Positions 1 through 56,184 of a stretch of 56,184 nucleotides of DNA are shown here, one piece after another. The translations under genes were made by a program, and so were the position numbers. The stretch spans positions 1 to 56,184 of the forward strand of contig JARVKB010000028.1 in assembly GCA_029775925.1 (NCBI GenBank). The letters are read 5' to 3'. This DNA is from Nitrososphaeria archaeon (lineage in GTDB: Archaea > Thermoproteota > Nitrososphaeria > Nitrososphaerales > JACAEJ01). The notes beneath the pieces were generated by a model. The model was not told the DNA's origin. It searched no databases and worked only from the letters and a program-made list of their open reading frames with translations. Position 1 is the first letter of the stretch, and every line of letters begins with the position of its first letter.

Positions 1-1
1 G

Positions 2-1246
2 GTTCTAATTATGAGTGTTGGGATTGGTAGTGGTATTGAAAGTGCGTTATATAAGTCAATAAAACATCATCACCCAGACCATGTAGTGTTTATAACTACT
101 AAAGCAAGTGAAGCAACGTTAGAAAGGATAGTAGATGGTAAAAAAATTAAAGATATTGTTGAGAATACGTGCTTAACTTTAGAAGATGAAAACGATATAA
201 TAGCTTCATACAATTTTATAAAAAATACTGTAAAGGACTTATTAGAAAAAGGCTATTCTCCAAGTGAAATATACATTGATTTCACTACAGGCACTAAAGT
301 CATGTCTGCAGCTTTAGCTGCTGCAGCTCTCATGTATAATCTCAGTTCTTTAACATATGTATATGGACAGAGGGATAAGAATGGAAGAGTCATCTCTGGA
401 ACAGAAAGAATTATGGCTCTAGAGCCTTTAAAGATCATTTTAGATATCAAAGAAAAAAAGGACATTCCAACTTATTTCAATGTTTACCAGTTTAATGCAT
501 GCTTAGAAACCCTTAAAGAACTTAAGGCTCATGAAAGAATTTTTTCACCTGAAGAACTCGAACGAATAAATGAGTTTGAGAATTTAATAATTGGTTTCCA
601 AGAGTGGGATAGATTTGATCATGAGCAAGCTAAGGAAAGATTGTCTAAAGTAAAAAAGTTCAATCTTAAGAATCAACTTGATTTTCTAGATCGCCTTATT
701 ATGGAGAAAATAAGCCTATCAAAAAAGTTTCCTGAATTAAAAGGAAAGATACCTACAACTCATTTGATCGTTGACTTATTAGCAAATGCTGAGAGGAGGG
801 CTGATGAAGGCAATTATGATGATGCTGTAGCGAGACTTTATAGAATTATTGAGATGATAGGTCAATTCATATTGCTTAATGAATTTAAAATCGATTCAAG
901 CAATGTAGACATAGAGAAGCTGAAGGAGAAGCTTTCAAAAGATCAAATAGAAAAGTATCAAAGAAAAAAGGATGAAGAAGGTAAAATAAAGCTTGGATTG
1001 AAGGAAGACTTTGAGTTGATCTCTGAGCTCGATCCCAATAATCGTATATCAAAACTTTATTCAGAATTAAAAGATGATTTAAAGAAATGTTTAAGGTTTA
1101 GAAATTGCTCCATATTAGCTCATGGATTCAATCCTATTCATAAAGATGAATATGAAGAGTTTCATCAAATCGTTATAAAACTCATAGACGAATTTATTCC
1201 AAATTATGAAGAAATGCTAGAGAATTCAAAGTTCATAAAAATATAG
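2..1246 (+). CDS. CARF-HEPN CRISPR ancillary effector, Cas02710/Csm6-like (5' partial)
   Basis: Proteins of this family bind cyclic oligoadenylate made by type III CRISPR complexes and then cut RNA. The N-terminal Rossmann-like CARF domain shows the SVGIGSG loop (residues 2-8 from the ATG at 11) and the DFTTGTK ligand loop (90-96). The C-terminal helical domain carries R364-N-C-S-I-L-A-H371, an R-x6-H HEPN nuclease motif. The frame is open to base 2 and encodes Val-Leu-Ile just before the ATG, the expected first beta strand of CARF, so the true start probably lies left of the window and only a few residues are missing. No other cas gene or CRISPR array is present here, so its partner complex must be elsewhere or lost. 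The family call is firm; RNase activity is inferred. Confidence 0.85.
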   Translation, partial: VLIMSVGIGSGIESALYKSIKHHHPDHVVFITTKASEATLERIVDGKKIKDIVENTCLTLEDENDIIASYNFIKNTVKDLLEKGYSPSEIYIDFTTGTKVMSAALAAAALMYNLSSLTYVYGQRDKNGRVISGTERIMALEPLKIILDIKEKKDIPTYFNVYQFNACLETLKELKAHERIFSPEELERINEFENLIIGFQEWDRFDHEQAKERLSKVKKFNLKNQLDFLDRLIMEKISLSKKFPELKGKIPTTHLIVDLLANAERRADEGNYDDAVARLYRIIEMIGQFILLNEFKIDSSNVDIEKLKEKLSKDQIEKYQRKKDEEGKIKLGLKEDFELISELDPNNRISKLYSELKDDLKKCLRFRNCSILAHGFNPIHKDEYEEFHQIVIKLIDEFIPNYEEMLENSKFIKI

Positions 1247-1299
1247 AAAACGCAATTTGAATAGTAATGTATATTTATATTAATACTATATCTTTCGCC

Positions 1300-2013
1300 A
1301 TGCCTTTAGAAGCAGGAACTCTAGTGTACGTCAATTATGTAGCGAAGATAAAGGATACAAACGAAGTAATAGATGTAACCATAGAGGAGGAAGCAAAAAA
1401 GCTTGGAGTTCATGATCCTTCAAGAAAGTATGAGCCAAGATTGATAGCTGTAGGAGAAGGGTGGGTATTAAAGGGGCTGGATGAAGCTTTAGCATCTGCG
1501 AACATAGGTGATAAAATAAGTGTAGAGATACCTCCTGAGAAGGGTTTTGGTCAAAGGGATCCTAGCAAGGTAAAGATGATACCATTAAGAAAGTTTGGAG
1601 AAAAGGCTTCTGAAGTCCGTATCGGAGATGAAGTTGAGATCGATAATAAGATAGGGATAGTGAGATTCATTGGATCTGGAAGGGCTCAAATCGATTTTAA
1701 TCATAGATTGGCTGGAAAGACGCTGATATACGATGTTGAGATTATAAGAAAAGTTGAGACAGATAGAGATAAGATAATTTCATTGATAAAGCGAAGAATA
1801 CCTGTTGAAGAAGATAAGATAGAGCTCACCATAGAAGACGATAGTGCAAAAATAAAATTGCCTAGCGATCTTTACCTTTTGGAAGGTCTTCAAATAATAA
1901 AAAGAGCGGTTTCAAACGATATATTCAAGTTCGTAAAGAATGTGAACAAAGTCTACTTCATAGAATTGTATGAAGGAAAGAAAACCACAGCACAAGAGCA
2001 AGAAAAAGCATAG
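1300..2013 (+). CDS. FKBP-type peptidyl-prolyl cis-trans isomerase, long archaeal form
   Basis: Cytosolic proline isomerase and folding chaperone. The FKBP core spans about residues 5-150 with the insert-in-flap region of SlyD-like archaeal FKBPs (EIPPEKGFGQRDP, then the DFNHRLAGKTLIYDVEI closing strands). A C-terminal extension of about 80 residues is typical of the long archaeal type. The reading frame opens at 1267, but the ATG at 1300 (MPLEAGTLVYV) fits the family start and removes a hydrophobic 11-residue stretch, so I choose 1300. It lies 53 bases after the CARF gene on the same strand and converges on egsA. No regulation visible. Confidence 0.9.
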   Translation: MPLEAGTLVYVNYVAKIKDTNEVIDVTIEEEAKKLGVHDPSRKYEPRLIAVGEGWVLKGLDEALASANIGDKISVEIPPEKGFGQRDPSKVKMIPLRKFGEKASEVRIGDEVEIDNKIGIVRFIGSGRAQIDFNHRLAGKTLIYDVEIIRKVETDRDKIISLIKRRIPVEEDKIELTIEDDSAKIKLPSDLYLLEGLQIIKRAVSNDIFKFVKNVNKVYFIELYEGKKTTAQEQEKA

Positions 2014-2017
2014 CCGA

Positions 2018-3067
2018 TTAAATAACGTTGACAGATTCTGCAAGATTTTTTGCTGATTCACGATCCAAATTAAGCTTATGGAGAATCGTGTATCTCTCAG
2101 GCCTGATCTTAGGGGCTAATAGGATAGCATCTACAATCAATTCTGGATTTATACCAAGTTCGTAAGCGTTTACTACTGCATGAACATTCTTCAAAGAATT
2201 AGCAATCTTTTCCCACTCAAGGTTATGTAGTTTTGCCATCATTATTGCACCAATGCCACACTTTTCACCATGAAGGCCAATATTTGGAGCGAGCATATCT
2301 AGAGCATGGCTGAATAAATGCTCAGAACCACTACAAGGTCGGCTGCTACCTGCTATGCAAGCTGCAACCCCCGCACTGATCAATGCCTCAACCACATCTC
2401 TCACACTCTCTTTACTCCCTTCCCTTATCTTTTCAGATTCATCAATTACCAATTTAGCACTTAATCGAGCCAAACTTGCTGCATAATTCCCAAAATATTC
2501 ACCCTTCTCATCCCTAGCAAGCTCCCAATCCTTTACTGCTGTTATCTTAGCTACAAGATCACCACAACCGCTTGCAAGCAATCTTCTTGGTGCATTCGCT
2601 ATGATTATTATATCAGCGAGAACACCGATAGGAGGCTTTGCAATCAAGGAATAAGGTTTATCCATTCCCTTTATAGAGGCGAATGGGCTCGATATACCAT
2701 CGTGAGATGCACTTGTAGGGACGCTGATAAAAGGAAGGTTCGCATAGTATGCACTAAGCTTTGCAACATCGATAGACTTTCCACCACCTAAACCAACGAG
2801 GATTTTCGACTGATGCTTTTTAGCTAAATCTACTACTTGCCCTACAAAACTCATTGTAGCAGAATCTATGTGATGCCAAAGATAGGATAAGCCAAAGGAA
2901 GATAAAGATTCTTTCACATCTTTCTCTATCAAACTCTTAACTTTTTCCCCAGAGATTATAAGAACTTCCTTCCCAAAGCCTAAATCCTTTATAAAACTAC
3001 CCAGTTCTCTTATCACGTTATATCCAACTAAGATCTTCCTTGGTAGCTCTATTAGATGACGGTCCAA
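2018..3067 (-). CDS. egsA: sn-glycerol-1-phosphate dehydrogenase
   Basis: Reduces dihydroxyacetone phosphate with NAD(P)H to sn-glycerol-1-phosphate, the backbone of archaeal ether lipids. The 349-residue length is normal for the family. The nucleotide loop GGGKSID is at 94-100. Metal-binding candidates are D123 in SHDG (121-124) and histidines in SGSEHLFSHALDM and GLHGEKCGIGA further on, as in other EgsA/AraM-type enzymes. It is convergent with the FKBP gene (4 bases between stops) and divergent from psmB across an 86-base spacer that must hold both promoters. GGGP synthase, the next enzyme of the pathway, is at 12180. Confidence 0.93.
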   Translation of the reverse strand: MDRHLIELPRKILVGYNVIRELGSFIKDLGFGKEVLIISGEKVKSLIEKDVKESLSSFGLSYLWHHIDSATMSFVGQVVDLAKKHQSKILVGLGGGKSIDVAKLSAYYANLPFISVPTSASHDGISSPFASIKGMDKPYSLIAKPPIGVLADIIIIANAPRRLLASGCGDLVAKITAVKDWELARDEKGEYFGNYAASLARLSAKLVIDESEKIREGSKESVRDVVEALISAGVAACIAGSSRPCSGSEHLFSHALDMLAPNIGLHGEKCGIGAIMMAKLHNLEWEKIANSLKNVHAVVNAYELGINPELIVDAILLAPKIRPERYTILHKLNLDRESAKNLAESVNVI

Positions 3068-3153
3068 AGCGATTCAAGATTCAGGAAAACTTATTTAAAG
3101 GGATTCCTTAATTATTTATGAAGTTAGAGTTTTATTAGATAAAAGGGCGAATT

Positions 3154-3804
3154 ATGTTGGACTATAGATCTGTTAAACCATTGGCATATCAAGGAACTAC
3201 AACCGTAGGGTTAGTGTGTAATGAAGGTTTAGTATTCGCTACCGATACAAGAGTTACAATGCAAGGAGGCTTTATAGCCCATAAGAGGGGGAAAAAAGTC
3301 TACAAGATCGATGAACATTTAGGGATGACGATATCTGGAGTCGTTGCCGATGCCCAGAACATAGTGGACATTTTAAGATACTACGCTGGTACTTATAAGT
3401 TTGAAAGGAGAGCACCAATGCCCGTAAGATCTGCTGCGAGGTTAGCTGCCAATGTTTTCTTCTCATCAAGGCTATTCCCATATATAGCAAATGTATTAGT
3501 AGGAGGTTACGATGAGGAAGGTGCAAGTATCTTCAACGTTGATCTTTTTGGCAATCTCAATAAAGAGAAGTATGTTGCTACAGGAAGTGGTTCGCCAGTC
3601 GCTTATGGCATATTAGAAAGCGAGTATAAGAATGGCTTAACTTTAGAGAAAGGCATCCTCATAGCTGTCAAGGCTGTAACATCAGCGATGAAAAGGGATG
3701 CTATGAGTGGGGATAGCTTTGATGTTGTAACCATTGATAAAGAAGGTTACAAAGAACTATCTGAAGAAGAGAAGAAGGAGATCCTCACTAAAATTTTTGG
3801 TTAA
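3154..3804 (+). CDS. psmB: 20S proteasome beta subunit
   Basis: N-terminal nucleophile protease subunit of the 20S core. A 14-residue propeptide ends in Gly14, and mature Thr15 is the nucleophile (GTTTVG). The following TDTRVT and the GSGSP loop before the C-terminal helices are the usual active-site context. Length (216) is normal. A TATA-like ACTTATTTAAA lies about 60 bases upstream, on the far side of which egsA is divergent. FttA follows 4 bases after the stop, an arrangement consistent with co-transcription. Confidence 0.95.
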   Translation: MLDYRSVKPLAYQGTTTVGLVCNEGLVFATDTRVTMQGGFIAHKRGKKVYKIDEHLGMTISGVVADAQNIVDILRYYAGTYKFERRAPMPVRSAARLAANVFFSSRLFPYIANVLVGGYDEEGASIFNVDLFGNLNKEKYVATGSGSPVAYGILESEYKNGLTLEKGILIAVKAVTSAMKRDAMSGDSFDVVTIDKEGYKELSEEEKKEILTKIFG

Positions 3805-3808
3805 GATT

Positions 3809-5728
3809 ATGTCTCAAAAACAGAATATGAACTCTATGGGGATAATGGGCACTATTTTGCAGAGCATCCCCGCTGAAGCAGAGGTAACTAGAATAGAGTA
3901 TGAAGGACCGAGGATAGCCCTTTACACTAAAAGACCAGAGTTCTTGCTGACGAACAATTATATAATTTCAGAGCTAGTCAACACAGTGAAAAAAAGAGTA
4001 ACAATAAGGACTGAGAAATCTATCCGTAAACCTGAAAGTGAAGCAAAAGAAATCATCATGAATTATCTTCCTAAAGAGGTAGAAATCAGTAACATCTTCT
4101 TCGACAGTGCTTTAGGAGATTTAATAATCGAGGTAAAGAAGCCTCAACTATTAACCCCAGAGGCTGGTTTCAATTTAGTCGAGCTAACTCACAAGACTGG
4201 ATGGAAGGTAAAGGTAAAAAGAGCCGCCCCCATCAATTCGACAAGCATTCAAAGCGTATATAATGCCATAAAGACTGCACCAGAAGCTCGTGAGAAGTTT
4301 TACAGAGAAACGGGAGAAAGGATCTTTAGATCGAGATTGAGCTCAGATGTTGAAGTAAGCCTTTTAACATTGGGTGCCTTTGGAGAAGTGGGAAGATCTT
4401 CTTTTCTTATACAAACGAAAGAAAGCAAGGTTCTTATCGATTGTGGCATAAACCCTGGCGCCAAGAATCCTTGGGACGCTTACCCACGCCTTGACTGGGC
4501 AGATATAGACCTGGAAGACATAGATTGCGTTGTTATAAGCCATGCCCATCTCGATCATCATGGTTTCCTTCCTGTGCTTTACAAATACGGTTATGATGGC
4601 CCTGTATTCTGCTCAGAGCCAACTTTACCTCTGATGACTTTGCTACAAACCGATTACGTAAAGGTTTCATCCATGGAAGGGTCGAAGGCCTTGTACGATC
4701 TTAGAGATGTTCGTGAAGTGATAAGACATTGTATAACATTGAATTACGGATTAGTTACAGATATATCTCCTGATATGAAGCTCGTCCTGAACAATGCAGG
4801 CCATATACTAGGCTCTTCAACAGTACATTTGCACATAGGGGATGGAGACCACAACATACTTTACACTGGAGACTTTAAGTTCGGTAAAACGAGGCTTTTG
4901 GAGAGTGCTGTCAAAGACTATCCAAGAGTTGAAACTTTGATAACAGAGAGCACTTACGGTGCCAAAGAAGACATAATGCCATCTAGAGAAGAAGTCGAGC
5001 TGAGCTTTGTCAATACGATCAATGGAACTTTGTCGGAAGGCGGGAAGGTTTTGATACCTGTCCCTGCTGTAGGGAGAGCTCAAGAGATAATGTTGGTTTT
5101 AGATGAATACATGAGGCTAGGAAAGCTCATCGAAGCACCGATCTTTGTTGAAGGGATGATATCAGAAGCTACAGCGATACATGTAGCCTACCCAGAGTAT
5201 TTATCTCATGAACTTAGGGCAAAGATTATTTCTGGAGATTCAAATCCTTTCTTCACAGAATATTTTATCAATATAGAGCACCCTAACAATAGAGAAGAAG
5301 CATTACAAGACAAACCCGCAATAATAATGGCAACGTCTGGCATGCTAGAAGGAGGGCCAGTATTAGAATATTTTGAGGAAATAGCACCTTTAGAGAAGAA
5401 TAAGATAGTCTTTGTCTCTTATCAAATCCCAGGCACTCTAGGGAGAAGAATACTGGATGGTGCAAAACAGGTGAGCATAATGGGAGACAATGGTAAGATC
5501 AAGATAGTAGACATCAAATGCAAAGTTGAAAAGATAGAGGGCTTTAGTGGCCATAGTGATTACAATCAGATTATAAAGTTTGTAAGCAGGCTTAGACCGA
5601 AGTTGCAAAGAGTCATAGCAGGCCATGGAGAAAAGAAGAAGACAGAAAACGTCGTCAATTCAATATCAAGAATTTTTAAAATACCCACCATCCAACCATC
5701 TGTTCAAGAAGCTATAAAATTGTATTAA
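3809..5728 (+). CDS. FttA / aCPSF1, KH-domain beta-CASP ribonuclease
   Basis: Archaeal homologue of CPSF73. It cuts nascent RNA and drives transcription termination with RNA polymerase. Two N-terminal KH-like domains (about residues 1-150) precede a metallo-beta-lactamase domain with H245-x-H-x-D-H (SHAHLDHHG), DAGHILGSS and YTGDFK, then the beta-CASP insertion and a late SGHSDY metal motif. The frame is open from 3734, but that would overlap psmB by 71 bases with a lysine/arginine-rich leader. The ATG at 3809 gives 639 residues, the normal family size. It sits among other RNA-handling genes (PUA and Sm proteins). Confidence 0.95.
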   Translation: MSQKQNMNSMGIMGTILQSIPAEAEVTRIEYEGPRIALYTKRPEFLLTNNYIISELVNTVKKRVTIRTEKSIRKPESEAKEIIMNYLPKEVEISNIFFDSALGDLIIEVKKPQLLTPEAGFNLVELTHKTGWKVKVKRAAPINSTSIQSVYNAIKTAPEAREKFYRETGERIFRSRLSSDVEVSLLTLGAFGEVGRSSFLIQTKESKVLIDCGINPGAKNPWDAYPRLDWADIDLEDIDCVVISHAHLDHHGFLPVLYKYGYDGPVFCSEPTLPLMTLLQTDYVKVSSMEGSKALYDLRDVREVIRHCITLNYGLVTDISPDMKLVLNNAGHILGSSTVHLHIGDGDHNILYTGDFKFGKTRLLESAVKDYPRVETLITESTYGAKEDIMPSREEVELSFVNTINGTLSEGGKVLIPVPAVGRAQEIMLVLDEYMRLGKLIEAPIFVEGMISEATAIHVAYPEYLSHELRAKIISGDSNPFFTEYFINIEHPNNREEALQDKPAIIMATSGMLEGGPVLEYFEEIAPLEKNKIVFVSYQIPGTLGRRILDGAKQVSIMGDNGKIKIVDIKCKVEKIEGFSGHSDYNQIIKFVSRLRPKLQRVIAGHGEKKKTENVVNSISRIFKIPTIQPSVQEAIKLY

Positions 5729-5890
5729 ATCAAGCAAACCGCTCAAAACAGGCTTTCAATAGAGAATATGCCCTGATAACATAGATCCATCTACTATGGC
5801 ATTAAGTCTTAGCTCTAGCCAAATAATAATTCTCATCTTTACCCCTTAAAAACATAAAAGTGCTAAATCAATCTCTTTTCAAAAACCTTG

Positions 5891-6175
5891 CTATGAGCTT
5901 CTCCATATCTTTACGCCAGGAGGGGTTATCACTATTCTTTCTTCCCCTAACCTTGCTATATCGCCCCCAATGGAGACAGAGAATTCATAAAGCTCTTCAA
6001 CTGCTTTCTTAAGCTCTACTACGTCTTTCCGGGCAAGAGGAGTTATTCTCAATATGATTATCATATTTTTGCTGACATCTTCTTTTATACTTGGCAATTC
6101 TTCCAAAGATTTCAATGAAATAGCCTTCAGATAAATTACTTCTTTAATCTTCTCTTCCAAAGTACCTTGGGACAA
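5891..6175 (-). CDS. sepF: SepF-like cell division protein
   Basis: Archaeal SepF anchors FtsZ to the membrane and helps build the division ring. The SepF/DUF552 core fills residues about 36-94: MIIILRITPLARKD, then GGDIARLGEERIVITPPGVK at the end. The N-terminal 35 residues, with an EEKIKEVIYLKAI segment, could be the short membrane-targeting helix plus linker. At 94 residues it is compact, like other archaeal copies. It follows the PUA gene with a 24-base gap, so the two are likely one transcript. No ftsZ is in this window. Confidence 0.85.
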   Translation of the reverse strand: MSQGTLEEKIKEVIYLKAISLKSLEELPSIKEDVSKNMIIILRITPLARKDVVELKKAVEELYEFSVSIGGDIARLGEERIVITPPGVKIWRSS

Positions 6176-6199
6176 ACCATATATCCTTTTTACGAAGTA

Positions 6200-6688
6200 T
6201 TATTTATTTATATAGGGAATATTTTTATACGCTCTCCAAAATTTGTCCCCAACATAATGGAGATTCTTTACTACGACTCCTTTTTCCATTTTCTCCATAT
6301 CAGATTGATCGATGAGGGCTATTCCAACAGATATGAACTTCTTGTAATTGCTCTCCTTAACACATATTATATCATCCTTTCTGAAGGTGCTCCATCTAAC
6401 GATGCCAGGGCGCATAACATTCGATCCATTACAAATATGTGGGACAGCCCCTTGATCCACTTCAATATAAGGGAAGCTATCAAGAACTTCATCGTTTTTC
6501 AAAAACGGTATTATTAACTCGTCAATTTTTATAGCCTCAAAACCAGGAAAGAGTAGCAGACTACCATGCTCTTCTATCTCAACGATTTTTATCTGAGTCT
6601 TGCCAAGATTTATCTTTAAAGGCCATTTTTTAGCCATTTTATCCATGATGTTTTTTGCATCTTTTTTAGATATTGTGTAAATTTTCAC
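6200..6688 (-). CDS. PUA-domain RNA-binding protein (MCTS1/Tma20-like)
   Basis: Archaeal relative of eukaryotic MCTS1/eIF2D-type proteins, which bind RNA and act on translation initiation or ribosome recycling. The N-terminal alpha/beta domain (about 1-75, ending [16 protein letters not shown]) precedes a PUA domain (about 80-155) with [20 protein letters not shown] and the C-terminal [10 protein letters not shown] signature. Length 162 is usual. It is the first gene of a pair with sepF and is divergent from the Sm-like gene. The exact role in archaea is inferred from the eukaryotic family. Confidence 0.88.
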
Positions 6689-6784
6689 ATTTTATTCAAT
6701 GAAAGAAGTAGATATGAACTTTCTGTTTTAATGTATAACTTAAATAATGGTAAAGACAAGCTAAGTCGTTTAGAGGGGATTTAT

Positions 6785-7015
6785 TTGGCTATAGACATGG
6801 CCATTAAAGTTCTTGATGAGAGTCTTGGTAAAGTAGTGCTGATAAAATTGAAGGGAGGAAAGGTGATCAGAGGCACCCTTCTAGGGTTCGATCAGCACAT
6901 GAACTTACTTCTCGAAAATTCAGAAGAAATTCAAGAAGAAGGAAATACGAGTGCATTAGGAACAATAGTAGTCAGAGGAGATAACGTGATAATGATTTCC
7001 CCTCCACCTAAATAA
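6785..7015 (+). CDS. Sm-like archaeal RNA-binding protein (SmAP/LSm)
   Basis: Forms ring oligomers that bind U-rich RNA. The Sm1 motif ([20 protein letters not shown], with QHMNLLL following) and the Sm2 motif ([11 protein letters not shown]) are both present. The frame opens with ATG at 6731, but family proteins start close to the first strand. TTG at 6785 stands six bases after a GAGGGGAT ribosome site, and ATG at 6797 is a further in-frame option; I chose 6785 because of the ribosome site. It is divergent from the PUA gene and 41 bases before the PolD small subunit gene. Confidence 0.9.
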
Positions 7016-7056
7016 AAGGTAATGCCTTTTAATAGATCAAGGATGATTATCTTCAG

Positions 7057-8562
7057 ATGCCATCGAAAATAGCCAAGGCCATAAAAGAGATCCTTACCAG
7101 CGGGTATCAGCTACATCCTCAAGCCTTCGATTTCCTTTTAGAAATCGAAGAGAAGATCGATATAACAGACCTAGTTTTAAAAGTGGTTCAAATAAAGCTC
7201 GCTAGCAATGACCAACAGAACATTATTATGAAGCAAGATATAGAAAAGTTACTACCCCCTGAATTTAAAGAGATAGAGAATAAAAAGGATGTGGAGAAGC
7301 TCATCATTTCAGAGCATATAGAACCAGAGTTTGAAATACTCAAAGATCCTACTAATGATATTGCGCCTATTGATGGATTAAAAGGATTTCAAAGCCTTTT
7401 CAAAAGCCGTTTTGAGAAGTTGATGAAGATCGTAAAGAAAAGGCCAGATTCATACCAAATTAAGAAAATATCAGACCTCAAAAAAGAGGGATCAAACAGC
7501 CCTCAAAAAATTGCTGGCCTTGTTATGGATAAGAGGATCAAAAGAAATTATGTGGAGCTTACAATAGATGATGAAAGTGGAAAAATAAAAGCTGTTGCTT
7601 TAGAAGATCCTGTTAGAAAGGATGCTTCTGAGATCTGCCTCGATCAACTCGTAATCTTAGACTTACAATTTAGTAAAAGAGGGTTAGCAATAGTCAAGAA
7701 CATTTATTCTCCTGATATACCTGATCACATGCTCAACACGTCGAAGAAAGTCGTTTACGCTATTTTTACTTCAGATTTGCACATAGGAAGCAAAGCTTTC
7801 CTTCTTGATGCCTTCAACAGGTTCGTTCTTTGGCTCAAAGGGGGTTTAGGAGACGATCTTATAGTGAGAAGGTTGAAGTATATCATAATAGGCGGGGATT
7901 TGGTCGATGGCATTGGCATTTATCCGGATCAAGATAAAGAGCTTGAAGAAACTAACATTTATGAGCAGTGTAAGAGAGCTTCTTATCTATTAGATAAGAT
8001 TCCAAAACATATTCAAATATTCATAATTCCTGGAAATCATGATCCCGTAAGGCAGGCATTACCACAACCAGCCATTCCCAAGAAGTATTTTGAGGAGCTT
8101 TATTCTATGGAGAATGTAAAGATGCTGGGCAATCCCTCTTATTTGAACTTACATGGTGTAAATATACTCATCTACCATGGAAGGAGTTTAGACGATGTTG
8201 TTGCGATGACCCCTGGCCTTACATTCTCAAAGTCCACACTCGCTATGAAAATTCTGCTCAAGGCTAGGCATCTGGCCCCGATATATGGAGGGAGGACCCC
8301 GATAGCACCAGAGAAAGAGGATCATTTGGTAATAGAAAAAGTTCCAGACATATTCCATGCAGGCCACACACATACTTTAGATATTGACACTTATAGAAAC
8401 ACCCTCTTGATCAGCTCCGGGACTTGGCAAGGCCAAACGTGTTATCAATTGAATATGGGCCTTAAACCTACTCCAGGCATAGTCCCAATAGTGAATCTGG
8501 CAACTCTTGAGGTAAATTTAAGGGATTTTATAACATCACAACCTATAAAATCGAGCCCATAA
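7057..8562 (+). CDS. polB: DNA polymerase D small subunit DP1 (3'-5' exonuclease)
   Basis: Proofreading subunit of the replicative polymerase PolD. The N-terminal helical region (1-90) and OB fold (about 140-220) precede a calcineurin-like phosphoesterase domain with SDLHIGS (near 240), GGDLVDG, GNHDP, the HG of YHGRS and a late AGHTHTLD. All metal ligands are present, so it should be an active Mre11-like exonuclease. Length 501 is at the short end of the family. Its 3' end overlaps the convergent orc1 gene by 20 bases. The large subunit gene is at 13347, on the other side of the candidate origin. Confidence 0.95.
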   Translation: MPSKIAKAIKEILTSGYQLHPQAFDFLLEIEEKIDITDLVLKVVQIKLASNDQQNIIMKQDIEKLLPPEFKEIENKKDVEKLIISEHIEPEFEILKDPTNDIAPIDGLKGFQSLFKSRFEKLMKIVKKRPDSYQIKKISDLKKEGSNSPQKIAGLVMDKRIKRNYVELTIDDESGKIKAVALEDPVRKDASEICLDQLVILDLQFSKRGLAIVKNIYSPDIPDHMLNTSKKVVYAIFTSDLHIGSKAFLLDAFNRFVLWLKGGLGDDLIVRRLKYIIIGGDLVDGIGIYPDQDKELEETNIYEQCKRASYLLDKIPKHIQIFIIPGNHDPVRQALPQPAIPKKYFEELYSMENVKMLGNPSYLNLHGVNILIYHGRSLDDVVAMTPGLTFSKSTLAMKILLKARHLAPIYGGRTPIAPEKEDHLVIEKVPDIFHAGHTHTLDIDTYRNTLLISSGTWQGQTCYQLNMGLKPTPGIVPIVNLATLEVNLRDFITSQPIKSSP

Positions 8563-9742
8563 CAGGGTCTTCTGAAAATACATCCTTCACGAATTGTAAT
8601 TGGACCAATGGGCTGATCTTCTTAGTCCTCCCATAACGGCCCTTACTGATCAAGTTCGTAGCTATCAAACCTAGCAAGTCTAGTTCACTGAGAAGCATTG
8701 TAACCCTTCTCTGAGTTAAAGATTCGATGCCATTTTTACGACAGATGCCAGAATAACGATCATAGACCTCACCTGTAGAATTTGCTTCTCCCAAAGAAAC
8801 TATGCTCCATAATAGGATCTTGGCATGAAGAGGTAGAGACCTTAAAGCCTCCACCATTCGGTCTTGCTCTATCTTTTGAACAGCGATCCTAACATGTTTC
8901 TCTTCAACTCTTTTAGCTCCTTCCCTCTCAGCCACTTCACCAGAGACTCTTAAAAGATCTAAAGCCCTTCTAGCATCACCATGCTCAGAACCAGCCAAAG
9001 CAGCACATAGATTTATCGCTGCTTCTGTTATAGCATCTTCAAAAAAGGCCATTTTTGCTCTTTCATATAATATAACCCTCAACTCATCAGCCGTATAAGG
9101 CAAAAAGACGATTTCTTCTTCACTCAGACTGCTCAAAACTCTTGGATCAAGAAATTCTTTAAATTTTAAATCATTAGATATACCTATAATCGAGAGATAA
9201 CCATGGGGTAATTGTTCATTAACCCTGATAAGCTCATAAAGGAGATCGTCCCCATAATTCTTTACTAAAAAATCTATTTCATCCATGACAAAAACCATCC
9301 TCAGCTCTGACGAGTTTATTGCAATTTTTATCCTATTAAGAACCTCACCAATAGAAAGACCGGTAAAAGGAATAGACAACCCAATAGAATGAGCTACATC
9401 AGCAAGGATTCTATATTCTGTACCTGCTATCCTTGTGTTAGAATAAGCAAATCTTACTTTCAAACCTTGATCAGAAGCTTTCTCCTCCAACCTCATCAAG
9501 ACATATTTAACAACAGCCGTCTTACCCGTACCAGTTTTACCATATATCAAAAGGTTCGAGCATTTTGAACCATGTAAAAGAGGGGATAAGGCCTCACCTA
9601 TCGCCACTATTTGTTTTTCACGAAAAGGTAATTTAGAAGGTATATAATCAGATCTCAAAACATCATGGTTTTTATATAAAGAACGACCAGACAAGGCTTT
9701 ATCAAAAATTTCATCTAATAGATCTTTTCGTTCATTATTCAT
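8543..9742 (-). CDS. Orc1/Cdc6 origin-binding initiator ATPase
   Basis: Binds origin recognition boxes and loads MCM helicase. The AAA+ domain has Walker A YGKTGTGKTAV (around residue 70), Walker B VFVMDEIDFL, and sensor 1 IGISNDL. The C-terminal winged helix (about 310-400) contacts DNA. The frame opens at a GTG (9751), but the ATG at 9742 stands nine bases after GAGGGGTGA, a good ribosome site, giving 399 residues. That ribosome site is itself part of an ORB-type box (9749-9773), so the initiator could repress its own synthesis. It converges with and overlaps the DP1 gene. Confidence 0.94.
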   Translation of the reverse strand: MNNERKDLLDEIFDKALSGRSLYKNHDVLRSDYIPSKLPFREKQIVAIGEALSPLLHGSKCSNLLIYGKTGTGKTAVVKYVLMRLEEKASDQGLKVRFAYSNTRIAGTEYRILADVAHSIGLSIPFTGLSIGEVLNRIKIAINSSELRMVFVMDEIDFLVKNYGDDLLYELIRVNEQLPHGYLSIIGISNDLKFKEFLDPRVLSSLSEEEIVFLPYTADELRVILYERAKMAFFEDAITEAAINLCAALAGSEHGDARRALDLLRVSGEVAEREGAKRVEEKHVRIAVQKIEQDRMVEALRSLPLHAKILLWSIVSLGEANSTGEVYDRYSGICRKNGIESLTQRRVTMLLSELDLLGLIATNLISKGRYGRTKKISPLVQLQFVKDVFSEDPVMGSIL

Positions 9743-9748
9743 GTAAGA

Positions 9749-9773
9749 CACTCACCCCTCTTTTTCCATTGTA
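9749..9773 (-). promoter_or_regulatory. ORB-type origin recognition box 1
   Basis: Read on the minus strand the box is CAATGGAAAAAGAGGGGTG followed by AGTG. It matches the archaeal ORB plan (dyad part, A-rich spacer, G-string). The G-string overlaps the ribosome binding site of orc1. Confidence 0.75.
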
Positions 9774-9794
9774 GACCTATTAATAAAAAATAAT

Positions 9795-9816
9795 AGTTAT
9801 TTTGAATAAAATAACT
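9795..9816. repeat. Inverted repeat in AT-rich unwinding region
   Basis: AGTTATTTT, a four-base loop GAAT, then AAAATAACT: a perfect 9-bp dyad between ORB boxes 1 and 2. It lies in the most AT-rich part of the origin candidate. Confidence 0.6.
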
Positions 9817-9923
9817 CCTAGACCGTACTTGGTATACATAAATGATTTAATTATTAATGGATAAATGATTTTTAACTATTTTGTAAAATTGTTTTTATTG
9901 TTTATTACCATTCTTAGATGTTT

Positions 9924-9948
9924 TCTATTGGAAGAATAGGGGTGAGTG
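9924..9948 (+). promoter_or_regulatory. ORB-type origin recognition box 2
   Basis: TATTGGAAGAATAGGGGTG followed by AGTG on the plus strand, inverted relative to box 1 and about 150 bases from it. Over 19 positions it differs from box 1 at four. Confidence 0.72.
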
Positions 9949-9955
9949 GGTAAAA

Positions 9956-10363
9956 TCAACGTTGTATGTTTAATTGAGTTCTTCGATAAGACCAACCTTG
10001 GTTCATTCTATACCTTGTTAACAAACCTTTCTCTGTTAATCTTTGTAAATAAGTTGATATGACGCTTAATCTTATAGGTTGATTATACTCATCTTCATAA
10101 GCTTCTAAAATATCTGTGGAAGTGAAAGAACCTAAGGGGAACTTCTTTTCAATGAGGTTATAAAGGCGCCCAAAAGTTGTGTCTTTCGATGGGATGATTT
10201 TTGTAACATCGTTTTTATCACTTATAATCTCAACCATATCTATAATCTTGAGAACTTTATCTCGATGAATGTTCCCTTCCATATGTATTTTATATCTTCC
10301 CCCTTCTCCATCATCAAACTCTATCTTAATCTTTCGCTTGGCCAAGGCCCTTTTGTAAATCAA
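9956..10363 (-). CDS. Winged-helix protein encoded inside the origin
   Basis: I do not recognise the family by name. The C-terminal half (about residues 65-130) looks like a winged helix: FGRLYNLIEKKFPLGSFTST, then a recognition-helix stretch RLSVISTYLQRLTEKGLLTR and a wing QGWSYRR. The N-terminal part is a charged alpha/beta segment. It lies between ORB boxes 2 and 3, transcribed toward orc1. No ATG is near the start: the frame begins with TTG (10363) after AGGGATT, and TTG at 10345 is an alternative. A role in origin control or as a transcription regulator is inference from position only. Confidence 0.7.
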   Translation of the reverse strand: MIYKRALAKRKIKIEFDDGEGGRYKIHMEGNIHRDKVLKIIDMVEIISDKNDVTKIIPSKDTTFGRLYNLIEKKFPLGSFTSTDILEAYEDEYNQPIRLSVISTYLQRLTEKGLLTRYRMNQGWSYRRTQLNIQR

Positions 10364-10505
10364 AATCCCTGATTATAAAGTTAACTATGTGAATAAGTGA
10401 ACAAAGGGTCAAAATATAAATTACAATTTTATGAGATTTAATCGATCATTAACAAACATTCACAATGCACTAGAAAAAATCATTGATAAAACCCTCTTTG
10501 TTAAA

Positions 10506-10530
10506 TTCCAATGGAAATAAAGGGGTGTCA
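10506..10530 (+). promoter_or_regulatory. ORB-type origin recognition box 3
   Basis: The best match to the classical archaeal ORB: TTCCAATGGAAATAAAGGGG then TGTCA, with the TTCCA-TGGAA dyad and the G-string. An inverted AACAAAGAGGG-like half box ends just before it. It lies in the 272-base gap between the two winged-helix genes; the rest of that gap is AT-rich without other clear signals. Confidence 0.75.
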
Positions 10531-10635
10531 AACTCAGAATAACAAATCTTAGAGCAAAAATTTGGCTTAAAACTACCAAATCGTTGAAAAATTCGTTTAT
10601 TATTGATTTTCTTCACAATCGATTCACAAAGATGA

Positions 10636-11259
10636 TCATTCTGTTCTAATTAAACTCTCTCCCTTCTCGGTTATCTTATAAACGTAAGGCTTTTTCTGAT
10701 CCTCTCTTGTTACATAACCCAATTCGAACAATCTTTTCATCAATCTGGCTGTATGTTCTCTCGATTTGTTTATCTTTTGTTGAATTTGTTTTGGAGTCTG
10801 TTCTCCTTCCTTTAACAATTTGAGGACTAATTCTTCTGTCGGGCTTAACTCTTTTAGTTCTCCAGTTTTTTTAATAAAATTCTTTAGCTCAAACCTTTTA
10901 GATGGCTCTTCACTTTTACTCAGATCCTTTAATAGACCTTTGACTTCTTCTAAAATCCTTTCAGTATCTTGTACTCCCCGAGGTTTAACCTCCTCCTTCC
11001 CCTCTTTTCCTAATGCTTTGCTTAAATGATCAAGCTTTAATTCTAAAACGTCTAACCTGACTTGTTGGTCTAATATCTTTTGATCTTGTAAATCGAGCCT
11101 GTTGTTAAGCTCGGAAATAACCCCTTTTACTATCTCACTTGCCTCTTTTTGCTCTTTTGTAAACTTCCTAATTTCTGGTAAATAACGAAAGAGGACTATA
11201 ATTGATGTAAATATTGTGATACTTGCTATTGTGATTATCACGACATCTTCTAAAGCCAA
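10636..11259 (-). CDS. Membrane-anchored coiled-coil winged-helix protein
   Basis: Residues 5-25 (VVIITIASITIFTSIIVLF) form one transmembrane helix at the N terminus. Residues about 30-125 are charged and heptad-like, predicted coiled coil. Residues 138-207 form a MarR/ArsR-like winged helix: LSPTEELVLKLLKEGEQTPK, a recognition-like KSREHTARLMKRLFELGYVT and a wing ending KPYVYKITEKG. Start is TTG (11259) with no ribosome site, so possibly leaderless. It would hold a DNA-binding domain at the inner membrane face, and it lies right beside the candidate origin. Family name unknown to me; DNA tethering is inference. Confidence 0.75.
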   Translation of the reverse strand: MALEDVVIITIASITIFTSIIVLFRYLPEIRKFTKEQKEASEIVKGVISELNNRLDLQDQKILDQQVRLDVLELKLDHLSKALGKEGKEEVKPRGVQDTERILEEVKGLLKDLSKSEEPSKRFELKNFIKKTGELKELSPTEELVLKLLKEGEQTPKQIQQKINKSREHTARLMKRLFELGYVTREDQKKPYVYKITEKGESLIRTE

Positions 11260-11327
11260 ATCTGAGGAAAAATATCACAAGACATAAATAACCTTTTCTT
11301 TTTTCAAAATTCTAATGTTGCGTCATA

Positions 11328-11729
11328 TCACTTTCTTTTCTTCTTTGATAGCATATCTATTATTGTTTCTATTATCTCTTTAACTTCTTCTATTTTCTCT
11401 TTTGATTCTATGTTTTCAGCTTTTTTCAATATATTGCCTATGTGCAATATTTCAGCTGTTGCCTTATCATCGATTAAACCTAAGTATTGAAAAAGAATCA
11501 AATTATAAATAGTCCTTTTTATATTGGTTTCAGCCTGCCTTAGTGTGCGAATGAAAGCCCCTCCACTAACATTTTTCCTGTCTCTCATGGCTAACTTTTG
11601 TTTTAGCTTCATTTTCTCATCGGCTGTAGCATGTTCGATTAAATAAGTGTCGAGTTGTGCTTGAGTGAGAGAAGAATTCTCAAAGAGAAATTTAAGTATG
11701 GGTTCTTTATCTAATCTCGATCTTAGCAT
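11328..11729 (-). CDS. Conserved archaeal HTH-like protein, function unknown
   Basis: 133 residues, basic, all helical in appearance. The central part ATADEKMKLKQKL, then GGAFIRTLRQAETNIKRTIY and LILFQYLGLI, resembles a conserved archaeal helix-turn-helix family in which a basic helix precedes a hydrophobic one. The tail is a Lys/Glu coil ending KKKRK. ATG start after a weak AAGGT site, with a TATA-like TATAATATA immediately upstream. It is the last of three minus-strand DNA-binding-type genes near the origin. Confidence 0.7.
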   Translation of the reverse strand: MLRSRLDKEPILKFLFENSSLTQAQLDTYLIEHATADEKMKLKQKLAMRDRKNVSGGAFIRTLRQAETNIKRTIYNLILFQYLGLIDDKATAEILHIGNILKKAENIESKEKIEEVKEIIETIIDMLSKKKRK

Positions 11730-11824
11730 GTACCTTATATTATACGATTTTGTATAATTTTATCGGAATTATAATCTTAATTTGTTGCCCTAATTTCCCT
11801 AAAAATTGTGTAATATGATTTATT

Positions 11825-11856
11825 AATTTCAAATTTTATTAATAAAATTTGAAATT
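11825..11856. repeat. Perfect 32-bp palindrome
   Basis: Left arm AATTTCAAATTTTATT and right arm AATAAAATTTGAAATT are exact reverse complements with no spacer. It is in the 212-base AT-rich gap between the divergent HTH gene and the Elf1 gene. Candidate operator, cruciform or origin-associated element. Confidence 0.75.
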
Positions 11857-11941
11857 TTTCATGATTTATTGATTAATTATTAAATAATGCACCCTAAAAT
11901 AATATATTTAACAGTTTTTACAAATTAATGGAGAGCTCTGA

Positions 11942-12196
11942 TTGGGAAGAAGAAGACGCCGTACAATAAAAATATTGAAGAAAACCCTCCCTAAGGTCTA
12001 TGCTTGTCCTCGATGTGGTTTGATATCTATTAGGGTCTTTTTCAAAGAAAACAACTTAGCAAAGATAGTTTGTGGAAATTGTAATTTAAAATACGATTAC
12101 GCAACAGAAACAAAAAAACATCCAATAGATGTTTATAACGAATTCGTGGATAAATTTATGTCTGGGCAGGTTGTCTTAAATGATGGGAAGGGTTGA
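11942..12196 (+). CDS. Elf1-like transcription elongation factor, zinc ribbon
   Basis: Small zinc-ribbon factor related to eukaryotic Elf1, found in TACK and Asgard archaea. A basic N-terminus (MGRRRRRTIKILKKTLPKVY) leads into CPRC and CGNC pairs. TTG start with GGAG about 9 bases upstream. The 3' end overlaps the GGGP synthase gene by 17 bases, so translation may be coupled. 84 residues is normal for Elf1. Confidence 0.85.
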   Translation: MGRRRRRTIKILKKTLPKVYACPRCGLISIRVFFKENNLAKIVCGNCNLKYDYATETKKHPIDVYNEFVDKFMSGQVVLNDGKG

Positions 12197-12932
12197 GAGA
12201 TATATTAGGGAAGAAATATCTAAATACGGTACTATAGTGTTTGCTTTGATCGATTCAGAGGATCTATCTCCTGATGTTGCAAAAGATATCGCTCTTAAAG
12301 CTGAAGGCTGTGGTGTAAAGAGCATTTTAGTAGGCGGTTCAACAGCCATCGATCAGATCGAACTGGACAACATTGTAAAAACCATCAAAAAAACCATCAA
12401 AATCCCTGTGATATTGTTTCCTGGCAATGTGACGGGCATATCACCAAATGCTGATGCAATACTCTTTAGCTCCCTTATGAATTCAGAAAATCCATATTTT
12501 ATAACAGAAGCCCAAGCACTTGGTGCCATTCTTGTAAAAAAATACGGCTTAGAAAGCATTCCTATGGGGTACATTGTAATAGGGGATGGTGGGACTATAG
12601 GCTTCATAGGAAGGGCTAGAGGAATCCCTTCAAACAAACCAGAATTGGCAGCTATGTACGCTCTCGCAGCAGAATATATGGGGATGAGGTTTGTCTATTT
12701 AGAAGCAGGATCTGGTGTGACATCACATATATCATCATCTGTAGTGGCCAAGGTTAGGGAAGTCTTTAATGGTGTATTGATAGTGGGAGGAGGGATAAGA
12801 AATACACAAGACAGCATCGAAATCGCTAAAGCTGGTGCAGACATCATTGTCGTAGGCACTCTTTTGAGCGATAAAGATTTTGAATCCAAGATTAAAGAAA
12901 TGGTTGAAAGTATTAAGAATGTGAGGCAATAA
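12180..12932 (+). CDS. Geranylgeranylglyceryl phosphate synthase
   Basis: Joins geranylgeranyl diphosphate to sn-glycerol-1-phosphate, the first ether bond of archaeal lipids. A TIM barrel with VFALIDSEDL at strand 1, LFPGNVTGISPNADAILF, YLEAGSG and the phosphate-binding VGGGIRNTQDS and IVVGTLL loops, all typical of PcrB/GGGPS. 250 residues. Starts ATGATG (12180 or 12183) inside the Elf1 3' end. It acts directly after EgsA (3067-2018). Confidence 0.93.
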   Translation: MMGRVERYIREEISKYGTIVFALIDSEDLSPDVAKDIALKAEGCGVKSILVGGSTAIDQIELDNIVKTIKKTIKIPVILFPGNVTGISPNADAILFSSLMNSENPYFITEAQALGAILVKKYGLESIPMGYIVIGDGGTIGFIGRARGIPSNKPELAAMYALAAEYMGMRFVYLEAGSGVTSHISSSVVAKVREVFNGVLIVGGGIRNTQDSIEIAKAGADIIVVGTLLSDKDFESKIKEMVESIKNVRQ

Positions 12933-12933
12933 T

Positions 12934-13236
12934 ATGACTTGCTTTGAACGCTTCTTTTTAAGTTTGAAATACTGGCTCAATCTCCCAAAAGCTTATGACC
13001 GTTGGCCAGATTTCGAATCATCGTTTGATTCTGAAGAATACTTATTCTTAGAACTTAAAAACGAAAAAGCACTTTTACTAAACTGTGGAGATTGTGATGG
13101 TCCTTCAGACATCTTACATCCTACATGTGAAAAATGTGTTGAGTTTAGGGTTAAATATGCAGAGCGCGAAAAAAATGCACCCGATTCATGGCATCATTTA
13201 ATTCTCGCAAGAATTTATTCAAAGAGCGGTAAATGA
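12934..13236 (+). CDS. Small four-cysteine protein, unknown
   Basis: 100 residues, not recognised. It has CGDC and CEKC pairs (about residues 51-70) that could bind one zinc, with an aromatic-rich N-terminal helix (FERFFLSLKYWL). ATG one base after the GGGP synthase stop, with GAGG seven bases upstream, so it looks like a genuine third gene of the Elf1 operon. It precedes the PolD large subunit gene. Confidence 0.65.
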   Translation: MTCFERFFLSLKYWLNLPKAYDRWPDFESSFDSEEYLFLELKNEKALLLNCGDCDGPSDILHPTCEKCVEFRVKYAEREKNAPDSWHHLILARIYSKSGK

Positions 13237-13272
13237 TTTGTGACTTGTTGTGATTTATGTTAAATCACAAAT
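13236..13272. promoter_or_regulatory. Overlapping dyads upstream of PolD large subunit gene
   Basis: TTGTGATTTA-tgt-TAAATCACAA (13248-13270) is a perfect 10-bp dyad. A further half site ATTTGTGA (13236-13243) also pairs exactly with TCACAAAT (13265-13272). Three related TGTGA half sites 75-110 bases before the gene suggest an operator, or two alternative hairpins if transcribed. Confidence 0.5.
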
Positions 13273-13346
13273 TGCCTTGCCCGGTTTGAAAAAAGACTTA
13301 TGGAAATTCGATAAGGCTTTTATCCATTGATTTCAAAAGATGGCTT

Positions 13347-16300
13347 ATGGCAATAAACGATGAAGTCTTCGAACGGGTAAAGACCCTTGCACCTTTTCCC
13401 ATCGATTATATTAAATATAATGAAAAACTTTTGAAGCAGTTAAATCTACAATACGCTCTATCTTCAAAAGCCAGATTCATGGGGAAAGACCCAAGATCTG
13501 AAGTAGAGGCTAAAATAGCGTTCGACTTAGCAGAAAGAATAGAGCATCTGATACAAATCCCTGGGCTTGCCAAAAGACTCAGAGAACTTTTATTAACTCA
13601 TAATAAAGAACAAATAGCCCTAAAAATTGCAGAAGAGGTTGCCTTAGGAAAGTTCGGTTTTTTTGAAAAAGAAAAGGCCTTGGATTTTGGAGTAAGGATC
13701 GGTCTTGCTGTAGTGACAGATGGTGTTACAGTCGCTCCTATTCAAGGAATATCGTCTGTGAAGATCAAGAAGAACGATGACGGGACGAGCTATGCTGCCA
13801 TATATTTTGCTGGCCCTATCCGTTCTGCAGGAGGTACAGAGGCTGCTTTCACTCTCGTAATTGCAGATCACATCCGTAAGGTTTTAGGCCTTGACAAGTA
13901 TAGAGCGAATGCTTGGGGTCAAGACGAAGTAGGTCGTTTCATAGAAGAGCTTAGAATTTATGAAAGAGAAGTGGGTAATTTTCAATTTAAAGTAAGTGAT
14001 GATGATATTAAACGTGCAATTTTTTATCTGCCTGTTGAAATCGATGGGGTCGAGACCGACCCTGTTGAAATCGTCATTCATAGAGGCCTGAAAAGGATTT
14101 CAACAGATAGAGTAAGGGGCGGTGCTCTAAGAGTATTGAACGATGGTGTAATAGGCAGATCTAGAAAGTTATTAAAACTTGTTAACGATCTTAGAATTAA
14201 TGATTGGGACTGGTTAGCAGACCTTAGGAGTGGAAAACAAAACTTAGAGGAACATGTTGAGAGCACTCACTTTGAAGAAGTGATCTCAGGTAGGCCAGTT
14301 CTATCTTTCCCTAAAAAGATAGGTGGCTTTAGGTTAAGGTATGGGCGATGTTATAATACTGGCTTATCAACAATCGGTGTCCATCCTATTGTTTCTATAA
14401 TATTGGATTATCCCTTCGTCGTTGGCACACAAGTAAAATTAGACATCCCGAGTAAAGCTGCCACCATTGCTTTCGTAGACACGATAGAACCTCCTATAGT
14501 TAAATTGATAGATGAATCTGTAATCAGGATAGAAAGTATAGATCAAGCAAATAAGATTAAGGATAAAATTTCCAAAATTCTTTACTTAGGTGACGCTCTC
14601 GTTAGCTTTGGAGATTTCCTTGAAAATAATGTAAGATTAGTTCCATCCGGTTATGTAGAAGAATGGTGGGTTCAGGATTTAATTATTACAATAAGAGAGA
14701 AGTATGGTTCTATAAATGAATGTGCAAAATTTATTGGAATTAATAAAGATCGCTTAAATGATATAATAAACGATCCATTACGCATTTTTCCAAATGCTTA
14801 TGAGGCTTTTGAGATCAGTAGTAAAATCGGAATACCTCTCCATCCTCATCATCTCTTTTATTGGGATGTTGTATCTCCATCTGAAATAATCGCTCTAAGA
14901 CAGAGCCTGAATCTAATATCTGATAAGGATCAATATATGATAAGTGCACCTAAAAAACCTGAAATAAAATCAATATTAGAGAATATTGGCATACCTCATA
15001 GAATTACCAAAGATGAAATCATAATAGAAGGAGAAATCGCTTACTCTGTCATGAGGACTTTGGGCTTAACTTCTGGGATTAACTTAGTTACTGGTTGGAA
15101 AGATGTTAACGAACTTCTATCTCTATTCGCTCAAATACCAATTAAAAAGAAGTCATCCACATTCATGGGTTTACGCATAGGTAGGCCTGAAAAAGCGATG
15201 CCAAGAAAGATGAAACCTCCTGTACATTCGCTCTTCCCTGTAGGAATAAAAGGTGGTCCAAAAAGAGACATAATCTTAGCAGTAAAAGATGAATTTTTAA
15301 GCATTGAGATTGCCAACACAGTCTGTAATAAATGTGGCTCAACCTCCATAGGCATAAAATGTGATAAATGTGGCGGCGATGTTGTGATTATAAAGAAATG
15401 CCCTATTTGTGGTAGAGTCGTTGAGGGTGAGTTATGTTCTGTATGTAAAGTCAACGCCTTGCCCTACTCGAAGGTAAATTTTCCTATAAAGCAAGAGTTA
15501 AAGGAGGCTTTATCCAAAGTAAATTATAACCCTTCTCCTCCATTAAAAGGTGTTAAAGGCCTCATAAGTACGATTCGCATTCCAGAGCGATTAGAGAAGG
15601 GTATATTGCGTAAAAAATATGAATTATATGTTTATAAAGATGGTACTATAAGGTTTGATGCAACAAACGCTGTGATGACTCATTTTAAACCATCACAGAT
15701 AATCACTTCGATCGAAAAGCTAAAAGAGCTGGGCTATGAAAAAGACGTTTTTGGGAACCCGCTTAAATCTAATGATCAACTTTTGGCACTTTTTGTTCAA
15801 GATGTAATATTGCCTTTGGAAGCTGGTCAGCATCTATTAAAGGTATCAAAATTCATAGATGATTTATTAATCCATCTATATGATGAAAAGCCATACTATA
15901 ATGCAAATTCTATAGAGGATCTTATAGGGTGCCTTATCGTCGGGTTGGCCCCTCACACTTCAGTAGGAATAATAGGCAGAGTAATAGGCTTCACCAATTC
16001 CCAAGTTTGCTTTGCTCACCCATATTGGCATGCTGCAAAGAGAAGAGATTGTGATGGTGATAGCGACTCTATAATGCTTTTAATGGATATATTGTTAAAT
16101 TTCTCTAAAGAATTTTTGCCAGCCCAGATCGGAGGATTAATGGACGCTCCATTATTGATACAAAGTATCGTCATACCTAGTGAGGTTGATGAGCAAGCCC
16201 ATAATTTAGATGTGGCAGAAAACTATCCTATACTTTTTTACGAATCTTCGATAAGGAGCGAATCGCCTCAGAATCTCACCAAAGTTATAGATATAGTCAA

Positions 16301-16808
16301 GAATAGGTTAAAAAATGAGAACCAGTTTTATGATCTTGGCTTCACCCATGATACGAATACTATAAACATGGAAAGAAATAGAAGTACTTATTCAGTTTTA
16401 AAGTCTTTTTCTGAGAAGCTTGAGAATCAGATAGAACTTGCCCTGAAAATTAACGCAGTAGACCCTAACGAAGTTGTATCCTCTGTTTTAAAGACGCATA
16501 TTCTTCCAGATGTTGTTGGAAATATGAAGGCATACACATCTCAAAATTTCCGTTGTAAATCGTGTGGCGAGCAACATCGTCGCATCCCTTTGAAAGGAAA
16601 ATGCTTAAATTGTAATGGGGAATTGCAACCTACTGTTACTAGAGCATCGATAGAAAAATACCTGAACCTTGGGCTAAAATTATCAGAAAAGTTCAAAGTG
16701 AACGAATATGTGAGGAGCCGCTTTGAAATAGCATCCGAAGAACTTTCATCCTTGTTCGTTTCTAAAAAAGAAGAGACACAAGTCGAAATTACGGATTTCT
16801 TTGGTTGA
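13347..16808 (+). CDS. polC: DNA polymerase D large catalytic subunit DP2
   Basis: Catalytic subunit of PolD, with RNA-polymerase-like double-psi beta barrels. The catalytic loop is D901-C-D903-G-D905; D903 and D905 are the magnesium-binding pair. Zinc fingers are visible at about 659-705 (CNKCG, CDKCGG, CPICG, CSVC) and about 1070-1092 (CKSCG, CLNCNG). The last residues Q1145-VEITDFF form a PCNA-interacting PIP box. 1153 residues without an intein. A TTTTATCC TATA-like box sits about 28 bases before the ATG. Convergent with glyA. Confidence 0.96.
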   Translation: MAINDEVFERVKTLAPFPIDYIKYNEKLLKQLNLQYALSSKARFMGKDPRSEVEAKIAFDLAERIEHLIQIPGLAKRLRELLLTHNKEQIALKIAEEVALGKFGFFEKEKALDFGVRIGLAVVTDGVTVAPIQGISSVKIKKNDDGTSYAAIYFAGPIRSAGGTEAAFTLVIADHIRKVLGLDKYRANAWGQDEVGRFIEELRIYEREVGNFQFKVSDDDIKRAIFYLPVEIDGVETDPVEIVIHRGLKRISTDRVRGGALRVLNDGVIGRSRKLLKLVNDLRINDWDWLADLRSGKQNLEEHVESTHFEEVISGRPVLSFPKKIGGFRLRYGRCYNTGLSTIGVHPIVSIILDYPFVVGTQVKLDIPSKAATIAFVDTIEPPIVKLIDESVIRIESIDQANKIKDKISKILYLGDALVSFGDFLENNVRLVPSGYVEEWWVQDLIITIREKYGSINECAKFIGINKDRLNDIINDPLRIFPNAYEAFEISSKIGIPLHPHHLFYWDVVSPSEIIALRQSLNLISDKDQYMISAPKKPEIKSILENIGIPHRITKDEIIIEGEIAYSVMRTLGLTSGINLVTGWKDVNELLSLFAQIPIKKKSSTFMGLRIGRPEKAMPRKMKPPVHSLFPVGIKGGPKRDIILAVKDEFLSIEIANTVCNKCGSTSIGIKCDKCGGDVVIIKKCPICGRVVEGELCSVCKVNALPYSKVNFPIKQELKEALSKVNYNPSPPLKGVKGLISTIRIPERLEKGILRKKYELYVYKDGTIRFDATNAVMTHFKPSQIITSIEKLKELGYEKDVFGNPLKSNDQLLALFVQDVILPLEAGQHLLKVSKFIDDLLIHLYDEKPYYNANSIEDLIGCLIVGLAPHTSVGIIGRVIGFTNSQVCFAHPYWHAAKRRDCDGDSDSIMLLMDILLNFSKEFLPAQIGGLMDAPLLIQSIVIPSEVDEQAHNLDVAENYPILFYESSIRSESPQNLTKVIDIVKNRLKNENQFYDLGFTHDTNTINMERNRSTYSVLKSFSEKLENQIELALKINAVDPNEVVSSVLKTHILPDVVGNMKAYTSQNFRCKSCGEQHRRIPLKGKCLNCNGELQPTVTRASIEKYLNLGLKLSEKFKVNEYVRSRFEIASEELSSLFVSKKEETQVEITDFFG

Positions 16809-16818
16809 TAAATTAGTA

Positions 16819-16824
16819 TTTTTT
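16819..16824 (+). terminator. T-tract between convergent genes
   Basis: A run of six T just after the DP2 stop and before the glyA stop. Archaeal termination needs only a U-tract; no hairpin is evident. Confidence 0.3.
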
Positions 16825-16831
16825 CATATGC

Positions 16832-18163
16832 TTAACGTATTTTAATATATTCATAGGCTTCTCTAATAGAATCAAAGCAGTAGTGAGTCTTGTTGAAATT
16901 CTTACGAAAATCTATCACATCTTTTTTAACCCTATCAGGGTCCTCCCCCTTGATCACGACTCTTGCTATCAATTCAGCTATGTACTTCATATCGTCTTCT
17001 TTCATCCCTAATCTAGTACACTCTTGGCTACCTAGCCTTATACCTCCAGGATTCTGGTAATGCCTCCCATACTTTAAATCATAAGCCAACAGGTTTCTGT
17101 TCAATATTATGTTCGCTTTTTCTAATTTTCTCTCTAAATCTCCTCCTAAACCATACTTCGTTATATCGACTAATACTATATGGGATTGAGTAAACCCTTT
17201 CTTTTCTCCAAGGACTTGAAAACCCTTCTCATAAAGAGATTGAGCCAAAGCCTTTGCATTCTTTACGACTTGTAAAGCATATCTTCTACCGAATTCTAAA
17301 AATTCAGCAAAGGCTATCGCTTTTCCACAAACATGATGTAAATGATGATTGCTAACGTTTGATGGGAAAGTAGCTCTTTTTATTATCTCAGCGTATTTAT
17401 CAAAGGATACTACACAACCTCCTTGAGGGCCAAATAAAGTTTTATGAGTACTCATGCTCATTACATCTGCACCTTCTCTAAGAGGATCCTGAAACAAACC
17501 TCCTGCAATTAACCCAGCTACATGAGCTCCATCATAACAGACTTTTGCTCCAACTTCATGAAATACATCTGCAAGCTCTTTTAATGGATGGGGCTGAGTC
17601 AGTACAGAGCCACCAAACATAGCTAATTTCACTTTTTTACCCTCACCAACCATTTTCTTCACTCTCTTCTTTGTCTCATCCACATCTATATTCATCTCAT
17701 TAACATCAAAAGGAAAGTTTTCAACTTCTAATCTTGAGACAGAACCTGCAGTCCCTCCTAAGGACTTTTTACCAGTTGATATATGCCCTCCACTAGGTAT
17801 GGATAAAGAGAATATCGTGTCTCCAGCATCTGTAAAAGCAGTATATGCCACTAGATTAGCACAAACTCCTGAAATAGGCCTAACATCTGCAAACTCTGCC
17901 CTGAAAAGCTTCTTCGCAAGTTCAATAGCAATTAACTCAACTTTATCAATGTAAGTACATCCTGCATAGAGTCTCTCGCCAGGCCAACCTTCAGCATATC
18001 TGTTACCAAAATCGCTCATGATGGCTTCACGAACTGCTGGGCTCGGTATATTTTCGCTTGCTACGAGGGGGATTGAATTAGAGAACCATTCATGATGCTT
18101 TTCAATAAGTTGGAATATCTCATCATAGTATTCTTTTGGAGTTTTACTCATCGAACCAATCAT
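16832..18163 (-). CDS. glyA: Serine hydroxymethyltransferase
   Basis: PLP enzyme interconverting serine and glycine with a pterin one-carbon carrier. Visible are the N-terminal LVASENIPSP, the GERLYAGCTYID loop, the YDGAHVAGLIAGG strand with the PLP-ring aspartate, and the Schiff-base lysine in STHKTLFGPQGG (near 240). The 443 residues match archaeal SHMT. ATG at 18163 or, 12 bases in, ATG at 18151; no ribosome site for either, and an AT-rich TATA-like stretch about 28 bases upstream suggests a leaderless message. Divergent from leuB. Confidence 0.94.
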   Translation of the reverse strand: MIGSMSKTPKEYYDEIFQLIEKHHEWFSNSIPLVASENIPSPAVREAIMSDFGNRYAEGWPGERLYAGCTYIDKVELIAIELAKKLFRAEFADVRPISGVCANLVAYTAFTDAGDTIFSLSIPSGGHISTGKKSLGGTAGSVSRLEVENFPFDVNEMNIDVDETKKRVKKMVGEGKKVKLAMFGGSVLTQPHPLKELADVFHEVGAKVCYDGAHVAGLIAGGLFQDPLREGADVMSMSTHKTLFGPQGGCVVSFDKYAEIIKRATFPSNVSNHHLHHVCGKAIAFAEFLEFGRRYALQVVKNAKALAQSLYEKGFQVLGEKKGFTQSHIVLVDITKYGLGGDLERKLEKANIILNRNLLAYDLKYGRHYQNPGGIRLGSQECTRLGMKEDDMKYIAELIARVVIKGEDPDRVKKDVIDFRKNFNKTHYCFDSIREAYEYIKIR

Positions 18164-18263
18164 CTTTAGAGTTAAACATTTATTTATTAAAATTTCCTAT
18201 TGGGATTTTAAAAGCTAAATCAATACATATTTATCCTTCCATTTTTGGAGATTAAGAAATAAC

Positions 18264-19394
18264 ATGGTTACATACAAAATTCCTGTTATAGCTGGAGATG
18301 GTATCGGTCCTGAAGTTATAGCGGAAGGCAAGAAAGTTTTAGAAGCTGTTGCAGAAGTAGATGGCTTCAATATAGAATGGATCGATTATCCTCATGGTGC
18401 AGAGCACTATCTTGCTACAGGAGAGCTAATTAGTGAAGACACGCTTAAAGAGCTGAAAAAGTACAAGGCCATCTATCTAGGAGCTTTAGGAGATCCTAGA
18501 GTAGAGCCAGGTATCCTTGAACTTGGAATACTGTTGAAAATTCGCTTTTATATGGATGAATATGTCAATCTTAGACCTGTCAAGCTTTATGAAGGAGTAC
18601 CAACGCCATTAAAGGACAAGAAGCCTAGTGATATTCAATTTTTTGTTATAAGAGAGAATACAGAAGATTTTTACATAGGACTTGGTGGTAATGTAAAGAA
18701 AGGAAAGACTAGGCATAACCTTGAGTTGGTTAGGGAGCTTTACAACGTTCGCTTTGGTTTAGATATAGAATCCGGTGCCGATGAAATAGCTTATCAATTA
18801 GGAGTTATAAGCAAGCAAGGAGCAAGAAGAGTCATAGAATACGCTTTCGAATTTGCGAAGAAGCACAATAAAAGTAAAGTTACTAGTGTAGATAAAGCAA
18901 ATGTTTTAACTCATGTTTACAGCCTTTGGAGAAGAACAGTTGAAGAAGTCGCAAAGAACTATCCTAATATTAAGTACGAATTCGCTTTTGTGGATGCTAC
19001 AGCCATGTGGTTCGTAAAGAATCCTGAATGGTACGAAGTTGTTGTAACGCCAAATCTATTCGGAGACATTCTTACAGACTTAGGCGCTATGATCCAAGGA
19101 GGCTTGGGCTTCGCTCCTGGTGGGAATATCAATCCTAAAGGTACCTCTATGTTCGAGCCTATTCATGGTTCTGCACCCAAATACAAAGGATTGAATAAAG
19201 CAAATCCAATTGCAACAATTTTAGCTGGTTGCTTACTATTGGAAGATATAGGGCTTGAAAGATCAGCCTTAAAAGTTGAGAGAGCAGTAGAAGAGGTATT
19301 GAGGGAAGGGAAGGTTAAGACTTACGATTTTGGAGGCAATTCTAAGACAAGTGAAGTCGGGGATGCTATAGCAAAGAAAGTAAAAGAATTATAA
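18264..19394 (+). CDS. leuB: 3-isopropylmalate dehydrogenase-family enzyme
   Basis: Beta-decarboxylating dehydrogenase of leucine synthesis. AGDGIGPEV start, [17 protein letters not shown], and the metal-site [17 protein letters not shown] are present. The [10 protein letters not shown] variant also occurs in tartrate/isocitrate-type relatives, so substrate is set by context: it is convergent with the leuD end of the ilv-leu operon and is the only leuB candidate here. Ribosome site GGAGAT about 11 bases upstream of the ATG. Confidence 0.85.
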
Positions 19395-19440
19395 ATTCAT
19401 GATTTCATATATAGTTAAGTCTGAACATAACAGATAAGGG

Positions 19441-19938
19441 TCAACCTATCATTCTTTTTAATTTATTCAATAAGCCGCCCATTTCTATCAACTCAAGGAT
19501 GAATCCTGGCAAAGGCTGGGCTTGTGCATATGTGTTATTGTTTAAATTCTCGATTTTACCGCTCTTCAAATCTAAAATCAATTGATCACCATCTTTTACC
19601 TTATCCCATAAATCTTCACATTCAAGAACTGGCAAGCCAATATTAATAGCATTCCTGTAGAATATTCTTGCAAAAGACTTTGCCACTATGGCTTTTATTC
19701 CAGCATATTTTAATGATATTGGTGCTTGTTCTCTGCTTGAGCCACATCCAAAATTCTTTCCAGCAACTATTATCGCATCTTTACTTTTCTCAGTAAAAGA
19801 TGGATCCAAGCTTTCCATTGCATGCTTTGCCAGCTCTTTTGGATCTGTCAAAACTAAGTACTTGGCTGGAATTATGTAATCAGTATTTATATCATCACCA
19901 TACTTTATGACTTTGCCTGATATTCTCAAATCAATCAC
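19441..19938 (-). CDS. leuD: 3-isopropylmalate dehydratase small subunit
   Basis: Swivel domain of the aconitase-type isomerase that moves the hydroxyl of isopropylmalate. KYGDDINTDYIIPAKYL and GKNFGCGSSREQAPISLKY are the family signatures. Last gene of the operon, overlapping leuC by 8 bases. Start is unclear: GTG at 19938, or TTG at 19929 which has AGGTGAT just before it. 165 residues is normal for archaea. Confidence 0.93.
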   Translation of the reverse strand: MIDLRISGKVIKYGDDINTDYIIPAKYLVLTDPKELAKHAMESLDPSFTEKSKDAIIVAGKNFGCGSSREQAPISLKYAGIKAIVAKSFARIFYRNAINIGLPVLECEDLWDKVKDGDQLILDLKSGKIENLNNNTYAQAQPLPGFILELIEMGGLLNKLKRMIG

Positions 19939-21196
19939 CTTTAAAAGAAGTAGGATCAGTAATTCTTCCTTTTATGGCTGAAGCTGCAGCAGTAGCAGGA
20001 GAAGCTAGATAAACCTTTGACTTCGTACTACCCATTCTCCCTATAAAGTTTCTATTCGTAGTACTTAAGCAAACTTCCCCTGAAGCAATAACTCCAAGAT
20101 GCCCTCCTAAGCAAGGACCACATGTAGGATTGGCAACAATTGCTCCTGAGAGGAGAAAGGTCTCAATAAGACCTTCTCTTAAAGCATCCAAGAATACTTC
20201 TTGTGATGCAGGAATTATTATGAGCCTTGTTCTGTCGCTAACTTTATTTCCCTTCAATATCTCAGCAGCTAATCGTAAATCTTCGATTCTCCCATTTGTA
20301 CACGAGCCTATGAAGACCTGATCTAATTCTATACCTTCTACATCTGAAACAGGCTTTACGTTATCTACAGCATCAGGGCAAGATACTAAAGGAATTAGAT
20401 CGTTGGCATTTATTTCTAAAGATTTTTCATATTCAGAATCTTCATCACTCTTTATAATAGGAAATGATTCTCTTACTCTCCCTCTTAAATATTCTAAAGT
20501 CTTCTCATCTGGCTCGATGATTCCTGCTTTAGCTCCTACTTCTATAGCCATATTGCAAACAGTCATTCTACCATCTATGCTCATATCCCTTACAGTAGGA
20601 CCTTTAAATTCAAGACCTCTGTAGTTTGCACCACTCGCTCCTAAAATTTTTGCAACTTTCAAGAACAAATCCTTGGGTGTTACGAACTTTCTGAAATTAC
20701 CTTCCACTTTTATCTCTATAACCTTTGGAACCTTGAACCATAATCTTCCAGTTATAAATACTGCGGTCATTTCTGTGGAACCTATTCCTGTAGAAAAAGC
20801 TCCTATCGCTCCATAAGTACATGTATGGGAATCGGCTCCTACGACAACATCCCCTGGCTTTACATGCCCTTTCTCTACCATTATTTGATGAGCAATCCCT
20901 CCTCTGCCAACATCGTAAAAATGCTTTATCTTCTGCTCTTTTGCAAATTCTCTCATTATCTTATGTAGCTCAGCTGCTTCTACACTTGGAGCAGGAATTA
21001 AATGATCAGGGACCATGATTATTTTTTCTCTATCCCAAACCTTTTTTGCTCCTACTTCATGGAAGTATTTTATTGTGAGATGACCGGTCATTTCATTGAT
21101 CATCGCACAATCTATATTAGCTTCGATTATCTCGCCAGGGGTTACTTCCTTTTTGCTTGAGGCTCTGCTCAATATCTTCTCGATGATATTTGCCAT
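19931..21196 (-). CDS. leuC: 3-isopropylmalate dehydratase large subunit
   Basis: Iron-sulfur subunit of isopropylmalate isomerase. GADSHTCTYGAIGAFSTGIG, IGSCTNGR and PTCGPCLGGHLGV hold the three cluster cysteines (one in SCTNG, two in CGPC). 421 residues, the archaeal HACN-like length; some relatives handle homoaconitate, but leuA and leuD beside it support leucine synthesis. Confidence 0.93.
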   Translation of the reverse strand: MANIIEKILSRASSKKEVTPGEIIEANIDCAMINEMTGHLTIKYFHEVGAKKVWDREKIIMVPDHLIPAPSVEAAELHKIMREFAKEQKIKHFYDVGRGGIAHQIMVEKGHVKPGDVVVGADSHTCTYGAIGAFSTGIGSTEMTAVFITGRLWFKVPKVIEIKVEGNFRKFVTPKDLFLKVAKILGASGANYRGLEFKGPTVRDMSIDGRMTVCNMAIEVGAKAGIIEPDEKTLEYLRGRVRESFPIIKSDEDSEYEKSLEINANDLIPLVSCPDAVDNVKPVSDVEGIELDQVFIGSCTNGRIEDLRLAAEILKGNKVSDRTRLIIIPASQEVFLDALREGLIETFLLSGAIVANPTCGPCLGGHLGVIASGEVCLSTTNRNFIGRMGSTKSKVYLASPATAAASAIKGRITDPTSFKGD

Positions 21197-21246
21197 AAAT
21201 AAATCACAGTTTTTAATTAAAATGATGTTAATGGTTTAGTAAAAAT

Positions 21247-22773
21247 TTACTTATTGTTGGCAAGGCTTTGTGTCTGTCTCCTTTTTATTAATATTTTATT
21301 TATACCATTTATCATGGCTTCCACACTTGTTATCACTATATCTTCTCCCGTCGCTCTTGCGGATGCGATATTTCCGTTTTTATCCTCGACTTTTATTATT
21401 ACTTCAGCAAGAGCGTCCGAACCTCCTGTAATGGCCTCTAATCTATACTCTTTCAGCTTAATGTTTGCTAAATTGTCTGTAATCTTTTGAATAGCTTTAA
21501 CTGCCGAGTCTACAGGCCCTACCCCTGTTTCAGCTGCTATATACTCTTTTCCATCTAAAATTAGCTTTACGGATGCTGTAGGAACTACTTTAAGTCCTGT
21601 CATGACTGCAAGATCAACTAAGCTGATGACCTTCTCTTCTTCTGAAGTTTTCCTCATTACAGATCTTGCTATTGCAGACAAATCAGTATCAGTAACCGTC
21701 TTTCCTTTATCGCCCAGTTCCTTTACCTTCTCTACTATCTCCTTGAGTTGATCTTCATTCGGTTGCCAACCCATCTCTCTTAATTCAGCCAATATCCCGT
21801 GAGCCCCTGCATGCTTGCCTGCTTGAATCCATCTCTTCCTTCCTACTAATTCTGGTTCTATAGGCTCATAAGTCAAGGGCATGGATAATACACCATGAGT
21901 GTGTATGCCAGATTCATGACCAAAGGCATTTTCACCAACTATGGCTTTATTTGGCTGAACAATAACTCCAGTCAGCTCTGAAACAAGCTTCGAAGTTTCG
22001 TATATCAAACGAGTGTTTATTCTTGTCTTCTTGTTGTATAATGAATGTAGAGCCATGACTACTTCTTCTAATGCAGCATTGCCTGCTCTTTCTCCTAATC
22101 CATTAACAGTTACATGAGCCCTTACTGCACCTGCTTCTATACCTGCCAGAGTATTGGCTACAGCCATCCCAAAGTCGTTATGACAATGTAAGCTTATAGG
22201 TAATTTTACCGTCTTCTTAATCTCGCTAACAAGCTGGTAAATTTTTGATGGAGTCATGATACCAACTGTATCTGGTATGTCTATTCTATCTGCACCCGCC
22301 TCTTCAACAGCCTTGTACACTTTTTTGAGATAATCTAAGTCAGACCTCGTTGCATCTTCTGCTGAAAACTCGACTTGAACTCCATGGCTCTTAGCATATT
22401 CTACTCCTTCGATAGCTTTTTGTAAGGCTTGCTCACGAGTTAACTTAAGCTTGTAATTTAGATGAATATCCGATGTTGCTATGAAAACATGAATGCATCC
22501 AACTTCACAATCTAATGCAGCATCTATATCACTTTTATTTACTCTTGCTAATCCACATATCTCTGCATTCAACCCTTCTTTAACGATTAGCTTTATTGCT
22601 TCCTTCTCTCCTTTGGAAGCTATTGGAAAGCCAGCTTCTATTGTATCTACGCCAAGTTTATCGAGCTGACGAGCTATCTCTAACTTCTCTTCTGGCGTGA
22701 GAGATACTCCTGGTGTTTGCTCTCCATCTCTTAAAGTTGTGTCGAAGATCTTTATATAATCTTCATTATTCAT
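21247..22773 (-). CDS. leuA: 2-isopropylmalate synthase (LeuA/CimA family)
   Basis: Condenses acetyl-CoA with 2-ketoisovalerate. A TIM barrel starts [20 protein letters not shown], with the metal-binding [13 protein letters not shown] and the [10 protein letters not shown] loop. The C-terminal regulatory domain (about 380-508) with the [14 protein letters not shown] stretch suggests leucine feedback control. Citramalate synthases look very similar, and this copy could do either job; no second copy is in the window. ATGA overlap with ilvC. Confidence 0.9.
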
Positions 22774-23759
22774 TTCTCTATTCCTGCCATTTTTCTTATG
22801 AGCTTTCCAACTTCCTCTATCTTATGCTCAGAAATCTTCTTCATCAAAGAGTCTAGTCTTCTTCTGCTCTCCTCAGGTTTACCAGTCCACTCTTCAGCAA
22901 AACTTCCATTTTGAATATCCTTCAAAATCTTCTTCATGTTTTCTTTAACATGCTCATCTACTACCTTTGGACCTACCGTAAGCCCACCATACTTTGCAGT
23001 ATCTGACACTATCTTTAGCATACCAGTAAAACCACTATTGTAGACTAAATCCATGATCAACTTCATTTCATTACAAACCTCAAAATATGCTAATTCTGGT
23101 TGATAACCTTCCTCAACAAGAACCTCGAACCCATTCTTTATTAAAGCTATAAGCCCACCAACCAAGACTGCTTGCTCACCAAATAAATCGGTCTCAGTCT
23201 CTTCCTTGAACGTCGTTTCTAAAACTCCTGCTCTTGTGCAACCCATAGCTTTACTCATAGCTAAAGCGATCTCTTTACCTTTACCTGAGTAATTTTGAGC
23301 AACGGCTATTAAAGCTGGGATACCAAAACCATTTAAATAAACATCTCTGAGATTCTTCCCAGGGCCTTTTGGTGCTACCATTATGACATCAACATAAGGA
23401 GGAGGTACGATTTGCTTAAAGTGAATGTTAAATCCATGGGAGAACCCTATCGCCTTTCCTTTTTTCATATGTTTAGCGATTTGGGATTTATACACATTGG
23501 GCTGCTCAAGATCAGGAATTAACATATGAATTATATCTCCTTTTTCTGCTGCTTCAGATATTGTGTATGGTTGAAAACCATCTTCTTTTGCTCTGCTCCA
23601 AGATGCTCCGTCAGGTCTTAAACCTAATATCACATCGAGACCTGAATCTCTCATATTCAATGCTTGCGCTCTTCCTTGACTACCATAGCCTATCACAGCG
23701 ATCTTCTTTCCTTCTAATACGCTTAAATCGGCATCAGAATCGTAATATATCTTAGCCAT
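22770..23759 (-). CDS. ilvC: Ketol-acid reductoisomerase, class I
   Basis: Isomerises and reduces acetolactate or acetohydroxybutyrate. N-terminal Rossmann domain [19 protein letters not shown]; the LRPDGASW loop after strand 2 governs cofactor choice. The C-terminal knotted domain carries magnesium ligands in [16 protein letters not shown] and [13 protein letters not shown]. 329 residues is the short class I form. Strong ribosome site GAGGATGA before the ATG. Confidence 0.95.
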
Positions 23760-23763
23760 TTTC

Positions 23764-24258
23764 TCATCCTCTAACCAATGCAGTTATCCCTGTCCTAGCT
23801 ATTTCTTTTATGCCAAAAGTTGATGCTAAACTTAAAAATGCATCTATCTTATCAGGAGTCCCGGTGATTTCTACTGTTATAGAAGCTGGTGAGACATCCA
23901 CTATCCTTCCCCTGAATATGTTTGCATAATTTATTATATCCGATCTAGCCTTAGCATCTGGTACATGAAGCTTAATAAGAGCTAACTCTCTTATTACAGA
24001 GCTTTGTGGATTTAATACGCTTATTTTAATTACGTCTATAAGCTTACTCAACTGCTTGACTAATTGCTCAACCGTAGTCTCATCTCCATTTATGGTTATG
24101 GTCATTCGAGCTAGATCCTTATGCTCAGTAGGTCCAACCGAAATGCTATCGATATTGAACCCTCTTTTCCTGAACATATTTGATGCTCTATGAAGGACTC
24201 CTGGCTTATTTTCAACTATGGTTGATATAATGTAATTTTTTACTTGCTTTTCTTCCAT
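23764..24258 (-). CDS. ilvN: Acetolactate synthase small (regulatory) subunit
   Basis: ACT-domain subunit that gives valine feedback control to IlvB. N-terminal ACT ([20 protein letters not shown]), then the C-terminal domain with REL ALIKL and [16 protein letters not shown]. The frame opens at GTG 24267, but ATG 24258 stands five bases after a GTGAT ribosome site at the very end of ilvB, so I take 24258 (164 residues). Confidence 0.93.
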
Positions 24259-24268
24259 ATATATCACT

Positions 24269-25951
24269 TTAATAGATTATTTCTCTGAGTCCTTTTCCTG
24301 CTGGAATCATTGGAAATACATTCTCCTCAGGAGGTATAGGAACATCGATAACTGTGGTCACATCACTTTCTAATGCTTGTTTGACAGCTCTTTTGAATTC
24401 ATCAAGAGAACCAACACGAATTCCTTGAGCTCCAAAGGCTTCAGCTAATTTTACAAAATTAGGAAACTTTCCTAATTCTACTGCTGAATATCTTCTGTTA
24501 TAAAATAATCTTTGCCATTGAGCCACCATGCCCAGCATAGAGTTGTTTAATATAACAACGATGACAGGTATGTTCTCAGTTACGGATGTTGCAAGAGAGT
24601 TTGCAGTCATAGTGAAGCTGCCATCGCCAGCTATGTCAACGACTGGAACATCAGGTCTAGCAACTTTCACTCCAATAGCAGCTGGGAATCCAAATCCCAT
24701 CGTTCCCAAGCCTCCTGAGCTTATGAAGGTTCTAGGTTTATAGACTTTGAAGTATAGAGAAGCCCACATCTGATTTTGACCTACTTCTGTAGTAACTATA
24801 GCATCAATTGGTAAAATTTCTCTCAACTCTCTCAAGACTTTCTGAGGGACTAGGTCTTTATCTTTCTCTACCCTTACTTTATCCTTAAACTCCTCTTTTA
24901 TTTGCTGAATTCTTTTTAGCCAAAGGCTATTCTCTCTCTTCTCCAAGCGTTTTGATAATGAATTATACAATTCAAAAAGGGTCTTACTCACATCTCCTAC
25001 TATGGGTACATCTACAGCTTTATTCTTCCCTATCTCTGAAGGATCTATGTCGATATGGATTATCTTTGCATCAGGACAGAACTCGTCTATCTTGCCTGTC
25101 GACCTATCCGAGAACCTCGTCCCTACTGCTAATAAAACATCGGCTTCTAGAATCGATTTATTCGCTTCTAGTGTGCCATGCATACCTATTACTCCAAGAG
25201 ATAATGGATGATTCTCAGGGAAGCAACCTTTACCCATGAAAGTTGTTGCAACAGGGGCTAATAAAAGTTCAGATAAAGCCTGTAAATATTGAGAAGCATT
25301 AGAGATGATAACCCCTCCTCCTGCCAATATAAAGGGCCTCTCAGCTTTAGTAAGTAACTCTGCAGCCTTCTCAACCTGAAGTGGATGAGGCGATATATTG
25401 GGCTTATACCCTCTGATCTCGACCTTATCTGGAAAATCCATATCTGCAACCTCAGTCTGTACATCTTTTGGAAGATCGATTACTACAGGGCCAGGCCTTC
25501 CTACAGAAGCTATCTGAAAAGCCATCTTCACAATTTTAGGAATCTCGGAAGCATGCCTTGGTTGAAAGTTGTACTTAGTTATAGGAGTCGTTATCCCTAT
25601 TATGTCTGTCTCTTGAAAGGCATCTTTACCTATCATAGATCTTGGCACTTGACCTGTTATGGCAACTATTGGGACAGAGTCCATGTAAGCATTAGCTATC
25701 CCTGTTACTAAGTTGGTAGCACCAGGGCCTGAAGTTGCCATGCAAACTCCTACTCTACCACTAGCTCTAGCATAACCATCTGCCATATGGGCTGCTGATT
25801 GTTCATGCCTAGCAAGGATATGCCTTATCTTTGAATCGAGGATTACATCATAGACAGGCATTATAGCTCCGCCTGGTAGACCGAATATAACCTCTACCTT
25901 TTCTTTGTATAAAGCTTCTATAAGGGCATGAGCCCCAGACATTTTAATCAT
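24269..25951 (-). CDS. ilvB: Acetolactate synthase large (catalytic) subunit
   Basis: Thiamine-diphosphate enzyme, first step of valine/leucine synthesis. The catalytic glutamate is in ARHEQSAAHMADGYARASG, and the ThDP/Mg motif is VDIAGDGSFTMTANSLAT to NNSMLGMV. 560 residues, usual. First gene of ilvB-ilvN-ilvC-leuA-leuC-leuD. AGGAGGGG six bases before the ATG is one of the strongest ribosome sites in the window, and it can be paired into a hairpin by upstream leader sequence. Confidence 0.95.
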   Translation of the reverse strand: MIKMSGAHALIEALYKEKVEVIFGLPGGAIMPVYDVILDSKIRHILARHEQSAAHMADGYARASGRVGVCMATSGPGATNLVTGIANAYMDSVPIVAITGQVPRSMIGKDAFQETDIIGITTPITKYNFQPRHASEIPKIVKMAFQIASVGRPGPVVIDLPKDVQTEVADMDFPDKVEIRGYKPNISPHPLQVEKAAELLTKAERPFILAGGGVIISNASQYLQALSELLLAPVATTFMGKGCFPENHPLSLGVIGMHGTLEANKSILEADVLLAVGTRFSDRSTGKIDEFCPDAKIIHIDIDPSEIGKNKAVDVPIVGDVSKTLFELYNSLSKRLEKRENSLWLKRIQQIKEEFKDKVRVEKDKDLVPQKVLRELREILPIDAIVTTEVGQNQMWASLYFKVYKPRTFISSGGLGTMGFGFPAAIGVKVARPDVPVVDIAGDGSFTMTANSLATSVTENIPVIVVILNNSMLGMVAQWQRLFYNRRYSAVELGKFPNFVKLAEAFGAQGIRVGSLDEFKRAVKQALESDVTTVIDVPIPPEENVFPMIPAGKGLREIIY

Positions 25952-26081
25952 AATAAACCCCTCCTAAAAACCTAAGAGCAAAAATTTAGTAGGCTTATTG
26001 CAAGACAACAGAGGACAAAAGAACTACTTTCAATAAGAGCACTAGGTAAAGAATACCGCTCTGGCGTTTGTAGATGTCCTC
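25952..26081 (-). promoter_or_regulatory. Structured 5' leader of the ilvB operon
   Basis: Read in plus coordinates, a nested dyad runs from 26011 to 26081: GAGGACA/TGTCCTC (26011-26017 with 26075-26081), CTAC/GTAG (26024-26027 with 26070-26073), AGAGC/GCTCT (26036-26040 with 26058-26062) and GGTA/TACC (26045-26048 with 26054-26057) around a five-base loop. A second helix pairs 25985-25993 with 25960-25968 (nine pairs with one mismatch), which covers the AGGAGG ribosome site of ilvB. Such an arrangement could act as an RNA switch. No known riboswitch class recognised. Confidence 0.5.
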
Positions 26082-26103
26082 GATGCTATTCATAGATCGT
26101 CTT

Positions 26104-26111
26104 ATTATAAA
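26104..26111 (-). promoter_or_regulatory. Candidate TATA box for ilvB operon
   Basis: TTTATAAT on the minus strand. A start site 25-26 bases downstream would fall at about 26082, exactly at the first base of the long dyad of the leader. A second minus-strand TTTATATA lies farther up at 26188-26195. Confidence 0.5.
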
Positions 26112-26187
26112 GATTAGATAGCAATTAATAAATATATTGGTGGAATGCTATAATTCTATGGTAAGTCTTTGATGAAATTTATTGCAC

Positions 26188-26211
26188 TATATAAACGATC
26201 TTGCAAGATCG
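26188..26211. promoter_or_regulatory. TATA box with adjoining 16-bp palindrome
   Basis: CTATATAAA (minus strand TTTATATA, the archaeal consensus) is followed directly by the perfect palindrome CGATCTTGCAAGATCG (26196-26211). On the minus strand the palindrome sits at the BRE, where archaeal activators of the Lrp type often bind. A further dyad GGTTTA/TAAACC follows. The remaining 26212-26419 holds nothing I can name. Confidence 0.45.
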
Positions 26212-26419
26212 GTTTAGGAGAAATTTAGATAAACCATCTAATACTAGAGCTCAACTTTGATTATTCCGAAAAATCTCTTTAATGGTCCTTAAATTCATCA
26301 AAGTAATAAAAAGTACTCTCAAATATTTGATCTTTCTTCAAGCATATTATAAAATTTATATTAAATCTGACCTTATTCAAAATTTCTTCAACTTATGTAC
26401 TATAAAATTATATTCTATC

Positions 26420-26578
26420 TCATCTCCACTCATCATAGCATCGAATGCATAAATATAAGCCAGCACCTATATGGATCCCGTCAAGTCTTCTAATGTCCTT
26501 TCTACAAAGGTCACAAGAGACTAATTCTTCAGTTCTTCGGTATTGATCGTCCTTTGGATACTTTATAAATGATTCCAT
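26420..26578 (-). CDS. 52-residue zinc-ribbon protein
   Basis: Short gene in the otherwise empty gap between ilvB and the Usp gene. The protein has C22-D-L-C25 and C44-I-R-C47, a CxxC...CxxC zinc ribbon, with a charged N-terminal third. The minus-strand box TTTATATA (26603-26610) is centred about 28 bases before the ATG, so the message would be almost leaderless. CxxC spacing plus a well placed promoter argue for a real gene. Function unknown; nucleic-acid or protein binding is usual for such ribbons. Confidence 0.6.
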   Translation of the reverse strand: MESFIKYPKDDQYRRTEELVSCDLCRKDIRRLDGIHIGAGLYLCIRCYDEWR

Positions 26579-26602
26579 ACTCCAGGGTAATTTTAATATT
26601 TT

Positions 26603-26610
26603 TATATAAA
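26603..26610 (-). promoter_or_regulatory. TATA box of the 52-residue zinc-ribbon gene
   Basis: Minus-strand TTTATATA, identical to the archaeal consensus, centred about 28 bases before the ATG at 26578. Confidence 0.5.
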
Positions 26611-26680
26611 TTCTTTAAGGATCAAAATAAGTCTATTGGGATAAGAATATAATTAAGTTTAACACTATTGAGTTTTAACT

Positions 26681-27601
26681 ATGAGAATGAACAAACCTAA
26701 AAAATTAAACGAGAAGATCGAGTGGAGCTTGGGTAACTCGCCTATTCTCCTTCCACTCGCTTATGAATCTCGTGAGTGGAATTCCATAAGCACAGCTTTC
26801 TATTTGGCTGAGTATTCAGGCTCAAAAATAATTGTTTTTCACGTAAAAACTGAGATGAGTGATAAATCTATAAGGGAGGAATCTTTAAAAACCATCAAAG
26901 ATTTTGCATCATGCTTTAATGTAAATTATGAAGTTAGGGAAACAAAAGATATAGTATCTTCTAAAGATGTTGCAAAAATCTCCGATAAGATAGCTTCTGC
27001 AGCAAAAGAATATGATTGTCAGGCTATCGTTATGTCAGCGTATAAAGAAGGTTTTATTCGAGAGTTTTTTGGAAGGGTTTCTGATCGTGTTGTCAGGAAG
27101 GCAATCTGTGACGTTATTCTCGTGGAAACGCCAAAATCCGGTATGAGAATACCAGCACAGATAAAAAAGATAATGATCCCAATATTGAAAAACAAATTCA
27201 GCCCTGCTCCTTTAATTATTGCTACTGCTTTAACAAGTTCTGCTTCTATGCCAGATTGTGAGGTGGTAGCTGTGCGAGTATTGAATATGCCTTTAACAAC
27301 ATCGATGGATGCCATAGAATCGACAAAGTTCTTCCGTAAAATAGAGAATTCTTTTTCTAAAAAAATTGCTGTTGCTATAAGCTCTCTTGGTAAGCTCTTA
27401 AGCCCAAAGCTTTTGGCTGTTAGAGATTTAGGTGTTGATGTAGCAGATTACGCAAAAGAAACTAGAATAGATCTAATAATCATGGAGAGTAATAAACCTG
27501 GTAGGCTCGGTCCTATGATGACAAGAGATGAATACGCTATCATTAGAAGAGCTCCTTGTATTACATTAGCTGTCTTTCCGATAAAGAAAATCGTTTTATA
27601 G
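26681..27601 (+). CDS. Tandem universal stress protein
   Basis: Two UspA domains in one chain (about 18-150 and 160-306). The first ends with IASAAKEYDCQAIVMSAYKE then RVVRKAICDVILVE; the second with DLIIMESNKPG and IIRRAPCITLAVFP. The usual ATP-binding G-2x-G-9x-G-S/T pattern is not clear, so it may not bind ATP. A TATA-like ATATAATTA lies about 30 bases before the ATG. The next gene, 48 bases on, is an amino acid permease; Usp-permease pairing is common and suggests control of transport. Confidence 0.8.
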   Translation: MRMNKPKKLNEKIEWSLGNSPILLPLAYESREWNSISTAFYLAEYSGSKIIVFHVKTEMSDKSIREESLKTIKDFASCFNVNYEVRETKDIVSSKDVAKISDKIASAAKEYDCQAIVMSAYKEGFIREFFGRVSDRVVRKAICDVILVETPKSGMRIPAQIKKIMIPILKNKFSPAPLIIATALTSSASMPDCEVVAVRVLNMPLTTSMDAIESTKFFRKIENSFSKKIAVAISSLGKLLSPKLLAVRDLGVDVADYAKETRIDLIIMESNKPGRLGPMMTRDEYAIIRRAPCITLAVFPIKKIVL

Positions 27602-27649
27602 TTGAGTTCTAAAGCAGCAAATCGTAATTTAATCCTATGATGATGCTAG

Positions 27650-29062
27650 TTGAGTAAAGAAGAAAGTAGGATAGCCCTAAAGAGGGTAATAGGAACTTAC
27701 TCTGCCTTTAGCATGGGTTACGCAGACATAGGTGCAGATATATACATAGCAATAGGATTAATAGCCTTCTATGCTGGCAGTGCTGCTCCTTTAGCCTTCC
27801 TTTTAGCATCTATTACATATATAATAACTGGTCTATGCTATGCTGAATTAGCATCCAAATATCCTGTAGCTGGAGGTGCTCAATTTTTCTCTATGAAAGC
27901 TTTTGGAAATTTCCATGGATTTTTGGCAGGCTGGGGTCTTATGCTCGATTACACTATATGTATTGCTCTATTCTCTTTAGCATCTGTAGGTTATCTTAGC
28001 TTTATAGTCCAGATTCTTTTTGGTACAAATATACTTCTTCAGTCTCCTTATTATGGTCTTATGTCAATAATACTCATCTTAGGGCTTATGATCTTAAACA
28101 TTATTGGTATAAGGTGGTCATCAAACTTTAATGTAATTTTTGTGACAATTAGTTTGATAACCATTACGGTATTTTTATTATTCGGTCTTCCAACAATCGT
28201 TATCAATGGCGGGATAGAAAGATGGATTGTAGATTTGGGTAGTATAGGTATTAATCCTAGTTGGGATAATTTCTTATACGCAACCTCTCTTGCCATGGTT
28301 TCTTACATAGGTATAGAATCTATCTCTCAAGCTGCAGAGGAGACAAAAAATCCTGCTAAAGTTATACCTAAGGCAACAAAATGGACTATAATCTCAATAG
28401 TGATTTTCACGATATCAGTTTCATTATTATCAGTAACATTGCTACCTCCATCTTTTATAGGAGCGCACTCTCAAAACCCCCTTATCTCAATTGCTAGCAC
28501 TCTTCCCTTCATAGGAGGAATGTTCCCTATATGGATTGCTTTTGTAGGATTTGCTGCTTGCTACGTTTCTACAAACACGGGTGTCATAGGAGTATCAAGG
28601 GTGACTTTTTCTATGGGGCGACTGAGACTTTTCCCAAGTAGCTTTGCAAAGTTACATAGTAAATTTTATACCCCATACGTAACTATAATTCTTTTCTCAT
28701 TAATAGCAAGTCTCCTCATATTCATAAACACAAGTCTTAAGAGTATCGATCTTTTGTCATTAATTGCATCTCTATATAACTTTGGGGCATTGATCTCATA
28801 TATGTATGTTAATCTATCAACTATAGCGCTAAGGTTTAAAGACAATTCTGAAAGAGCATGGAAAGTTCCCTTAAACATAACTATAAAGAGAGGAGGACAA
28901 AAGTACTTTCTTCCCATACTCCCATTTTTTGGATTTATATCTTGCCTTCTTATTTGGCTTATAGTGGTAGGTACTCATGAAGTGGGAAGATTATTAGGAA
29001 GCATATGGTTCTTGATAGGAATAATTATTTATCTTATACAAAGGAGACATGAAGAAAAGTAA
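27650..29062 (+). CDS. APC-family amino acid permease
   Basis: Integral membrane transporter with about 12 hydrophobic helices. The first half-helix FSMGYADIGADIYIAIGL, the PVAGGAQFFS and GIESISQAAEETKNPAK segments are typical of APC carriers. TTG start. Substrate unknown; its place between ilv genes fits an amino acid, possibly branched-chain, but that is inference. 470 residues. A second APC carrier of different sequence is at 49029. Confidence 0.85.
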   Translation: MSKEESRIALKRVIGTYSAFSMGYADIGADIYIAIGLIAFYAGSAAPLAFLLASITYIITGLCYAELASKYPVAGGAQFFSMKAFGNFHGFLAGWGLMLDYTICIALFSLASVGYLSFIVQILFGTNILLQSPYYGLMSIILILGLMILNIIGIRWSSNFNVIFVTISLITITVFLLFGLPTIVINGGIERWIVDLGSIGINPSWDNFLYATSLAMVSYIGIESISQAAEETKNPAKVIPKATKWTIISIVIFTISVSLLSVTLLPPSFIGAHSQNPLISIASTLPFIGGMFPIWIAFVGFAACYVSTNTGVIGVSRVTFSMGRLRLFPSSFAKLHSKFYTPYVTIILFSLIASLLIFINTSLKSIDLLSLIASLYNFGALISYMYVNLSTIALRFKDNSERAWKVPLNITIKRGGQKYFLPILPFFGFISCLLIWLIVVGTHEVGRLLGSIWFLIGIIIYLIQRRHEEK

Positions 29063-29109
29063 AATAAGAATAGAAAAAGGCAATTTTATATTCTTTAATC
29101 AATATTATC

Positions 29110-30783
29110 ATGAGTATGCCAATAAAAATGAGGAGTGATGCAATAAAATACGGAATAGAAAAAGCCCCTCATAGATCTCTATTAAAAGCGTTGGGAATTA
29201 CTGATGAAGATCTAAAAAAACCCTTTGTGGCTGTAGTCAATAGCTATACATCCATAGTGCCAGGGCATATTCACTTGAACGTGATAGCTGATGCTGTCAA
29301 ATCAGGTATTCAAACGGCAGGAGGAGTACCGTTTGAGTTCAATACAATAGCTATTTGTGATGGTTTAGCAATGGGCCATGAAGGCATGAAGTACTCTCTT
29401 CCTTCAAGAGAGGTAATAGCTGATTCTATAGAGCTAATGATTCAAGCCCATAGATTCGATGGTATGGTGATGATAACAAATTGTGATAAAATAACACCAG
29501 GAATGTTAATGGCTGCTGCCAGGCTTGATATTCCATCGATCTTTGTTACTGGAGGACCTATGCTTGCAGGCTTTTACAAAGGAAAAAAAGTTGGTTTAAT
29601 ATCTGTATTTGAAGCAATTGGTAATGTAAAAGCTAAGAAAATAGATGAAAATGAGCTTAAAGAGTTGGAGGATATAGCATGCCCTTCTTGCGGCTCTTGT
29701 AGCGGTCTATTCACAGCTAACACAATGAATTGCATAACTGAAGCTATGGGTATGTCTTTACCATACTGCGCTACTTCACTTGCTACAGATTCATCAAAAA
29801 TTAGGATTGCTAAGAAATCTGGAGAAAGGATTGTTAAAATGATCTATGATGATCTGATACCATCTAAAATAATGACTGAAGATGCTTTTAAAAATGCCAT
29901 TGCCGTAGACATGGCTTTAGGAGGATCGACCAATACTGTTTTACATTTGACAGCTATAGCAAAAGAAGCTGGGATCGATCTAGATCTTTCAATATTCGAT
30001 GAAATGAGCAGAAAAGTCCCTCATATATGTGACGTTTATCCTGGAGGTTATTATATGCTTGAAGATCTTGATAGAGCTGGTGGAATCCCTGCTGTTATGA
30101 AAAGTATAAGCAAGTTCTTGTATCTTGATGCTATTACTGTTACTGGGAAGAGTGTTGGAGAGAATATAAAAGATGCCAAAGTATTGAATGATAAAGTAAT
30201 TCGTCCTATAGATAAACCTATACATGAAGAGGGAGGAATCGCTATCTTAAGAGGAAATCTGGCTCCTAAAGGTGCAGTGATAAAAACTGCAGCTATATCC
30301 AAAGAAAACTTACACTTTAAAGGACAAGCTATTGTTTTTGATTCTGAAGAAGATTGTACAAATGCAATACTTAATGGAAAAATTGAGGAAGGTATGGCTA
30401 TAGTCATTCGTTATGAAGGACCGAAAGGTGGACCAGGCATGAGAGAGATGCTTTCCCCTACCTCAGCTATAGTGGGTATGGGTTTGAGCAATTCAGTGGC
30501 ATTGATAACTGATGGAAGGTTCTCTGGTGGTACTAGGGGTCCTTGCATAGGGCATGTGTCTCCTGAAGCCTTTGAAGGAGGACCTATAGCAATATTAGAG
30601 AATAATGATATTATAGAGATAGATATACCAAAACGTCTTTTAGAAGTAAAATTAACCGAAGAAGAGATTAATAATCGTTTAAAGCGATGGAGACCTCCTG
30701 AGCCTAAAATCAAATCTGGCTATCTTTTAAGATATTCAAAGATGGTAAAGTCGGCAGACATGGGTTGTGTATTAAGTAAATAA
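29110..30783 (+). CDS. ilvD: Dihydroxy-acid dehydratase
   Basis: Iron-sulfur dehydratase giving the keto acids of valine and isoleucine. [10 protein letters not shown], then C125 in NCDKITPGM and C191 in [18 protein letters not shown] as cluster ligands, [14 protein letters not shown], and the late [12 protein letters not shown] and [16 protein letters not shown]. The VPGH form at the first motif matches the E. coli-type enzymes. 557 residues. It completes the branched-chain pathway begun by the divergent ilvB operon. Confidence 0.95.
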
Positions 30784-30799
30784 AATCCTTGGATACGCT

Positions 30800-31360
30800 T
30801 TGTCACTTAATGAGATAGCTGAGGAGATCAAAGCGTGTAAACTCTGTCCTTTACATAAGAGTAGAAAGAACGCAGTTCCAGGGGAAGGATCGAGTAAGGC
30901 TAAATTGATGCTTATAGGAGAAGCTCCAGGAGTAGAAGAGGATGAGCAAGGAAGACCCTTTGTAGGTAGAGCTGGAAAGATCCTTAATGATGCTTTAAGA
31001 TTTGCAAATCTTGACAGAAAAGATTTGTTCATAACTAGCGTAGTTAAATGTAGGCCTCCATACAATCGAGTTCCAAATATAGAAGAAAGAAAGGCTTGCA
31101 TCTCTTATTTAAAAAGGCAGATAGATGTGATAAATCCAAAAGTAATATGTTTGTTGGGAAATATAGCACTGAAGACATTTTTTAAGAAAGCATCGATAAG
31201 TAAAGTGAGAGGCAAAGCCATAGAAATGTATGATCGTATTTACTTCTGCACTTATCATCCTGCAGCTATTCTTTACAATTTAAGTTTAAAATCAGTAATT
31301 TATGAAGATATGAGAAGATTAAAGGAATTAGTTGAAAAATTCATGGTTAACGATTATTAA
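30800..31360 (+). CDS. Uracil-DNA glycosylase, family 4
   Basis: Removes uracil from DNA; 4Fe-4S enzyme common in thermophiles. Cluster cysteines C13, C16, C84 and C100. Motif 1 GEAPGVEEDEQGRPFVG and motif 2 YHPAAIL are intact. TTG start 16 bases after ilvD. 186 residues, usual. The 227-base gap after it shows a small CTATC/GATAG hairpin and nothing else clear. Confidence 0.92.
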   Translation: MSLNEIAEEIKACKLCPLHKSRKNAVPGEGSSKAKLMLIGEAPGVEEDEQGRPFVGRAGKILNDALRFANLDRKDLFITSVVKCRPPYNRVPNIEERKACISYLKRQIDVINPKVICLLGNIALKTFFKKASISKVRGKAIEMYDRIYFCTYHPAAILYNLSLKSVIYEDMRRLKELVEKFMVNDY

Positions 31361-31587
31361 ATCTTTTTTAGTTAACTTAGTCTATAAACTTTCAGAGAAA
31401 GTAGAAATTATACAATATCTATTGTAAAGAACTTGAATCGTTTTCAAACTTAATTCTTTAGTTCTAATATATTCCTTAAGCATAAAAGGTCTTATTACCT
31501 TCCTTTCATTAGAAATTCTTTCTATCTAAAGAAAAGCATCTATCATCAGATAGTTTGACTTTATATATGAAGGGGGGTCCTTGCCTT

Positions 31588-32148
31588 TCATAAAGCATTA
31601 AATCTTAATTCATTTATTCTATTATCTATGTGCTTTATCATCTCATTAAATAAATTTATTAAACCCTGAAAATCAGCTTTAAGACTCTCTAATGCCTCTA
31701 TCCTATCTTTTATTGAAGCTTTTTCATCCAAAAGTAGAACTTTAATGGCTGGAATCATTTCTGAAGGCTGATTTAATCCTTCTATAATCTTCAGTTTTGA
31801 AATCTCCTTCAAAATCCAACTTCTAGTTAATGAGATTAGTTCGAAATGTTTTTCTACTGCTTTTTTAAACACATCTTTCCCCTTATCAGTTATCTTGTAA
31901 ACCTTCTTCCTCTCTCCAGTCTTCCATTCGCCTTTTATGATTCCTTCTTTTTCTAGCTCTTTAAGAGCAGGATAAAGCCCTCCTGCTGTTGGTGTTATTA
32001 TACCTAATGTTAACTCCTTTATACTCTCCATCATCTTATATCCATGTAGAGGACCTTTTGTTAACGCAAACAATACTGCGAGTTTAAGGTAACCTTTTTG
32101 TATTTGCTTTCTCCAAAGTGATACTATGTCTTCTGATTTAAGCGTCAT
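31588..32148 (-). CDS. PadR-family transcriptional regulator
   Basis: N-terminal winged helix typical of PadR: LAVLFALTKGPLHGYKMMES, then TAGGLYPALKELEKEGIIKG and the wing RKKVYKITDKGK. The C-terminal half (about 95-186) is a helical dimerisation domain. Divergent from the ABC exporter genes with a 74-base gap, so it probably represses them and itself; a CTATATATAG palindrome (32186-32195) in the gap could be the site. PadR proteins often sense toxic compounds and control efflux. Confidence 0.9.
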   Translation of the reverse strand: MTLKSEDIVSLWRKQIQKGYLKLAVLFALTKGPLHGYKMMESIKELTLGIITPTAGGLYPALKELEKEGIIKGEWKTGERKKVYKITDKGKDVFKKAVEKHFELISLTRSWILKEISKLKIIEGLNQPSEMIPAIKVLLLDEKASIKDRIEALESLKADFQGLINLFNEMIKHIDNRINELRFNAL

Positions 32149-32173
32149 CTTATCACAATTTTTGATAGATAAT

Positions 32174-32195
32174 TATATAAGTTTGCTATATATAG
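32174..32195 (+). promoter_or_regulatory. Exporter promoter with palindromic site
   Basis: TTATATAAG (32174-32182) is a good archaeal TATA box, with the start expected near 32203. The palindrome CTATATATAG (32186-32195) lies between box and start, where a repressor such as the divergent PadR protein would block transcription. Confidence 0.45.
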
Positions 32196-32222
32196 GAAAT
32201 CAACATATTAAAATGTGAGAAA

Positions 32223-33380
32223 ATGCTTAGGACAGCAAGATTTGCCTTTACTATGGCTAGGCGAAGCATCACACGTAGGAAGTTTAGATCAGCCCTTACA
32301 ATACTAGGAATTATCATAGGCATCTCGGCTGTTGTCTCATTAATGACCTTGGGTATCGGTATGAAGTCTCAAGTTGAATCAACTCTTAACGAGATGCTTG
32401 GAGCAGGCATAATTATAAACAGTAGTACTTATGGCATAGATATACCTGAACATGTTCAATATTATGTATCGCAAGTACCAGGAGTAAATAAATCCATACC
32501 TATCATAATGTCTATGGTCTATATAGGTAATAAACCACATACTGTAGTAGGTATCGATCCAGAGCAGGCAAATGAAGTATATCAAGTAACTATTGAGGAT
32601 GGAAGAGGATTAAGATCAGGAGATATGGATGCAGTAGTCTTAGATAGCACGATAGCATCGAATTTAGGTGTGAAAGTTAACGATACAATAACTTTCAATA
32701 CTCAAACAGGAGGGCTTGGAAAGACCTTCAAAGTAGTCGGAATTATACGTCCTATAGCAAGCTTTGGGCAATTTGCTAGCATAGGCTGTTTTATAACTCT
32801 TGATGCAGCTCAAGATTTCTTTGGTACTCCTGACCGTGTTTCTTCAATACTCATAAGGCTTGACGATCCTAGCCAAGGAGAGCAAGTTGAAGCTATCCTT
32901 AAGCAAATGTTTCCCGATGCAAATGTGTTAAGGCAAGAAGAAATAATGAGTAACATAAATCGAATCATGAGCACTATCGATGGGGTCCTTCTTGGATTGG
33001 CTTCGATAAGCCTTATGGTGGGTGCATTAGGGATTATGAATACTGTCATGATGTCTGTTCATGAAAGAAGAAGAGAGATAGGTATGCTGAAGGCTGTTGG
33101 TGGTGAGAGATGGCACATTCTTATTATCTTCCTTTCAGAAGCTTTGCTTATCAGCTTTATTGGGGGAGTTTTTGGCTGTATATTCGGGCTTGGAGGGGTT
33201 TATCTTATACAATGGTTCGTAAAGACTCTTGGTCTTAACATAATCGTTCCTTTGCTCATCTCTCCACAAATCTTAGCGTTAGGATTAATGGCAGCGTTAG
33301 CTGTTGGGAGCGTTGCTGGCTTTTATCCGTCTTGGAAAGCAGCGAATGTAAGACCTGTGGAGGCTTTAAGGTATGAGTAA
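32223..33380 (+). CDS. MacB/FtsX-like ABC transporter permease
   Basis: Four-helix permease. First helix after RSITRRKFRSALTILGIIIG, then a large external MacB-like domain (about 45-240), and three C-terminal helices with the GALGIMNTVMMSV and EIGMLKAVGG coupling segment. 385 residues. Its end overlaps the ATPase gene by 8 bases, so the two are translationally coupled. Related systems export lipids, peptides or antibiotics, or signal across the membrane. Confidence 0.9.
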   Translation: MLRTARFAFTMARRSITRRKFRSALTILGIIIGISAVVSLMTLGIGMKSQVESTLNEMLGAGIIINSSTYGIDIPEHVQYYVSQVPGVNKSIPIIMSMVYIGNKPHTVVGIDPEQANEVYQVTIEDGRGLRSGDMDAVVLDSTIASNLGVKVNDTITFNTQTGGLGKTFKVVGIIRPIASFGQFASIGCFITLDAAQDFFGTPDRVSSILIRLDDPSQGEQVEAILKQMFPDANVLRQEEIMSNINRIMSTIDGVLLGLASISLMVGALGIMNTVMMSVHERRREIGMLKAVGGERWHILIIFLSEALLISFIGGVFGCIFGLGGVYLIQWFVKTLGLNIIVPLLISPQILALGLMAALAVGSVAGFYPSWKAANVRPVEALRYE

Positions 33381-34275
33381 TGTGGTTGAACTTAGAAATG
33401 TAGTTAAGACTTATGATCTTGGTGGTGCTATAAAGGTTGATGCTCTTCGTGGAATCAATCTTAACGTTGAAAGAGGAGAATTTATGTCTATTATGGGTCC
33501 ATCTGGATGTGGTAAGTCTACTCTTCTTAACATCATAGGTGGACTTGATAGTCCAACAAGTGGTCAAGTCATTATAGATGGAATAGATATTACTCATATG
33601 AGTGAAAGAGATTTAGCTCATATTAGGCGTGAGAAGATAGGTTTTGTCTTTCAATTCTTTAATTTAGTACCTTTATTGACAGCTTTGGAAAATGTTCAAA
33701 TTCCTATGATCTTTGCAGGAAGGTACTCTAATGCTGAGATAAAGGAAAGAGCTATAGAACTTCTTCGATTAGTCGGACTTGAGCACAGACTACATCATAG
33801 ACCCAATCAAATGAGTGGGGGAGAGCAACAAAGGGTGGCAATAGCTCGTGCTTTAGCTAACGAACCTTCAATAATTCTTGCAGATGAGCCCACTGGTAAT
33901 GTTGATCGAGAAACAGGCTTAAAGATAATACACCTTATGAAAAATTTGAATGAAACGCTGGGACAAACTTTCATAATAGTTACTCATGATCCCGATATAG
34001 CCCATATTTCTAAGAGAATTATATACATGCTTGATGGGCAGGTAATTCCAGAACCACCGAGACTGACAATGAATCCTTCATCAAGTATTTTAGCAGAAGA
34101 GCGCCGAAAGATGCTCTTATCTGAGCTTAAATGGTTAGAAGTATCGATAAAAAACCTTGAAGCTAAAAAGATGAAATTAAATAAAGAATCTTATCTTCAA
34201 GCAAAATTAGGTTATAAAAAGAGGTTAGAGATGCTGAAAAAAGCATTACAAGAAGAATATAAAGGAAGAAGATAA
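33373..34275 (+). CDS. ABC transporter ATP-binding protein (MacB/LolD type)
   Basis: Walker [13 protein letters not shown] loop [10 protein letters not shown], signature [15 protein letters not shown], Walker [11 protein letters not shown] and H loop THD are all intact. Beyond the normal 230 residues there is a 70-residue C-terminal helical tail ([20 protein letters not shown] onward) that looks like a coiled coil, unusual for LolD-type ATPases. The exported partner gene follows 3 bases after the stop. Confidence 0.93.
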
Positions 34276-34278
34276 AAA

Positions 34279-36282
34279 TTGAGAAGAGTCGCATTAATCC
34301 TAATTCTCATAATCTTATTTCCTACGATAATAATACTTACTCAACCTTCACAAGCATATTCTTTACAGAATGATGATAACTTAGAGCCTAAGCTCTTAGT
34401 AAAAAAGAATGAAGTGATAGAAGCAAAGTATTCTCCAATGGGTGATTTAATATCAAAGAGGATAAGTACTACTTTTGAAATTTATAACAATAGCTCTCAA
34501 AGCTTTACTGTTGATATAATAGATCGTGTAGACTCGATAAACGCTTCAACTTTGAGCATGTTGTATGGTACTCCAAATCCTGATGAAGTTAAAACCTTCG
34601 GAAGCGTTACCAAAATCACATGGAAGAGCGTAAAAATAGGACCTAGTGTTAGGATAAAATACCAATATGTTGCTGATAGTATGAAGGATATACCTGTAGA
34701 AGTCGATGAAAAGATTTTTATAAATGGAGAACCAGTAAAGATGAAAAAATTAGGAGAATTATATACCATTAATGCTAATGTTTCTGATATAATAACCCTT
34801 CATTTTATGCTAAATAATACTGCTCAGAAACTTTACACAAATAAAGGTGATGTTTTACCTCCTATTACATGCATATTTTCAGCAACCCTCTCAGAAGATA
34901 ACTTCTCAGACTTAAAGACAGAACCAGAAACCAACTCTACTTCTGTTGTAGCTGGCAAATCTATAATGACTTGGTATGTCTTTCTTAAAGAATCTTTGGT
35001 CAATTTTACAATTACAGCAAAAGTATCTGAAGTTGGACCATGGGGAGAGGTTATTATAGATCCGGTCTCTATTCAAATACCTTCTAACCCTTCTATCCTT
35101 CAAAATCAACTTGAAAGAGCCATAGATAATATTGATGCAACCATTGGGATGGTGGAGAATTTTACAAATGCGATATCTGGATTCGGTAGTGCCTTTAGTG
35201 GATTAAGCTCCGTTTTAAGGCAGATGGCAAATGCAATAGATGGGGTAGAAAAATATCTCATAATGCTGTCTAATAATCCTTCAATGGCAGGAGCTTTAAG
35301 ACCTGCTATTGAATCTTTAGACCAAATTAAGCAAGGTCTTTACAAATTGGCAAGTAGTCTTTCTTCTACTTCATCTTCAACGCAACAAAGTGTTAAAGAG
35401 TTAAAGAATTCTATAATGGATCTTAAGGGTGAAAAGGAAGACTTAGAAGATATGATACTTGCTCTTAATTATGTTAGAAACAAGCCTTATGACTTAGAGG
35501 TCAAAGAATCAGAAAATTCTCAAAACTCAGAAATTCAATTTGGCATCTGGAAAGGATATAGTGAGAATTCTTGGATGATAATGAGCGCAGAAATTAATAA
35601 TTATGAAAATTACTCGAAGATGGTTTATGGATTAGCAATTCAGATAAAGGCTGATGATGAAATAATTCAACCGACTCGTATAGAAGTGTTAGTTTCTCCA
35701 GTTAAAAAAGGTTGGTATTATCCAGCTGAATGGAAGGCTTTTGATTTAAAAGATTTGAAAAAGATTGGCTTGGAATATGATCCAAATACTAAAACTCTAT
35801 ACATATGGTCTATGAAAAGACTGGATGCTCATTCAAGTGGAAATCTATTGGTCGATTGGTTAAATCGTCCTATCCGAATAATAGCGGAGAGCAATAATAA
35901 GCCAGAGATTATATATGATTTTGATATAGCAGATTTACAAGATCATGTAAAGATAGAGTCTACTGAGAGTCAAAATGTATATTCTATTGCTCAACCTCAC
36001 CTTTTAATTCAAAACATAACATTTGTGCAACCGCCTCCTCCGCCTCCTCCTACTAAAGATTGGTTTACAATATTCTTTGAATTCTTACAAAAGCCAGATT
36101 TTCAATTGCTAATTACAGCATCTTTATTAGCAATAGGCTTATCGATCTGTATTTATTTAATATATAGAAGATTTAGAAAAATGAAAGAAATATCTCAAGA
36201 AGAAATAACCACTGATGAATTAATAAAAGAGATAGAAGATATGAAGAAAATACTGAAAAGTAAAGAAGAGCAAAAGGGTTAA
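34279..36282 (+). CDS. Exported, membrane-anchored coiled-coil protein of ABC system
   Basis: Not a named family. Signal peptide MRRVALILILIILFPTIIIL with cleavage probably near residue 26. The outer part has beta-rich domains (about 30-270), a long helical segment (about 270-400, LEDMILALNY near its end) and another beta domain (about 405-580). A proline run (VQPPPPPPPTKDW) precedes one transmembrane helix (about 612-632) and a charged cytoplasmic tail. TTG start. It probably works with the exporter as an outside partner, as MacA does for MacB, but it is not MacA-like in sequence. Confidence 0.75.
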   Translation: MRRVALILILIILFPTIIILTQPSQAYSLQNDDNLEPKLLVKKNEVIEAKYSPMGDLISKRISTTFEIYNNSSQSFTVDIIDRVDSINASTLSMLYGTPNPDEVKTFGSVTKITWKSVKIGPSVRIKYQYVADSMKDIPVEVDEKIFINGEPVKMKKLGELYTINANVSDIITLHFMLNNTAQKLYTNKGDVLPPITCIFSATLSEDNFSDLKTEPETNSTSVVAGKSIMTWYVFLKESLVNFTITAKVSEVGPWGEVIIDPVSIQIPSNPSILQNQLERAIDNIDATIGMVENFTNAISGFGSAFSGLSSVLRQMANAIDGVEKYLIMLSNNPSMAGALRPAIESLDQIKQGLYKLASSLSSTSSSTQQSVKELKNSIMDLKGEKEDLEDMILALNYVRNKPYDLEVKESENSQNSEIQFGIWKGYSENSWMIMSAEINNYENYSKMVYGLAIQIKADDEIIQPTRIEVLVSPVKKGWYYPAEWKAFDLKDLKKIGLEYDPNTKTLYIWSMKRLDAHSSGNLLVDWLNRPIRIIAESNNKPEIIYDFDIADLQDHVKIESTESQNVYSIAQPHLLIQNITFVQPPPPPPPTKDWFTIFFEFLQKPDFQLLITASLLAIGLSICIYLIYRRFRKMKEISQEEITTDELIKEIEDMKKILKSKEEQKG

Positions 36283-36288
36283 CAAAAA

Positions 36289-36298
36289 TTTATTTTTT
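36289..36298 (+). terminator. T-rich tract after ABC operon
   Basis: TTTATTTTTT seven bases after the stop. A U-tract of this kind ends archaeal transcripts. No hairpin seen. Confidence 0.35.
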
Positions 36299-36448
36299 CA
36301 AAATAATCTCTATGCTTTCCAGCCTTAAGAGCATTATTAAAAAGCTTTAGAAATTCACTTTTAGTTCATAATAATTTCCCATAAGCTTTTTCTCTGGAAA
36401 TTTTTAACCCTTGGACGATTTATTAATCTCAAAATTACATTTTAATTT

Positions 36449-38584
36449 TTATTTCAAATATTTTTTTGGATTTTTCTTAAAAGCTTCTTCACAGGCTTTA
36501 GAACAGAAATAAATAAGTTTTTCTTTATACTCGATTTTACTGTAAGCTGTTTTAGAATCTATCTTCATTCCACAAACAGGATCAGTAACCATCTGCTCTT
36601 CCTTCAACGCTCTCGCCTCCTTTGGCTCATATTTTCTTAAAGTTTGGCTATTAAAAGCAACTATAATTGTGCTTAAGGACATTATTAATGCACCTAAGGC
36701 TGCTGGAAGGTTTATACCTAACCATGATAAGATTCCTGCAGCCAAAGGTATCGTTACGATGTTGTAGCCCGCAGCCCACCAAAGGTTTTGAGTCATTTTA
36801 GAGTATGTTTTGCGAGAAATATCGATAACTTTTACAACATCTCTTGGATCATTCTTAACTAGAATTATGTCTGCACTCTCTATAGCTACATCTGTTCCAG
36901 CACCTATAGCTATGCCTACATCTGCGGTAACAAGAGCTGGTGCATCATTTACACCGTCGCCAACCATGGCAACTTTGAGGCCTTCTTCTTTAAGAAGCCT
37001 TATCTTCTCTGCTTTTTTGTCTGGTAGAACACGTGCAAAATAATTATCTATGCCAAGCTCTTTTGCAACCCATCTTGCGGCTTCTTCAGAATCACCAGTA
37101 AGCATATAAACCTTTATGGAGTTTTCCTTTAAACTTTTAACCGCTTCATAGGATTCTCCTCTTATGCTGTCAGCCAAAGCAAAAGCACCTGCAAGTTTTT
37201 CATCGATAACCACAAAAACTATCGTTTTGCCCTGCTCCTGTAGCTCTCTTATTTTTGAATCTTTCACTTCTACTCTTAAGTCTTCTAAAAGATTTACATT
37301 CCCAACATAAACTTGTCTTTTTTCAACATTTCCATAGGCCCCTCTTCCTGGTAAAGCTTTAAAATCTTTAGCTTGAGAAATCTTTACACCTTTATTTTTT
37401 GCAAATTCTACAATTGCCTTTGCTATCACATGCTCAGAGTTAATCTCAATGCTTGAAGCAATTTGTAAAAGTTCTTCTTCTGGAATAAAAGCAATAACAT
37501 CGCTTACACCAAATTTACCTAGAGTTAAAGTGCCAGTTTTATCAAAGACAACTGCATCCACATTCCTAACCATCTCAAAGGCTCGCCTATCCCTTATGAG
37601 AATTCCGTTTTTTGCATTTATAGACGTTGAGAGGGAAACAACTAATGGTATTGCTAATCCTAAAGCATGAGGACATGCAATAACAAGCACTGTTACAGAT
37701 CGTTCAAGGGCAACATCAGAACTGGCAAAAAACGACCAAGTTATGAAGGCAATTATTCCAACACTGAGGGCAACATAGAATAAAAGAGCTGCAGCTTTAT
37801 TCGCTAAATCTTGTGTTCGTGACCTGCTTTCTTGTGCTTGCTTCACAAGGTTTATGACTTGGGCTAAATAAGTTTCTTCTCCTGTCTTATCTATCTGCAC
37901 TTTCAGAATGCCTTCTCCATTTATAGCGCCTCCCACAACTCTATCTTTAATTTTTTTATTAACTGGTTTTGATTCGCCTGTTAGTAGTGCTTCGTTAACA
38001 AAAGATTCGCCATCAATGATTATTCCATCCGAGGGAATTTTTTCACCTGGACGTACAAGAACAATATCGCCTTTACTTAACTGTGAAACTGAGACATCTA
38101 TAATTTCACTATCTTTGACGAGATGTGCATTTGTAGGCATTATTCTGATAAGCTCTTCCAGAGCCATAGAAGCACCAAGAATACTTTTAGCTTCTATCCA
38201 GTGTCCTAAGAGCATAACATCAATAAGGGTTGCAAGTTCCCAGAAGAAATCTTTCCCGCCTATTGAAACTGTTCCAAGAGAATAGAATAATGCTACAGAT
38301 ATAGCTGTGCCAACAAGCGTCATCATACCTGGCTGTTTAGCTTTGATCTCTTGATACAAGCCTTTTAGGAAGGGCCATCCACCATAAAGATAAACAACAA
38401 TCGATAGAAGAGATGAGACCTGCTTTTGATAGGGAATTTTTACCCATTGGAGACCGAGCCACATTTGAATCATTTCTGAAAAGAGCAAAATTGGAAAAGT
38501 GAGTATAAGAGAAACCCATAATCTTCTTTTAAAATCTCCTACATGATGAACATGATGAGCATGGTCTCTCAATTCAATGACCAT
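36449..38584 (-). CDS. CopB-type copper/silver P-type ATPase with C-terminal YHS domain
   Basis: Heavy-metal P1B ATPase. A histidine-rich N terminus (HAHHVHHVG) replaces the usual HMA domain, and the membrane metal site is CPH (VIACPHALGLAIP), both marks of CopB-like pumps. LTGES, the phosphorylated Asp in FDKTGTLTLG, and GDGVNDAPAL are intact. The end carries a YHS/TRASH-like metal domain (about 665-711: VTDPVCGMKID, then YFCSKACEEAF). Ribosome site AAAGGAT. It follows the Lrp-type regulator gene by 3 bases. Metal choice between Cu and Ag is not readable. Confidence 0.92.
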   Translation of the reverse strand: MVIELRDHAHHVHHVGDFKRRLWVSLILTFPILLFSEMIQMWLGLQWVKIPYQKQVSSLLSIVVYLYGGWPFLKGLYQEIKAKQPGMMTLVGTAISVALFYSLGTVSIGGKDFFWELATLIDVMLLGHWIEAKSILGASMALEELIRIMPTNAHLVKDSEIIDVSVSQLSKGDIVLVRPGEKIPSDGIIIDGESFVNEALLTGESKPVNKKIKDRVVGGAINGEGILKVQIDKTGEETYLAQVINLVKQAQESRSRTQDLANKAAALLFYVALSVGIIAFITWSFFASSDVALERSVTVLVIACPHALGLAIPLVVSLSTSINAKNGILIRDRRAFEMVRNVDAVVFDKTGTLTLGKFGVSDVIAFIPEEELLQIASSIEINSEHVIAKAIVEFAKNKGVKISQAKDFKALPGRGAYGNVEKRQVYVGNVNLLEDLRVEVKDSKIRELQEQGKTIVFVVIDEKLAGAFALADSIRGESYEAVKSLKENSIKVYMLTGDSEEAARWVAKELGIDNYFARVLPDKKAEKIRLLKEEGLKVAMVGDGVNDAPALVTADVGIAIGAGTDVAIESADIILVKNDPRDVVKVIDISRKTYSKMTQNLWWAAGYNIVTIPLAAGILSWLGINLPAALGALIMSLSTIIVAFNSQTLRKYEPKEARALKEEQMVTDPVCGMKIDSKTAYSKIEYKEKLIYFCSKACEEAFKKNPKKYLK

Positions 38585-38587
38585 AAA

Positions 38588-39016
38588 TTAATCCTTTAGT
38601 TTCTCTAAAACTATAGAGGGGCAGATCTTTTTAACTCCTTCTATCTTTCCAATTTTCTCAGAAATTATTTTTGTCAATTCCCTTCCGTCTTTGGTCCATA
38701 TTTCCGTCATTATCATATGGTCTCCTGTTGAAGTTGCCACATAACGAGTTTCAGGTATCTCACATAGTTTTTGGGCAACTTCCAAAAGTTTTGAAGGATC
38801 AACGTCCACGCCTACTATTGCAACAGAGTTTAACCCTATCCTCGACGGTTCGATTATCACTGTGAACCTTTTTATTACATTCTCTCGCTTTAGTTTTTCA
38901 ACACGCTTTCTAATCGTAGATTCGCTTAATTTAAGTCTTCGAGCAATTTCAGTAAAAGAGATGCTAGCGTCTTCTTGAAGGAAATTAATTATAGCTAAAT
39001 CGATTTTATCAATCAT
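38588..39016 (-). CDS. Lrp/AsnC-family regulator of the copper ATPase operon
   Basis: N-terminal helix-turn-helix (IDLAIINFLQEDASISFTEI with the recognition helix RLKLSESTIRKRVEKLK) and a C-terminal RAM/ACT domain (about 65-140). 142 residues. Immediately before the P-type ATPase gene in the same operon, which is unusual: copper pumps are normally controlled by CopY, CueR or CopR types. A dyad ATACGAAT-N20-ATTCGTAT lies upstream between this gene and rubrerythrin. Confidence 0.9.
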   Translation of the reverse strand: MIDKIDLAIINFLQEDASISFTEIARRLKLSESTIRKRVEKLKRENVIKRFTVIIEPSRIGLNSVAIVGVDVDPSKLLEVAQKLCEIPETRYVATSTGDHMIMTEIWTKDGRELTKIISEKIGKIEGVKKICPSIVLEKLKD

Positions 39017-39060
39017 ACGTCTTCCCTTTGTCCGATTTTCATATTTTTTAGTTACTTTTA

Positions 39061-39096
39061 ATACGAATATCGTACATAATTCTTTTAAATTCGTAT
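39061..39096. promoter_or_regulatory. Candidate Lrp-type operator between divergent genes
   Basis: ATACGAAT (39061-39068) and ATTCGTAT (39089-39096) form an 8-bp inverted repeat with 20 bases between; TACGA-ata-TCGTA (39062-39074) nests inside the left arm. It sits in the 116-base gap between the Lrp-type gene and rubrerythrin and could control both. Confidence 0.5.
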
Positions 39097-39132
39097 ATAC
39101 TAATAAACTTATCTAAAAGGAAGTGATATAAA

Positions 39133-39636
39133 ATGAGAAAAATAACTCAAGAAAATTTAAAAAATGCTTTTGCTGGAGAAAGCCAAGCGAATATGCGCTA
39201 TTTGATCTTTGCGGAAAAAGCTGAAGAGGAAGGCTTTCCAAACATTGCGAAGCTTTTTAGAGCGATAGCTTATGCAGAACAAGTCCACGCTACCAACCAT
39301 TATAATGTCCTAGGCATGATTCGTAATTCTGCTGAAAATCTACAAGCAGCCATCGATGGTGAAACTTATGAAGTAAATGAGATGTACCCTGCCTATAATG
39401 CAGTTGCTAAACTACAAGATGAGAAAGGTGCACAAAGAACTACTGAATGGGCTTTGCAAGCAGAAAAAATCCATGCTGGAATGTACCAAAAGGCAAAACA
39501 AGCAGTTGAGAATGGCAAGGACATTCCTTCAAGCGATATTTACATATGTAAAGTGTGTGGTTATACTATAGAGGGTGAAGCTCCAGAGAGATGCCCGATA
39601 TGCGGCGCATCTAAAGAGAAATTTAAAAAATTCTAA
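39133..39636 (+). CDS. rbr: Rubrerythrin
   Basis: Non-haem iron peroxidase protecting anaerobes from hydrogen peroxide. The ferritin-like di-iron domain has FAGESQANMRYL, AIAYAEQVHATNH and TEWALQAEKIHAGMY; the C-terminal rubredoxin domain has CKVCG and CPICG. 167 residues. Good ribosome site (GGAAGTGAT). Divergent from the copper ATPase operon across the dyad described above. Confidence 0.95.
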   Translation: MRKITQENLKNAFAGESQANMRYLIFAEKAEEEGFPNIAKLFRAIAYAEQVHATNHYNVLGMIRNSAENLQAAIDGETYEVNEMYPAYNAVAKLQDEKGAQRTTEWALQAEKIHAGMYQKAKQAVENGKDIPSSDIYICKVCGYTIEGEAPERCPICGASKEKFKKF

Positions 39637-39794
39637 GGCACCTTTACAAAAATAAAATTCAAAGAATGCTACAAAACAAGTTGTAATAAAGATCTCTTAA
39701 GAATTCACGAATTTTTTGATTAGTTTTCTTTAGCAATGATTAAGAGAATTTTAGCTTAAACTTTATTAGTTAGGATTTGAGATGGTAAAGTTGC

Positions 39795-39959
39795 ATGGTT
39801 AGAGTAAAGAAACTAAGTGATAAAATAGTTTATTTATGTGGAATATGTGGTCTTGGATACTCAGATCAAGAAACGGCTAAAAAATGTGAGGAATGGTGTA
39901 AGAAGACGGGAACGTGCTCTATTGAGATAACTAAAAAAGCCATATACTTTCCAAGTTAA
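39795..39959 (+). CDS. 54-residue five-cysteine protein
   Basis: Small gene after rubrerythrin. YLC15GIC18GLGYSD then C31, C35 and C41 give a likely zinc or iron site. The pattern CGxCGxGYSDxxTAxxCxxWC feels familiar from small archaeal proteins, but I cannot name a family. ATG start; no strong ribosome site. Its place between rubrerythrin and a flavin reductase suggests a redox or metal role. Confidence 0.65.
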   Translation: MVRVKKLSDKIVYLCGICGLGYSDQETAKKCEEWCKKTGTCSIEITKKAIYFPS

Positions 39960-40022
39960 GAAAAAAGATAGCTATAGATAATTTTCAATAGAAAAATACA
40001 AATATTGTTGCTTGGAGTTTAA

Positions 40023-40592
40023 GTGAAGTATATGAATGAAGAACAAATTACAGTTTTGGGTTTTGCAGGGAGTCTGAGGAGAAAATCTTATAATAAGGCG
40101 CTTTTACGTGCTGCAGCCGAATTACTACCAAAAAATTCTAAACTAGAAATTTTTGATATAGATGAGATTCCGATTTTTAATCAAGACCTTGAGAATGACA
40201 TGCCTGTTAAAGTTAAAGAATTTAAAGAAAAAATAAGGCAAGCAGACGCTATTCTTATTGCAACTCCAGAATATAACTATTCTTTTTCTGGAGTTTTAAA
40301 AAATGCTATTGATTGGGCTTCTAGACCTCCTGGAGACAATTCTTTTGAAGGAAAACCAGTGGCAATAATGAGTGCATCCGTTGGAATGTTAGGAGGTGCT
40401 CGTGCTCAGTATCACCTTAGGCAGGTTTTAACATCATTAAATATGTATCCAATAAACAGGCCAGAGGTTATAGTAACCTCAGCAGAAGAAAAGTTTGATG
40501 ATAAAGGAATACTAATCGATGTGAAAACTCGTGCGAAGATTAAGGATTTGTTGAAAAGCCTTGTTGCATGGACTAGAAAACTTAAATGTTAA
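40023..40592 (+). CDS. NAD(P)H-dependent FMN reductase (ChrR/SsuE family)
   Basis: Flavodoxin-like reductase of quinones, chromate or azo compounds. FMN phosphate loop GFAGSLRRKSYNKALL, the flavin-contacting ATPEYNYSFSGVLKNAIDWASR, and MSASVGMLGGARAQYHLRQ are all typical. GTG at 40023 follows GGAG by five bases; ATG at 40032 is the alternative. 189 residues. Probably part of the stress response of the island. Confidence 0.92.
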   Translation: MKYMNEEQITVLGFAGSLRRKSYNKALLRAAAELLPKNSKLEIFDIDEIPIFNQDLENDMPVKVKEFKEKIRQADAILIATPEYNYSFSGVLKNAIDWASRPPGDNSFEGKPVAIMSASVGMLGGARAQYHLRQVLTSLNMYPINRPEVIVTSAEEKFDDKGILIDVKTRAKIKDLLKSLVAWTRKLKC

Positions 40593-40768
40593 AAAGAAAT
40601 GATATTTGCGCAATAAATGTTCATAGTTTTATTCTAGGAAAATTATTAACTCTTGATCATTATTTTTACTTGAAAAATCTTTTAGGCTGTGTTTTTATGG
40701 TTTAATTTTATTATCCATAAAATTTAACTATTGGGAAATTCAATTTATATGAAAAGGGGTTTTAAGAT

Positions 40769-40906
40769 GTGGATTTGAAGGAATACCTTCCTTTATGTGA
40801 GAGATGTGGTCAACCAATCGATGATTGTAAGTGTATTTGCCCATATTGTGGTGAAACTTGTTGTTGTGAATGTTGTATAGGCATGGATAAGGCTACTGGC
40901 GGGTAA
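40769..40906 (+). CDS. 45-residue cysteine-rich protein upstream of oxidoreductase
   Basis: 11 of 45 residues are cysteine (C10, C13, C20, C22, C24, C27, C31-33, C35, C36), a density seen in metallothioneins and cluster-binding peptides. GTG start after AAAAGGGG; stop 4 bases before the TTG of the oxidoreductase alpha subunit, so probably same transcript. No family recognised. Could bind Fe-S or store copper or zinc, or serve as a small electron carrier for the oxidoreductase. Confidence 0.6.
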   Translation: MDLKEYLPLCERCGQPIDDCKCICPYCGETCCCECCIGMDKATGG

Positions 40907-40910
40907 GATT

Positions 40911-43797
<2,887 letters not shown>

Positions 43798-43868
43798 GAA
43801 TCATGTATCTAAAAACAATCTACTTCTAAAGCTTTGATTACCTAAACTTAAAAAATTAAATGAGAATA

Positions 43869-44087
43869 TTATGCTATGCCTTTCAGTCTCTCGATTAATT
43901 CTTTCTTCATATTTTCGTTTGCTTGTATCTGTTTTCGAGCTTTGCTCCATTGTGGTGAACAACGACCATAGCTAGCTTGCTCACTGATGTACTTGTGAAT
44001 AACTTCATCAATTTTCCCTTTGTTCTGGTCTTTTACTTCTACTCCTGCTTCCTTAATTATATTATTAAACCATTTCCAACAAGCCAT
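43869..44087 (-). CDS. Small conserved archaeal protein, unknown
   Basis: 72 residues from ATG 44087, which follows AGGTGGT by about four bases; GTG at 44096 is the open-frame start. ACWKWFNNIIKEAGVEV and SYGRCSPQWSKARKQI look conserved (two cysteines, several tryptophans), ending in an amphipathic helix. No function known to me. It is convergent with the oxidoreductase operon. Confidence 0.65.
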   Translation of the reverse strand: MACWKWFNNIIKEAGVEVKDQNKGKIDEVIHKYISEQASYGRCSPQWSKARKQIQANENMKKELIERLKGIA

Positions 44088-44194
44088 ATTTACCACCTAT
44101 CAAATACTTGCCTAATTCACTTATTAACATTTTAGAAATAAAAGTGTAAAATACCAGTCTTTACGAATATGATGTTGGGTGTTATCGATTTATC

Positions 44195-45628
44195 ATGAAA
44201 GAGTATGATTGGATAGTTATTGGATCCGGATCTGCGATGACTGTCGTAGAGGCTATAATCCAAGAAAATCCAAAAGCAAAAATTGCTGTTATAGATAAAG
44301 ACGATCCTGGAGGGATTTGTCTTACTAGAGGATGCATCCCATCTAAAATGTTGTTGTACCCTGCAGAATTATTAACAACAATTAAAAAAGCTAGTGATTT
44401 TGGAATAGAGGTTGAAGTTAAGAATGTTGATTTTACAAAAGTTATGGAGAGGATGAGAAATCATATTCAAGATGAAATAGAAAATATACGTCATGGACTT
44501 TCTCACTCAAAAAATATCGATTATTACCCTTTGGTAGCAGAATTCCTTGCCCCCTACATAATGAAAGTGGGAAATGAGACTATAACCTCAAAAAAGATTA
44601 TCCTATGTACTGGCTCAAAACCATTGATCCCACCAGTAAAAGGAATAGATAAAGTACCTTACTATACAAGTGATACAATTCTAAAAATTAAAAAACTGCC
44701 CAAAAGTATCGCAATAATTGGCGGTGGATACATAGCTGCAGAGTATGGATTTTTCTTTTCTTCCATGGGATCCAAGGTCACTATAATTGGTAGAAATCCT
44801 CAATTTCTTCCCGATGAAGAACCAGAAATATCCTTATTAGCAAAAAGAGAACTTCAGAAGAGTATGAAAATTCTTACTAATCATGAAGTTCAGTCAGTAG
44901 AAAAAATTGGCTCTAGAATGAAAAAGCTTATCGCCTTTAATCGAGAAAATGGAAAAAAGGTAGAAGTAAAAGCTGAAGAAATAATGGTGGCTTCTGGAAG
45001 AGCACCTAATACCGATATTCTGCATCCAGAAAGGGGAAACATAAAAGTTGATGATAAAGGATGGATCATTGTTAACGATTTTCTTGAGACTTCTCAGCCT
45101 GATGTTTGGGCTTTAGGGGATGCGAATGGTAAATATATGTTTAAGCACAAGGCAAACTATGAGGCGCTTATTGTTTATTACAATGCTGTATTAAATAAAA
45201 AAGTAAAAGTAGACTATCATGCCATTCCTCATGCAGTTTTTACCTATCCAGAGATTGCAAGCGTTGGCTTAAAAGAAAAAGAAGCTATAGAAAAATTTGG
45301 AGAAGATAACATTTTGATTGGGATTGAAAACTTCGAAAATACAGCTAAAGGAGAAGCTATGAACTTGAAGAATTACTTTGTTAAAGTTATAGTTGAAAGA
45401 GAAACATTAAAAATCTTAGGTGCTCATATCATAGGACCTTATGCATCTATTCTAATACAAGAGATAGTAAACCTGATGTACACTCCAGACCAAAGTGCAA
45501 AACCTATAATTCATGGAATGCATATCCATCCTGCCTTGAGCGAGGTCGTTGAAGGGGCATTTCATTCTCTTTTCCCTCCAGAAGTATATCATCATGTACT
45601 TGAACATCATATACTATCAAAAAATTGA
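44195..45628 (+). CDS. lpdA: Dihydrolipoamide dehydrogenase-like flavoprotein
   Basis: Class I pyridine-nucleotide disulfide oxidoreductase. FAD loop WIVIGSGSAMTVVEA, redox disulfide C42-x4-C47 (GGICLTRGCIPSK), NAD loop IIGGGYIAAEYGFFFSSMGS, and the C-terminal His-Glu pair HPALSEVVEGA. The FAD loop GSGSA lacks the usual GxGxxG third glycine. No lipoyl E2, glycine cleavage or merA context is nearby, so the partner is unknown; coenzyme A disulfide or other disulfides are possible. Confidence 0.87.
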   Translation: MKEYDWIVIGSGSAMTVVEAIIQENPKAKIAVIDKDDPGGICLTRGCIPSKMLLYPAELLTTIKKASDFGIEVEVKNVDFTKVMERMRNHIQDEIENIRHGLSHSKNIDYYPLVAEFLAPYIMKVGNETITSKKIILCTGSKPLIPPVKGIDKVPYYTSDTILKIKKLPKSIAIIGGGYIAAEYGFFFSSMGSKVTIIGRNPQFLPDEEPEISLLAKRELQKSMKILTNHEVQSVEKIGSRMKKLIAFNRENGKKVEVKAEEIMVASGRAPNTDILHPERGNIKVDDKGWIIVNDFLETSQPDVWALGDANGKYMFKHKANYEALIVYYNAVLNKKVKVDYHAIPHAVFTYPEIASVGLKEKEAIEKFGEDNILIGIENFENTAKGEAMNLKNYFVKVIVERETLKILGAHIIGPYASILIQEIVNLMYTPDQSAKPIIHGMHIHPALSEVVEGAFHSLFPPEVYHHVLEHHILSKN

Positions 45629-45674
45629 TGTTTAACTTTATATTGATGAATTAGTTTGTTTTAATTGTGGTTGG

Positions 45675-46196
45675 TTGCGAAAAATATTAATCATGGTCGA
45701 TGAAGGGGTGGAAGATGCTGAATTTATTTATCCATACTATAGGTTTCAGGAAGAAGGATACAGAGTGGTTATCTTAGCTTCGAAAGCTGGAGAAACTTAC
45801 ATGGGAAAGCACGGAATCCTGATTAAGTCTGAGATTTCCCCTAAGGATGTGAGCATTGACGAGTATGACGCAGTAATAATTCCAGGAGGAAGAGCACCTG
45901 ATAAGATGCGTGTAAACACTGATCTTGTAAAAATTGTTAAAGAAGCTTATGCTAAAGGTAAGATTATAGCTGCTGTATGCCACGGCCCTCAAATGATGAT
46001 AGAAGCTGATATATTACGTGGAAAGAAAGCTACATGCTGGAAATCCGTAGCTACGGATTTAAAGAACGCTGGAGCAATTTTCATTGACGCTCCTGTAGTG
46101 GTTGACGGAAATATTGTTACTTCGAGAATGCCCTCAGACCTACCAAAATTCTGTAAAGAGACGATAAAGCTCATAGAAAGTAGGAAAAGCAAGTAA
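45675..46196 (+). CDS. DJ-1/PfpI-family protein
   Basis: Class I glutamine amidotransferase-like fold; members act as protein chaperones, glyoxalases or deglycases under stress. Nucleophile elbow cysteine C102 in AAVCHGPQMM with E13 in DEGVEDAEF and IIPGGRAPDKMR. 173 residues. TTG start. Last of the redox island. Confidence 0.9.
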   Translation: MRKILIMVDEGVEDAEFIYPYYRFQEEGYRVVILASKAGETYMGKHGILIKSEISPKDVSIDEYDAVIIPGGRAPDKMRVNTDLVKIVKEAYAKGKIIAAVCHGPQMMIEADILRGKKATCWKSVATDLKNAGAIFIDAPVVVDGNIVTSRMPSDLPKFCKETIKLIESRKSK

Positions 46197-46357
46197 CTCT
46201 CGAAATAATAGAACAGAATGATAAGGTCGAGGAAATACTGGCAAAGTACATTCCAAGAACTATTTCTCAAATGATTAAAGCGATGATATGGGGTGCGATT
46301 CCAAAGTTTTCAAGAATTAATGGGATACGTAGAGGAAGAGGCACAGAGAAGAGTTAA
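46184..46357 (+). pseudogene. Possible coding remnant after the DJ-1 gene
   Basis: An open frame without a good start codon reads VTLEIIEQNDKVEEILAKYI then PRTISQMIKAMIWGAIPKF, which looks protein-like (hydrophobic-charged pattern) and overlaps the DJ-1 end. It could be the tail of a lost gene. Only an impression; no family. Confidence 0.25.
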
Positions 46358-46393
46358 GAAAATTGAAGGATATAAGTTTAAATTCAAATTAAG

Positions 46394-46493
46394 TGCTCCG
46401 GCCGGGATTTGAACCCGGGTCAACGGCTATAGGTGATAAATCCCCGCCTAACTCGAGAGGCCGCTATGCTTGGCCGGGCTACACCACCGGAGC
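46394..46493 (-). tRNA. tRNA-Glu (CTC) with intron
   Basis: Acceptor arm GCTCCGG/CCGGAGC plus discriminator A, T arm CCGGG-TTCAAAT-CCCGG, anticodon stem GCGGC/GCCGT. The anticodon loop is interrupted by a 25-base intron (46429-46453) between positions 37 and 38, the usual archaeal site, leaving a 75-base mature tRNA with anticodon CTC. CCA is not encoded. Confidence 0.88.
46429..46453 (-). other. tRNA-Glu intron
   Basis: 25 bases starting AGTTAGGCGG and ending CACCTAT on the minus strand. TAGG and CCTA inside it can pair, in keeping with the bulge-helix-bulge substrate of the splicing endonuclease. Boundaries are inferred from the cloverleaf. Confidence 0.7.
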
Positions 46494-46532
46494 TAAAACT
46501 GATAAAATAATAGCAATACTTTACTTTTACGA

Positions 46533-46769
46533 TTAAATACTAGTCTTCAACAAAGATTTTACTGCCAGCTTTATGTCTGAAGCTTTAACAGTCTTTCTGC
46601 CAGCATGAGTAGCAAGTTCTATAGCTTGCTTTGCTAATAGTGCTCCAATTTCTTCAAGAGAAGCTCTTAATTCTTCAGCAGCGTCATCGCCCACTCTTTC
46701 TGCTCCTGCCTTCTTTATTATGCGATAAACAGCTGCCAATCCAAGTTCTGCATTAGAGTTCTTTTTCAT
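46533..46769 (-). CDS. Archaeal histone
   Basis: Histone fold of 68 residues with a short N-terminal extension. [40 protein letters not shown] and the ending [12 protein letters not shown] match HMf-type histones, including the conserved R-V and K-T-V-K DNA contacts. 78 residues. Single gene between tRNA-Glu and tatD. Confidence 0.95.
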
Positions 46770-46840
46770 AGATTAACTCAAAAATTGATTTGTATTTAAC
46801 TTTATTTAAATATTAAAAAATTTAAACTCAATTGATTGCT

Positions 46841-47608
46841 ATGAGTGTAAAGCTCGTTGATGCTCACATACACTTATCAGACCCAGACTTTGATAAAGAT
46901 CTACCATATATAATAAATTTCTTGAAAAATTCTAATATGGTGTTGTTCTCAAATTCTATGGATTTAGATTCATCTATGAAAAATTTAGAACTATATGAAT
47001 CTCTTCAAGGTAAATTATTTCCTTTTGTTGGGATACATCCATGGTCAGCCCAAAGTGAAAATCTTGAAAGTTTTGAAATCTTCTTGAACAAAGAAAAGAG
47101 TCTGATAAATGGTATAGGAGAGATAGGATTAGATAAAAAATACGCTCAAGATGAAGAGGGCTATAAAAGGCAAATATTTGTATTCGAAAAGCAATTAGAA
47201 TTTGCTGAAAGGTTTGAAAAACCAGTCTCTATTCACTCAAGAGGCTCTCAAAAAGATGTGATAGATATTCTCTCATCCTTTAAGCTGAAAGGGGTGTTGC
47301 TTCATTGGTTCTCTGGCGATTATCATCAATTGAAAAGAGCTATGGATAAAGGCTATTATGTATCTTTTGGACCTACTATAATATATTCAAAAAAGTCGAA
47401 AGATTTGGCTAAAAGAGCTTTAAAAGATTTGATATTAACAGAGACTGATGGTCCAGTAAGATATGCTTGCTTTGATAACAAGCCTGCTTTACCAACATTT
47501 CTTCCTAGTGTGGTCTTTGCTTTATCCTTTGTATTAGAATTAAGCTTTTATGAAACTGCTGAATTAGTTTTGAAGAATTCATCATCATATATGAACATGA
47601 AGATTTAA
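46841..47608 (+). CDS. TatD-family metal-dependent hydrolase
   Basis: TIM-barrel hydrolase, reported as DNase in related proteins. DAHIHL metal pair at the N terminus, GEIGLDKKYA, SIHSRGS, LLHWFSG and TETDGP complete the metal site. The frame opens at TTG 46832 but ATG 46841 (MSVKLVDAHIHL) fits better. 255 residues, normal. The role in archaea is unproven. Confidence 0.87.
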   Translation: MSVKLVDAHIHLSDPDFDKDLPYIINFLKNSNMVLFSNSMDLDSSMKNLELYESLQGKLFPFVGIHPWSAQSENLESFEIFLNKEKSLINGIGEIGLDKKYAQDEEGYKRQIFVFEKQLEFAERFEKPVSIHSRGSQKDVIDILSSFKLKGVLLHWFSGDYHQLKRAMDKGYYVSFGPTIIYSKKSKDLAKRALKDLILTETDGPVRYACFDNKPALPTFLPSVVFALSFVLELSFYETAELVLKNSSSYMNMKI

Positions 47609-47652
47609 ACGAAAGATTATTCTTAAAGTGTGCATATACAATTTAACCTTAA

Positions 47653-47952
47653 TTGTCGACTAAAGAGTACCGTGACAGAATATACATAAGAAAGGATATA
47701 ATACTGAAGTTAGTCCAATATGGTACTCTAAATCAGACAGCATTGTTGAGCTACTGTGGCTTGAACCTTCAAAAACATAAAGAAATACTTGATGAAATGG
47801 AAGAGAAAGGATTAATTTCTAGGAATGAGGAGCAGTGGGGAAGTAAAAAAGTAATAACTTATAAAGTAACGGAAAAAGGTAGGCATTTTTGTAAGATGAT
47901 CCTTGAGCCTTATGAAGCCATGTTCCCAAGAAGTAAACGTAAGAATAAATGA
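47653..47952 (+). CDS. Winged-helix regulator (HTH_45 type)
   Basis: 99 residues forming one winged helix: DIILKLVQYGTLNQTALLSY, recognition-like LQKHKEILDEMEEKGLISR, wing KVITYKVTEKGRHF. This looks like the archaeal HTH_45 group. TTG start. 49 bases before a two-helix membrane protein gene, perhaps its regulator. Confidence 0.8.
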   Translation: MSTKEYRDRIYIRKDIILKLVQYGTLNQTALLSYCGLNLQKHKEILDEMEEKGLISRNEEQWGSKKVITYKVTEKGRHFCKMILEPYEAMFPRSKRKNK

Positions 47953-48001
47953 ACTTAGTTTCGGAAGTAATTTATCCTAGGATGATGAATGGGTGGTGGA
48001 A

Positions 48002-48370
48002 ATGGGAAAAGATGGGAAGAATGAAGAAAGGACGAGCCTGTTAGAAACTATCGATGATTTAATTTATCATATGAACGATGCCCGATTAACTTTCATTATA
48101 ATGAGTATATCTTCCTTTATCGTAGCTCCTATAGCGATAATAGTGGCATTAGTCTTCGTTTTTCATCCAGCCTTAATACGCCTAATGTTGATAAGAGAAC
48201 CATTCTTTGGAATCATCTTTACGATTTACATTATCTTCACGGTTGTAGCATCTTTGATATGGTTATACTTAGGATTAAGAGAGTACAGATTCTTATCAAA
48301 GTGGAATGAACGCTTTAAAAGATATATGTCATTAAAAGAGAGAATAGATAGAGAACTTCAGAAAGAGTGA
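48002..48370 (+). CDS. Two-helix membrane protein, unknown
   Basis: Two transmembrane helices (about 31-54 IIMSISSFIVAPIAIIVALV and about 68-90 FGIIFTIYIIFTVVASLIWL), with charged ends in the cytoplasm. ATG 48002 has GGTGG about six bases upstream; GTG at 47993 and 47996 are open too. Not recognised. Between a winged-helix gene and a secreted protein gene, so perhaps part of a small membrane-regulated module. Confidence 0.65.
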   Translation: MGKDGKNEERTSLLETIDDLIYHMNDARLTFIIMSISSFIVAPIAIIVALVFVFHPALIRLMLIREPFFGIIFTIYIIFTVVASLIWLYLGLREYRFLSKWNERFKRYMSLKERIDRELQKE

Positions 48371-48435
48371 TTTAACAAAGTTCCTTAACATTGTCCCGCA
48401 ATCCACTAATTATTAGATATTTTTAGTTAAAAGAG

Positions 48436-48957
48436 GTGGTTTTTATTAATAGAAGACGAAAGATAGCATTACTGTCTATAGCTTTGGTATTGCTGGGGAT
48501 AATAGGTGTATCTATCTTTGTAGTTCCAGCCTCGGCCAACAATGTTGAGCAGATGGATCACATTTTTGAAGTAACCACCATCAAGGGTGAAGCAAGGCTT
48601 AATGGAGAAGTTTCTAGTGCATCTATTGTCTTCTCTATAATAACATATGGTGAACCTATACAGATTAGGTATCGTGCGATGAGAATCTTTAAGGTAACAG
48701 AAGGAAGCCTAACCATAGACGGAATAAATTACCGTATGATTCCAAAGACTTGGAAAGGAATAGCATCGATGAACGGTAGAAGGTTCGTAGCTTTAGGAGA
48801 TGTAATTAAAGGTGATAATACGTTTGTTTTAGTGTTACATGGAATTGTAATAGTACAATTCTCAGATGGTATAATATTTAGAGTAGATGGCACACTTAGA
48901 GGGGAGGAGAATCCAAACTACCACTTTGTCTTTTTAGTGCTCGTATCTCCCATATGA
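48436..48957 (+). CDS. Secreted protein with signal peptide, unknown
   Basis: Signal peptide: basic RRRK, hydrophobic IALLSIALVLLGIIGVSIFV, then PASA-N cleavage near residue 34. The mature part (about 140 residues) is beta-rich, with GEVSSASIVFSI, RYRAMRIFKVTEGSL and FSDGIIFRVDGTLRG. GTG start; AGAGGTGGT overlaps the start, so the true one may be a little downstream. No family recognised. Confidence 0.65.
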   Translation: MVFINRRRKIALLSIALVLLGIIGVSIFVVPASANNVEQMDHIFEVTTIKGEARLNGEVSSASIVFSIITYGEPIQIRYRAMRIFKVTEGSLTIDGINYRMIPKTWKGIASMNGRRFVALGDVIKGDNTFVLVLHGIVIVQFSDGIIFRVDGTLRGEENPNYHFVFLVLVSPI

Positions 48958-49028
48958 TGAAGGCTACTTTTTTACTCTTAATTAACTGGGAATCTATAAT
49001 CCCATTCTATCAATAATGATATAGTTTC

Positions 49029-50291
49029 TTATCTAATACTTTTTCTAGCAAAATAATAAATTGCACCTGTAATCAAACCTAAAGCACCTATCGTTCCTAC
49101 ATCTGGCGAGACAAAAATTGTAAGAGCCAATAAAGCTGAACATGTAAATACACCTAAAGCTGATAAAAACCTCGAGTGTAATCTCTCTTGGTTTTTTAAC
49201 CTTAAAGCAGAGACATTAGCAATAATATAGTAAAAAAGCATTGTAAATGTACTTATAGCTACAACTCTCGTAAGATCGATGAACAAAACGAGTATTACCA
49301 TAGAAATACCCACGATCCAGATTGAGTAATAAGGTGTGTTGTATTTTTGGTGTAGTTTACTTAAGAATTTTGGAAAGTCTTTTTTCCTTGCCATAGCAAA
49401 AACCATTCTAGAAACTCCTAAAATAGAAGTGAGTAAAACTGTTGCTGTTGCTATTAACCCTCCTGTAGAGACTATGTAAATTGCTTCTATACTTCCAGTA
49501 GCGCTTATGGCTTCTGTTAAAGGAGAATTTGAGCTTGAGAGTCTAGAAGCTCCTACAAGTCCAACCGCTGTAAGACCAACAAGTATGTAAATAATTGTGG
49601 AGATGGCTAGAGAAAGTAGTATTGCTCTAGGGACGTTTCTTTTAGCATCTTTTACTTCTTCTGCCATAACAGTTATTCTTGCGAATCCACCATAGGCAAA
49701 GAAAATGTAATATGCGCCATAAAACACTCCAGCTTTAAAAGGGATAAATGGGTTAAAATTTTCCATGTTTACAAATATTAGACCAAAAATAAAGAAAAAT
49801 ATTAGAATAGATAGCTTAGCTAAAACAAGAAAATTGTTTACTATAGATGAATGACGAATCCCAAAGTAGTTGAGTGCTGTGAAGGTTATGCAAATAATGG
49901 CTGCTATCAAATTTACATTTAAATTTGAGAATATTGCTGTAAAATAATAAGCAAAACCAAGTGATACTGCGGCACCTGTGAATATATTGGATAATATCCA
50001 CATCCAACCAGCCAAAAAACCTACCGTAGGAGAGACCAATTTGTATGCAAAATCATAAACACTTCCTTCTCTTGGTAGCCACTCTGCTAATTTAGCGAAG
50101 CTTAGGGCAGTAAGAAAAGCAATCGTTGCTGCTATCAATATAGAGATTATTAAAGCTGATCCAGCTAAACCTGCTACAATACCTGTCACAATAAATATGC
50201 CTGCTCCTATTATTGCTCCTATATTTATGGCTGTAGCATCAAGCAATCCTAAAATCGGCTTTAATTCATATTGATGAGCTTCTTTGTTCAT
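49029..50291 (-). CDS. APC-family amino acid permease
   Basis: About 12 helices. DATAINIGAIIGAGIFIVTG at the first helix is the classical APC signature, with PREGSVYDFAYKLVSP and FAYGGFARITVMAEEVKDAK later. 420 residues. Closer to LAT/YfnA-like carriers than the permease at 27650. Substrate unknown. Divergent from the eS17 gene across 159 bases. Confidence 0.87.
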   Translation of the reverse strand: MNKEAHQYELKPILGLLDATAINIGAIIGAGIFIVTGIVAGLAGSALIISILIAATIAFLTALSFAKLAEWLPREGSVYDFAYKLVSPTVGFLAGWMWILSNIFTGAAVSLGFAYYFTAIFSNLNVNLIAAIICITFTALNYFGIRHSSIVNNFLVLAKLSILIFFFIFGLIFVNMENFNPFIPFKAGVFYGAYYIFFAYGGFARITVMAEEVKDAKRNVPRAILLSLAISTIIYILVGLTAVGLVGASRLSSSNSPLTEAISATGSIEAIYIVSTGGLIATATVLLTSILGVSRMVFAMARKKDFPKFLSKLHQKYNTPYYSIWIVGISMVILVLFIDLTRVVAISTFTMLFYYIIANVSALRLKNQERLHSRFLSALGVFTCSALLALTIFVSPDVGTIGALGLITGAIYYFARKSIR

Positions 50292-50450
50292 TTCTCAAAT
50301 AATACGTCTCAATCTTATATATTTGAATATCTGATTAAATTAAAGCGCAATTTCTAGGCTTTTTTATCCCTTTGTAATAAGGAGAATTTATGGCTTACCT
50401 TTATACCTATATACTCGAATTTTTAATCCATCATCGCTCTGGTGCTTAAA

Positions 50451-50663
50451 ATGGATCGAGTCAAGCGCATTTCAATGCAAATCTTAGATAGATATAGAAA
50501 TCTATTTACTAGCGATTTTGATAAGAATAAAGCAGTATTAGGTCAAGTAGCTGTGATCAGGTCTAAGCAGTTGAGAAATGAGATAGCTGGTTATATTACA
50601 GATTTTATCAAAAAAGAGAGCAAATCTTTTTCTAAAGAATTAAGTGAAGGAAGTAAAAAATAG
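50451..50663 (+). CDS. rps17e: Ribosomal protein eS17
   Basis: Small-subunit ribosomal protein of archaea and eukaryotes. RVKRISMQILDRYRNLFTSD and VIRSKQLRNEIAGYITDFIK are typical. ATG 50451 has GGTG about 8 bases upstream; GTG 50442 is in frame but unlikely. 70 residues. First gene of a same-strand set with the MoaD-like and Cgi121 genes. Confidence 0.92.
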   Translation: MDRVKRISMQILDRYRNLFTSDFDKNKAVLGQVAVIRSKQLRNEIAGYITDFIKKESKSFSKELSEGSKK

Positions 50664-50701
50664 TAAAACTTGTAAATTTCTTTAGTTATAATCTATTTAA
50701 A

Positions 50702-50953
50702 ATGATTAAAGTTAAAGTTTATGGATATTTGAGAGGAGCATTAGGTAAAGCAGAGTTTGAAGTTGATAAGAGTGAGACGAAGGTTAAAGATATTTTAAAT
50801 CTGATTTCTTCTCAAAATGATGAACTCAATCTCTCTCATCTTAGCATGCTTATATTGATCAATGGTGTAGAAATATCTAATTTAAATCGAGTAGATACTA
50901 TTGTGAGATCTGGCGATGAAATTACTTTAGTACCTATTACACACGGAGGTTAA
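50702..50953 (+). CDS. MoaD/ThiS/SAMP ubiquitin-like protein
   Basis: 83-residue beta-grasp protein ending in Gly-Gly (PITHGG), the form activated by an E1-like enzyme. FEVDKSETKVKDILNLI, ILINGVEISNL and SGDEITLVPITHGG match MoaD/Urm1. It could serve molybdopterin synthesis, tRNA thiolation or protein tagging. The gap to Cgi121 is 12 bases. No E1 (MoeB/UbaA) gene is nearby. Confidence 0.87.
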   Translation: MIKVKVYGYLRGALGKAEFEVDKSETKVKDILNLISSQNDELNLSHLSMLILINGVEISNLNRVDTIVRSGDEITLVPITHGG

Positions 50954-50965
50954 AAATCTAATAAT

Positions 50966-51511
50966 GTGGATAAATTGCGCTACATTAAGCTTAACAATAA
51001 AATCTCATCAATAATTTTAGGGATAAAAGGAGTAATAATAGACGATCCTAAGGATTTTTTAAGAGTTTTAAGAGAAAAATACCCAAAACTTGTAATTCAG
51101 GCTTTAGATGCAAATTTTGTAGCTGGTTATGAGCATTTAAAGATGATTTTACAGCAATCTTGGGTAGCATTTAATAGAGGAGTCTCGTATGCAAAAAAGT
51201 TGGATTTAGAGATTATAATAAGAATAGCTTGTGACTTTCAAATAGAAAGGGCATTGAAAACTATAGGTTTAAGATCAGGTAAAATGGATATCGCTCTTAT
51301 AGCTATAGGAGAGATTAAAGATCTAAGACTCTTTGCTGAAAATATAAAGGATTTAGGAGAAATTTCAGACGATGTAATAAATCTGAGCCATGAAAAGAAA
51401 AAATTCTTGATAAAGCATCATAATATTTCTAATGAACTGATAAAAGCAACTATAGCTGATAAGAACAAATTAGCAATGATACTGTCTGAAAGAGCGAATC
51501 TGCTTAAATAA
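50966..51511 (+). CDS. cgi121: KEOPS complex subunit Cgi121
   Basis: Binds the tRNA CCA end for the t6A-making KEOPS complex. ALDANFVAGYEHLKMILQQS, FNRGVSYAKKLDLEIIIRIA and DFQIERALKTIGLRSGKMDI match the family. 181 residues. GTG start with GGAGGT about 15 bases upstream. No other KEOPS subunit (Kae1, Bud32, Pcc1) is in the window. Confidence 0.83.
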   Translation: MDKLRYIKLNNKISSIILGIKGVIIDDPKDFLRVLREKYPKLVIQALDANFVAGYEHLKMILQQSWVAFNRGVSYAKKLDLEIIIRIACDFQIERALKTIGLRSGKMDIALIAIGEIKDLRLFAENIKDLGEISDDVINLSHEKKKFLIKHHNISNELIKATIADKNKLAMILSERANLLK

Positions 51512-51628
51512 ACTATTTGGCTTTTTGATCCTGTCATGAATCTCATCACTCCTAGCCTTATTTGTCATTATCAGACCATAACTATAACTTTTTAAAACTT
51601 AAGAACATCTTTCATTTAAGCTGTAAGA

Positions 51629-53203
51629 ATGGCAAGTAGGAAGATACCAAGAACAATATCTACTCAACACCCAGACAACGTTAGCATCCCTAAATGGTGT
51701 AAAGGCGATGTAATTCAAGGGGATGATGAAATTTGTGAAGCGTATTTTGCGTATAAAGAGCTTAATTGCCAAGAGGTAATGTGGGATTCTGAAGGTAAGG
51801 ATGTTGATACAAGAGTTGTGAGAAAGCTGCTCTATAACTATGGAGATTACTTTAAAGAGAATATCCTTGGAGAAGATGTATTTCTAACTTATAGGATTCC
51901 TAACCCTAGAATAGAGGTTGCAGAAAGAAAGATAGTTTTTGAAACTTTGGCAAATATACCAGTCAGTAAGGATATTGCCTCTTCATTTTATGAGAGAGAA
52001 GTAGTACCAATATTTGAAGTAATACTTCCCTTCACTACCAGTGGTGAAGAGCTTGTTTGTCTTCATAACTACTATAAAAGAGTAATTGTTGAGATCGAAA
52101 AAATTGAGATAAGTGATAAAATCAAGGTAAAGGATTGGATAGGATGCTTTAAACCAAAAAACATTCAAATTATTCCCCTTATAGAGGATGTAAAAAGCTT
52201 TTTAGCGATAGATAACATAGTTGAGAGCTACTTAGATCATGTAGATCAAGATTACATTAGAGTTTTCATAGCAAGATCGGATCCAGCGCTCAACTATGGC
52301 TTGATACCTGCGATCATGCTTGCAAAGATTTCATTATCGAGGCTTTACTCAATTCAAAAAAAGAGGGGAGTAGAAGTATATCCAATAATAGGTGTTGGCT
52401 CTATGCCGTTCAGGGGACATCTATCTCCTAACAACATAGAAGGGTTTCTTGATGAGTATTCTGGCATATATACAGTTACTATTCAATCAGCGTTTAAATA
52501 TGATCATCCTATAGTGGATGTGAGAAGAACAGTAAGAAAATTGAATGAAAGCCTCCCGACCAAAGAGCCAGAAATCATAGAAACTCATGAAGAAAAGATT
52601 TTGATTAGAATTCTTGAAAAATTCGTTTCAAGGTATCAAAATATAATAGAAGGCTTGGCTCCTCTGATAAATAGCATATCTTGTTATGTCCCTCAAAGGA
52701 GGGCAAGAAAGCTACATATTGGTTTGTTTGGTTACAGCAGAAATTTAGGCAAAGTTCGTCTTCCAAGAGCAATACCTTTTGCAGCATCTTTCTACTCTCT
52801 CGGTATACCTGCCGAGTTCATAGGCTCTTCTACTTTGAGCGAGTTAAGAGATGACGAACATAATATACTACAAACATACTACAAGAACATGGTTAAAGAC
52901 CTTGAGTCTGTCTCGTGCTATGTATCCTGGCAAAATATAAACATGCTGATTAGTAACTATAAGCAAGTTGCAAAAAGAGCGAATATGAGTGAAGATATAC
53001 TAAAGGATACACTTACAAAAATACTATCAGATTTAAACACAATTGAATCAAGCCTAAATATAAAGTTAGGACCAAAAAGTTTAACTCATAGAAAGTATGA
53101 AAACGCCATTCTAAGCTTTCTCATATCTTATATTGAGAAGGATGATAAAGAGGCTATTAATTATCTCTTGGAAGCTGCTAAGATAAGAAGATGCCTTGGG
53201 TGA
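51629..53203 (+). CDS. ppcA: Archaeal-type phosphoenolpyruvate carboxylase
   Basis: Makes oxaloacetate from PEP and bicarbonate. The N-terminal PRTISTQHPDN is the archaeal-type signature; VGSMPFRGHLSP and VTIQSAFKYDHP are further marks. 524 residues, as in Sulfolobus and Methanothermobacter, about half the size of bacterial PEPC. It fills the carbon intermediates that the 2-oxoacid oxidoreductase works on. Confidence 0.94.
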   Translation: MASRKIPRTISTQHPDNVSIPKWCKGDVIQGDDEICEAYFAYKELNCQEVMWDSEGKDVDTRVVRKLLYNYGDYFKENILGEDVFLTYRIPNPRIEVAERKIVFETLANIPVSKDIASSFYEREVVPIFEVILPFTTSGEELVCLHNYYKRVIVEIEKIEISDKIKVKDWIGCFKPKNIQIIPLIEDVKSFLAIDNIVESYLDHVDQDYIRVFIARSDPALNYGLIPAIMLAKISLSRLYSIQKKRGVEVYPIIGVGSMPFRGHLSPNNIEGFLDEYSGIYTVTIQSAFKYDHPIVDVRRTVRKLNESLPTKEPEIIETHEEKILIRILEKFVSRYQNIIEGLAPLINSISCYVPQRRARKLHIGLFGYSRNLGKVRLPRAIPFAASFYSLGIPAEFIGSSTLSELRDDEHNILQTYYKNMVKDLESVSCYVSWQNINMLISNYKQVAKRANMSEDILKDTLTKILSDLNTIESSLNIKLGPKSLTHRKYENAILSFLISYIEKDDKEAINYLLEAAKIRRCLG

Positions 53204-53241
53204 ATTAATAGGATAAGCACTCATTTTTGCTTAAAATTATG

Positions 53242-54519
53242 TTAAACTTGCACCTCTGGCTCCATCTCTTTAAGAAGCTCTTTCGCTCTATCCATTCTAA
53301 CTTTTCTTTCTTCTACCATCTTCAATGCTATTTTATCTATTAAATCTCCTTTTGCACCTGCCATTATTGCAATATTTCTTGCATGAAGTTTCATATGTCC
53401 TCTCTGTATCCCTTCAGTTACTAAAGCTCTTAAAGCTGCAAAGTTCTGAGCTAATCCAACAGAAGCCATCACTTCAGCAAGCTCTAAAGCACTTTTAACA
53501 CCAAGAATCTTTAAGTTTATCTTTGCTATAGGATGGACAGCAGTCGCTCCTCCTACTAGACCTACAGCTAATGGTAATTCTATAGTGCCTACTAAGTCTC
53601 CATCTTCATTCTTCTCCCAAGTTGTCAACGGTTTATAAAAACCAGTTCTTGCAGCATAAGCATGAGCTCCAGCCTCTAAAGCTCTAGTATCATTTCCAGT
53701 TGCAAGAGCTACGGCTATAATTCCATTCATAATTCCCTTGTTATGAGTTGCACATCTATAAGGATCAGCGGAAGCAAAAGCATAAGCATTTATTATTCCA
53801 TCGACTACTTCCTCTCCTCCAATAGTTTCTTTATCCATTATTACTTTTGCTCTCGCAAGCCTTTTTGTTGCAAGGTTTGAAATTATTCTTAAAAGTACTT
53901 TTCCTTTAGTTATCCTCTCTATTATTGGAGCTACCGCCTCTACCATTGTATTTACTGCATTCGCACCCATAGCATCTCTACAATCCACAAACAATTCTGT
54001 GATTACCATAGGTCCCTTAATAGTGTCAATAACTTTCACATCTAGGTCCTTTGCTCCTCCTCCAAGAGATACTAAAATTGGATCTTGTTCGTTAGCTTTA
54101 GATATAATTTCATCCTTTGCTGATATTATACTCATCTTCGCTCCATAAGGGTCTTTCACACCTATGGCCTGAACTTGGCCTATCATTATTGGACTAGTAC
54201 AATTAGCAAAGAATCCTCCTTTAACTCTGGCCATCTTTGCTGCATTGCTAGCAGCTGCAATAACTGAAGGCTCCTCTATAGCCATAGGGATTAAGTAGTC
54301 TTTACCATTTATGAGAAAATTTACTGCAATCCCTAACGGTATTGGTATCGCTCCTATAACATTCTCTATCATTCTATTAGCTAACTCTAGCTTCAATCCT
54401 CCCATAGATTGAATCAAATTAACTTCTTCATCGCTAAGCCCTGAGAATTCTTTGACTATCCTAATTCTATCCTCTGGACTTAACTTATAGAAACCAGAAA
54501 TCTCTGATGTTTTACTCAT
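53242..54519 (-). CDS. mvaA: HMG-CoA reductase, class II
   Basis: Makes mevalonate for isoprenoid lipids. GFYKLSPEDRIRIVKEF at the N terminus and LPLAVGLVGGATAVHPIAKI mark class II, not the class I usual in archaea. Catalytic residues: E82/E83 (MAIEEPSVIAAAS), Lys in ATHNKGIMNG, Asp in ATGNDTRALEAGAH, His in GHMKLHARNIA. 425 residues. In bacteria such enzymes are often degradative; with no other HMGR seen here, the direction is inferred to be biosynthetic. Confidence 0.9.
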   Translation of the reverse strand: MSKTSEISGFYKLSPEDRIRIVKEFSGLSDEEVNLIQSMGGLKLELANRMIENVIGAIPIPLGIAVNFLINGKDYLIPMAIEEPSVIAAASNAAKMARVKGGFFANCTSPIMIGQVQAIGVKDPYGAKMSIISAKDEIISKANEQDPILVSLGGGAKDLDVKVIDTIKGPMVITELFVDCRDAMGANAVNTMVEAVAPIIERITKGKVLLRIISNLATKRLARAKVIMDKETIGGEEVVDGIINAYAFASADPYRCATHNKGIMNGIIAVALATGNDTRALEAGAHAYAARTGFYKPLTTWEKNEDGDLVGTIELPLAVGLVGGATAVHPIAKINLKILGVKSALELAEVMASVGLAQNFAALRALVTEGIQRGHMKLHARNIAIMAGAKGDLIDKIALKMVEERKVRMDRAKELLKEMEPEVQV

Positions 54520-54610
54520 AAAGATCGTTTATCAATATTAAATATTTATCCAAATCGGTTTTTAAAGATAAAAGCAATGTATATTAGATAATAGTCGAAA
54601 AACCATAAAG

Positions 54611-54686
54611 GGGCCGGTCGTCTAGCCTGGTCTAGGACATCGCTCTGACACGGCGAAGGTCGGTGGTTCAAATCCGCCCCGGCCCA
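54611..54686 (+). tRNA. tRNA-Val (GAC)
   Basis: Acceptor GGGCCGG/CCGGCCC with discriminator A, anticodon stem TCGCT/GGCGA with loop CTGACAC (anticodon GAC), T arm GGTGG-TTCAAAT-CCGCC. 76 bases, no intron. An integrase remnant begins 66 bases after its 3' end, so this tRNA was probably the integration site. Confidence 0.93.
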
Positions 54687-54752
54687 CTAAAATTTTTAAG
54701 TGAATACCATAACTCTTAAATATGATTCTTACCTTCTTAACTGGGGCAAGGC

Positions 54753-55690
54753 TTGAAGCTAAAATACATCGATCTTCTTCAAGATGAAGATGTAAAGAGA
54801 TGGTTCGATAACTTAGCGGCTAAATCCATAGTTACAGCTACTGTCTATCTTAGAACATTAGGGCTTTATTGTGAAATGAATAAAACTAAGCCAAGGGATC
54901 TGCTTAAAATGGCTGGAACAAAGACTTTTAGAGATGGCTTTACTGATTTTATTCGAGAGCTTGAAAAGCAGGGTAAAGCAGGATCTTATTTGGTGAGATT
55001 CAAGAAGGTCCTTCATTCATGGTTGTCCTTCAACGGTTTAAACGTCAAGCTAAAGGTAAACATAGTTGGCGAGTATGATACGCCCACAATAGCTAACGAA
55101 AAAGTGCCCAGCAAAGAGGAGCTCGAGAAGATTATCAGGAAGGCAACGCCAAGGGCTAGAGTTTCTATAGCATTGATGGCATTCTCAGGTTTAAGACCTG
55201 AAAGTTTGGGAAACTATACTGGTACAGATGGAATAAGGCTTGGGGATTTTGCTGAAGCTGAGATAAGCGAAGATGGCATTAACTTTCCTAAAATTCCAGC
55301 CATGCTTACAGTAAGAAAAAGCTTGAGCAAGGCTAGGCATCAGTACTTCACCTTTGTGCCTGAGCAAGGAATTACTTACATCAAAGAGTATTTGGAAGAA
55401 AGGATTAAGCTCTGAGAAAGGCTTACTAGAGATTCTCCACTTCTAGGCTTTGACCCTCGAGGAATTAAGAAGAACGATTTCTTGAGAACGACTTTAGTAA
55501 CTAGGGACATTAAAGAAGCGATTTTGAAGGCTGGTTTTGATTGGAGGCCATATGTTCTAAGAGCATACTTTGATACAAACATGATTATAGCTGAATCAAG
55601 AGGAAAGATTTCACATCCATACTTGTAGTTTATGATGGGGCATAAAGGAGATATTGAAGCAAGATACTCAACGAATAAAGGAGTTTTACC
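54753..55690 (+). pseudogene. Tyrosine recombinase (integrase) with two in-frame stops
   Basis: Archaeal XerC-like integrase. The first part (54753-55415) holds the SAM-like DNA-binding domain and FSGLRPESLGNY with the first catalytic Arg. After a TGA (55413-55415) the same frame continues with RDSPLLGFDPRGIKKNDFLR, the WRPYVLRAYFDT box, then a TAG (55626-55628) and MGHKGDIEARYSTNKG with the catalytic His and Tyr. The stops look like CAG to TAG and a similar change at the TGA, since homology runs on without a shift. The end after VLPP is not conserved. Most likely a dead integrase beside its tRNA-Val target; TTG start. Confidence 0.88.
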
Positions 55691-55753
55691 TCCTTCTTTT
55701 TCTCTTATCATTAATCAAGTAAGCCGTCCTTATATAACCTTCTATATTAGATT

Positions 55754-56184
55754 ATGAGAAATAAAGCACATAAAGATATGATATCAATGTTATACGAAAA
55801 ATATGCCTCATAAAGATTTAAAAAACATAGAGCATATAAAAGAGAATATGTGAAAGAATACAGTAAAAACCAAAATGGAAAATAGTATTTTAAAGAATAT
55901 AGAGTAAAACGTTATAGAGAAGATACAAAGTATCAGAAGCATGAAAAAGAAACGTAATAAAGTTCTTTGCTGTGAAAAGAAACTATTAATTATAAAACTT
56001 TTAGAGGGAAAATGTGTTGGATGTGGTTTTTCTGATTTAAGAGACTTACGAATAAACTATATTAACAGTAGAAAGGGAAAAGAGTTAAAAGGATTCGAGT
56101 ATAATACAAACGTATATTATAAATTTTGACGTTATTCGAAGTGGAAAGGACAAAGAATATCGGCTCCTGTGTGCTAACTGTAAT
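55754..56184 (+). pseudogene. Decayed HNH endonuclease, runs off the window
   Basis: A Lys/Tyr/Arg-rich N-terminal part (HRAYKREYVKEYSKNQ, broken by three stops in one frame), then in the next frame LEGKCVGCGFSDLRDLRINYI with the first zinc pair CxxC, then in the third frame DVIRSGKDKEYRLLCANCN with the second pair. The expected catalytic Asp-His of HNH proteins is Asn-Tyr (RINYI). Two shifts, several stops and a lost active site show a pseudogene. It belongs with the integrase remnant. Confidence 0.7.

What the first reader, a model, noticed from the sequence alone, without database searches (positions are those of the whole stretch)
26011..26081. Nested RNA hairpin at the start of the ilvB-leuD operon leader
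Four successive dyads (7, 4, 5 and 4 bp) nest around a five-base loop over 71 bases. The predicted start from the TATA box at 26104-26111 falls on its first base. This looks like a real 5' RNA element, perhaps sensing a branched-chain amino acid or its tRNA.
Basis: partly seen in the sequence, partly recalled or inferred. Interest (0 to 1): 0.6.

Follow-up and report, generated by a model that had tools for sequence, protein, structure and literature searches.

The report
Archaeal ilv operon leader-peptide attenuator
The archaeal genes for making leucine, isoleucine and valine are preceded by a tiny gene whose last codons are mostly those same amino acids, followed at once by an RNA hairpin; this looks like the ribosome-based starvation switch known from bacteria, which we could not find described in archaea.

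Summary
The hairpin at 26081-26011 (- strand) folds as described (-18.8 kcal/mol; z -2.2), but it is probably not the functional element. Its inner arms are not conserved, it shows no covariation, and it lies inside an unreported 32-codon ORF (26093-25995, -) that ends 43 nt before ilvB: MNSIEDIYKRQSGILYLVLLLKVVLLSSVVLQ*.

All six family members compared keep this ORF. Across the order (Nitrososphaerales, by inference), 40 of 70 ilvB upstream regions have an ATG-started ORF with at least 7 Ile/Leu/Val in its last 12 codons, against 0.8 in shuffles and 0/58 before hisG or trpE. pN/pS is 0.46 in the ORF's frame and 1.04 and 1.15 in the other two. A TATA-like box lies 31-40 nt upstream of its ATG. 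In 34 of 49 leaders a hairpin of unrelated sequence begins within 4 nt of the stop codon (8.1 expected). Some Bathyarchaeia and Archaeoglobi show the same layout.

Best reading: ribosome-mediated attenuation by charged Leu/Val/Ile-tRNA. No antiterminator was detected, and most leaders lack a U-tract, so the step after ribosome stalling is inferred. Such leader peptides are known from bacteria; I found no archaeal precedent in the open-access papers searched. Nothing here was measured experimentally.

The parts
26122..26141 (-). Conserved BRE/TATA promoter element (ACCAATATATTTATTAATTG), predicting a start about 10 nt before the leader ATG
   Evidence: Same element, ACCAATATRTTTATTARTY, in the family members read; across the order TATA-like hexamers pile up 31-40 nt before the leader ATG (64 hits in that bin, 10 or fewer in any other). 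Not measured.
25995..26093 (-). Leader ORF, 32 codons plus stop: MNSIEDIYKRQSGILYLVLLLKVVLLSSVVLQ*
   Evidence: conserved in six genomes of the family; pooled in-frame pN/pS 0.46 against 1.04 and 1.15 in the other frames over 12 sister pairs from the order
26001..26054 (-). Run of control codons (14 Leu/Val/Ile in 18 codons)
   Evidence: Sequence; order-wide enrichment
25970..25994 (-). Stop-adjacent hairpin (GCCTA...TAGGT), starting on the first base after the leader stop; weak in this genome, stronger in its relatives
   Evidence: Helix 97.2% paired in the family with one compensatory change; order-wide 34/49 against 8.1 in shuffles; weak here (z 0.54) and -13.4 kcal/mol in sister G002
25966..25970 (-). 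Short U-tract directly after the hairpin
   Evidence: U-rich tail in all six f1 genomes, but not in most other families
25960..25965 (-). ilvB Shine-Dalgarno sequence AGGAGG
   Evidence: Invariant in the family alignment
24269..25951 (-). ilvB, acetolactate synthase large subunit, first structural gene of ilvB-ilvN-ilvC-leuA-leuC-leuD (25951-19441)
26011..26081 (-).

Best explanation
The ilvB-leuD operon is controlled by ribosome-mediated attenuation. The transcript starts about 10 nt before a short leader ORF whose last codons are mostly Leu, Val and Ile, and a hairpin begins on the first bases after its stop codon. With ample Leu/Val/Ile-tRNA the ribosome finishes the leader and leaves, the hairpin forms, and expression of ilvB is held down (by early termination or pausing of RNA polymerase, most likely). 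When these tRNAs are uncharged the ribosome lingers in the last codons, covers the 5' arm of the hairpin, and the operon is read. Supported by sequence analysis: the leader ORF, selection on its reading frame, codon bias, promoter position and the hairpin abutting the stop codon. Inferred: translation, stalling, the direction of control, and the step that the hairpin acts on. The confidence given is for Leu/Val/Ile-responsive leader-peptide control; for the specific occlusion step it is about 0.45.
For: Leader conserved in six family genomes. Order-wide: 40/70 ilvB upstream regions pass against 0.78 (max 2) in shuffles, 1/70 on the reverse strand and 0/58 before hisG and trpE; no other amino-acid class enriched; every one of the 15 families has at least one region scoring 6 or more of 12. 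Specificity: of 882 ORFs of 150 aa or more tested, 28 had such an upstream ORF, and most of these are ilvB. Selection: pN/pS 0.46 in frame, 1.04 and 1.15 out of frame. Ile/Leu/Val is 97% at position -2 and 71-86% at -3 to -8 from the stop. TATA-like box 31-40 nt before the leader ATG. Hairpin starts within 4 nt of the stop in 34/49 (shuffles 8.1, max 12), peaking at offset 0, with unrelated sequences in different families. Also in Bathyarchaeia (G224, G238, G337, G342, G358, G362) and Archaeoglobus-like L116, where it is followed by six U. In E. coli a ribosome near a stop codon represses a terminator hairpin a few bases downstream (PMC4824070).
Against: No antiterminator (leader x hairpin pairing mean z 0.03). 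No U-tract after the hairpin in most families. Ribosomes stalled at positions -5 to -8 may not reach the hairpin. The hairpin criterion fails in all ten f10 leaders and the hairpin is weak in the window itself. 30 of 70 ilvB genes in the order do not pass the leader criterion. The pN/pS frames were aligned by protein, which slightly favours the leader frame. No expression data.
Confidence: 0.8

Rival explanations
1. The leader peptide controls translation of ilvB rather than transcription: the stalled ribosome alters access to the ilvB ribosome-binding site, or leader termination and reinitiation feed ilvB. In the window's family the leader's UCCUCC could pair with the ilvB Shine-Dalgarno sequence AGGAGG.
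For: UCCUCC (UCCUCU in the window) in the leader and AGGAGG before ilvB in the f1 alignment; leader stop only 26-74 nt before ilvB; no U-tract in most families.
Against: No leader x Shine-Dalgarno pairing beyond chance across families (mean z -0.10); G001 removes UCCUCC with synonymous changes; in most leaders the hairpin ends well before the ilvB start.
Confidence: 0.25
2. The short ORFs encode small functional hydrophobic or membrane proteins.
For: Reading frame under selection; C-termini rich in hydrophobic residues.
Against: Ile/Leu/Val make up 70% of the last ten residues but Phe only 1.4%; uninterrupted hydrophobic runs are 3-10 residues; N-terminal halves differ between families; no Pfam or NCBIfam match; the ORF sits at the operon start with a hairpin abutting its stop.
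Confidence: 0.05
3. One reading: the 71-nt nested hairpin is a riboswitch or tRNA-binding element.
For: It folds somewhat better than shuffles; an outer stem can be drawn in relatives.
Against: No covariation, inner helices not conserved; outer stem broken by synonymous changes in G001; no Rfam match; the leaders of other families share no sequence with it.
Confidence: 0.03
4. The nascent peptide itself arrests the ribosome in response to free amino acid (TnaC/SecM-like), rather than the ribosome pausing for uncharged tRNA.
For: Within f1 the C-terminus (SSVV) is well conserved.
Against: Between families only composition, not sequence, is shared.
Confidence: 0.07

Closest known systems
ilvB leader peptides of Actinobacteria (Corynebacterium, Mycobacterium, Streptomyces; PMC1262725, PMC11857589)
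   Same: Short ORF with runs of Ile, Val and Leu codons before ilvB; in C. glutamicum transcription starts one nucleotide before the leader ATG; in Actinobacteria the codon runs overlap candidate terminator hairpins.
   Different: Bacterial; U-tract terminators, and in C. glutamicum a three-hairpin terminator/antiterminator system in a 292-bp leader. The archaeal leader-to-ilvB gap is 26-74 nt with one hairpin abutting the stop codon and usually no U-tract.
Classical ilv and trp attenuators of Proteobacteria (own knowledge)
   Same: Leader peptide with cognate codons before a biosynthetic operon.
   Different: No antiterminator pairing was detected here, and no second hairpin.
Repression of terminators by ribosomes near stop codons in E. 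coli (PMC4824070)
   Same: A ribosome on the last codons prevents a hairpin a few bases downstream from folding.
   Different: Synthetic reporter and intrinsic terminator; not amino-acid specific.

Membership tests
[quoted passage not shown]
   40/70 against 0.78 in shuffles; 0/58 before hisG/trpE
Ribosome-mediated amino-acid attenuator | The ORF is translated | tested here: inconclusive
   Selection on the frame (pN/pS 0.46 against 1.04 and 1.15) implies translation; no footprint data
Ribosome-mediated amino-acid attenuator | The ORF lies in the operon's 5' leader transcript | tested here: inconclusive
   TATA-like box 31-40 nt upstream of the leader ATG; start sites not mapped
Ribosome-mediated amino-acid attenuator | Terminator hairpin followed by a U-tract | tested here: inconclusive
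   Hairpin at the stop in 34/49; U-rich tail in f1, L056 and L116 but not in most families
Classical (E. coli trp type) attenuator | Mutually exclusive antiterminator pairing | tested here: not met
   Leader x 5' arm duplex energies equal codon-shuffled controls, mean z 0.03, 0/49 below -2
Ribosome-mediated amino-acid attenuator | Expression responds to the cognate amino acid | not testable with these tools
   Needs experiment
T-box or known riboswitch | Match to a known RNA family | tested here: not met
   No Rfam match but tRNAs; only chance-level snoRNA scores at E up to 5
Structured RNA element at 26011-26081 | Covariation in homologues | tested here: not met
   RNAalifold covariation term 0.06

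The most novel reading that the evidence does not exclude
Archaea have their own widespread and possibly ancient class of ribosome-mediated amino-acid attenuation, in which a stop-codon-abutting hairpin is controlled purely by ribosome occlusion, with no antiterminator and usually no U-tract.
Probability: 0.45. Interest if true: 0.88.

Novelty: new variant of a known kind. Interest (0 to 1): 0.78.

Why it matters
Amino-acid leader-peptide attenuation is textbook bacterial regulation. A 2010 survey knew such leaders only from Proteobacteria and Actinobacteria and added Firmicutes (PMC2965389), and I found no archaeal case in the open-access library. If real, this would show that archaea couple ribosome position to operon expression for amino-acid sensing, make transcription-translation coupling in archaea testable at a native locus, and add unannotated short genes to ammonia-oxidising archaea. 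It also raises whether the mechanism is ancestral or arose more than once.

Tried and rejected
Antiterminator pairing, leader x Shine-Dalgarno pairing and leader x 3'-arm pairing: none beyond chance. Trp- or His-rich leaders before trpE and hisG: none convincing; start codons of trpE were poorly placed in that scan. Ile/Leu/Val leaders before leuA, ilvC, ilvD, leuB, leuC and leuD in the fetched loci: one weak hit, a TTG-started ORF before ilvD in L058. A Val-rich upstream ORF before a 2-oxoacid:ferredoxin oxidoreductase gene (window about 40.8 kb): chance, it overlaps what reads as a Cys-rich zinc-ribbon-like ORF in another frame and the region has no match in relatives. No known RNA or protein family.

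Full report
WHAT WAS CLAIMED. The hairpin exists on the - strand and folds at -18.8 kcal/mol (z -2.19, 4 of 200 shuffles as good). The opposite strand folds at least as well, and the complete leader is ordinary (z -1.19).

WHAT LIES THERE. Reading the - strand shows an ORF from ATG 26093 to TAA 25995, MNSIEDIYKRQSGILYLVLLLKVVLLSSVVLQ*, which contains the whole hairpin and stops 43 nt before the ilvB ATG at 25951. A DNA search of related genomes and an ilvB search gave the homologous leaders: G001/G002 MEDVEIDYKYQGSVLSLE(D/V)LLKVVLLSSVVLQ*, G004 MEDVKSENTYEGIAQRLDFIEVIVLSSVVLQ*, G005 MEDGKSDFEYQGIALRLDSIIVVLLSSVVAL*, G006 MEDDKSDFRYQGIALCLDFLGVVLLSSVVVL*. The seventh genome of the family, G003, had only a distant ilvB-like match and was not compared.

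On the six-sequence alignment A1 its pairs do no better than shuffles (65.8% against 64.7%), with no covariation and inner helices kept in little more than half the cells. An outer stem can be re-drawn in another register but G001 breaks it by two synonymous changes.

THE ORDER-WIDE PATTERN. I fetched 70 ilvB upstream regions from 15 families of the same order. The order is Nitrososphaerales by inference: named Nitrososphaera and Nitrosocosmicus records (L064, L068) carry leaders like those of family f8. Requiring an ATG ORF of 8-45 codons with its stop 20-80 nt before ilvB and at least 7 Ile/Leu/Val in its last 12 codons, 40 of 70 pass, against a shuffle mean of 0.78 (max 2), 1 on the reverse complement and 0 of 58 upstream of hisG and trpE. 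At 8 or more it is 32 against 0.17. No other amino-acid class shows any enrichment. Among 882 ORFs of 150 aa or more in the fetched contigs only 28 have such an upstream ORF, and most of those are ilvB.

ANATOMY. Averaged by family, Ile/Leu/Val is 97% at codon -2 from the stop, 71-86% at -3 to -8, 40% at -1, and falls away beyond -9. TATA-like hexamers pile up 31-40 nt before the leader ATG (64 hits; no other 10-nt bin exceeds 10), so the leader ORF should be the first ORF of a transcript with a very short 5' UTR. Pooled over 12 sister pairs, pN/pS is 0.46 in the leader's frame and 1.04 and 1.15 in the other frames. A simple hairpin of at least 6 bp starting within 4 nt of the stop codon is present in 34 of 49 leaders against 8.1 (max 12) in shuffles, and the count peaks exactly at the stop codon; it is 34 of 39 without family f10, which has 0 of 10. 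Hairpin sequences are unrelated between families (f16 AGCCCACA..TGTGGGCT; f9 ACCCAGCG..CGCTGGGG; f7 GGACTCACA..TGTGAGTCC). In the window's family this helix is 97% paired with one compensatory change, although in the window's own genome it is weak (5 bp).

BEYOND THE ORDER. Upstream regions from other families of the phylum gave convincing leaders with the same layout in Bathyarchaeia genomes such as G224/G238, G337, G342, G358 and G362 (that these are Bathyarchaeia is inferred from the group's ilvB relatives). Where the region before ilvB is coding, often leuA, I saw none. Outside the order, 8 of 33 with non-coding upstream sequence pass against 0.6 in shuffles, of which about five look convincing (starts TTG and GTG were allowed there). 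Archaeoglobus-like L116 has MNATPFSEKIGVSFLGVVILVGIIVVLL* followed by AGGC-GTTCT-GCCT and six T; L103 and L056 are similar.

HOW IT PROBABLY WORKS. Cognate codons at the end of a leader, selection on its frame and a hairpin touching the stop codon point to ribosome-mediated attenuation by branched-chain aminoacyl-tRNA. No antiterminator or leader x Shine-Dalgarno pairing was found, so I favour direct occlusion of the hairpin by a ribosome held in the last codons. E. coli data show that a ribosome near a stop codon represses a terminator a few bases downstream (PMC4824070). Because most families lack a U-tract, whether the hairpin terminates, pauses or acts on translation or decay is open. I give about 0.8 to Leu/Val/Ile-responsive leader-peptide control and roughly 0.45 to the specific occlusion model.

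WHAT IS KNOWN. Candidate ilvB leader peptides with Ile/Val/Leu runs are described in Actinobacteria (PMC1262725), and C. glutamicum IlvL begins one nucleotide after the start site (PMC11857589). Eight literature searches returned no archaeal amino-acid attenuator; one tool paper mentions archaea in passing among domains with regulatory uORFs (PMC10219788). The library holds open-access papers only, so this does not prove absence.

LIMITS. Most genomes are metagenome assemblies without names; 30 of 70 order members do not pass the leader criterion; start codons of ilvB were chosen by rule; no expression data exist here.

Noticed in passing
window 46394-46493 (-): tRNA gene with an apparent intron, found by Rfam (47.6 bits) but missed by ARAGORN; sequence resembles tRNA-Glu (by eye).
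   Followed up: partly
L116 3950-4200, L103 450-680, L120 4700-5030: Archaeoglobi ilvB genes have short upstream ORFs in the same layout; L116 has hairpin plus six U right after the stop. Common origin or convergence is open.
   Followed up: partly
L068, L133, L046 (Nitrosocosmicus-like ilvB upstream regions): A conserved leader ORF (M(N/S)SSETI...) with only a few Leu at its end, possibly a reduced form of the leader.
   Followed up: no
L085, upstream of ilvB: DHVE2 archaeon has an upstream ORF ending HLLLSVLVILLIIIVQ, 107 nt before ilvB, with a G-rich hairpin and U-tract between.
   Followed up: no
window 40700-40935 (+): Val-rich upstream ORF before a 2-oxoacid:ferredoxin oxidoreductase gene; judged a chance overlap with a Cys-rich ORF in another frame, not found in relatives.
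   Followed up: yes
L149, L153-L168 (family f10, ilvB upstream): These leaders lack the strong stop-adjacent hairpin; several instead share an A/T-rich dyad ATTTTAACA..TTAAAATTATGG further downstream.
   Followed up: no
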